IMG/VR virus record: IMGVR_UViG_3300030389_001881
Location: 1 to 34,583 of that record
Source: a virus
DNA: 34,583 nucleotides
Reading direction: 5' to 3' (one strand)
Position numbers and translations under genes: made by a program. The notes below the pieces were generated by a model. The model saw only the letters and a list, made by a program, of their open reading frames with translations. It was not told the DNA's origin and ran no database searches. Shown here piece after piece: positions 1 through 34,583 of this stretch (positions are counted from its first letter, which is position 1; every line of letters starts with the position of its first letter).

Positions 1-55
1 TGGCACCTTGCAAATGACCAGCATTTACCAACGGCAAAACTCTGCTGGAGCTTAA
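1..55 (+). CDS. Phage adaptor protein, 3' end (partial)
   Basis: Codes for the last 17 residues (ending QRQNSAGA, TAA at 53-55) of the head-tail adaptor whose full copy lies at 33695-34333. It is present only because the contig ends overlap and should not be counted as a separate gene. Confidence 0.9.
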   Translation, partial: GTLQMTSIYQRQNSAGA

Positions 56-305
56 AAATGAGCGCGCTTAGTGACTACGCAGAAAACAAGCTCTTGGATC
101 ATGTGCTTGGCACTACATCATTTACTGCACCATCGGCTGTCTACGTAGGATTATCAACCGGCTCCTTTGGAGATGATAACAGCGGCACCGAACTTACTGG
201 CAATAATTACTCGCGTGTGGCCGTCACTTTTGATGCGGCCTCTTCTGGTGCAACCGACAATGCAGGTGCAATCGAGTTCGCAGCGGCCACAGGGAATTGG
301 GGAAG
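1..305. repeat. Terminal overlap, left copy
   Basis: This stretch recurs at 34279-34583 with nine mismatches in 305 bases (positions 75, 123, 168, 171, 186, 189, 195, 204, 228). It carries the last 17 codons of the adaptor gene and the first 82 codons of the next gene, so the contig ends overlap and the genome is circular or circularly permuted. All nine differences are synonymous third-position changes. Confidence 0.95.
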
Positions 306-444
306 TGTGGGTTTTTATGGGATTTTTGACGCAAGCAGCGCGGGTAATCTTTTGATACATGGCGCTCTAGCATCAGCCAAAACAATTCAATCCGGCGACA
401 TTTTGAAGATCAACGCAGGTGACTTAGACATTACGGCTGACTGA
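58..444 (+). CDS. Conserved phage structural protein, SDYAEN family
   Basis: 128 residues. It opens with SALSDYAENKLLDHVLGTT and later has WGSVGFYGIFDA and a closing INAGDLDIT segment. These are hallmarks of a small beta-rich protein common in phage tail and fibre regions; its exact role is unknown to me. GGAG sits 8 bases before the ATG. It follows the adaptor gene by two bases and precedes a fibre gene, so a role in tail or fibre assembly is likely. A partial second copy at the right contig end encodes identical residues over the shared 82 codons. Confidence 0.8.
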   Translation: MSALSDYAENKLLDHVLGTTSFTAPSAVYVGLSTGSFGDDNSGTELTGNNYSRVAVTFDAASSGATDNAGAIEFAAATGNWGSVGFYGIFDASSAGNLLIHGALASAKTIQSGDILKINAGDLDITAD

Positions 445-452
445 GGCGCAAG

Positions 453-2132
453 ATGGCACTTGTATTAAAAGATCGAATCAAAGAAACGACCAGCACAACA
501 GGCACCGGAACATATACGCTTGCAGGTGCTGTAACCGGGTTTGAGGCGTTTTCTGAAATTGGTGACGGCAATACCACTTATTACTGTTGTACGGATGGCA
601 CCGACTTTGAAGTGGGTGTCGGCACCTACACGGCGTCTGGCACGACGCTTGCGCGCACGACTATTTTGCAGTCAAGCAACAGCGATGCGGCGGTTAACTG
701 GACCGCAGGCACGCGAAACATTTTCTGCACCCAACCAGCGGAAAAAGCAGTGTTTCTTGATGCCTCTGGAAACATCACGATCCCCGGCACAATTGATGGC
801 CGTGACTTGCAGACTGATGGCACTAAGCTTGACGGCATTGAAGCCAGCGCAACCGCAGACCAGACAGCCGCAGAGATTAGGGCGCTGGTTGAAAGTGCCT
901 CTGATAGCAATGTATTTACTGACGCTGATCACAGTAAGCTTGACGGCATTGAAGCAAGTGCCACCGCTGATCAAACTGCAAGTGAAATACGTGCACTTGT
1001 TGAAAGCGCCAGTGACAGTAACGTCTTTACGGATGCTGACCACACAAAGCTAAATGGCATTGAAACCAGTGCTGATGTAACTGACACCACAAACGTCGTC
1101 GCTGCCCTAACGGCAGGGACCAACATTACAATCGCGGTTGATGGCACGATTTCAGCTACTGGCTCAAGCGGTCTTGCAAATGTTGTCGAAGACACCACGC
1201 CTCAACTGGGCGGCACGCTTGATGCGAACAGTCAGTTGATACAATTCGGCGACAGTTCCGGCGCTACAGTGAACAGATTGCAGCTTGGCGACAGCCAAGA
1301 CCTTAGCCTGTATCACAATGGAAATTCGCAGGTTAACCACAATGGAACCGGCGACCTCTATATAAGCAGCAACAACAACACCATTTTCTATAACTCTGGC
1401 TTTTCAAAAATCAACATTCAGGATGGCAGCAGCGGCGGGGTCAAGCTTTACTATGGCAACGCCACACTGACTGCCGAAACAACAAGCGAAGGTCTGGATG
1501 TCCAAACTGGTATCATCAATGTCAAAAATGGCGGGACGCAGTCGGAAGTCCGGTTATTTTGCGAAAGCTCGAATGCACATTATGCGGGTTTGAAGGCACC
1601 AGCCCATTCAGAATTCAGCGGCGATGTCACCTCAACGCTTCCTGCTGCTACCGGTATCCTTTTAGGCACTGCTAATTCAGACGCTCCCGCTACGACTACA
1701 AGCTCATCCGATGCGGATCATGTCCTGGTCAATGACGGCGGCGTCTTGAAAAAAATCACGCCAGCTAACCTCGGCATAGGTGGCGGCGGCGGTGGCGGTG
1801 GATCGTTCCTGCCGCTGTCAGGCGGCACACTAACCGGCGACCTGACACTCGGTGGCGCGCTGGTCGAAGAGGTGTACAACCTTACAGGCACGGTCCTCGA
1901 CCCATCCAATGGAACGCTCCAATATAAAACGTTGGCGGCAAATACCACGTTCACTGAAACGTTTTCTGACGGAGAGTCCATCACGCTGATGATTGACGAT
2001 GGCTCGGCCTACACGGTCACTTGGCCGACGATGACCTGGGCTTCAGGCTCTGCCCCAACTTTAGCGACCAGCGGCTACACAACCGTCGTGTTGTGGCATC
2101 AAGGTAGTCTATACGGCGCAGTGGCAAGCTAA
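453..2132 (+). CDS. Tail fibre protein with tandem repeats
   Basis: 559 residues. The N-terminal 110 residues (VLKDRIKETTSTTGTGTYTL, IGDGNTTYYCC, TYTASGTTLARTT) match a virion-attachment domain frequent in marine phage fibres. Residues about 125-198 hold two full 37-residue repeats plus the start of a third (KLDGIEASATADQT...), probably fibrous stalk. Near residue 445 is a run of eight glycines followed by FLPLSGGTLTGDLTLGG, a common fibre stalk motif. The C-terminal 90 residues form a beta-rich domain often seen at fibre ends. Its stop overlaps the next ATG by one base (TAATG). Likely receptor binding, on the virion surface. Confidence 0.85.
   Translation: MALVLKDRIKETTSTTGTGTYTLAGAVTGFEAFSEIGDGNTTYYCCTDGTDFEVGVGTYTASGTTLARTTILQSSNSDAAVNWTAGTRNIFCTQPAEKAVFLDASGNITIPGTIDGRDLQTDGTKLDGIEASATADQTAAEIRALVESASDSNVFTDADHSKLDGIEASATADQTASEIRALVESASDSNVFTDADHTKLNGIETSADVTDTTNVVAALTAGTNITIAVDGTISATGSSGLANVVEDTTPQLGGTLDANSQLIQFGDSSGATVNRLQLGDSQDLSLYHNGNSQVNHNGTGDLYISSNNNTIFYNSGFSKINIQDGSSGGVKLYYGNATLTAETTSEGLDVQTGIINVKNGGTQSEVRLFCESSNAHYAGLKAPAHSEFSGDVTSTLPAATGILLGTANSDAPATTTSSSDADHVLVNDGGVLKKITPANLGIGGGGGGGGSFLPLSGGTLTGDLTLGGALVEEVYNLTGTVLDPSNGTLQYKTLAANTTFTETFSDGESITLMIDDGSAYTVTWPTMTWASGSAPTLATSGYTTVVLWHQGSLYGAVAS
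825..1080 (+). repeat. 111-bp tandem repeats in the fibre gene
   Basis: Units start at 825, 936 and 1047 (third partial). Each encodes KLDGIEASATADQT... and ends at FTDADH. Exact 111-base spacing keeps the frame, so unit number can change without breaking the protein. Confidence 0.9.
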
Positions 2133-2782
2133 TGTTAAGCCGCAAAATACTTTTAGCAGGTCAAGGCGCTGGCGGCGGTGGTGGCGGCGGTGGTGGCGGA
2201 ACGGGCCAATATTACGGCTACACCTCGACTGCAACCGCAACGAATGGCCCTGCGGGCCCCGGCCTTGTCAATACGTGGTATCGCCGTGAACTAATTGCTT
2301 TTGTTTACACAAGCTCCGAGCTTTCAACGCTTGGTCTAAGTGCGAATGACGTCATTACCAAACTGCGCTGGAATGTGACTCAAATTCCACTTTCAAATCG
2401 TATGCCTTTTCCTAACTACGCGATCAGGATGAGCCACATTTCCTCTGCAACAAATACGAGCAATCCTTCAGGGGCATCGACCGGCGCTAACAGAACCACA
2501 GTCAAAAATCAGCACAACTATAACGCTTACACGCCCGGCACTGGTTTGCATGAGATGACGCTCGACAACAGTTTCACTTGGAATGGTAGCGACGGCATCG
2601 GTTTCGTGTTCGCTTGGGGACAATGCCCCACAGGCTACGACCAAAAGGGTCAACAAACTGTACTAACGACCGGCAACACTTATTACAAATGGAGTGATCA
2701 GCCCGGCACTTACACGGTTGATGAGTCAACAACTTCGACCATCAGTAATAAAAGACCAGCCATCGACCTGTTCGCCACTTAG
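2132..2782 (+). CDS. Putative fibre-tip or receptor-binding protein with poly-Gly N-terminus
   Basis: 216 residues. It begins MLSRKILLAGQGA followed by a run of ten glycines, then a single beta-rich domain (YRRELIAFVYTSSELSTLGL, PNYAIRMSHISSATNTS, GIGFVFAWGQC). I do not recognise a named family. Start and stop overlap with the preceding fibre gene (TAATG) indicates translational coupling. Position between a fibre gene and a tail assembly chaperone suggests a host-recognition module; the glycine run would act as a flexible hinge. Function is inferred from context only. Confidence 0.7.
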   Translation: MLSRKILLAGQGAGGGGGGGGGGTGQYYGYTSTATATNGPAGPGLVNTWYRRELIAFVYTSSELSTLGLSANDVITKLRWNVTQIPLSNRMPFPNYAIRMSHISSATNTSNPSGASTGANRTTVKNQHNYNAYTPGTGLHEMTLDNSFTWNGSDGIGFVFAWGQCPTGYDQKGQQTVLTTGNTYYKWSDQPGTYTVDESTTSTISNKRPAIDLFAT

Positions 2783-2791
2783 GAGTTTTGA

Positions 2792-3220
2792 ATGTACGCA
2801 AAAATCACGGACGGTGCGGTGGCAGCCTATCCCTACACCGTCGCCCTTTTGAAAGCAGACCATCCAAACACAAGTTTCCCCGACACGATGACTGATGCAA
2901 TGCTTCAAGCGCATGGGATGTACTTGGTGGCTTCATCTTCACAACCTGATCACGATGCGGCATTGCAGTATGTTGAGGAAGCCACGCCAACGCTCGTCAA
3001 TGGAGCCTGGACGCAGACGTGGCAAGTCAAAAACTACGAGCTGTCAATTCAACAGCGCAACGTGCGGCAGGAGCGTGACAAGCTGCTGTTTGAGACAGAT
3101 TATCTTGCACTGTCGGACACAACGCTTTCGGCTGAAATGGCTGCTTACCGGCAGGCACTGCGTGATGTCCCGGCACAATCTGGGTTTCCCGCGTCTGTTA
3201 CATGGCCGACTAAGCCATGA
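2792..3220 (+). CDS. Tail assembly chaperone-like protein (Phage_tail_APC type)
   Basis: 142 residues. The C-terminal half has the signature order RDKLLFETDYLALSDTTL, then YRQALRDVP, then SGFPASVTWP, typical of the Phage_tail_APC family found beside fibre genes. Such proteins are thought to help fold or assemble tail fibres. The strong AGGAG lies 6 bases before the ATG. The stop overlaps the next start by four bases (ATGA). Confidence 0.85.
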   Translation: MYAKITDGAVAAYPYTVALLKADHPNTSFPDTMTDAMLQAHGMYLVASSSQPDHDAALQYVEEATPTLVNGAWTQTWQVKNYELSIQQRNVRQERDKLLFETDYLALSDTTLSAEMAAYRQALRDVPAQSGFPASVTWPTKP

Positions 3221-3510
3221 TCTCAACCTTTGCATTTGGCGAGGAGCCGTTTGCCGCAGATAGTGTTGGCGTTGTTCAATTTGCCAGCGCCGTGGCCAAT
3301 ATAGTGGTCACCTCTTCTGCCACCGCCAAAGCTGTTTTTTTAACCAGTGGTTCAGCAAGTATTTCAATCAGCCAAAGTGCCGTTGCCAACGTGCTTGGTG
3401 ATGCTTGGACGATTGTTCCAGAGGGTTCCGAAACTTGGTCAATTATATCGCAAGGCAGCGAAACATGGACGCCTGTTTCACCGGGTGATGAAACGTGGAG
3501 TAAACAATGA
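3217..3510 (+). CDS. Small tail-region protein with ETW repeats
   Basis: 97 residues, unknown function. The last 35 residues carry three spaced repeats: GSETWSIIS, GSETWTPVS, GDETWSKQ. Short Trp-containing repeats of this kind recur in small proteins of marine phage tail clusters. It overlaps both neighbours by ATGA junctions, so it is translated as part of the tail operon. Confidence 0.7.
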   Translation: MISTFAFGEEPFAADSVGVVQFASAVANIVVTSSATAKAVFLTSGSASISISQSAVANVLGDAWTIVPEGSETWSIISQGSETWTPVSPGDETWSKQ

Positions 3511-4991
3511 TTCCATTCGGCGAATGGCTACCAGATCAGCCGCCTCTTAATAATCCTGGCGTGACCATTGCCACGAATGTGATTCCGGCTGCGAAAGGCT
3601 ATCGAAGCGTTAAAAACTTTGTTGATTTCAGCAATGCTGCCAGCGGCAGGCTGCGTGGCATTTTCAGTGCAAAAGACACGGACGGCAATTCGTTTTTGTT
3701 CGCTGGTGATAACGCAAAACTTTATCGCTACAGCGATTCTGACAAAGACTTGGACGACGTATCAAAGGCGGGTTCGCCTGCATATGACCTTGCTAACAGC
3801 GGAACAAGCACAGGCGACGAGCGGTGGCGGTTTGTGCAGTTTGGAAGCACGGTCATTGCCGCAGGCGGTATTGGTGAGGAGCTACAAAAGTGGACGCTTG
3901 GCAGCGACAGCACGTTTTCCAATCTCGCAGGCACACCGCCAAAAGCTGATTTCATTGCAGTGGTCAGGGACCAAGTATGGACTGCAAACATAGATGAAGG
4001 CTCTGGTCGCAAACCATTCCGCGTCAGGTGGTCGGCCATCAATGATGAAACATCGTGGACGGTCGGCACTAACCAAGCTGACTTTCAAGACATCTTCGGC
4101 GGCGACAGCGGTGCAATTACTGGTTTAGTTGGCGGGCAGCAAGCGACAATCCTTATGGAGCGCGGCATTGCCGTTGCGTATTACGTTGGATCACCGTTGA
4201 TCTATCAGATTGACCTAGTGGAAACATCACGCGGCTGTCCGTATCCCAACAGCATCGCAAGCGTTGGCAACAATGTGTTCTATCTTAGCCGTGACGGCTT
4301 CTTCATGTTTGATGGGCGCGGTTCTAAGCCTATCGGTGCAGAAAAGGTAGACGACTTTTTTAACAAGGATTTTAACTCTGCAAAGATCGACAAATGCTCG
4401 TGCGCTGTTGACCCAATCAATCAGATCGTCGCGTGGAGCTATGTAAGCAATGACAACGTGGGCGACACGCCTGACAAGGTCATAGTCTACAACTACGCAA
4501 TCGGTCGGTGGTCATTACTTGAGTTGACGACAGAGTTGCTTGCGCCAATACAAACAACCTCTGTGACTATGGAAGCATTGGATACACAGGCGGCAAACCT
4601 TGATGCACTTACAGGCACACTCGACTCGACGACATACAAGGGCGGCACGTTTTTCTTTGGCGGTTCAGCCGACAATAAAATCAAAGCGTTCTCCGGCACT
4701 GCGCTGGCTGGCACGATTGAAACGCCAGAGGTTTCGGTAAACAAAGGCCGTCATTCGGTAGTCACAAAGACAGTGCCTTATTTCAAGGATGGCAGTGTCA
4801 CAATTCAAGTTGGCACGCGCGACCGGCAGGATGAGGTTGTGAGCTTCGGCAGTGCATCCTCATTGCTTGCAGACGGCTATTGTCTGCACCGCGATCAGGG
4901 ACGGTTTCATCGCTTTCGGATGAACATCAGCGGCACTTGGGACTTTGCGCAAGGCGTCGATGTAGAGGGTGCGGCTCTTGGCCGACGCTAA
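3507..4991 (+). CDS. Tail nozzle or stabilisation-type protein
   Basis: 494 residues, beta-rich throughout. It opens with PFGEWLPDQPPLNNPGV and ATNVIPAAKGYRSV, a start typical of a large podovirus family that sits where P22 gp10 or T7 gp12 lies. Repeating patterns such as RWRFVQFGSTVIAAGG, NNVFYLSRDGFFMFDG and VIVYNYAIGRWS suggest beta-propeller blades. It probably closes the portal channel and forms the distal tail tube. ATGA overlap with the gene before. Family placement rests on pattern and position. Confidence 0.75.
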   Translation: MIPFGEWLPDQPPLNNPGVTIATNVIPAAKGYRSVKNFVDFSNAASGRLRGIFSAKDTDGNSFLFAGDNAKLYRYSDSDKDLDDVSKAGSPAYDLANSGTSTGDERWRFVQFGSTVIAAGGIGEELQKWTLGSDSTFSNLAGTPPKADFIAVVRDQVWTANIDEGSGRKPFRVRWSAINDETSWTVGTNQADFQDIFGGDSGAITGLVGGQQATILMERGIAVAYYVGSPLIYQIDLVETSRGCPYPNSIASVGNNVFYLSRDGFFMFDGRGSKPIGAEKVDDFFNKDFNSAKIDKCSCAVDPINQIVAWSYVSNDNVGDTPDKVIVYNYAIGRWSLLELTTELLAPIQTTSVTMEALDTQAANLDALTGTLDSTTYKGGTFFFGGSADNKIKAFSGTALAGTIETPEVSVNKGRHSVVTKTVPYFKDGSVTIQVGTRDRQDEVVSFGSASSLLADGYCLHRDQGRFHRFRMNISGTWDFAQGVDVEGAALGRR

Positions 4992-5301
4992 CTTTCGCCG
5001 CCTGCCGACAGAGGCAGACAACCCAAGAGAAATCAGCCAAGTCGTTAACGGGATACTCGACGGCAAAGTCAATTCAACCGGCAGTTTCACATGCACAACG
5101 AGTGCCACCACGACAGTCGTGACAGATTTTCGTGCGGGTGCTGACAGCATCATTTTGTTGATGCCGACGACGGCCAATGCGGCAGCGGAGATGGGGAATG
5201 GCACAGCCTTCATTAGCGCGAGAGCAAAACAATCATTCACTGTCACACACGCAAACAATTCACAGGCCGATAGAACTTTTGGATATGCAATTCTGGGATA
5301 A
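4978..5301 (+). CDS. Conserved small tail protein (ADANFRRLP family)
   Basis: 107 residues from a TTG start. That start is preferred because GAGGG lies 8 bases upstream and it gives (M)ADANFRRLPTEADNPREI, the N-terminus usual for this family; a GTG at 4969 is the alternative but has no spaced ribosome site. The middle has GSFTCTTSATTTVV and ILLMPTTANAA, and the end has THANNSQADRTFGYAILG. Common downstream of nozzle-like genes in marine podoviruses; function unknown, probably structural. It overlaps the end of the nozzle-like gene by 14 bases. Confidence 0.75.
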   Translation: MADANFRRLPTEADNPREISQVVNGILDGKVNSTGSFTCTTSATTTVVTDFRAGADSIILLMPTTANAAAEMGNGTAFISARAKQSFTVTHANNSQADRTFGYAILG

Positions 5302-5647
5302 GTGGAAGCATTGCGCTCCATTTATCAACGCAGCATTAGCGTACAGCGGTCACTCGCACACGCTGGACGACGTGGCAGAGGTTGTAGCCAAGGGTGACGC
5401 ACAATTTTGGCACGCAGAGGACGCGGGCCTAGTCACAGAAATAATCGAATATCCACGTCGGCGCACCTTGCGTTTTTGGCTGGCAGGCGGGGATTTGAAC
5501 ACCCTTAAAGACATCGAGAAAGACGCAATCCAGTGGTCAAAGACATGGGGCTGCGTAGCGTCGGAGATTGTCGGCAGACGCGGGTGGGTCAAGGCACTGG
5601 AAGGATACGAAGACGTGGCAACCGTAGGAGTGAAAAATTATGGGTAA
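5285..5647 (+). CDS. GNAT-like conserved phage protein
   Basis: 120 residues, starting with MQFWDKWKHCAPFINAALAY. It holds DDVAEVVAKGDAQFWHAED, FWLAGGDLNTLKDIEKDAI and the segment CVASEIVGRRGWVKALEGY. The latter resembles the core of GNAT-fold proteins, where a beta strand is followed by RxGWxxxL. Similar small proteins sit in tail clusters of marine phages without known substrate. It starts inside the preceding gene and its stop lies 8 bases into the next one. The GNAT assignment is tentative. Confidence 0.65.
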   Translation: MQFWDKWKHCAPFINAALAYSGHSHTLDDVAEVVAKGDAQFWHAEDAGLVTEIIEYPRRRTLRFWLAGGDLNTLKDIEKDAIQWSKTWGCVASEIVGRRGWVKALEGYEDVATVGVKNYG

Positions 5648-6386
5648 AGGTGGTGGCGGTGGCGGCGCACAGTCTGTGAATACGCAGGTGAACCCGCCCG
5701 ATTACGCGAAGCCGTTTTTAGAGTTTGGCTTGTCCGAAGCTCTGAATCAGTATCGCTCTGACATGCCCAGTTACTTTCCAGGTAGCACTGTCGTGGGCTT
5801 CTCGCCAGAGAGTCAGATGGCACTGACGGGTGTGCGTGATCGTGCGCTAGATCCAAACAGTTTAACCGCCCAGACGCAAGGCGTTGTTCAGCAAAACCTC
5901 ATGGGCACAAACCCTTTGATGTCTGCCGCTTTCAAGCCTGTCGTTGACACAGTCACCAGCCAATTTTCCAAGGGTGGCAGATATGGCTCTGGTGCAAATC
6001 AAGAAGCATTGGCGGCTGGTCTAGCACCGGCTGCTTTGAGGGCGCAACAGGCTGCGATATCTCAAGCGCCGCAAGTGCAGAACCTTGATCTGCAACAGCT
6101 TGCACAGGTGGGCAGTGCGCGTGAAAGCATGGCAGAGAGTGAGCTTGCTGACCAAGTTGCAAGATATAATTTCGAGCAAAACGTCGATGCTGAAAAGCTA
6201 CGCAACTTTCTTAGCCTAGTTGGCGGTGGCACGGTTGGCAGCACTAGCATACAGCCGGTGTTCCGAAACCCGCTGGCTAGTGGCCTAGGTGGCGCTTTAA
6301 CTGGCGCGCAGTTAGGCAGTATGGCTGGCTTTAACCCAATGTACGGCGCTGTTGGCGGCGGTCTTCTTGGCTTATTGGGGGCATAA
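5640..6386 (+). CDS. Ejection-type internal virion protein
   Basis: 248 residues. N-terminus MGKGGGGGGAQS, then an Ala/Gln-rich helical middle (SQFSKGGRYGSGANQEALAA, SARESMAESELADQVARYNF), then a Gly-rich hydrophobic C-terminus (GLGGALTGAQLGSMAG, YGAVGGGLLGLLGA) able to enter membranes. This pattern is typical of podovirus ejection proteins that leave the virion and form a conduit across the cell envelope. It is the first of three adjacent genes of this style. Confidence 0.65.
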   Translation: MGKGGGGGGAQSVNTQVNPPDYAKPFLEFGLSEALNQYRSDMPSYFPGSTVVGFSPESQMALTGVRDRALDPNSLTAQTQGVVQQNLMGTNPLMSAAFKPVVDTVTSQFSKGGRYGSGANQEALAAGLAPAALRAQQAAISQAPQVQNLDLQQLAQVGSARESMAESELADQVARYNFEQNVDAEKLRNFLSLVGGGTVGSTSIQPVFRNPLASGLGGALTGAQLGSMAGFNPMYGAVGGGLLGLLGA

Positions 6387-7589
6387 ATGGTTCGTCCTGT
6401 AGACAATCTGATTATCGGTGCTGACCTTCTCGGATTTCAGCAGCCAATGTTTGCACCCGGTCTTTTAGGCTCACAGCCTGAAACCGTGCCTGTCACCGCT
6501 GCCCCTGCGCCGGTAGTCGCACAGCCTGCGCCTATATCAATGGCCTTGCCCACACCACCACCGCCAAGGCCAAGACAAGCAGCAACCACTACCCCAGCTG
6601 CACAACCCTATGACGATGCAATTATGCGTAATGCACGCGGATTTGGCTTGTTGGCACAGACACCGACTTCTGCGCCCGTGCAGGCACAAACTGGTCTTCT
6701 AAGCGATTTCTTCGGCACTAGCTTTGAAGATCCACGCACCCGTCGCAACCTTGCTGGTGCTGCCGCGTTGCTACAAGCCGGTGGGCCACAGACAAGACCA
6801 GTAGGCACAGGTCAGGCTGTCGGCATGGGCATTGAAGCTATGCTCAAACAACAGAATGAGATGGATAAGTTGAAGAAGGTTTCGGCCAAAGGCTTTGAAG
6901 CGCGTGGTCCTGTCGTCCGCAAGGGCAGCAACGACTATCTCGGCGAAGCTGTGTTCAACCCGACAACGGGCCAGTTGATGCTGAGTACACCGTCCGGTGA
7001 GATGGTGCCAATGCCTGCCGATGCAGAGCCTACGGTAAAAAGCGCGCTGTCAGGTGAGCGACTTTCTGGAAACCAAATGGTCAAGCTAGCTGGCGAGGTG
7101 CGAAATTCTGAAAACACGTTGCGAAAGTTGAATAAATATCTAGAAACCCAAGGCGGGACAAACCAAGGTTTCCAGCGTATGGGCGATGAATTGATAGCCA
7201 ATCTGAAAACCTTTTTTGGCACCAATGATCTCACGCCAGAACAATTAAACCAACTAATCGTCAAAGGACAAGCACAAGCAATTCTTGGCGGCATGCGCGT
7301 TGCCACAGTTGGGCCGGGCGTTATGACTGAACAAGACGCTGCCCGCGTGTTGGCGGCAATTGGTGGCAACCCAGACGCGCTGCAAAATCCCGCAGTTATG
7401 GGTAAATTGATACGCGATGCCTTTGAGTATCAATACAACGTGTACGATCAGCAATACGAAGATTTGGCGCTTGCTTATGATTTCTATGGCAGGCCGATGC
7501 GCGACAAGCTTCTCAACCCATTTGACGTTTCCGGCACTGTTTCGTCCTCGGATGGCGATGTTGGTTTCACCATAATAGGGGAAGAATGA
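6387..7589 (+). CDS. Putative ejection or internal virion protein
   Basis: 400 residues. The N-terminal 80 are rich in Pro and Ala (PTPPPPRPRQAATTTPAAQP), followed by FGTSFEDPRTRRNLAGAAAL and a helical region including RKLNKYLETQGGTNQGF and VRDAF-like helices near the end. The start abuts the previous stop with no gap. Location between two hydrophobic, Gly-rich virion proteins argues that it is a further ejection protein. No catalytic motif is visible, so the role is inferred from context. Confidence 0.6.
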   Translation: MVRPVDNLIIGADLLGFQQPMFAPGLLGSQPETVPVTAAPAPVVAQPAPISMALPTPPPPRPRQAATTTPAAQPYDDAIMRNARGFGLLAQTPTSAPVQAQTGLLSDFFGTSFEDPRTRRNLAGAAALLQAGGPQTRPVGTGQAVGMGIEAMLKQQNEMDKLKKVSAKGFEARGPVVRKGSNDYLGEAVFNPTTGQLMLSTPSGEMVPMPADAEPTVKSALSGERLSGNQMVKLAGEVRNSENTLRKLNKYLETQGGTNQGFQRMGDELIANLKTFFGTNDLTPEQLNQLIVKGQAQAILGGMRVATVGPGVMTEQDAARVLAAIGGNPDALQNPAVMGKLIRDAFEYQYNVYDQQYEDLALAYDFYGRPMRDKLLNPFDVSGTVSSSDGDVGFTIIGEE

Positions 7590-9217
7590 TGGGCGTGCGC
7601 GTTAGAGTTGATGGCGTCGGCATTGTTGAGTTTGACGATAACTTTAAAAACTTGTCCAAAAAAGAACAGCAAGATTTGGTGAACCAAGTTGCTGCGGGCC
7701 GTCGAGGCACCCGTGCTGGACCGTCAGGTGAAGATGATACAAGCACAGATCCAATGGACATTGCCCGTGCCGCTATGCAGGGCGTTATGTTTGGGTTTTC
7801 TGATGAAGCCGCTGGTCTGTTCAGAGGCATTTACGACGCTGCGACTAAGGGCAAATCTTTCAGTGAGGCGTACACAGAGGCAAGAGACGAAGCCCGCAAA
7901 AATCTTGATGATTTCCGAAAAGAAGATCCGCTTGCAGCCTATGGCACAGAAATAATTGCATCACTGCCGACAGCCCTTATAGGCGGCGCAGGCTTGGCAC
8001 GTACTGGCGCGGCTCTGGCTGGCAAAGGGCTGGGTGCTGCCACTAGGCGTGCTGGCGTCGAGGGTGCGATTTATGGCACTGGTGCAGGAGAGGGTGACGT
8101 CGTTGACCAAGCCGGATCTGCCGTTCTGGGCGGTGCTACAGGTGCGGCGCTGACCGGCGCTGTAGGTGGCGTGCTGCGCTCGACGGTTGCCCCAGCACCT
8201 ACGAAGGCCGCACAGGATTTAATGGACCGTGGCGTGAAACTGACTCCAGGTCAGCAATCACCAAACAGCGTTATTGGCATGGTCGATCAGGCGGCGGCCA
8301 AGATCCCGTCTATCCGTGCGGCACAGATGCAGGCCATCCCAGAGTTTAATCGCGCCGCTATGAATGAGGCGTTGGAAGGTATTGGCAAGCAAGTGCCGAA
8401 GAGCCTAGAGGGTGGCGACATCCTTATGTATGGCAGAGAGGCTTTTGAAGAAGCCTATAATGCCTTGAAGAAGGACATTGAGGTGCCGGATCTCAATTCG
8501 GTCAAATTGTCCGGTCAACAGATTTTGAATGACATTAATCAGATCAGCCCGAAAGCCGCAAAGAAGCTGCAAAAGGAGTTTCAGACGCTACTTGCCTACA
8601 AAGGTATGAAGATGCGCACACGTTTAGATGGCGATCTTTTCAAAGAAATTGACAGCCGTATTGGCAAGCGTGCAGCCGCTTACCAGCGACAGGCACAAAT
8701 GGGCCAAAACGTAGATGCTGCCGATATTGCCCAAGGCATGTTCGCGCTGCAAAACAATCTGCGTAACGCTCTCGTAGGCAAGACGCCAGCGGCCACCGCT
8801 AAACTACGGATGACTAATCAAGGCTACGGCAAGTTTAAGATTGTGCAGGATGCAGCGCGGCGGGCTGGCGGTGAGTTTTCACCGGCTAGGCTTGGGCAGG
8901 CATCCAAAGCCGCAGACCTTTCTCCAAGCAAGCGCGCTTCGGCAGAAGGCACCGCCCGTATGCAGCCTCTAGCGCAGGCAGGCAAAGAGGCGCTTACCGC
9001 ACCGCCAGACAGCGGCACACCGTTTGGCGCAGCCGCCTTTATAGGTGCGCAAGATCCGAATGTCGCCTTGCGTCTGGGGGCGGCAGGGATGCTCTCCCCG
9101 ATTTACAGGCCACTAAGCCGTGGCTTGCTTGGCACAGCGCGTATGGGACGTGCAGGCGTGGAAGCGGGCGCACCCGCTGTCGGTGGTCTTCTTGGCAGTG
9201 AAATTGCGAGGTTCTAA
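7586..9217 (+). CDS. Large ejection-type internal virion protein
   Basis: 543 residues. Residues about 55-85 read DIARAAMQGVMFGFSDEAAG, a motif frequent in phage DNA-transfer proteins. Residues about 115-195 hold hydrophobic Gly/Ala-rich helices (IIASLPTALIGGAGLAR, GAALTGAVGGVLRS) suited to membrane insertion. A long helical part with many Lys, Gln and Ala follows, and a Gly-rich end. Two ATGs lie in tandem (7586, 7589) after GGGGAAGA; the second has the better spacing. Likely helps pass DNA into the cell. No lysozyme motif seen. Confidence 0.65.
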   Translation: MMGVRVRVDGVGIVEFDDNFKNLSKKEQQDLVNQVAAGRRGTRAGPSGEDDTSTDPMDIARAAMQGVMFGFSDEAAGLFRGIYDAATKGKSFSEAYTEARDEARKNLDDFRKEDPLAAYGTEIIASLPTALIGGAGLARTGAALAGKGLGAATRRAGVEGAIYGTGAGEGDVVDQAGSAVLGGATGAALTGAVGGVLRSTVAPAPTKAAQDLMDRGVKLTPGQQSPNSVIGMVDQAAAKIPSIRAAQMQAIPEFNRAAMNEALEGIGKQVPKSLEGGDILMYGREAFEEAYNALKKDIEVPDLNSVKLSGQQILNDINQISPKAAKKLQKEFQTLLAYKGMKMRTRLDGDLFKEIDSRIGKRAAAYQRQAQMGQNVDAADIAQGMFALQNNLRNALVGKTPAATAKLRMTNQGYGKFKIVQDAARRAGGEFSPARLGQASKAADLSPSKRASAEGTARMQPLAQAGKEALTAPPDSGTPFGAAAFIGAQDPNVALRLGAAGMLSPIYRPLSRGLLGTARMGRAGVEAGAPAVGGLLGSEIARF

Positions 9218-10086
9218 TGGCTAAAAACAAACTTACAGAATACGACAGCACCGCTGCCAACAACACTGATGTCGGCGGGGTAAATCTAGCCGAAAACAGT
9301 ATGTTACCAAGTGACGTTAATAATGCGTTGAGGGAGGTACTCTCACATTTAAAGGACTTTGCTGACGGCACATCAGGCATCAATGTTCTCTCACTGATTG
9401 ATGATGACGACTCCCACGCCATCAAGTTTCAAGGTCCAAGCAGCATTACCGCAAACACCACTTTTACACTGCCGGATGGTGATGGCTCCGCTGATCAATA
9501 CCTCAAGACTGACGGTAGCGGCACGCTTGCATGGGTATCTCCATCATCGTTCAGCTTGCCTGCTGGTTTGGTGTTTCCCTACGCGGGAACATCAGCGCCG
9601 ACAGGATATCTGCTATGCGATGGCTCCGCCGTGTCTAGGTCAACTTATTCAGCATTGTTTACCGCCGTTGCAACGACCTATGGCACAGGTGATGGTTCAA
9701 CCACATTCAACTTGCCTGATCTGCGAGGCAGAGTGATCGCCGGCCAAGACGATATGGGCGGTGCGTCGGCTAACAGGCTCACCAACCAGACAGGTGGTCT
9801 TGATGGAGACACTCTTGGCGCGACAGGTGGCTCCGAGACACACACTCTGACCACAGCCCAGCTTGCGTCGCACACGCACGGTGCTGGCACTTATTCCGCG
9901 TCAAAAACCATAAGGTCTGGCTCTGGTGGAAGTGGCTCACACAGACCCGGAAACGTGGATGCGGATTCAGTCGCCACAGAGACTTACACTGTCACAGGCA
10001 CATCCGGCTCCGCTGGCTCTGGCGCTGCCCACAATAATGTCCAGCCGACCATCATTTTGAACTACATCATCAGTACAGGTTCGTGA
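9217..10086 (+). CDS. Tail collar domain fibre protein
   Basis: 289 residues. N-terminal part (LPSDVNNALREVLSHLKDFA) is common in marine phage fibres. Residues 110-175 form a clear phage tail collar (microcystin-dependent protein) domain: VFPYAGTSAPTGYLLCDGSA, YSALFTAVATTYGTGDGSTT, FNLPDLRGRVIAG. The C-terminus with ETHTLTTAQLASHTH, and the ending HNNVQPTIILNYII, are the standard end of such proteins. Probably an additional short fibre or adsorption protein. Starts at TAATG with the gene before and overlaps the next small gene at TGATG. Confidence 0.85.
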   Translation: MAKNKLTEYDSTAANNTDVGGVNLAENSMLPSDVNNALREVLSHLKDFADGTSGINVLSLIDDDDSHAIKFQGPSSITANTTFTLPDGDGSADQYLKTDGSGTLAWVSPSSFSLPAGLVFPYAGTSAPTGYLLCDGSAVSRSTYSALFTAVATTYGTGDGSTTFNLPDLRGRVIAGQDDMGGASANRLTNQTGGLDGDTLGATGGSETHTLTTAQLASHTHGAGTYSASKTIRSGSGGSGSHRPGNVDADSVATETYTVTGTSGSAGSGAAHNNVQPTIILNYIISTGS

Positions 10087-10256
10087 TGAGCAAACCTACC
10101 GCAGCATCGGTGCAGGCCCAGATCGACACGCACGAAGCGGTGTGCGCGGAACGCTGGAAAGAAACTATCCTCCGCATCAAGCGAATTGAGACCATTATGA
10201 TTGGCACCGCTGGCACCACCATCGTCTTGCTTCTAGGCGTTTTACTAGGACAGTGA
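10086..10256 (+). CDS. XhlA-like small membrane protein (putative lysis accessory)
   Basis: 56 residues starting MSKPTAASVQAQIDTHEAVC. It has an amphipathic N-terminal helix with charged residues (ERWKETILRIKRIETIM) and one C-terminal membrane segment (GTTIVLLLGVLLG). This plan matches the haemolysin XhlA and holin-accessory type found before phage lysis genes. It is coupled to the collar gene by TGATG and to the next gene by a four-base GTGA overlap. Function inferred from topology and place. Confidence 0.7.
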   Translation: MSKPTAASVQAQIDTHEAVCAERWKETILRIKRIETIMIGTAGTTIVLLLGVLLGQ

Positions 10257-10432
10257 TCCACGCATTTTTGTTGGTTGTGCTGATCGAGGGCAAAACGGTC
10301 AGCAAGGATGCGTATTTTAGAAACATCAACGAATGTCTGTATTTTGCTCGTTCTATCGCCAAACAGGGCAATAACATTACCAGTTATTGCGTGCCAAAGT
10401 ACGTGAATCCTAACAAGGTGAAGGTCTACTAA
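10253..10432 (+). CDS. Small hydrophobic-start protein of the lysis region
   Basis: 59 residues from a GTG start overlapping the preceding TGA. It begins IHAFLLVVLIEGKTV, which could be a short export or membrane segment, and has two Cys (INECLYF, SYCVPKY). Similar short two-cysteine proteins occur in marine phage lysis regions, function unknown. Tight coupling on both sides supports a real gene. Confidence 0.6.
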   Translation: MIHAFLLVVLIEGKTVSKDAYFRNINECLYFARSIAKQGNNITSYCVPKYVNPNKVKVY

Positions 10433-10433
10433 C

Positions 10434-11126
10434 ATGGACCCCGTATCAGCGATGGCAACCGCTACGGCGGCTTTTTCTGTTTTGAAAAAGGGCTTTGCGA
10501 TTGGCAGGGACATCGAGTCGATGGCAAGCGACTTGTCTAGGTGGATGGGCGCTTTATCTGACTTAGACCAGGCCGAAAAAGAAGCAAAAAATCCCCCCGT
10601 ATTTAAAAAGCTGTTTGCAGGTAAGACTGTCGAGCAAGAAGCGATTGAGGTTTTTGCAGCGAAGAACAAAGCGCAAAAGCAGCGCGAGGAATTAAAGCAA
10701 TTTATTCAATACACTATGGGGCAGTCTTATTGGGATTCTCTGTTGCGGATGGAAGGCCAAATAAGAAAACAACGTGCAGAGACTTTGTATCGGCAGCGTG
10801 AGCGCAGACGCAAGTTTATGGAGATTGTTGCTTACATTGTTGCTGGTTTGATCGCGATCAGTCTGTTTGTTGGCTTCGTGATGCTTCTTAAAAGCCACGC
10901 GGCTAAAGCAGAAGTACAGCTTGTAACTTGTCGATTGGCGGGGTGCGAGGTCCACGGCAAAGACAAAGTTTGTGTTTATCTGGGTGCGAACCAAACGCTG
11001 AAGGTTGAGCATTTCATGGTCGGGCAGATGGTGCCTACCGAATACCAGTGCGAATACAGCCCGAACAGTGAGCGCCCACCGACAGTCAAAGACATTATGG
11101 ACGCCATCAAGGAGGCGATGAATTGA
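10434..11126 (+). CDS. Membrane-anchored coiled-coil protein, unknown function
   Basis: 230 residues. The first 125 are helical and charged (SAMATATAAFSVLKKGFAIG, EVFAAKNKAQKQREELKQF, GQIRKQRAETLYRQRERRRK). One strong membrane segment spans about 128-150 (IVAYIVAGLIAISLFVGFVM), and an 80-residue C-terminal domain with four Cys (VTCRLAGCEVHGKDKVCVYL, YQCEY) follows, perhaps disulfide-bonded outside the cytoplasm. The N-terminal part resembles a family found in marine podoviruses. Could be a spanin-like or superinfection protein; not proven. Confidence 0.65.
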   Translation: MDPVSAMATATAAFSVLKKGFAIGRDIESMASDLSRWMGALSDLDQAEKEAKNPPVFKKLFAGKTVEQEAIEVFAAKNKAQKQREELKQFIQYTMGQSYWDSLLRMEGQIRKQRAETLYRQRERRRKFMEIVAYIVAGLIAISLFVGFVMLLKSHAAKAEVQLVTCRLAGCEVHGKDKVCVYLGANQTLKVEHFMVGQMVPTEYQCEYSPNSERPPTVKDIMDAIKEAMN

Positions 11127-11581
11127 GCGATAGCTTTTTAGAGCGGCTTGCCACACAGCTTGCCGAGCATGAGGACGTGCGCCTGCAAGTATATGACGAT
11201 GCGACAGGTCGGCCAATACTCCCAGGTGATACAGTGCAAGGTCATCCGACCATTGGCGTAGGCCGCAAACTTGATGATGATCGTGGCGTGAGCCATGACG
11301 AAGCAATGATGTTGCTACGAAATGATTTGGTTTGGGTAGCGCGCAAAGCCGAGACGTTTGGCTTTTGGGGCAAGCTGGACACTGCACGGCAGATGGTTGT
11401 GATGAACATGATCTTTAACATGGGCAACCGCTTTGATGGCTTTAAAAAAATGCACGCCGCAATGGATGCCGGAGACTATGCCGAGGCTGCGGTTCAAATG
11501 CTTGATTCAAGGTGGGCAGCGCAAGTGAAGGGCAGGGCTAACATGCTGGCCGACCAGATGCGTGAAGGGGTGGTGAAATGA
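11123..11581 (+). CDS. Endolysin, T4-type lysozyme (GH24)
   Basis: 152 residues. Cleaves peptidoglycan between MurNAc and GlcNAc. Glu17, Asp26 and Thr43 take the places of the T4 lysozyme triad Glu11/Asp20/Thr26: EDVRLQVYDD then HPTIGVGRKL. The later part NMIFNMGNRFDGFKKMHAA matches the helical lobe. The start is TTG at 11123, chosen because GGAGG lies 7 bases before it and it overlaps the TGA of the preceding gene. No signal peptide, so release depends on the neighbouring holin-like proteins. Confidence 0.9.
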   Translation: MSDSFLERLATQLAEHEDVRLQVYDDATGRPILPGDTVQGHPTIGVGRKLDDDRGVSHDEAMMLLRNDLVWVARKAETFGFWGKLDTARQMVVMNMIFNMGNRFDGFKKMHAAMDAGDYAEAAVQMLDSRWAAQVKGRANMLADQMREGVVK

Positions 11582-11787
11582 CAGTAGAAGATGTAGCACG
11601 CAAAATGCTTGAGCTAAAAATTCTACCACGATTTTCTATCTTGGTAATGACGGGCGTCTACGTCCGCTGCATCGAATGGGCACTAGCACAGCCGGATCTG
11701 TCAACGCAGCAAAGTGCGCTGATAAGCGTTGTTACAGGTGCAATGACGGGTAGCCTGGCAGTCTGGCTTTCTAGCGAGAAACATTAA
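11578..11787 (+). CDS. Putative holin, two membrane segments
   Basis: 69 residues. Two hydrophobic stretches, about residues 18-36 (RFSILVMTGVYVRCIEWAL) and 46-63 (ALISVVTGAMTGSLAVWL), separated by a short polar turn, and a charged end SSEKH. Size and topology fit small phage holins. Its start overlaps the endolysin stop (ATGA), which supports a lysis role. Confidence 0.7.
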   Translation: MTVEDVARKMLELKILPRFSILVMTGVYVRCIEWALAQPDLSTQQSALISVVTGAMTGSLAVWLSSEKH

Positions 11788-12173
11788 TGTGGCAAGCGTT
11801 GATTGGCCCAGCGAGTGACCTACTTGGTGGCTGGCTAAAATCAAAAGCAGAGACGAAGGCCGCTGAAACACGCGCCAAGGTAGCCAAGGCCGAAGCAGAA
11901 GCAGAGGTTATGAAGGTTGCCGCCACCCATGAAGCTGGGTGGGAAAAGATCATGGCGCAAGGTAGCCAAAACTCTTGGAAAGACGAATGGCTGACCATCC
12001 TGTTTTCGATTCCGCTAATCCTTGCCTTTTGCGGTGATTGGGGCAGGGAGATTGTGGCCGAGGGCTTTGCGGCTTTAGAGGCTATGCCTGACTACTATCA
12101 ATATACCTTGGGCGTCATCGTAAGCGCCAGCTTTGCCGTTAGGTCAGCCACCAAGTTTTTCGGTAAAAAGTAG
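11787..12173 (+). CDS. Holin-like protein, GTA-type 3TM family
   Basis: 128 residues. Amphipathic helical N-terminus with Lys/Glu/Ala repeats (KSKAETKAAETRAKVAKAEA), the motif SWKDEWLTILFSIPLILAFC with a membrane segment, and a second hydrophobic helix near the end (YTLGVIVSASFAVRSATKF). This order matches the 3TM holin family linked with gene transfer agents and alphaproteobacterial phages. It is the last late gene before the attachment region, coupled to the preceding gene at TAATG. Confidence 0.75.
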   Translation: MWQALIGPASDLLGGWLKSKAETKAAETRAKVAKAEAEAEVMKVAATHEAGWEKIMAQGSQNSWKDEWLTILFSIPLILAFCGDWGREIVAEGFAALEAMPDYYQYTLGVIVSASFAVRSATKFFGKK

Positions 12174-12290
12174 GGTATGACACAGGGTATGACAAAAGTT
12201 TGTAACCCACTGAATTATATATAAATTAATGGCGGAGAGGGTGCCAAAGAAATACATATAAAACAGTAGGTTAGTTTTAGTTTGTCATAC
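12173..12290. other. Candidate attP: integrase arm sites flanking a tRNA-Ser-like core
   Basis: The core TGGCGGAGAGGGTGCC (12230-12245) is the reverse complement of GGCACCCTCTCCGCCA, which has the shape of a tRNA-Ser 3' end including CCA. On one side are two direct copies of GGGTATGACA (12173-12182, 12185-12194). On the other is an inverted copy, TTTGTCATAC (12281-12290), matching GTATGACAAA at 12187-12196. Core plus arm-type repeats next to an integrase gene is the usual attP plan. The stretch between is AT-rich and holds no gene. Confidence 0.75.
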
Positions 12291-13325
12291 TTTATAAGTC
12301 ACGTCGGACGCATAAGCCCGCTTGGCATATTCACGGGCGTCAACACGATAGTCAGGATGAATTTGGGCATAGTGCTGTTCAGTGATTTTCACCGTTGAAT
12401 GACCCAGCGCATCGCGGATCTGTTCCATCGGTACGCCGTCCAAAGCTGCACCAGCCGCCCACGTTGAGCGAAGATCGTGGAACCTGAAATTCACCAGTTC
12501 TAAGCCGTTACACATTGCCTTAAACTCTGTGTGTATATCTCGCAACGCGTTGCCATTTTTCTCTATGATATGGCCTGTCTGTGAGGCATTGAACGCCTCT
12601 CGCAGCCACGGCTCCACCATCCCGGTGATATCGCACACCCGTCTGGCTTTACGCTTCCTGCCGTCAGCGGGGGCATGAAAGTCAATCTGACCTTCCCCCC
12701 ATTTGATCTGATGCTTTTGAAGCTCAAGTATCGCAGACTTGCGTGCCGCAGTAGATATTGCAATGCCAACGGCAAGGCGCAGATACAACGGTTGCCGGGG
12801 CAACGCCTGTAGCAGCCGAGTACGTTCTTCTGTATCCAGCCATCTAATACGCGCGACCTTCTGATACCTGTTCTTCGGTATGTAAGGCACACCGCGTATC
12901 ATCCTTCCCCGCTCACGATCAGCAGCCCAATTTATAGCTGCAATCAACACCGCGAGTTCGCGCGCCATTGTCACCTCTGACACGTTTGCCAGCCGGTCCT
13001 GCTTCCATTCATACACCGCGTCTTCAAAGCTTGCATGATCTAGTGGGTTGCTTTCGTATAGCGGCTCTAACTTTTTCAGAATGGAATTGTGGCGCAACAT
13101 TGAGACTGCACGCGGCTCATAATCACGCTTGGTGTATTGATGCAAAATTTCACCTACATTCACATACTCGCGGGGGGCTTGAATCCGCTTGAATGTCTCT
13201 AGGAATGTCTCTGCAAGCGTCTCATCTGGCGTGCCAGTTGAAGCCCATCTTTGCTGCCCGTTCTCCACCCAGTATATGTGCCAGGTGTTTCTGCCTTTCC
13301 TGCGTTTAAGCTGGTAGTTGTGCAT
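12285..13325 (-). CDS. int: Tyrosine recombinase, phage integrase
   Basis: 346 residues. Integrates and excises the phage genome by site-specific recombination. N-terminal arm-binding part (YQLKRRKGRNTWHIYWVENG) and SAM-like core-binding region (about 55-150), then the catalytic domain with Arg195 (STAARKSAILEL), a Lys near 226, His283 and Arg286 (FHDLRSTWA), His309 (LGHSTVKITEQHY) and nucleophile Tyr319. All catalytic residues are present, so it looks active. Its 3' end touches the candidate attP. A GAGGGA ribosome site lies about 8 bases before the ATG. The 5' end overlaps the excisionase gene by 127 bases. Confidence 0.93.
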   Translation of the reverse strand: MHNYQLKRRKGRNTWHIYWVENGQQRWASTGTPDETLAETFLETFKRIQAPREYVNVGEILHQYTKRDYEPRAVSMLRHNSILKKLEPLYESNPLDHASFEDAVYEWKQDRLANVSEVTMARELAVLIAAINWAADRERGRMIRGVPYIPKNRYQKVARIRWLDTEERTRLLQALPRQPLYLRLAVGIAISTAARKSAILELQKHQIKWGEGQIDFHAPADGRKRKARRVCDITGMVEPWLREAFNASQTGHIIEKNGNALRDIHTEFKAMCNGLELVNFRFHDLRSTWAAGAALDGVPMEQIRDALGHSTVKITEQHYAQIHPDYRVDAREYAKRAYASDVTYKV

Positions 13326-13486
13326 GTCGTGTCTCCCTCGACTGTTGACAAAGCGTGGGCTGGTATTCTTATTTTTTTACCCACGCGGATACTGGCAAGA
13401 TCGCCAGATTCGGCCATCCGCAGGACTGTCTTGGCTGAAACCTTCCAGCGGTCAGCTAACTCCTGCGGTGTGTAGAAATCAGTCAT
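13199..13486 (-). CDS. Excisionase-like DNA-binding protein
   Basis: 95 residues. Residues 3-50 (FYTPQELADRWKVSAKTVLR, SGDLASIRVGKKIRIP) form a MerR/helix-turn-helix-17 fold typical of phage excisionases. The remaining 45 residues are low in order and lie in the stretch that overlaps the integrase gene in another frame. It would bend attachment DNA and set the direction of recombination. Overlap of xis with int also occurs in lambda. Its start overlaps the upstream gene by 8 bases. Confidence 0.8.
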   Translation of the reverse strand: MTDFYTPQELADRWKVSAKTVLRMAESGDLASIRVGKKIRIPAHALSTVEGDTTCTTTSLNAGKAETPGTYTGWRTGSKDGLQLARQMRRLQRHS

Positions 13487-13736
13487 AAACTTTGTCGTCC
13501 TCTACGTAATAAATATCGGCTTTCGTTTGAAATTCGTACTGACGACTAAGATCATTAATTAGTCCCGTCCTTGCTTTCTTAAGGCGGGTGTTCAACTTAG
13601 CGCCGCGCATTACCTTTGGGGGGTCATTTAAGTACAAGATTTCCCACAGGTTCCGCGCGCCCATGTCAGTAAGGAAAAACTTGATCCGCCGCTTTTTCAA
13701 CGACTTCCATTTTTCTTTGTCGTATGGAGCAAACAT
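13479..13736 (-). CDS. Hypothetical basic protein of the leftward operon
   Basis: 85 residues starting MFAPYDKEKWKSLKKRRIKF. Start chosen because ATG at 13736 shares a base with the TGA of the upstream gene (TGATG). It is rich in Lys and Arg with a helical middle (RNLWEILYLNDPPKVMRGAK). No recognisable family. It sits directly upstream of the excisionase, with which it overlaps by 8 bases. Confidence 0.6.
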   Translation of the reverse strand: MFAPYDKEKWKSLKKRRIKFFLTDMGARNLWEILYLNDPPKVMRGAKLNTRLKKARTGLINDLSRQYEFQTKADIYYVEDDKVYD

Positions 13737-13903
13737 CAGCCTGTTGCCCTTCCAAACACCATCGCCAGTAGGCGCTGCCACCAGCTTGCCTCTTGCTTGG
13801 GGGTCGCTTTGATCTTCCGCCGCTTATGATACTGCTTCATAGCCTCGCTGTGAGCTTTGCGGCGCTCTTCAGTCCAACGTCTGCCTTCTTTGGTCATTTG
13901 CAT
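13736..13903 (-). CDS. Short basic protein with NUMOD3-like motif
   Basis: 55 residues from ATG at 13903, which has AGGAAGGA about 4 bases upstream. The segment GRRWTEERRKAHSEAMKQYH resembles the small DNA-binding NUMOD3 helix repeat seen in homing endonucleases and some phage proteins. The C-terminal tail is hydrophobic plus basic (WWQRLLAMVFGRA). It overlaps both neighbours. Function unknown; DNA binding is plausible. Confidence 0.5.
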   Translation of the reverse strand: MQMTKEGRRWTEERRKAHSEAMKQYHKRRKIKATPKQEASWWQRLLAMVFGRATG

Positions 13904-14108
13904 AATATCCTTCCTGATACAGAGCTTCGTAGACACGGCGGATCACAGGGATGACATTGTTCTTAGTCTCCTGATCGCACAGGCCAATGTGCCAGGTTGA
14001 TCCCCACTTGTTGCTGAAATGGACATCCGTTTCTCTGCCGTTCACTTTGATGACAGCGCGCAGTTCGATGTAGTCCTTGGTCTCAAGGATTGCGGCTGCA
14101 TCATCCAT
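13869..14108 (-). CDS. Hypothetical protein
   Basis: 79 residues beginning MDDAAAILETKDYIELRAVI. Alternating hydrophobic residues (YIELRAVIKVNGRETDVHF) suggest a small beta-sheet protein followed by a helix (VIPVIRRVYEALYQEGYY). No known family. It overlaps the zinc protein upstream by 8 bases and the basic protein downstream by 35 bases, in operon style. Confidence 0.55.
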   Translation of the reverse strand: MDDAAAILETKDYIELRAVIKVNGRETDVHFSNKWGSTWHIGLCDQETKNNVIPVIRRVYEALYQEGYYANDQRRQTLD

Positions 14109-14304
14109 TGCGCGCCCTTCTCAACATCTCTTCCCAAACTCGCTCGTTCTGATAGTTGTCATGGCAGCAACTAGGGCCGCAGAAGCTTTCCTTGAGGCCA
14201 TTGGCAACCCCGCCATATCGCCAATCAAACGTGCAGCCACAGTGCTTGCATGTGTCCGGCAGCGGGTCATTCCTGACCAGCCTTGGCTTCTGCTTCTTCG
14301 GCAC
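14101..14304 (-). CDS. Small zinc-ribbon-like protein
   Basis: 67 residues from a GTG start with GGAG about 10 bases upstream. Cysteines at 19, 22 and 24 (CKHCGC) and at 42, 46 and 47 (FCGPSCCHDNY) can form a zinc knuckle, so it probably binds zinc and perhaps nucleic acid or protein. Flanked by basic N-terminus PKKQKPRLVR. It lies within the recombination operon. Confidence 0.55.
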   Translation of the reverse strand: MPKKQKPRLVRNDPLPDTCKHCGCTFDWRYGGVANGLKESFCGPSCCHDNYQNERVWEEMLRRARNG

Positions 14305-14452
14305 GCTTGAGTAGCTCCATTGCTTGACGCCTCATTTGCTTCGGGGTCATGTCGATCTGCGCCTGTAATTTGCCAATCACCACCAGCATTCCTTCATTGT
14401 TGGGAATTGCCAGAAGCGGGTGAGGTTCATTTAATGAATGGGATCTCGTCAT
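14267..14452 (-). CDS. Hypothetical helical protein
   Basis: 61 residues. N-terminal loop SHSLNEPHPLLAIPNNEG and a helical charged end (PKQMRRQAMELLKRAEEAEA). No family recognised and the ribosome site is weak; ATG at 14389 is an alternative start. It overlaps the SSB-like gene upstream by 26 bases and the zinc protein downstream by 38. Confidence 0.45.
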   Translation of the reverse strand: MTRSHSLNEPHPLLAIPNNEGMLVVIGKLQAQIDMTPKQMRRQAMELLKRAEEAEAKAGQE

Positions 14453-14663
14453 CGTCCGCTGGCTTCTTTGCAGGAACAGCCTTCAGCTTGCCAGCTATCC
14501 AGCCGTCGTTCTTCTGATAGCCGTTGAGATAGTATTCAGTGCCGCCAACGACGACTTTCCCCGACCAATCCGATTGCCATTCCTCGGTCTTTTCTGACCG
14601 CTTGTCGTTAAGGCTGAACGTCATGTCGTCCTTCCCGTGCATCACCTTAGGCTTGTCGTTCAT
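14427..14663 (-). CDS. Compact SSB-like protein with DDDEIPF tail
   Basis: 78 residues, about half the usual length of a bacterial SSB. The ending ADDDEIPFIK resembles the acidic SSB tip that recruits recombination and replication partners. The body (WSGKVVVGGTEYYLNGYQKN, GWIAGKLKAVPAK) is strand-rich and could form a small OB-like sheet. It overlaps the ERF annealase gene (ATGA). This position and tail suggest it binds single-stranded DNA or docks onto the same partners; proof is lacking. Confidence 0.6.
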   Translation of the reverse strand: MNDKPKVMHGKDDMTFSLNDKRSEKTEEWQSDWSGKVVVGGTEYYLNGYQKNDGWIAGKLKAVPAKKPADDDEIPFIK

Positions 14664-15352
14664 TGGCTGTTTGCTCCTTGCATAATTGCTTTCATTCGGT
14701 TTGAGAAAATCACTTGTTTATCTTGGGACATGCTCTTGCCGCCCATGTCGTTGAACAGGACTTTGAGCGCATCCAATTTTTCAATAGCGGCCACCTCTGC
14801 CACCAATGGGTCTTGCTGCGGCTCTACACTGTCAACGATTGAAGAAAAAGCCCGTGAGGCGGGTTGCAGTCCATCCTCACGGGAGTGGCCCGCATCGTCA
14901 GACAGGGAGACTGTAGCTGGCGTTGTTGCAGCGGGCTTAGGAGGAATCTGTTTCGGTGCGTCGTTGAGCAAGCCATTCGACTCGCCATCGTCGTCTGTAT
15001 CTTCGACGCCTTTTTCGGTGCCAAACATTGAGGCGAGGGCATAACGCTTGGCGTAGGTAATCGCACCGCCGATCTTCTGGCTGTTGGTCTTGTCATCGAC
15101 AAAGATAGGGTAGCGGCTTTCTATCTTCTCGCCTTCAACGTGCATCAGCACTGTACGCACGAACATCGTGTCGCCTTCATAGTCCACCAGTTGCGTGAAG
15201 GTCAGTCCGAAAGCATTGGCCTGTTTGACGTTGTTGATGACAGCGCCAATAGAGGCATATGCAGGCACATTCCTGTGGGTGCTTTTCTTATCTGCTTCAA
15301 AACCACCTGTTGCACGTTGATACTCGCAAAGCGCCTTTGCTAACTCACTCAT
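14660..15352 (-). CDS. erf: ERF-family single-strand annealing protein
   Basis: 230 residues. ERF proteins anneal complementary single strands and help circularise and recombine phage DNA. Signature parts: VPAYASIGAVINNVKQANAF, FTQLVDYEGDTMFVRTVLMH, and the core IGGAITYAKRYALASMFG followed by EDTDDDGE. The C-terminal 90 residues are variable with a polar linker (PKQIPPKPAATTPATVS). It overlaps the exonuclease upstream by 8 bases and the SSB-like gene downstream by 4, giving an exonuclease-annealase-SSB set. Confidence 0.9.
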   Translation of the reverse strand: MSELAKALCEYQRATGGFEADKKSTHRNVPAYASIGAVINNVKQANAFGLTFTQLVDYEGDTMFVRTVLMHVEGEKIESRYPIFVDDKTNSQKIGGAITYAKRYALASMFGTEKGVEDTDDDGESNGLLNDAPKQIPPKPAATTPATVSLSDDAGHSREDGLQPASRAFSSIVDSVEPQQDPLVAEVAAIEKLDALKVLFNDMGGKSMSQDKQVIFSNRMKAIMQGANSQ

Positions 15353-16283
15353 TCTTGCCTGTTTCCTCTGCCATTATGCGTTTCGCCCCATTGCTTGAAA
15401 CGCGCACACTGATGCCTGCGCCGGATGCCGTAGAGGCATCGCGCGGTATCAGCGACTTGAGTTGTTTGTCTGCCTGCTTGAAGCTGTCAGCCGCGCCCTT
15501 TGTTTGCAGCCATGTGTCCGCGTGCCGCTTCCATGCCTTTTGCTGGGCAGGGGCCACGTCCTTCTCCATGTCATAAGGCTGGCGCTCCTCGACAGGCACA
15601 GGCGGCTCTTCGGAAAAATCTATGAAGGGCATCTCGCCTTTCTTCACGCCTTCCATGAATGTGCGGCCAAGCTCGACCAGATGGTCGGTATATGACTGCT
15701 GGAGTTCGATGAAATGCGTTGTGGGTGGGTTTGCGCCACGAATGATGGACAGAACACCGCGTTCAATGCGACGGCCTTCTATCTCCCCCAGGATGCAGGC
15801 ACCCCAATGCAGTTGAGGTGTGTTATACCGCACGATGCGAGGCAGCACGTCCGACCATTCTTCACCTTCGACAGGACGGCCAGCGGTCCACTTGGCATCA
15901 ATAACAACCCTGCCACCGAGGTAGGTCGCGCCATCTAATGTCGCCGCCATCCAAGGCTCTGTAGGGGAGCGCACGACACGCTGATAGCTGTCTATCTTGA
16001 CGCCGTTCTTTTGCTCAAAGGTGTGAAGATTTAAGATTTCTGTGCATTGACCGAATTGTATAGGCCACTTGCCTGATAGGTCTTCCGGCTCTACCTCGCC
16101 GGTCTTTTCCTTAAACAACTGGTTTATACGCTTATAGTCGCCACTCGCGAGTGTATTGATGCAACTACCGCGCAGAGTTGTGCGCCGTTCTGCCAATCTC
16201 TCTGGCGTAAGGCGATGCGCTGCCACAAAGTCCGGCAATGCATCGCTACGCTCATTGTCTTGAAGCTGGTGTAGATCTGACAT
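15345..16283 (-). CDS. YqaJ-type recombination exonuclease
   Basis: 312 residues from ATG 16283; an upstream TTG is possible but lacks a spaced site. The middle carries the PD-(D/E)XK nuclease pattern: PIQFGQCTEILNLHTFEQKN, ATLDGATYLGGRVVIDAKW (Asp, then Asp-x-Lys) and a Gln-containing helix (NTPQLHWGACILGE). This kind of enzyme resects double-stranded ends to give single strands for the annealase. The C-terminal 80 residues are helical and polar. First gene of the leftward operon, behind a candidate promoter. Confidence 0.8.
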   Translation of the reverse strand: MSDLHQLQDNERSDALPDFVAAHRLTPERLAERRTTLRGSCINTLASGDYKRINQLFKEKTGEVEPEDLSGKWPIQFGQCTEILNLHTFEQKNGVKIDSYQRVVRSPTEPWMAATLDGATYLGGRVVIDAKWTAGRPVEGEEWSDVLPRIVRYNTPQLHWGACILGEIEGRRIERGVLSIIRGANPPTTHFIELQQSYTDHLVELGRTFMEGVKKGEMPFIDFSEEPPVPVEERQPYDMEKDVAPAQQKAWKRHADTWLQTKGAADSFKQADKQLKSLIPRDASTASGAGISVRVSSNGAKRIMAEETGKNE

Positions 16284-16334
16284 AACCCCGCTTATATCAA
16301 CCAATACTTATAAAGTAAAGGTCTATAAGTTAGG
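16284..16334 (-). promoter_or_regulatory. Candidate promoter of the leftward recombination-integration operon
   Basis: On the minus strand a -35-like TTTACT is followed after 17 bases by a -10-like TATAAG just ahead of the exonuclease start. The stretch AACCTAACTTATAG upstream resembles the AACC(T)...TATAG operator sites near the cro gene. Inferred from consensus only. Confidence 0.45.
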
Positions 16335-16943
16335 TTAAACGTATTTAATCGCCCTAACAGGATGCACGCTGTCGAGATTTTCGATGTTGATATTGAGCGT
16401 TTCTGCCGGATCAAGGCGTTCAAAAGTCCACGAATTAGCCTCTTTAGCAATAAGCTGGACTATATCACGAAGGTCCGAGCCTTTTTGAGCAACTAAAACA
16501 AGATCGCCTGTTTTGGTGATATAAGTGGGGTCAACATAAAGTGTATCCCCACCTCGACAGCGCGGCATCATGCTGTCATTCGGCATGACTACTGCGTATG
16601 CACCTTTTATTCCTTCCAAGTCCTGTGGTTTGAGAATCATCTTTTGGGCCTCTTCGGTCCACCGCAATTGTTTTCCAAATCCCGGTCGTCCATGCACGGG
16701 CAAACGACTGTCGCTTAAAACTGCGTCTGCGTTTTTGATTTCCGCAGGTGCGGGCGTCTCGAATACTTCTTCTTCTGTAACGTTGAAGGTCTTACAGATT
16801 GCTTCGATATGATGCCCGATTTGCCTGCGGCCTAACTCCATACGGCCATATTCCGGCTGGCTTACGCCTACCTGTTTTGCCGCTTCTTTCTGCGAAATGC
16901 GGGCTTTTGCTCGTATCGCAGCTAGATTGTTTGGATATTCCAT
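16335..16943 (-). CDS. Phage repressor, HTH plus S24 (LexA/CI-like) domain
   Basis: 202 residues. Residues 5-60 are an XRE helix-turn-helix (ARISQKEAAKQVGVSQPEYG); residues 110-200 have the S24 fold with Ser124 in MPNDSMMPRCRGGDTLYVDP. Represses lytic genes in the lysogen and probably dimerises through the C-terminal part. No Ala-Gly or Cys-Gly cleavage pair is found between domains (the place reads LPVHGRPGFG), and the expected catalytic Lys appears to be Gln (IVQLIAK). It may thus not cleave itself. Confidence 0.85.
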   Translation of the reverse strand: MEYPNNLAAIRAKARISQKEAAKQVGVSQPEYGRMELGRRQIGHHIEAICKTFNVTEEEVFETPAPAEIKNADAVLSDSRLPVHGRPGFGKQLRWTEEAQKMILKPQDLEGIKGAYAVVMPNDSMMPRCRGGDTLYVDPTYITKTGDLVLVAQKGSDLRDIVQLIAKEANSWTFERLDPAETLNINIENLDSVHPVRAIKYV

Positions 16944-17127
16944 GAGTTTCTCTTTTCATAAGCCAGCCGAGTGGCGGCGCAGTTGGCTGATTTTGCCAAG
17001 GGGTATCATCATTAAACGAACCATGCAGACACAGAGGTGGTGCCATTGCCGAGCCTCGGGTGCTGCGGTTTGCATTAGGTGGGGCCGTTGCCCAATCGTT
17101 GTGCTGGTTGATGTGAACATTGCGCAT
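16792..17127 (-). CDS. Possible upstream ORF of the repressor transcript
   Basis: 111 codons beginning MRNVHINQHNDWATAPPNAN. AGAAAGG lies 7 bases before its ATG, a better ribosome site than that of the repressor. Its last 150 bases overlap the repressor gene in another frame. No family is recognised, and the composition (Pro, Arg, Ser) is not clearly protein-like in the overlap, so it may be only a leader or a chance frame. Confidence 0.25.
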   Translation of the reverse strand: MRNVHINQHNDWATAPPNANRSTRGSAMAPPLCLHGSFNDDTPWQNQPTAPPLGWLMKRETHGISKQSSCDTSKSPHFAERSGKTGRRKPAGIWPYGVRPQANRASYRSNL

Positions 17128-17156
17128 TTTCTTACCTTTCTAAATTGTCTTGCGTC

Positions 17157-17224
17157 AACCTATAGTTAAAAACACAGTGTCACAGTTTCAATACGCTTGC
17201 AACAGGTTTCTATAACCTCTAGTT
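17157..17224. promoter_or_regulatory. Operator-like sites and early promoter region
   Basis: Two matching near-palindromes, AACCTATAGTT (17157-17167) and AACCTCTAGTT (17214-17224), sit 57 bases apart between repressor and cro-like gene. A possible rightward -35 TTGCAA (17197) with a weak -10 TAGTTT (17220) overlaps the second site; TATAAC at 17211 is an alternative -10. The whole gap 16944-17247 otherwise holds no firm gene. Confidence 0.5.
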
Positions 17225-17225
17225 T

Positions 17226-17243
17226 ATGCCTATCGAAAGGCAT
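17226..17243 (+). promoter_or_regulatory. Hairpin covering the ribosome site of the cro-like gene
   Basis: ATGCCT (17226-17231) pairs perfectly with AGGCAT (17238-17243) around a 6-base loop. The 3' arm includes the GAAAGG ribosome site for the start at 17248, so folding could lower translation of the cro-like gene. Confidence 0.5.
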
Positions 17244-17247
17244 AGAC

Positions 17248-17454
17248 ATGACACTGCATCAGTATCTTACAGAAAAAGACATATCTATCGCCGCCTTCGG
17301 GCGTGATCTTGGCGTGAGCAATACGTCGGTGTGGAAATGGGTGCATAGCATCAGCTTGCCCAGCGGCGCGCACATGATTGCCATTCACAGGATGACCGAA
17401 GGTGCCGTCACAAGCGCAGATTGGAGCCTAGAGCATGGGCAAAAGTCAGCGTGA
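17248..17454 (+). CDS. Cro-like helix-turn-helix regulator
   Basis: 68 residues starting MTLHQYLTEKDISIAAFGRD. The helix-turn-helix is visible (IAAFGRDLGVSNTSVWKWVH), typical of Cro/YdaS-type regulators divergent from a repressor. It probably turns down the repressor and early genes in the lytic state. ATG 17248 is preferred over an ATG-like start further upstream because GAAAGG lies 7 bases before it. It overlaps the next gene by 20 bases. Confidence 0.8.
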   Translation: MTLHQYLTEKDISIAAFGRDLGVSNTSVWKWVHSISLPSGAHMIAIHRMTEGAVTSADWSLEHGQKSA

Positions 17455-17776
17455 CAAGGGCTATCGCGTCGAAAACGAGACGCGCAAGAAGCTAGAGGCC
17501 CACGGGCTGGATGCCTACAGGGTGCCACTAAGCGGCGGTGCTTCGATCAAGGGCGACGTGGTGATCCGCAAGGGTGATCCGCTGCCAGCCGACGAGTGGA
17601 CCCTGGAGATCAAAGCCCGCGCCAACGGTTTCAAGCAAATCTACAAGTGGCTGGAAGACGCCGACGCGCTCGTCCTTAAATCAGATCGTCAACGACCGCT
17701 GGTAGTCATGGACTTGGACGATTACTGCTTTCTGCTTCGCGGCCAGCACGGTGAAGACGATGTTGGCTCACGTTGA
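17435..17776 (+). CDS. Hjc-like PD-(D/E)XK nuclease, putative Holliday junction resolvase
   Basis: 113 residues. Pattern of the Hjc/endonuclease fold: KGYRVENETRKKLEAHG with Glu14, then PLSGGASIKGDVVI with Asp41, then TLEIKARANGF with Glu58-x-Lys60. Such small phage enzymes cut branched DNA formed in replication or recombination before packaging. It is second in the rightward early operon, overlapping both neighbours. A restriction-like or nicking role cannot be excluded. Confidence 0.7.
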   Translation: MGKSQRDKGYRVENETRKKLEAHGLDAYRVPLSGGASIKGDVVIRKGDPLPADEWTLEIKARANGFKQIYKWLEDADALVLKSDRQRPLVVMDLDDYCFLLRGQHGEDDVGSR

Positions 17777-18596
17777 TTTATGTTCCGGCATCGGTGGGTT
17801 TGCCTTGGGCTTCCAACGTGCCGGTCTGTCACAACCAGTTCTGTTCTGTGACATTGAGCCGTGGAGCAGACAAGTTTTGGCAAAGCATTGGCCCGACGTG
17901 CCAATCGCAGAAGACGTGAAAGAGTTGGCAAGTGACCCAAGGCGACTTGTTCCAAACTGCGACATCCTCACAGCCGGATACCCATGCCAGCCATTTAGTC
18001 AGGCCGGGGTCCGACGAGGCGAGGAAGATGACCGTCACATCTGGCCGGAAATATTTACCATTGTGCAAGAAAAGCGGCCAACTTGGTGCGTTTTCGAAAA
18101 TGTTTGTGGACACATCAGTCTGGGCCTCGACCAAGTGTTATCTGACTTGGAAAGCAAAGGTTACGCCGTCCAAGCGTTTGTTGTTCCAGCTTGTGCCGTC
18201 GATGCCCCGCACAGAAGAGACAGGGTCTGGATTGTGGGCCACGCCGACAGCGGCGATATCGCAAGGCACGACCAGACCGCCCAGCAGGGACTTGCGGCAG
18301 GATGTAAACATGTGGCCGACGCCAACGGCGCGAGATTACAAAGACAATGGACACAGCCCAGCGGAGTTAGCGCGAAACAGCGTGACGCTGGCGACTCATG
18401 CAGGCGGGACATTGAATCCAGCGTGGGTGGAATGGCTAATGGGATACCCACCTGGCTGGACGAACCTAGAGACATCCCAAGAGTAGCAACCGGCGTGAAG
18501 CAGAGGGCAGCACGGCTCAAGGGGCTCGGCAATGCCATCGTGCCGCAAATCGCCATGCAGATCGGCCTGACGATCAAGGCGGTCGAACATGGCTAG
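17760..18596 (+). CDS. DNA cytosine-5 methyltransferase
   Basis: 278 residues from ATG 17760; GTG at 17751 is an alternative start. Methylates C5 of cytosine in a target I cannot name. Motif I DLCSGIGGF (6-14), motif IV GYPCQPFS with catalytic Cys76, ENV (113-115), motif VIII HRRDRVWIVG (151-160), and motif IX-X RLKGLGNAIVPQIA (252-265) are all intact. The target-recognition region between is about 90 residues. A long second frame (17932-18486) lies wholly inside it. Probably protects phage DNA from host restriction. Confidence 0.92.
   Translation: MLAHVDLCSGIGGFALGFQRAGLSQPVLFCDIEPWSRQVLAKHWPDVPIAEDVKELASDPRRLVPNCDILTAGYPCQPFSQAGVRRGEEDDRHIWPEIFTIVQEKRPTWCVFENVCGHISLGLDQVLSDLESKGYAVQAFVVPACAVDAPHRRDRVWIVGHADSGDIARHDQTAQQGLAAGCKHVADANGARLQRQWTQPSGVSAKQRDAGDSCRRDIESSVGGMANGIPTWLDEPRDIPRVATGVKQRAARLKGLGNAIVPQIAMQIGLTIKAVEHG
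17932..18486 (+). CDS. Overprinted gene inside the cytosine methyltransferase (+1 frame)
   Basis: 184 codons in the +1 frame relative to the methyltransferase, GTG start with AAAGAG about 8 bases ahead. It encodes EARKMTVTSGRKYLPLCKKS, WASTKCYLTWKAKVTPSKRL, LFQLVPSMPRTEETGSGLW, WPTPTARDYKDNGH and GGTLNPAWVEWLMGYPPGW. I recall these motifs from stand-alone phage proteins, some labelled cytosine methyltransferase, some hypothetical. Both frames therefore look conserved, which suggests true dual coding. Product function unknown; it could partner the methyltransferase. Recognition is from memory, untested. Confidence 0.6.
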   Translation: MTQGDLFQTATSSQPDTHASHLVRPGSDEARKMTVTSGRKYLPLCKKSGQLGAFSKMFVDTSVWASTKCYLTWKAKVTPSKRLLFQLVPSMPRTEETGSGLWATPTAAISQGTTRPPSRDLRQDVNMWPTPTARDYKDNGHSPAELARNSVTLATHAGGTLNPAWVEWLMGYPPGWTNLETSQE

Positions 18597-18813
18597 GGGC
18601 AAAATCCAAAACCCAGATCCCGTAATCATTCGCATCTCGCGGTACTGCAACATTTGGGAAGAGGTGCAGGAGTGCCCAGAGTGCCACGGCGAGTGCAAGG
18701 CAACGCTTGAGGTGCCGGTAATCGACCATATGCACGGCGGATTCCTCACAGAACGCGACGGCGAGTGCCCGACATGCGAGGGCAGGGGATGGATTGAGTT
18801 AGATGAAGACTGA
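18589..18813 (+). CDS. Small DnaJ-type zinc-binding protein
   Basis: 74 residues. Two CxxC pairs (CPECHG at 29-34 and CPTCEGRGW at 60-68) copy the cysteine-rich repeat of DnaJ, so it should bind one zinc. No J domain. Small proteins of this kind accompany phage DNA-modification and replication genes; the partner is unknown. It overlaps the methyltransferase gene by 8 bases and the next gene by 11. Confidence 0.7.
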   Translation: MARGKIQNPDPVIIRISRYCNIWEEVQECPECHGECKATLEVPVIDHMHGGFLTERDGECPTCEGRGWIELDED

Positions 18814-19342
18814 TCGGCGGCACAAAGATGATTGGTATCCTACGCCACCGGAAGCTGTTGAGGCTCTTCTGTCGGTAGAAACCTTCTCACCAGTGATATG
18901 GGAACCCGCCGCAGGAGATGGTTCTTTGGCAGAGGTGTTGCAGGAATATCAATATTCCACGATTTGTTCTGATTTGAATGATTATGGCTTTTGTGAAGCA
19001 AAGGTTGATTTTCTTCTTGAGTCCGAGCGTCGGGCTGACAGCCTCATAACAAACCCGCCTTATCGTCTTGCAGATGATTTCGTGCGTCACGCAATAGAGC
19101 TTGGTTGCACAAAACACGCTTGGCTGTTGCGGCTTGCGTTTCTTGAGGGCGGCAAGCGACACGAAACACTTTTTCAGAAACATCCGCCATGCCGTGTTCA
19201 CGTTTTCAGCAAAAGACTGACGATTTGGCGGGGCGATTTTATCCGTAGCAACGAACCCGTGATGTCAAAGGGCACCATCGCTTACGCATGGTTCGTTTGG
19301 GAAGCAGGCTTTGCCGGAAATCCAGAGGTGAGTTGGATATGA
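18803..19342 (+). CDS. N6-adenine-type DNA methyltransferase
   Basis: 179 residues. SAM-binding motif WEPAAGDGSLAEVL (33-46) and catalytic NPPY (84-87, LITNPPYRLADDF) identify a class I N6-adenine or N4-cytosine methyltransferase; NPPY favours adenine. The early DDWYPTPPEAVEALL segment is typical of phage members. It is short, with no clear target-recognition domain. It lies next to a cytosine methyltransferase, so this phage may mark DNA at two kinds of base. Confidence 0.8.
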   Translation: MKTDRRHKDDWYPTPPEAVEALLSVETFSPVIWEPAAGDGSLAEVLQEYQYSTICSDLNDYGFCEAKVDFLLESERRADSLITNPPYRLADDFVRHAIELGCTKHAWLLRLAFLEGGKRHETLFQKHPPCRVHVFSKRLTIWRGDFIRSNEPVMSKGTIAYAWFVWEAGFAGNPEVSWI

Positions 19343-19803
19343 CTGACAAGCTTGTCGCCGTTCCTCTGACCTTGAAAGAGGCAAACGAGTTCGTAGAGGG
19401 CTTTCATAGACACAATAAGCCTGTGGCCGGTGCAAGATTCTCCATTGGCTGTGTGTCTGGCGATGATTTGATTGGTGTGGCTATCGTGGGGCGTCCCGTA
19501 TCGCGTCACCTAGACAACGCTTTGACAGCCGAGGTGGTGCGATGCTGCGTAATGGATGATGCACAGAAGGGCGCTTGCAGTTTCCTTTATGCAGCTTGTT
19601 GGCGCGCATGGAAGGCAATGGGTGGCACAAAGATCATCACATATACACTGAAATCGGAGAGTGGGGCGAGTTTGCGGGGCGCTGGCTGGAACGTAGTGCA
19701 TGAAAACAACGGCTACAGCGGCAAGGGATGGCAAACACGGTCAGGGCGGCAGCAACAGCAAGTATCAGGGCAACAGAAATTTAGGTGGGAGTTTGCTTTA
19801 TGA
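19339..19803 (+). CDS. GNAT-like phage protein, XF1762-type
   Basis: 154 residues from ATG 19339 (ATGA overlap with the methyltransferase). Recognised parts: PLTLKEANEFVEGFHRHNKP, VAIVGRPVSRHLDN, EVVRCCVMDDAQKGACSFLY, KIITYTLKSESGASLRGAGW, and the QKFRWEF end. This family is widespread in phages and has GNAT-like secondary structure; Mu Mom is a GNAT-type enzyme that modifies DNA bases. Placement after two methyltransferases makes a DNA-modification role reasonable but unproven. Confidence 0.7.
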   Translation: MTDKLVAVPLTLKEANEFVEGFHRHNKPVAGARFSIGCVSGDDLIGVAIVGRPVSRHLDNALTAEVVRCCVMDDAQKGACSFLYAACWRAWKAMGGTKIITYTLKSESGASLRGAGWNVVHENNGYSGKGWQTRSGRQQQQVSGQQKFRWEFAL

Positions 19804-20624
19804 CTGACAAACTCATAATCCGAAGCGCGCTCACGGAAAATTACACCGTCATCCCCAACGCTTTGCTGAACGACACCGAAATTTCGGGCGAGTGCCTTGC
19901 CATGATGGTGTATCTGCTATCGAAGCCAACCGATTGGCAGCTATCGGTCAAAAATCTGATGAAACGCTTCGGCTGGGGCAGGGACAAAACCTATCAAGCC
20001 ATCGCCGGTTTGATAGAACGTGGCTATGTCATCAAAAATGCACATCGAAACGGGGGAAAATTCAATTCATACACCTACTTTGTCTATGATACGCCTCAAA
20101 TTTCACCACTTCCTGAAAAACCGGATACGGAAAAACCGGATACGGTAAATCAGTACATAACAAAAGAAAGAGACTATTCCAGTAATGTCTTACAAAGAAC
20201 AGACTCACACAAAAGCGATTGCGAGATGTTCGATAAATTTTGGGGATTGGTCGCTCACAAGCAGGCGAAACCGCAGTGCAAGATCAAGTTCACTCGTGCT
20301 GCCAAGACGACAGATCCCGAAACCATCATCAAAGCCTATCAAGGGCAACTCACCGAACATCGAAGCAAAGGGAAAGGCGATGAATTTTTCCGCCGCCCGC
20401 TGACATGGCTCAATCAGGAAGGGTGGCTTGATCCTTTCAAAGCAAAGGATAACGCGGACACGCGTGCCTCAAGAGCCAAGGGCCGGGTGCGAAACTGGCA
20501 AAAAACTGGTTACTGGCACGAAAACTGGGGCTTTCCACCAGACCATCCTGGGGCAATGACAGAAACCAAAGAGGCTTTGAGGGAAATGCAGCATGGCGAA
20601 AAAACCAAAAGCAAAGGTCTTTGA
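19800..20624 (+). CDS. Replication-initiator-like winged-helix protein
   Basis: 274 residues from ATG 19800 (ATGA overlap). N-terminal helix-turn-helix region (VIPNALLNDTEISGECLAMM, NLMKRFGWGRDKTYQAIAGL, ERGYVIKN) is typical of phage O-like/DnaD-type replication proteins. A short linker with EKPDTEKPDT lies over the DNA repeat described separately. The C-terminal part (MFDKFWGLVAHKQAKPQCKI, RRPLTWLNQEGWLDP) is the DnaD/helicase-loader-type end. Probably opens the origin and recruits host helicase, since no phage polymerase is encoded. Confidence 0.75.
   Translation: MTDKLIIRSALTENYTVIPNALLNDTEISGECLAMMVYLLSKPTDWQLSVKNLMKRFGWGRDKTYQAIAGLIERGYVIKNAHRNGGKFNSYTYFVYDTPQISPLPEKPDTEKPDTVNQYITKERDYSSNVLQRTDSHKSDCEMFDKFWGLVAHKQAKPQCKIKFTRAAKTTDPETIIKAYQGQLTEHRSKGKGDEFFRRPLTWLNQEGWLDPFKAKDNADTRASRAKGRVRNWQKTGYWHENWGFPPDHPGAMTETKEALREMQHGEKTKSKGL
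20115..20150. repeat. Iteron-like repeats inside the replication gene
   Basis: GAAAAACCGGATACG is repeated directly at 20115-20129 and 20130-20144, followed by an AT-rich stretch (20145-20200). In lambda the origin lies within gene O as direct repeats beside AT-rich DNA, so this is a candidate origin. Confidence 0.4.
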
Positions 20625-21090
20625 AAACGCGGACGTGCTGCCAACGCCAGAACGAGGACAGCACAACCAGATCGAAACGCTTGAAACAAGGAAAGCGGGA
20701 AAGCTGGTGCGCCGCGTCGTTGATGGCACAAGCCTCGACTATTACAGGCGGCACGGCACAATTACGGTTGACCAGTACGACGCCGGCATGCGCCTCTATG
20801 CACTATGGCGGCAAGCTGGCCTGGAACAAGGCATCACGTCTCGCCTGTCTGATATGCCTGCCGGATCCGGTGACGGCATGGCGTCGGAACGTGCCGCCCA
20901 TGCGCTCACAGATTTAAAGAAGCTGCACCGGGAAATGGGTGGGCACCTCTATGCCATAGCGGCAGACATTGCCTGCCATAACCTCATGGCGACGGAATGG
21001 GCGGAAAAGAACGGCAAAAGCAAACGAGCCGCACCGGACCTGATGCGACTCGCTTTGGATGCGTTGGTCGATGCGTTCAAGCGGCTTTAA
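20593..21090 (+). CDS. DUF6456-like phage protein
   Basis: 165 residues. Basic N-terminus (MAKKPKAKVFENADVLPT), then SLDYYRRHGTITVDQYDAGM and RLYALWRQAGLE, and a helical end with PDLMRLALDALVDAFKR. This order resembles DUF6456 proteins of alphaproteobacteria and their phages; the family name is from memory. Last gene of the early rightward operon, where many phages place an antiterminator or junction resolvase. Its TAA shares bases with the stop of the convergent gene. Confidence 0.5.
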   Translation: MAKKPKAKVFENADVLPTPERGQHNQIETLETRKAGKLVRRVVDGTSLDYYRRHGTITVDQYDAGMRLYALWRQAGLEQGITSRLSDMPAGSGDGMASERAAHALTDLKKLHREMGGHLYAIAADIACHNLMATEWAEKNGKSKRAAPDLMRLALDALVDAFKRL

Positions 21091-21431
21091 TGGGCGCTTT
21101 CCCTGCAATCATCGCATACTGAATCCGACAAGTCAGACGTGATAAAGGCATATCCCCGAATCTTGCAAAAGCCTGCAATTTTCAACAATTCATCTTCTGA
21201 CACTTTGTCCACATCGCAAACAATCGACCAACCTTGATCAGAGTCGAAATCGTCATCGTCGTCATTCTGGATTACCAGCGCCACGTCATCGCCAGATTCA
21301 TTCACCCATCGGAACGTTTCCAAATCAAATGCCGCGCCAGACATTGGCTTGCCAAGGATTGCAGAAACGCCACCCACGGCAAAAATGCCCTTGGCCATTG
21401 TTTGGCCATTTTGTTTTATTTTCTTTGTCAT
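21087..21431 (-). CDS. Hypothetical acidic protein
   Basis: 114 residues from ATG 21431 (TGATG with the gene upstream). N-terminal basic part (MTKKIKQNGQTMAKGIFAVG), then an acidic core (VIQNDDDDDFDSDQGW) and a closing segment with two Cys (DSVCDDC). Strong negative charge is common in DNA mimics and in proteins that inhibit host enzymes, but no family is recognised. Last gene of the leftward cluster, converging on the early operon. Confidence 0.55.
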   Translation of the reverse strand: MTKKIKQNGQTMAKGIFAVGGVSAILGKPMSGAAFDLETFRWVNESGDDVALVIQNDDDDDFDSDQGWSIVCDVDKVSEDELLKIAGFCKIRGYAFITSDLSDSVCDDCRESAH

Positions 21432-21691
21432 CACGCCACCCGTTGGACGAACACGCCGTCACTGCCGTCAATGGTGTAACGGAATGATTGAAAGCGCGCT
21501 TGCACGCCTTGGCGTTTGGCCCACTGGTTGCCCGTCTGGCCAAGCTGGTTCCCGCGCATTGGCTTTTTGTCCTTTTCGTCGGGCACAAAGAAGCCTTTGC
21601 CAACCCCAACATCCTGCCAAGGGTAAAGCTGTTGGCCAGCCCGTTGCGTTTTTGGCTTTTCAACCGCATCGATAATTTTGAATTTTGCCAT
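21431..21691 (-). CDS. Hypothetical protein
   Basis: 86 residues, ATG 21691 with AGGAAGG 8 bases upstream. Lys-rich N-terminus (MAKFKIIDAVEKPKTQRAGQ), a middle with GKGFFVPDEKDKKPM and QTGNQWAKRQGVQARFQSFR. The last part (Trp, Arg, Tyr-rich) could bind nucleic acid. No family known to me. Confidence 0.6.
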   Translation of the reverse strand: MAKFKIIDAVEKPKTQRAGQQLYPWQDVGVGKGFFVPDEKDKKPMRGNQLGQTGNQWAKRQGVQARFQSFRYTIDGSDGVFVQRVA

Positions 21692-21704
21692 TGTTTGTGC
21701 CTTC

Positions 21705-21926
21705 CTATGCCAGCGTGAAATCTGCGAGAGTGCGTGTGTTGTAGTATCGTCTGGCACGCTTGCCCCATTCCAGCCATTCGGCATAGTAGCAATGGGTGTG
21801 CGATTCTAGTGCGTGCTTGCCGTCTTGATCGACAAACACGCGCCGGTCCGTTTCTGTCAGTGGGTGCTGCTCAACATAGCCACTAGTACCATCAAACGCG
21901 ATTGCGTGTTTCACTTCTATCTTCAC
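21705..21926 (-). CDS. Hypothetical protein
   Basis: 73 residues from a GTG with GGGAGA about 8 bases upstream. Starts (M)KIEVKHAIAFDGTSGYVEQH and contains ALESHTHCYYAEWLEWGKRA. Mixed strands and one helix are likely. Unknown function. Stands 14 bases before the next gene in the leftward cluster. Confidence 0.55.
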   Translation of the reverse strand: MKIEVKHAIAFDGTSGYVEQHPLTETDRRVFVDQDGKHALESHTHCYYAEWLEWGKRARRYYNTRTLADFTLA

Positions 21927-22018
21927 TTTTCAGTCTCCCGTTTCGTTTGGTTACTCAATCAGGACGGGGTACCAATCCCCGCCGACGGGATGGCGGGCCA
22001 TGACAGCCCGCCGCGCTG

Positions 22019-22129
22019 TTACCAGTATTTCGGATCGCCGCCGGTTATCAGGACCATGACCACATAGAGAAGGGCCATGATCAGGAAGAACGCGACGGTG
22101 TTGATGGCTTCAATGATCCAGTCACGCAT
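22019..22129 (-). CDS. 36-residue membrane microprotein
   Basis: Reads MRDWIIEAINTVAFFLIMAL followed by LYVVMVLITGGDPKYW: one strong membrane helix with short charged ends. It overlaps the upstream gene by 8 bases. Could act in the cell membrane, for example in superinfection control, but this is only suggested by topology. The stretch 21927-22018 downstream holds a perfect 7-bp hairpin (GGCGGGC/GCCCGCC) and no firm gene. Confidence 0.5.
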   Translation of the reverse strand: MRDWIIEAINTVAFFLIMALLYVVMVLITGGDPKYW

Positions 22130-22451
22130 GGCTGGCCACCTTGTCGGGGAACATCTCCCCGCCTTGCGCCTCTATTTCCATTTCGTAATGGTCCCGCATC
22201 GAACGGGCGACAATCTCCCGGCATGGCTTAGGGAAACAGCCGCGCACGGTGCCGCCGTGAAGCTGGCAATACTTGCGCGCAGATTCGTCGATCAGATAGA
22301 GCCACAACCGCACCGCCTTTTCGCTGTCATAGTCGCCTTTGGCCATGCGGCGTTGCATGTTCTTGACTATGGGGACAATGCGCTGCCGATATAAATCAGC
22401 ATCGTTTTCTGTGAACAATTCCAGTTCCCGCGCTTCATGTTCGTATGTCAT
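22122..22451 (-). CDS. Conserved hypothetical phage protein
   Basis: 109 residues from ATG 22451. Helical: DADLYRQRIVPIVKNMQRRM, KGDYDSEKAVRLWLYLIDES, ARKYCQLHGG. The pattern 'YRQ..PIVKN..R..AKG.YD.EKAV.L..YL.D..A.KY' occurs in many alphaproteobacterial phages, always of unknown function. Operon member with start placed just inside the stop region of the upstream gene. Confidence 0.7.
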   Translation of the reverse strand: MTYEHEARELELFTENDADLYRQRIVPIVKNMQRRMAKGDYDSEKAVRLWLYLIDESARKYCQLHGGTVRGCFPKPCREIVARSMRDHYEMEIEAQGGEMFPDKVASHA

Positions 22452-22455
22452 GGCG

Positions 22456-22686
22456 TCACCTATCAATCGAAACAATTTCAAGCGCGCCGCGTCCCTGTTC
22501 TAATTCAACAGTCACACGCTTGCCGACGTATTGCTGGCAAAGCTTGTATGCGTCTGAAATGTTCGCCTTTGTTTTGTAGGTTGCGCCGTTAATCTTCACG
22601 GCAAATTTTGGGTTGCCCATCGGTGAATTGTTCAAGCGGGCTAATGCCTGAATGGTGCCGGTGATTTTGTAGGTTTGCTTTTTCAT
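22456..22686 (-). CDS. Conserved hypothetical phage protein
   Basis: 76 residues, MKKQTYKITGTIQALARLNN. Strand-rich: NPKFAVKINGATYKTKANIS, and VGKRVTVELEQGRGALEIVS. Similar small beta proteins ('GNPRFAV' followed by 'GKRVTV') occur in phages next to the previous family. Likely a small barrel; function unknown. It overlaps the upstream gene by 4 bases (ATGA). Confidence 0.65.
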   Translation of the reverse strand: MKKQTYKITGTIQALARLNNSPMGNPKFAVKINGATYKTKANISDAYKLCQQYVGKRVTVELEQGRGALEIVSIDR

Positions 22687-22904
22687 GTCGTCACCCCGTC
22701 AAGAATGTCTGCAATCGCGTTTTGATGCCGCGCGGTATGGTGGAAACCCATTTGAAGGGAACGCGCCGCGCGTTGTCTGATAGCGTTAGCCGCGCCGTGT
22801 CGCGCAATGTCGGAATTGCGCATGACCACATAGCGGAACGGATTACCGCGCACTTTAAAGGTTGTGACGTGGCTTTGCTGTTTGATGAAGAGGCGCGGCT
22901 TCAT
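22683..22904 (-). CDS. Hypothetical protein
   Basis: 73 residues, MKPRLFIKQQSHVTTFKVRG. Basic, with His (9 or so) and Arg spread over helices (AANAIRQRAARSLQMGFHHT). Coupled by ATGA on both sides, which argues for a real gene in the operon despite no known family. Confidence 0.55.
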   Translation of the reverse strand: MKPRLFIKQQSHVTTFKVRGNPFRYVVMRNSDIARHGAANAIRQRAARSLQMGFHHTARHQNAIADILDGVTT

Positions 22905-23293
22905 GAGCTTGCCCCTTTGTCATCATTCGGGATCGCCTCATAACGCTCTCTCAGCTTGACGGCGGCAAGCGCGGCTATCTGACATGCCTCGTCGCGGCTG
23001 TTGCCAATCCATTGTGTCTCCCAATCGGTCTCACCATTACAAGAAACCGTGATTGCAAACCTTGAAAGCTCTTCATCATCGGCATCCTCTTGCGTCATAA
23101 ACGCGAAGAGCTGGACATATGTCTCTGTGTCGTTGTCCAGATAGAAGCAGACAGACCCGCAAGCGTCGTTGTGATAATTGCTGATCTGCCACTCGTTGCT
23201 CGATGCCTCGTTAACATCGGCGCAAAGCTTGGCGTAAAACTCGCCGCACTCTTCCCGCGCAAACCAAAAGGTTGTTTCTGATTGATTAGCCAT
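22901..23293 (-). CDS. Hypothetical acidic protein, first gene of the leftward cluster
   Basis: 130 residues from ATG 23293, with GGAAAGGAAA about 7 bases upstream. Aromatic and acidic (TTFWFAREECGEFYAKLCAD, CFYLDNDTETYVQLFAFMTQ, NGETDWETQWIGNSRDEACQ), with seven or so Asp/Glu clusters. No family known to me. First in its operon behind a strong-looking promoter, as is common for early host-takeover genes. Confidence 0.6.
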   Translation of the reverse strand: MANQSETTFWFAREECGEFYAKLCADVNEASSNEWQISNYHNDACGSVCFYLDNDTETYVQLFAFMTQEDADDEELSRFAITVSCNGETDWETQWIGNSRDEACQIAALAAVKLRERYEAIPNDDKGASS

Positions 23294-23465
23294 TGTCTGA
23301 TTTCCTTTCCGATAGTGGCTTATGCCTATATATATAAGCATCAACCATACATTAAAGCAACAGTAAAACGTATCAAAACGTATTGCCAAACGCGCCGAAA
23401 TAGGCATTTAATGCATTATGAATGGACAACCGCGCCCGAAATGGCGCTTTTTTTGTGGGTCGATC
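23294..23465. promoter_or_regulatory. Divergent promoter region with direct repeats
   Basis: Between leftward gene 22901-23293 and the rightward terminase. On the minus strand TTGCTT and TATATA (from CTATATATATAAG at 23324-23336) are spaced by 18 bases, a plausible promoter. AAAACGTAT is repeated at 23365-23373 and 23375-23383, ten bases apart, which would place two protein sites on one face of the helix. Confidence 0.5.
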
Positions 23466-23939
23466 ATGGGTCGAAAGAAGAAGTACACCGAAGAACACTG
23501 GAACGAATTTCTGTTCCGCATCAGTGAGGGTGCTAAGGCAAAGAAGCTGTCCTATGAGCCAGACATGCCTTCATGGCGGTTAATCAGCAACAAGTTGAAC
23601 AATGACCCAGACTTTCGGGAGCGGTATTCGCTGGCAATGGAACATCGAGCCGAAACGTATTCGGAACAGGTAGACGACCTGGTCCAGATGGTCATCAATG
23701 GCGAAATATGTCCAAACGCGGGACGAGTCGCAATTGACGGCAAGAAATGGCAGGCAGCGACGGACGCGCCTAAGAAGTTTGGCGGCTATCATCGGCATGA
23801 GGTCAAGCATACAGGGACGGACTACGTGCAGGCATTGAAGGCGATAGCAGAAGAAAAGCAACAGACCGAAAGTAATACAGCACGCGCGCGAGATTCCGAC
23901 GACAACGCAACGACAACGGGCACGGCATCGGTGCATTGA
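23466..23939 (+). CDS. terS: Terminase small subunit
   Basis: 157 residues from ATG 23466 (ATG 23418 is an alternative; neither has a clear ribosome site). Basic start MGRKKKYTEEHWNEFLFRIS, helix-turn-helix region with MPSWRLISNKLNNDPDFRER, and QVDDLVQMVINGEICPNAGR, RVAIDGKKWQAATDAPKKFG. This matches small terminases of the Sf6/Terminase_5-like type, which bind packaging DNA as a ring. Directly upstream of the large subunit with a 466-base gap. Confidence 0.8.
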   Translation: MGRKKKYTEEHWNEFLFRISEGAKAKKLSYEPDMPSWRLISNKLNNDPDFRERYSLAMEHRAETYSEQVDDLVQMVINGEICPNAGRVAIDGKKWQAATDAPKKFGGYHRHEVKHTGTDYVQALKAIAEEKQQTESNTARARDSDDNATTTGTASVH

Positions 23940-24405
23940 TTAGCAGGCTGTCATCGGTGCCGGCAGCTAACTTGCTGATTTAGAACAATTCAAATCCCGT
24001 CGGCTAGGCCATCGTCGGCTGAATCCGGCGGTTTCGAGGCCGACACCCCCCCAGGCAACAAACAGCGGGGGCAGATATTATTTATATACCCCCCTCTCTT
24101 CTGACCGTTTCAATCCGAGGTGTGGACCCCTCCTTTCTCCTGGAGGCGCGGAGCAATGGGTTTGTCCTCGTCTTTACACAATGCTTGAGATGTCTTTTTT
24201 GCGCGTTCCCTCATGTGACATGGCGCGTATTAGAGGCCAACGCCTTGGTCCTGTAATTGCTATCCGGCGAAATCTCAAGAACACCCTTTGGCTTGGGTCG
24301 TTTTCCAACTTTAACTGCAACCCAAGCTGCGAACTGGGTCCAGGCGGTTAGTGTTTGATGTGGCAGCGGTCCAAGCCAATCCTTTTTGGAGGCATGGTTT
24401 AGGCG
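23940..24405. other. Unusual gap between terminase genes; possible packaging site
   Basis: No convincing gene. It contains a C7 run and a G5 run around 24045-24070 able to pair, the AT-rich stretch TATTATTTATATA followed by another C-run, and CCTCC-N8-GGAGG (24127-24145 region). A GGAGG-c-ATG-GTT-TAG mini frame (about 24389-24402) lies just ahead of the large terminase. Packaging sites often lie near the small terminase gene, so pac or cos DNA may be here. Confidence 0.4.
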
Positions 24406-25800
24406 GTGACTGACGACATTCAGAAGATTTTGCGTGAATTGCACGACGATCCTGAGATGTTCGTCAGGCATGTTCTTCATGCCACGCCGCAGGCTTGGCA
24501 GGCTGAAGCACTACGCGCAGTACGTGACAACTCTAAATGCGCGGTAAAGTCTGGACACGGGGTCGGCAAGACAGCGTTTCTGTCGTGGCTTGTGTTGTGG
24601 TGGTTGTTGACGCGGTACCCCACCAAGGTTGTGTGTACGGCCAACACCGCTCACCAGCTTAGTGATGTGTTGTGGACAGAGATTGATCGGTGGGCGCGTG
24701 GTATGCATCCCGGTTTCAAGGATCGTTTGTCCTTTAAGGCAGACAAGATCAGTTTAGAGGGTGCTAACGACAGTTTTGCTGTGGCCAGAACGAGCCGCAG
24801 GGAGTCGCCAGAGGCGCTTCAGGGCTTTCACAGCGATAATATGCTGATTTTGGTGGACGAGGCTTCTGGTGTGCCTGATGTGGTGTTCCAGGTGGGCGAG
24901 GGTGCCATGAGTACCCCCAATGCCAAGACTGTTCTTACTGGCAACCCCACCCGTTCTGATGGGTTTTTCTACGAGGCGTTTCACTCTAATCGTGAGCAGT
25001 GGCATTGCATGACGGTCAGTTGTGAGGATGCTGACACTGTTGATGCTGACTTTATTAGCAGCATGGAAGCGCAGTATGGGCGTGACAGCAGTGTGTTTGC
25101 TGTTCGTGTGCTTGGCGAGTTTCCGAGCCAATCTGACGACGTTTTGCTTCCGTTGCATTTGATTGAGAGTGCGATTGGCCGCGATATTGAGGCATCGCCT
25201 ACCACGCCGACGGTGTGGGGTTTGGATTGTGCCCGTTTTGGCTCTGACAGGTCTGCTTTGGCCAAGAGGCGCGGTCAGGAGTTGATTGAGCCGGTGAAGA
25301 CGTGGCGCGGCAAGGATCTCATGGAGTTAGCGGGTATTGTGCTGACCGAGTATGAGGCGTGTCGGTACATGGACAGGCCCACGGAGATATTCGTTGATGC
25401 GATTGGCATTGGTGCGGGTTTGGCGGATCGTCTGGCGGAGTTGGATTTACCCGCTGTGGCTGTGTCTGTATCGGAAAGTCCTGCTTTACGGGATAAGTTT
25501 GGCCGGTTGCGTGACGAGTTATTCTGGCGGGCGCGTGAATGGTTCGAGGGTCGGGATGTGGTGCTACCGCAGGATGATGCGCTAATCCAAGAGATTACCG
25601 GGATACGGTATAAGTATCTCTCTAATGGCAAGTTGAAGATTGAGAGCAAGGACGAGATGAAGCGCCGTGGGCAGCGTTCTCCTGACGTTGCTGATGCGTT
25701 TGTTTTGACCTTTGCGGGTGAGGGCGCAATGGCATCTGGTGCTATGAGCCGATGGTCGAGCCGCACCCCCTTACGAGCAAATACGAGTTGGATTGTATGA
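24406..25800 (+). CDS. terL: Terminase large subunit
   Basis: 464 residues from a GTG. ATP-driven DNA packaging motor and nuclease. Walker A SGHGVGKTAF (Lys55-Thr56), adenine-binding region TPQAWQAEAL (28-36), Walker B LILVDEASGVPD, coupling GNPTRSDGFFYEAF, and the RNase H-like nuclease domain with GLDCARFGSDRSAL, EIFVDAIGIGAGLADRL and SPDVADAFVLTFA. Full length for the family, all residues visible. It works at the portal with the small subunit. GTG start follows a GGAGG at about 13 bases; the weak spacing is odd for a late gene. Confidence 0.93.
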   Translation: MTDDIQKILRELHDDPEMFVRHVLHATPQAWQAEALRAVRDNSKCAVKSGHGVGKTAFLSWLVLWWLLTRYPTKVVCTANTAHQLSDVLWTEIDRWARGMHPGFKDRLSFKADKISLEGANDSFAVARTSRRESPEALQGFHSDNMLILVDEASGVPDVVFQVGEGAMSTPNAKTVLTGNPTRSDGFFYEAFHSNREQWHCMTVSCEDADTVDADFISSMEAQYGRDSSVFAVRVLGEFPSQSDDVLLPLHLIESAIGRDIEASPTTPTVWGLDCARFGSDRSALAKRRGQELIEPVKTWRGKDLMELAGIVLTEYEACRYMDRPTEIFVDAIGIGAGLADRLAELDLPAVAVSVSESPALRDKFGRLRDELFWRAREWFEGRDVVLPQDDALIQEITGIRYKYLSNGKLKIESKDEMKRRGQRSPDVADAFVLTFAGEGAMASGAMSRWSSRTPLRANTSWIV

Positions 25801-26066
25801 CCAATGTTGTGGATTTTCCCGGTGCTGATGAAGACGAGGTTTCTTTTCGCCTTCCTTCCTCGATTACAAGCGACCTAATCGCGCATCAGATTATGGTGCA
25901 GATGGCTGGCGCTGTGGATTTGTGTGAGGCCGAGTGGCCCGAGGTTGTATCTGCCGGTTTGTCTGCGGTTGCGTGGGCGGCACAGAAGGCCGGGATGACG
26001 CCGGAAGAGGCACAAGAGTTGTTTAACTCTGTGAGGATTGAAGATGGCGACGACGAAGGACGTTAA
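25797..26066 (+). CDS. Small protein downstream of terminase
   Basis: 89 residues from ATG 25797 (ATGA overlap with terminase). Acidic N-terminus (MTNVVDFPGADEDEVSF), hydrophobic helical middle (AHQIMVQMAGAVDLCEAEWP, SAVAWAAQKAGMTPEEAQEL), acidic end EDGDDEGR. Function unknown; may be head-associated. Fits a gene slot seen in marine podoviruses. Confidence 0.6.
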   Translation: MTNVVDFPGADEDEVSFRLPSSITSDLIAHQIMVQMAGAVDLCEAEWPEVVSAGLSAVAWAAQKAGMTPEEAQELFNSVRIEDGDDEGR

Positions 26067-26328
26067 GCGCACGCCGTCTGGCAAACTCAAGTACAGGGGC
26101 GAGATATTCAGCGGCTACAACAAGCCAAAACGCACCCCCGGTAAAAGCAAAAAAATGGCGGTATTAGCCAAGAAGGGCAATCAGGTGAAGCTGGTCAGCT
26201 TTGGTGATCCGAAAATGTCCAACAAGCGGGATCAGCCGGGGCGGCGGGCGAACTTTCGTGCGCGCCATAGCTGCGATACGGCGAAGGACAAATTCACCGC
26301 CAGATATTGGAGTTGCAAAGCATGGTGA
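26044..26328 (+). CDS. DUF6321-like small basic protein
   Basis: 94 residues from ATG 26044. Signature RGEIFSGYNKPKRTPGKSKK, VLAKKGNQVKLVSFGDPKM and the C-terminal RARHSCDTAKDKFTARYWSC. This family is extremely common in marine phages and viruses, with unknown role; the two Cys near the end are conserved. Very basic, so nucleic-acid binding in the head is possible. Family number from memory. Confidence 0.75.
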   Translation: MATTKDVKRTPSGKLKYRGEIFSGYNKPKRTPGKSKKMAVLAKKGNQVKLVSFGDPKMSNKRDQPGRRANFRARHSCDTAKDKFTARYWSCKAW

Positions 26329-26552
26329 GCAAAGAACCGAATTTTGACGTGATGTCACCCAAGGAGCGGCGGCAGTGGGAATCTGACAACAAGCAGAAGA
26401 TCCCCGTGCCAGAGATGGTTGCCTCACAGCCCCCCGCCATGAGCGTGATGACCACGCGAGGCGTTGGCAAAACCAATGATTCTGACGAGGTAAAGAATGA
26501 ACCACGGAAGAAAAAAGCCCCAAGCAAGGCCAAGAAAAAGTCCAAAGCTTAG
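26322..26552 (+). CDS. Small lysine-rich protein
   Basis: 76 residues starting MVSKEPNFDVMSPKERRQWE. The end is strongly basic (RKKKAPSKAKKKSKA). It overlaps the preceding gene by 7 bases. Unknown function; part of a run of tiny basic genes, possibly condensing DNA or serving scaffold-like roles in the head. Confidence 0.6.
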   Translation: MVSKEPNFDVMSPKERRQWESDNKQKIPVPEMVASQPPAMSVMTTRGVGKTNDSDEVKNEPRKKKAPSKAKKKSKA

Positions 26553-26622
26553 AAAGCAGGCGGCAACGGCCATAGCCATGAAGCGGGCTGGCAAGAAACC
26601 AAAGGGGAAGAGCTATGCCTAA
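26497..26622 (+). CDS. 41-residue basic microprotein
   Basis: MNHGRKKPQARPRKSPKLRK then QAATAIAMKRAGKKPKGKSY. Overlaps the previous gene by 56 bases in another frame and the next by 8. Almost entirely basic. It is read here as a real gene because of the overlapping start-stop chain, but its short size makes it uncertain. Confidence 0.4.
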   Translation: MNHGRKKPQARPRKSPKLRKQAATAIAMKRAGKKPKGKSYA

Positions 26623-26731
26623 AGGCACATACAGCCCCAAGCAGAAGCGTTTGGCGCGGGTTGCCCCGCCGCGTGACAAGATCACCGCTGCTGATTTGAA
26701 GAAGCTTCGTAAGAGGAGAAAGAAAAAATGA
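26615..26731 (+). CDS. 38-residue basic protein, KITAADLKKL type
   Basis: MPKGTYSPKQKRLARVAPPR followed by DKITAADLKKLRKRRKKK. The pattern PKG.YSPKQK...PPRDKITAADLKKLR is recognisable from marine podovirus and cyanophage genomes, where it lies near the portal. Its role is unknown. Confidence 0.6.
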   Translation: MPKGTYSPKQKRLARVAPPRDKITAADLKKLRKRRKKK

Positions 26732-26874
26732 TGTACGGCACAGCTATGGCTAAAGGCATGAAAGAAGGCGGGAAGAAGAAGGCCAAGAAGAAGAACTACG
26801 CCGCTGAAAAAACCGCTGTTCGCACTGGCAAAGGCATGAACGTCGTCAATGGCAAATATGCGACGAATGGCTGA
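26728..26874 (+). CDS. 48-residue basic protein
   Basis: MMYGTAMAKGMKEGGKKKAK then KKNYAAEKTAVRTGKGMNVV. Gly- and Lys-rich, similar in style to short marine phage head-region proteins. Overlaps the preceding stop by four bases. Confidence 0.5.
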   Translation: MMYGTAMAKGMKEGGKKKAKKKNYAAEKTAVRTGKGMNVVNGKYATNG

Positions 26875-26910
26875 TGTATCACCGCGTTTTACGTCGCCCC
26901 AAGAGGCAGG

Positions 26911-27141
26911 ATGATGGCGAAGCGAGTGTTCCGGAGAGTCAAGCGCGACAAGAAGACGGGCGAACCTTTGAAATACGTTCAGGGGTCACGAAACCCAAGC
27001 GCAAAAGCCGCCGAAATGAAGCGCACCAGAAAGGCGTACAAGGAAGGTCGCAACATCAACGTGGCGGCAGTCAGTAGGTCGAGGGCAGCACAAAATGTCA
27101 AGAAAACCACTAAGCGAAAAAGTAAAAAGCGCACTGCGTAA
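26911..27141 (+). CDS. Small lysine/arginine-rich protein
   Basis: 76 residues, tandem ATGs at 26911 and 26914 after AGAGGCAGG. VKRDKKTGEPLKYVQGSRN and SAKAAEMKRTRKAYKEGRNI make an Arg/Lys-rich helical protein ending KKTTKRKSKKRTA. It is preferred over the longer-looking overlapping frame at 26874-27077 because it matches the KDKKTG..K.Y..G style of marine phage proteins. Confidence 0.6.
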   Translation: MMAKRVFRRVKRDKKTGEPLKYVQGSRNPSAKAAEMKRTRKAYKEGRNINVAAVSRSRAAQNVKKTTKRKSKKRTA

Positions 27142-27358
27142 AAAAGCAGAGGGCACCATGTTCACTGCATCTGACTTACAGCAAGTCTACCGCAGGGGTC
27201 AGGGTGCGTATTTGAGTGGTGGCTCACGCAACGTGCCGATGGCCGCTTGGGCGATGGGCAGGGTAAATTCTGTGGTTTCTGGATCTGGCGGCGGACGTAA
27301 GGCAGACGCAGACATTGTGAGGCGCGCGCGTGCCAGAAAAAAGAAAAGCAAGGCATAG
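27095..27358 (+). CDS. Conserved marine phage protein, RRGQGAYLSGGSR family
   Basis: 87 residues. LSEKVKSALRKKAEGTMFTA, YRRGQGAYLSGGSRNVPMAA, WAMGRVNSVVSGSGGGRKAD. This family recurs in marine phages next to terminase and portal genes; role unknown. The Arg-rich core and basic tail (RRARARKKKSKA) suggest DNA contact. It overlaps the previous gene by 47 bases. Confidence 0.7.
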   Translation: MSRKPLSEKVKSALRKKAEGTMFTASDLQQVYRRGQGAYLSGGSRNVPMAAWAMGRVNSVVSGSGGGRKADADIVRRARARKKKSKA

Positions 27359-27367
27359 GTGAGCCAT

Positions 27368-29362
27368 ATGGATAACGAGGCACTTGGCAGCATCGTATCA
27401 GGTGAGATCACTGATGCGCTGAACCACTACGATCAGGAGTTCTCCGCCAAACGCATAAAGGCGCTCGATTTCTACCTTGGCGAACCTTTAGGCAATGAGG
27501 TTGATGGCAAAAGTCAGGTCATTTCGCAGGACTTTGCCGACACTGTAGAGACCATTATACCCTCGCTTATGCGCATATTTACAGCGAGTGATAAGTATGT
27601 GCGATTTGCGGCGCGCACTGCCGAGGATGAGCCACGCGCAGACCAAGCAAGCGACTATGTGAATTACATCATCAATCACGACAACCCCGGTTTCCGCATC
27701 TTCTCGCACTGGTTCCGCGATAGCCTGATGTACGGCCTGGGTGTGGTGAAATACTACTATGACGACACCACCACGGTTGAGGAAGCAGAGTACGAAAACC
27801 TGACCGAGGGGGAGATCGCGCTGCTACTGGCAAACCCTGATGTGGAGTTGATCAGCCAGCGTGAGAACATGACCACGATCATCGGTGACGATGGTGAAGA
27901 TGTTGAGGTGGTCGAGAGCTACAACCTCAAACTGAGGATTAAGAAAACAAGCGGGCGCATCAGGATTGAGAATGTGCCGCCGGAAGAGTTTATGTTCAAC
28001 CGGCGCGCCAAATCCTTGGAAGATGCGCGGTTTATCTGCCATCGCACGATGATGACGGTCAGTGACCTTGTGTCGATGGGCTACGATCAGGATGAAATCG
28101 AGACATATGCTGGCTATCCGCAGCTTGAGGTAGAGCAAGAGCGTCAGGTGCGCTTTGGCGACATTGAGAGTGGCACGGAAACAGCGCCATCAGATCCCTC
28201 ACAGCGAGAGGTGGCCGTCTATGACACGGTTATGCTGGTGGATTTTGATGATGATGGCGTGGCAGAGCGTCGGCGCATCCTGTCGATAGGCGATAGTGGC
28301 AGTTACATCCTTGAGAATGAGGTGACTGACAACATCCCCTTTGCTGTCATCTCGCCGATTATGATGCCTCACAGGCTTGTTGGCCGGTCGATTTTTGATC
28401 TGACCGAGGATTTGCAAGTCATCAAGTCCACGCTGATGCGGCAATATCTGGATTCGACTTATCTGACGGTCAATCCGCGCACTATCGCTGTTGAAGGCAT
28501 GGTCAACTTTGATGATTTGCTCGACAGCACGGCGGGCGGCATTGTGCGAGTACGCCAGCCGGGGGCGGTGCAAACCCTGTCAGGCCAAGGTGTAGGCGGC
28601 GAGGTTCAGCCGTTGATGCGCTATCTGGACGAGGTCAAGGAAAGCCGCACGGGCATGTCCAAAGCCTCACAGGGCTTGGATGCAAACGCGCTGCAATCGA
28701 CCACGGCAAGTGCTGTAGCGGCTACGGTGCGTGGGGCGCAGGCCAAGCTTGAGGCATATGCGAGAAGCTTTGCCGAGACAGGTGTAAAGGATCTCTTTCG
28801 TGGCATCTTGAAGCTTGTCGCTGACTTTCAACAGCAAGAGCGGATTGTGCGTCTGCGGAACACTTATGTTCCTGTGGACCCGCGTGAGTTTGACAGCGAG
28901 TTTGACGTGATCGTCAATGTCGGGCTTGGCACGGCAGACGATGAACAGAAGATTGCGTTCATCCAAGCGATGATGGCCGAGGGCAAGACGATCATCAGCC
29001 AGCTAGGGCCGGACAATCCGTTGTGCAGCCTGTCGCAATACGCTGCGATGTTGCAGGAAATCGTTGAGATTGGCGGGTTTAAGGACACAGCGCGGTTCTT
29101 TGGCACGCCGCAGACTGTAAGTCAGGCACAAGCTGCACAGGCGCAGCAAGCCCAGCAACAGGCTAACGATCCAGAGATGATGCGTATTCAGCAAGAGTTT
29201 GAACTGAAGCGGTTTGAGGCAGAGCAAGAAATCGCTCTCAAGCGTGAGAAGATGGCCGCAGAGCTAGAGCTACGTCGCCAGGAGTTGGCCGCAGAGGCAG
29301 AGCTTAGAGTGCGGGCCGCTGCCGCCGGTTCTTCCATCAGCACAAACTTACCGCGCGCATGA
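27368..29362 (+). CDS. Portal protein
   Basis: 664 residues from ATG 27368 (AGGTGAG 5 bases upstream; GTG 27359 is an alternative). Forms the twelve-fold ring at one capsid vertex for DNA entry and exit. Typical parts: QVISQDFADTVETIIPSLMR, DQASDYVNYIINHDNPGFRI, FVAG-like wing region with RIENVPPEEFMFNRRAKSLE, VGRSIFDLTEDLQVIKSTLM, and QYLDSTYLTVNPRTIAVEG. The last 90 residues are a long Gln/Glu/Lys coiled coil (QEFELKRFEAEQEIALKREK). P22-like portal by size and order. Downstream gene overlaps by ATGA. Confidence 0.85.
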   Translation: MDNEALGSIVSGEITDALNHYDQEFSAKRIKALDFYLGEPLGNEVDGKSQVISQDFADTVETIIPSLMRIFTASDKYVRFAARTAEDEPRADQASDYVNYIINHDNPGFRIFSHWFRDSLMYGLGVVKYYYDDTTTVEEAEYENLTEGEIALLLANPDVELISQRENMTTIIGDDGEDVEVVESYNLKLRIKKTSGRIRIENVPPEEFMFNRRAKSLEDARFICHRTMMTVSDLVSMGYDQDEIETYAGYPQLEVEQERQVRFGDIESGTETAPSDPSQREVAVYDTVMLVDFDDDGVAERRRILSIGDSGSYILENEVTDNIPFAVISPIMMPHRLVGRSIFDLTEDLQVIKSTLMRQYLDSTYLTVNPRTIAVEGMVNFDDLLDSTAGGIVRVRQPGAVQTLSGQGVGGEVQPLMRYLDEVKESRTGMSKASQGLDANALQSTTASAVAATVRGAQAKLEAYARSFAETGVKDLFRGILKLVADFQQQERIVRLRNTYVPVDPREFDSEFDVIVNVGLGTADDEQKIAFIQAMMAEGKTIISQLGPDNPLCSLSQYAAMLQEIVEIGGFKDTARFFGTPQTVSQAQAAQAQQAQQQANDPEMMRIQQEFELKRFEAEQEIALKREKMAAELELRRQELAAEAELRVRAAAAGSSISTNLPRA

Positions 29363-29760
29363 TTTCGTTTGGCGATCTTTGCCAGTTTTTAGCCACGTCT
29401 AACACCTACGAAGATTGGACGATGGCGCGTCTTAAGCGTCAGTTTATCAAGCCTATGAGCTTGAAGCAGTCACTGGCGTTTCAGAGAGATGGCCGCATGG
29501 TGGGGTTTGCCACATGGGCATTTGTTGGTGATGACATTCTGGTTGAGTTGTTGCGCGGTGAGCGTGCGGTAGCTCCGAGCGAGTGGAAATCGGGTGAGAA
29601 CATTTTCTTTGCAGATTTCATAGCGCCATACGGTGATACGCCGTGGATGGCGTTACAGCTACGCGCCAAGTTTGGTGACGAGTTAGGCAAGGGTGTTCGC
29701 GGGCATTACTACCGGCGAGAACGAGGTAGGGCAGGGCATGTTAGAGCAAAAGTTTCTTGA
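29359..29760 (+). CDS. HlyC-like lysine acyltransferase homologue
   Basis: 133 residues (HlyC has about 170). HlyC moves fatty acyl groups to lysines of RTX toxins. The similar parts here: SLAFQRDGRMVGFATWAFVG, SEWKSGENIFFADFIAPYGD, ALQLRAKFGDELGKGVR. Asp86 (FADFIAPYG) matches HlyC Asp92. The catalytic His23 of HlyC (PLHRDW) appears here as Tyr17 (NTYEDW). No RTX toxin gene is seen. Located between portal and a structural gene, so a virion or assembly protein may be the substrate, or the enzyme may be inactive. Recognition by eye. Confidence 0.7.
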   Translation: MISFGDLCQFLATSNTYEDWTMARLKRQFIKPMSLKQSLAFQRDGRMVGFATWAFVGDDILVELLRGERAVAPSEWKSGENIFFADFIAPYGDTPWMALQLRAKFGDELGKGVRGHYYRRERGRAGHVRAKVS

Positions 29761-31051
29761 CCGATTTGGCATGGAGCGGCGCATACAGTCGCGCCTGTTC
29801 TGCTTTGGCAGCGGTGCAGATGACGTTAGCGATGAGGATTTGGACGAAAATTTGCAACAAGACATTGCGGCGGCGGCTGTCCAACAGTCAGGCGGCAACG
29901 TAGGAAATTTTTCGTTTTCTCCAAGTTTCGATAGAGACGACTTTGACAACCAGCGTCTTACTCAAGCAACCGCAGACATTTTGACCGCAGCAGCTACGGC
30001 ACCGCCGAGCCAGATGCAACAGGCTGTCAATACGGGAACGGCTTTCGCAGCACAAAGTCCCGGTGTGGCAGATGCACTGGTAAACGCAACGATGACACCG
30101 TTGCCGCCAGCGCCCAATGCGTCTTACTTTGGAGACTTAGCTGATGATCGAGCGTCAGTTTTCAATCTTGGTAACGTGTCCTCTGGAAGCTTCCCTTCAG
30201 CAATAACTGATTTGGGTGGTGAGGTTTTTGACACCACATCAGGCGATATAATTCCGTCAAAGGTATTGGGTTTTGACTATGACCCACGCGTGCCGCTGAT
30301 CCAGCCACTCCCCGCAGACCTTTTCGACATATCGCAAGTGCCGCCAGAACGGACAAATGCAGAGCGTTTCCGGCAGCAAGAATCAAACCGTGCGATGGGC
30401 CTAGACCAGAGACAGGCTGGTTTTGATGCCTATCAGGCTATGTTGAGTGATGCGGTTCGTGCTGGGCAACGAAATATAAATATGGCCACTCCCGGTCTAC
30501 TTGGCGACATCAGCAAATTTGCAAATCAAAAATTTGTTGACGCGATGAACACAAGGATTGGCCCGCGTGGGAGCGAGGCTTACGACTTGTTTCTTAGCGA
30601 CCAAAACCTGTTTTCCCCGGTCTACAATTCTGCGGGCCGTCTCACTGGTTATCGTGACCAGTTTGGCCGTCTGACCGGAACTGATCCAATCAATGAAACG
30701 ATGGATATGCAGGTTGAAAATGACACGGTTCCGCCTGTCATAAACCCGCTTACGGGCCGCAGTCAGTGTCCAGATGGTTATGTGTTTGACGAGGATTTGC
30801 AGGCGTGTCGGCTCAAGGGCAGAAGCAATGCAGGCAGAAGCAATGCAGGCACAAGCAATGATGGAAATTCCTCCGCTCCATCAGATCCAGGCGACATGTT
30901 CTACCGTCGCACGTCGCTGGACGATGCGCCTGCAAACCTTCCTAGCGGCTTTGATTTTGACGCTGCAAACCGTCAATTTACGCAAGGCTTTGCGGTGCGT
31001 CCGTCCTTTTTCCAGCGCCCACCTGACCTGACGGGTTTCACGCTTCTCTGA
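29738..31051 (+). CDS. Head-region structural protein of unknown function
   Basis: 437 residues from ATG 29738, preceded by AGGGCAGGGC. Acidic and Gln/Ala-rich, with disorder-prone parts (SGADDVSDEDLDENLQQDI), conserved-looking patches PRVPLIQPLPADLF and AGRLTGYRDQFGRLTG, and a short C...C segment CPDGYVFDEDLQAC that is common in structural proteins of marine podoviruses. A 15-base repeat encodes GRSNAGRSNAGTSNDG near residue 362. Probably a virion component between portal and scaffold. Confidence 0.55.
   Translation: MLEQKFLDRFGMERRIQSRLFCFGSGADDVSDEDLDENLQQDIAAAAVQQSGGNVGNFSFSPSFDRDDFDNQRLTQATADILTAAATAPPSQMQQAVNTGTAFAAQSPGVADALVNATMTPLPPAPNASYFGDLADDRASVFNLGNVSSGSFPSAITDLGGEVFDTTSGDIIPSKVLGFDYDPRVPLIQPLPADLFDISQVPPERTNAERFRQQESNRAMGLDQRQAGFDAYQAMLSDAVRAGQRNINMATPGLLGDISKFANQKFVDAMNTRIGPRGSEAYDLFLSDQNLFSPVYNSAGRLTGYRDQFGRLTGTDPINETMDMQVENDTVPPVINPLTGRSQCPDGYVFDEDLQACRLKGRSNAGRSNAGTSNDGNSSAPSDPGDMFYRRTSLDDAPANLPSGFDFDAANRQFTQGFAVRPSFFQRPPDLTGFTLL
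30821..30865 (+). repeat. 15-bp tandem repeats
   Basis: AGAAGCAATGCAGGC at 30821-30835 and 30836-30850, with a third degenerate copy (ACAAGCAATGATGGA) to 30865. Encodes a short Ser/Asn/Gly linker; unit number can vary in frame. Confidence 0.85.
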
Positions 31052-31317
31052 TGGCAGGTGCAAACTGGCGGGACGACATAGATCGGGCAGCAAAGGCCGA
31101 AGCGTTTTTGCGTGAGCCGCTAGTGGTCGAGGCTTTTGAGAAGCTTGAGGCCGATTTCATTGATGCGTGGAAAAACACAGCCGTCGCGGACACAGAGAAC
31201 CGTGAGCGGATCTTTCATCTGTTGCAAGCACTGAACGCACTGCGCGGTCATTTCAAGACCGTGATTGAGAGCGGGAAGATTGCACAAGTTAATCTGGACA
31301 ACCAGCAAAGAGGTTAG
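31051..31317 (+). CDS. Small helical head protein
   Basis: 88 residues beginning MAGANWRDDIDRAAKAEAFL. Entirely helical by pattern (FEKLEADFIDAWKNTAVADT, ERIFHLLQALNALRGHFKTV). Genes of this size and style sit before scaffold genes in several podoviruses; role unknown. TGATG coupling with the preceding gene. Confidence 0.65.
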   Translation: MAGANWRDDIDRAAKAEAFLREPLVVEAFEKLEADFIDAWKNTAVADTENRERIFHLLQALNALRGHFKTVIESGKIAQVNLDNQQRG

Positions 31318-31322
31318 AAATT

Positions 31323-32345
31323 ATGGCTGACAATCCGCAAGGAACCAGCACGCAGCTTTCGTTTGCGGAAGCGCAGGGACTACTTATGACACCCCCGCCT
31401 GAAGCGGAAACGGTTAGTGAGGAAGCCCCAGAGGAGTTGATTGAAGATGATGCTCCAGAGCCTACCGAGGAAGAGACAACCGAGGACGAGGTAGAGGCAG
31501 AAGCTGAAACTGAGTTTGAGGAAGCCGACTCCGAGGAAGGTGATGTCGAAGACGAGGAAGACGCCGAAGGTGAGGACCAACAGCAACCGGAAATGATCTC
31601 CGTCACTGTAGATGGAGAGACATTTGAGGTGACGCTGGAGGAAGCTGCCAAAGGATATCAACGTCAGTCGGCTTTCACAAAAGGTATGCAGAAGAACGCT
31701 GAAGACCGCAAAGCCCTAGAGGCAGAGCGGGCGCAGACAGCGCAAGAGCGTGACGCATACCAGCAAGGACTGCGGCAGATTCACCAGTACCTGGAGCAAG
31801 CAAACGCTGAACCAGATTGGGATGAACTGCGAAAACAACTTCCGGCGGATGAATACGCTAGAAAATGGACTGACTACCAGCGTTTGGAAGAACGCAAGAA
31901 ACAGATCAGCGCAGAGAATGAGCGTATTAGTCAGCAACAGCAAGCCGAGCAAGTCGAGTTGTGGAAGACACATCTGGGCCAGCAATCGGAACTGATGCTA
32001 GACAAAATACCTCAATGGCGAGACGAAGGTGTTCGCCAGACAGAACGTGCTGAACTGATTGATTTTGCTGTGAAAGAGTATGGTTATACTCAAGAGGAAA
32101 TCAATCAGGCGTCAGACCATCGTGCCATTAAGGCGCTGTACGATTCATGGCAGTTGAGCAAGATCAGCGATCAAGCAAAGACTGCAAAGAAGAAGGTACG
32201 TGCAGCACCGAAAACACCAAAGGCTGGCACTCCCCGCACGAAGAAAGAAGTCCAAGCAAGTGCGCGGCGCAAGCGTCGTGCAGCGTTTGATAAAGCACCA
32301 AGCTTTAAGAACGCAGTCGATTATCTCATTCAATCTGGCAACTAA
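31323..32345 (+). CDS. Scaffolding protein
   Basis: 340 residues. The N-terminal 90 are extremely acidic (about half Glu/Asp), followed by MISVTVDGETFEVTLEEAAK and a long helical, charged Gln-rich coiled coil (ERAQTAQERDAYQQGLRQIH, ERKKQISAENERISQQQQAE), ending in a basic tail (SARRKRRAAF). This is the usual build of phage scaffolds that guide capsid assembly and then leave. It lies directly before the major capsid gene. Confidence 0.8.
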   Translation: MADNPQGTSTQLSFAEAQGLLMTPPPEAETVSEEAPEELIEDDAPEPTEEETTEDEVEAEAETEFEEADSEEGDVEDEEDAEGEDQQQPEMISVTVDGETFEVTLEEAAKGYQRQSAFTKGMQKNAEDRKALEAERAQTAQERDAYQQGLRQIHQYLEQANAEPDWDELRKQLPADEYARKWTDYQRLEERKKQISAENERISQQQQAEQVELWKTHLGQQSELMLDKIPQWRDEGVRQTERAELIDFAVKEYGYTQEEINQASDHRAIKALYDSWQLSKISDQAKTAKKKVRAAPKTPKAGTPRTKKEVQASARRKRRAAFDKAPSFKNAVDYLIQSGN

Positions 32346-32357
32346 AGGGAGGCCATT

Positions 32358-33311
32358 ATGGCAACCGCTACCACTGCTAATAGCGTGGGTGAAAGAGAGA
32401 CCCTTGCAGACATCATCTACAAAGTGGACTCTGATGAAACACCCATTTTTTCTTCCGTAGAGAAGGAAACCTCTACAGGCATCTTTACTGAATGGCAGGT
32501 GCAGGAACTCGCAAGTGCTGCAACTGACAACCATGTCAACGAAGGTGCTGACATGTCGGACACTGGTGTTACAGCTACTGTTCGCATGGGGAACTACCAT
32601 CAAATATCACAGAAGGGCTTCATCGTATCTAAAACATTAGATGCGGTTGACAAGGCCGGTCGTGATCGTGAAGTGGCCTACCAACGCGTACTGAAGGGAC
32701 TTGAGCTAAGGCGAGATGTAGAAAAGATGATTGGTGACACCAATGTCGCACGTTCTGCATCAGAGCCACGCAAGTCTGCATCGCTTCTGACGTGGATGAC
32801 AAACGGTGATAAGCCGTCTGACATGGCGTTCGCAACTGGCGATGGTACTGACACTGCTGATGTGACAGGCACTAACCACGCTTTGACACTTGCACGCATT
32901 GATACAGCGATGCAGCAAGCATGGTCAGATGGCGGCAATCCTTCACTCTTAGTATGTGATGCCACTAACCGCGCCAACATCTCTGATCTAACGCAGAGCG
33001 GCACCAATCTTGTCACCAACCAAGTCAATATGACTGAAGGTAAAGCGCCAACATTTGTTGGTTCGACGGCAGTATATCTAAACGACTTCGGCACGTTGGA
33101 TATCACGCCATCACGCTTTATCTCAAACGACAAGATCTTCTTGATTGATCCTAACTTTGTGTGCCTCTCCACACTTACTGGACGCAACTTCTCGGAGAAC
33201 GAGATTGGTTCCAGCGGTGACGCAGACAAAACGCAGATCATCATCGAATGGGCATTGAAGGTGAAGGCACCTAAATCCCACGCAGTCGTTTTTGGATTGA
33301 ACGGCAGCTAA
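32358..33311 (+). CDS. Major capsid protein, SU10/DUF5309 type
   Basis: 317 residues with a strong GGGAGG site. Parts typical of the SU10-type HK97-fold capsid: NSVGERETLADIIYKVDSDE, TPIFSSVEKE, GNYHQISQKGFIVSKTLDAV, EVAYQRVLKGLELRRDVEKM, LLVCDATNRANISDLT, and ITPSRFISNDKIFLIDPNFV. Builds the icosahedral shell. Followed by the only strong terminator in the late region, in line with very high expression. Confidence 0.92.
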   Translation: MATATTANSVGERETLADIIYKVDSDETPIFSSVEKETSTGIFTEWQVQELASAATDNHVNEGADMSDTGVTATVRMGNYHQISQKGFIVSKTLDAVDKAGRDREVAYQRVLKGLELRRDVEKMIGDTNVARSASEPRKSASLLTWMTNGDKPSDMAFATGDGTDTADVTGTNHALTLARIDTAMQQAWSDGGNPSLLVCDATNRANISDLTQSGTNLVTNQVNMTEGKAPTFVGSTAVYLNDFGTLDITPSRFISNDKIFLIDPNFVCLSTLTGRNFSENEIGSSGDADKTQIIIEWALKVKAPKSHAVVFGLNGS

Positions 33312-33334
33312 CACCTAACAACACAACGAGAAAG

Positions 33335-33359
33335 AGGGCGGCTTCGGTCGCCCTTTTTT
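33335..33359 (+). terminator. Rho-independent terminator with UUCG loop
   Basis: AGGGCGGC (33335-33342) pairs with GTCGCCCT (33347-33354) around TTCG, with one G-T pair, then a run of six T. Lies immediately after the major capsid gene; partial read-through would set lower levels for the tail genes. Confidence 0.9.
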
Positions 33360-33371
33360 ATTGGGGTGAAC

Positions 33372-33698
33372 ATGGCAAAACGTCTTCTCAAGTATGACCG
33401 TGAAGCTGGCAAAGAGGTCTGGATGCACGACAATCCAGAGGGCGGCTGGACGATAGAGCAGAAGCAGCATTTCAAGCATGTGCTGGAAAGTAACAAGCAA
33501 CAGCAAAACGCCTATCAGAAGGGATCTTTGCAGGGGAATACACAGGCGCACTGGCAGAAAGTCGCTGACATTCCAAACATTATTTATTTACAGCTAAGAG
33601 AAAAGTTTGGTGATCCACGCGACAACCCGAAGGCGTGGCGCAAATGGCTCAATGACTACGACAATCGTTACTTTAGATCGGGTGGTGGCAACATATGA
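33372..33698 (+). CDS. Conserved head or connector protein
   Basis: 108 residues from ATG 33372 with GGGGTGA 5 bases upstream. Starts MAKRLLKYDREAGKEVWMHD, and its end VADIPNIIYLQLREKFGDPR, RKWLNDYDNRYFRSGGG follows the pattern of a short family placed between capsid and adaptor genes in marine podoviruses. Function unknown. Ends with an ATGA overlap. Confidence 0.65.
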   Translation: MAKRLLKYDREAGKEVWMHDNPEGGWTIEQKQHFKHVLESNKQQQNAYQKGSLQGNTQAHWQKVADIPNIIYLQLREKFGDPRDNPKAWRKWLNDYDNRYFRSGGGNI

Positions 33699-34333
33699 GC
33701 ATCACGAACTACACAGAGCTAAAGACCGCAGTGGCTAACTTTCTAGCCAGGTCAGATCTTACTGACAGAATACCGGAGTTTATCAGTTTGGCTGAAGGCC
33801 GTCTGTCCCGTGAGCTTGAAAGTCGGTCACAGGAAAAACGTGCTAACGCAACCCTTACGGCAAATGACGAGTTTGTCGCGCTGCCAACGGATTTACGCGA
33901 GGTGCGGCACGTCAAGCTTCTCACAAGCCCTAACACGGTGCTTGAGTACAAGTCACCCGTCGCTCTGGAAAGTGAGTTTGGCGGCACTACTGGCAAGCCA
34001 CGCGCCTATACGATTGTAGGTGGCGAGATACAGTTTCGCCCGGTGCCAGATACCTCATACAACGCACAGATCATCTATGTGGGTTCTATATCTGCGTTGA
34101 GCGACAGCAACCTTGTCAACACGATCCTCACACGTCACCCCGACGCCTATCTTAGCGGTGCGCTCACAGAGGCGTACACGTACCTGATGGATGAGCAGCG
34201 TGCGCAAATCTATGACACGAAATTCACTCGCGCAATCGAAGAGATCAAGCGTGATGAAGAGAGGGCGCAGTACGGCACTGGCACCTTGCAAATGACCAGC
34301 ATTTACCAACGGCAAAACTCTGCTGGAGCTTAA
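33695..34333 (+). CDS. Phage head-tail adaptor protein (SU10 type)
   Basis: 212 residues. TNYTELKTAVANFLARSDLT, IPEFISLAEGRLSRELESR, FVALPTDLREVRHVKLL, RPVPDTSYNAQIIYVGSI, and LTRHPDAYLSGALTEAYTYL match the gp11-like adaptor that sits below the portal and joins it to the tail tube. Full length. The 3' end reappears at window positions 1-55, which closes the circle. Confidence 0.85.
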   Translation: MSITNYTELKTAVANFLARSDLTDRIPEFISLAEGRLSRELESRSQEKRANATLTANDEFVALPTDLREVRHVKLLTSPNTVLEYKSPVALESEFGGTTGKPRAYTIVGGEIQFRPVPDTSYNAQIIYVGSISALSDSNLVNTILTRHPDAYLSGALTEAYTYLMDEQRAQIYDTKFTRAIEEIKRDEERAQYGTGTLQMTSIYQRQNSAGA

Positions 34334-34583
34334 AAATGAGCGCGCTTAGTGATTACGCAGAAAACAAGCTCTTGGATCATGTGCTTGGCACTACATCATT
34401 CACTGCACCATCGGCTGTCTACGTAGGATTATCAACCGGCTCCTTCGGTGATGATAACAGCGGGACAGAACTCACTGGCAACAATTACTCGCGTGTGGCC
34501 GTCACCTTTGATGCGGCCTCTTCTGGTGCAACCGACAATGCAGGTGCAATCGAGTTCGCAGCGGCCACAGGGAATTGGGGAAG
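34279..34583. repeat. Terminal overlap, right copy
   Basis: Second copy of the 305-base end overlap, offset by 34,278 bases. The near but not perfect identity points to joining of two strain variants or to reads from different genomes, rather than to one clonal exact terminal repeat. Confidence 0.95.
34336..34583 (+). CDS. SDYAEN-family structural protein, 5' part (partial, cut by contig end)
   Basis: The first 82 codons of the gene fully seen at 58-444. All nine base differences from the first copy are synonymous third-position changes, so both sequences encode the same protein over this span. Confidence 0.9.
   Translation, partial: MSALSDYAENKLLDHVLGTTSFTAPSAVYVGLSTGSFGDDNSGTELTGNNYSRVAVTFDAASSGATDNAGAIEFAAATGNWG

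Follow-up and report, generated by a model that had tools for sequence, protein, structure and literature searches.

Two strain alleles very likely form the inexact end overlap of a genome-length phage contig

Results

Genes at the contig ends

The window, i.e., the whole stretch of DNA analysed here (34,583 bases), is a complete IMG/VR record that is classed as linear. Its two ends fall in neighboring genes of a structural operon, and the features needed to follow the analysis are the following:

1-34583, the window, whole IMG/VR record, classed linear; 52.3% GC, zero N
1-305, head copy of the overlap (putative strain variant A): 3′ 55 bases of gene U, 2-base spacer, 5′ 248 bases of gene X
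58-444, + strand, gene X, complete head copy, 128 aa, Gp80/GP4 fibre-I family (Pfam PF23140, E 3.2e-44; PHROG 240 head protein)
453-2132, + strand, tail-fibre-like gene after X, opening a variable cassette (PHROG 21412 tail fiber, E 1.6e-33)
12285-13325, - strand, tyrosine integrase gene
33695-34333, + strand, gene U, 212 aa, SU10-type adaptor (Pfam PF24175, E 1.2e-35; PHROG 2941 virion structural protein)
34279-34583, tail copy of the overlap (putative strain variant B); its final 77 bases (34507-34583) exactly match 229-305
34336-34583, + strand, second allele of gene X, 82 codons from the start, truncated at the contig end and encoding the same residues as the head copy

Gene X belongs to the fibre-I family with 150.8 bits against PF23140 (gathering cut-off 27), the match covering positions 1-128 of the 128 in the model. 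The structural operon runs in the order portal, scaffold, major head protein, adaptor (gene U), X and tail fibre, and since the overlap lies within U and X, in the middle of this operon, the contig ends represent an arbitrary cut and not natural genome ends. The presence of a tyrosine integrase suggests that the phage is probably temperate, and the location of this gene at ~12-13 kb indicates that the contig ends are unlikely to be prophage borders. Prophage attachment sites were considered as the cause of the repeat and rejected: the integrase is distant from either end, both ends cut into structural genes, and the search for tRNA genes gave none.

Nine silent mismatches

Self-comparison of the window gave a single strong off-diagonal match, between 1-305 and 34279-34583, with 97.05% identity (296/305 bases, nine mismatches, gapless, E 1.6e-146). 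Head and tail therefore match each other in the same orientation, as in a circular-mapping contig, with an end-to-end repeat that is inexact in a record that IMG/VR classes as linear. The mismatches (head positions 75, 123, 168, 171, 186, 189, 195, 204 and 228; six transitions and three transversions) all fall inside the gene X reading frame, at the third codon position, and are synonymous, so that both copies encode the same protein over 82 residues, while overlap bases 1-57, which cover the 3′ end of gene U and the spacer, do not differ between the copies. Self-comparison and the codon check of the nine sites thus confirm the original prediction of a ~97% end overlap with synonymous differences only.

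Contig ends frequently have poor support, and false mismatches created between two identical copies by base calling or assembly would be one explanation. Under random placement, the probability that 9/9 mutations hit third positions is ~4e-5, and that of an all-silent set, given six transitions and three transversions, is ~1e-5. These values indicate that the pattern results neither from chance nor from random error, and the earlier statement ruling out sequencing noise is borne out. In addition, relatives show both alleles at each of the nine sites, although only rarely at two, and an error origin is consequently regarded as extremely unlikely.

A predominance of third-position changes was also observed between other members of the group. 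Over all gene X pairs with at most 20 differences, 602 of 823 changes are at third positions, and this holds for every difference in the pairs L204/L205 (9/9) and L184/L189 (13/13). For gene U, the 143 residues that the relative L040 shares with the window in tblastn are identical, and the corresponding DNA, counted with its stop codon, shows 27 differences in 432 bases (23 at third positions); the single non-silent codon of this stretch is found at the gene end, outside the tblastn match. When the nine sites were compared with relatives, neither allele could be tied to one particular relative. Judging from these sequences, the silent-only divergence of gene X is usual between strains and reflects ordinary purifying selection. 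Adenine mutagenesis by a diversity-generating retroelement was rejected, since the differences are silent and mostly C/T.

Gene order in relatives

Gene U is followed by gene X after 5-38 bases in 190/190 fetched viral loci where both were measurable (some of these loci come from the same contigs), and no second copy of gene X was found in any fetched viral locus. Likewise, each of the 16 large relatives (28-37 kb) carries one U and one X, adjacent to each other, and a search for two gene X copies inside one relative's contig, away from its ends, found one X per tested record. The phage C72C1 (OQ984150), which is complete, circular and, with 34,944 bp, similar in length to the window, shares with it the adaptor-X order, the portal, the scaffold and the major head protein, with protein identities of 59.5% for U and 66.1% for X, and has one gene X and one U. 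It differs from the window by a large DNA divergence and by a gene after X that is far shorter than the fibre gene of the window; the literature search found no paper on this phage. Joining position 34278 to position 1 restores the U-X order that is continuous in the 190 loci, the 16 large records and C72C1, and the closed ring of ~34,278 bp is near the lengths of the relatives.

These observations bear on a second alternative offered by the original prediction, namely a true duplicated segment kept under selection. This would be a duplication, in tandem or at a distance, of the adaptor end and gene X within one genome, with both copies under purifying selection. The protein unchanged in both copies over 82 codons is what such a duplication would give, but silent-only differences are equally usual between strains. 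Moreover, a second X or U occurs in no relative, a duplication would make the window an exception in the whole group, and the copies sit exactly at the two contig ends, in register with closure of the ring at the conserved U-X junction. Given the single-copy, adjacent U and X of the relatives, a real duplication is unlikely and the ring closes at ~34,278 bp; overall, we consider the duplicated segment very improbable, and this part of the prediction was not supported. It is equally improbable that some genomes in the population carry two diverged copies of the adaptor end and fibre-I gene in the course of fibre-cassette exchange.

End overlaps in other contigs

Nine large relatives were read whole for end overlaps and break points. 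Their break points are scattered over one common circular gene map, and the ends overlap in five of the nine, inexactly in three. The inexact cases are G001 (~2.95 kb, made of an 89% and an 85% piece and containing an indel), G008 (92% identity over 354 bp, third positions accounting for 19 of the 28 mismatches) and G004 (~101 bp with one mismatch), whereas the overlaps of G005 (141 bp) and G009 (50 bp) are exact. As these overlaps lie at other places, inexact end overlap recurs through contig assembly and is not specific to gene X.

The same comparison bears on T7-like direct repeats at the physical ends of a linear genome, which would have diverged from each other. A few hundred bases would be a plausible length for repeats of this type, but copying renews them, and the two repeats of one genome are expected to be the same. 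The window also ends inside two structural genes, and the relatives break elsewhere with overlaps of different lengths, so that this explanation appears exceedingly improbable.

Discussion

Altogether, the sequence comparisons make it very likely that the overlap pairs two natural strain alleles, one at each end of a genome-length contig of a circular-mapping phage. The original prediction had proposed, as its first alternative, two natural variants of the same phage, and this proposal is supported by the single-copy gene order, by the inexact overlaps of other contigs and by the strain-like codon pattern. The genome would be podovirus-like, circular or circularly permuted and terminally redundant, with ~34,278 bp assembled over one round, and the sample would contain two or more close strains. 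The assembler would have left through the adaptor/fibre-I junction of one strain and, after a full turn, re-entered through that of the other, the contig halting where both strain paths rejoin, presumably at a k-mer branch. If the contig was assembled from the junction versions of two strains, the 305-base repeat represents two alleles of one locus and not two loci.

The lengths of the identical runs are partly consistent with such a stop. At the tail, the identical stretch beyond the final mismatch measures exactly 77 bases, although a tail run of at least 77 bases has P ~0.07 by chance. The head run has 74 bases, which leaves a clean k-mer signature at the tail alone. Terminal repeats of public viral contigs cluster at certain lengths, among them 55, 77 and 99 bp, for which assembler k-mers are the likely cause (PMC8116208), and De Bruijn assemblers can neither phase variants of this kind nor keep them apart, so that assemblies tend to break up at such sites (PMC11443906). 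Contigs of a sister strain were sought by matching the exact junction pattern to viral contigs and the tail-allele pattern to genome contigs; none was found among the records covered, from which those very near the window may have been missing.

The closest known case is that of short-read metagenome contigs with direct terminal repeats, described with CheckV, whose source is a circular or concatemeric viral genome (PMC8116208). The window shares with them an end repeat, a genome-length contig and, for its tail run, a common k-mer length, and differs by a repeat of 97% identity instead of 100%. Two strain alleles would account for this difference, and hence for tests based on exact repeats classing the record as linear. 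The end repeat is an ordinary assembly effect that is already understood. Assembly once round a circular-mapping genome implies that the genome is essentially complete, and thus a record classed as a linear fragment is in effect a full genome of ~34.28 kb, a finding of small practical value. More generally, exact-terminal-repeat tests overlook complete genomes where strains are mixed, and since five of the nine large relatives have overlapping ends, three of them inexact, a tolerance for mismatches would raise the number of complete phage genomes recovered.

The region downstream of gene X forms a variable tail-fibre cassette (444-3507), which extends to gene V (3507-4991). The X-to-V spacing is 3062 bp in the window and 563-4390 bp in relatives, and a 111-base tandem repeat (821-1072; 2.3 copies, 75% identity) lies within the tail-fibre gene at 453-2132. 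Relative to the window, L040 has ~100% protein identity in the adaptor but only 75% in X, which suggests an exchange border near the adaptor/X junction. In L167, identity to the window is 95.9% at 27957-29811, 86% at 30722-34318 and far lower in X, and this unevenness is a sign of mosaic recombination in the phage group.
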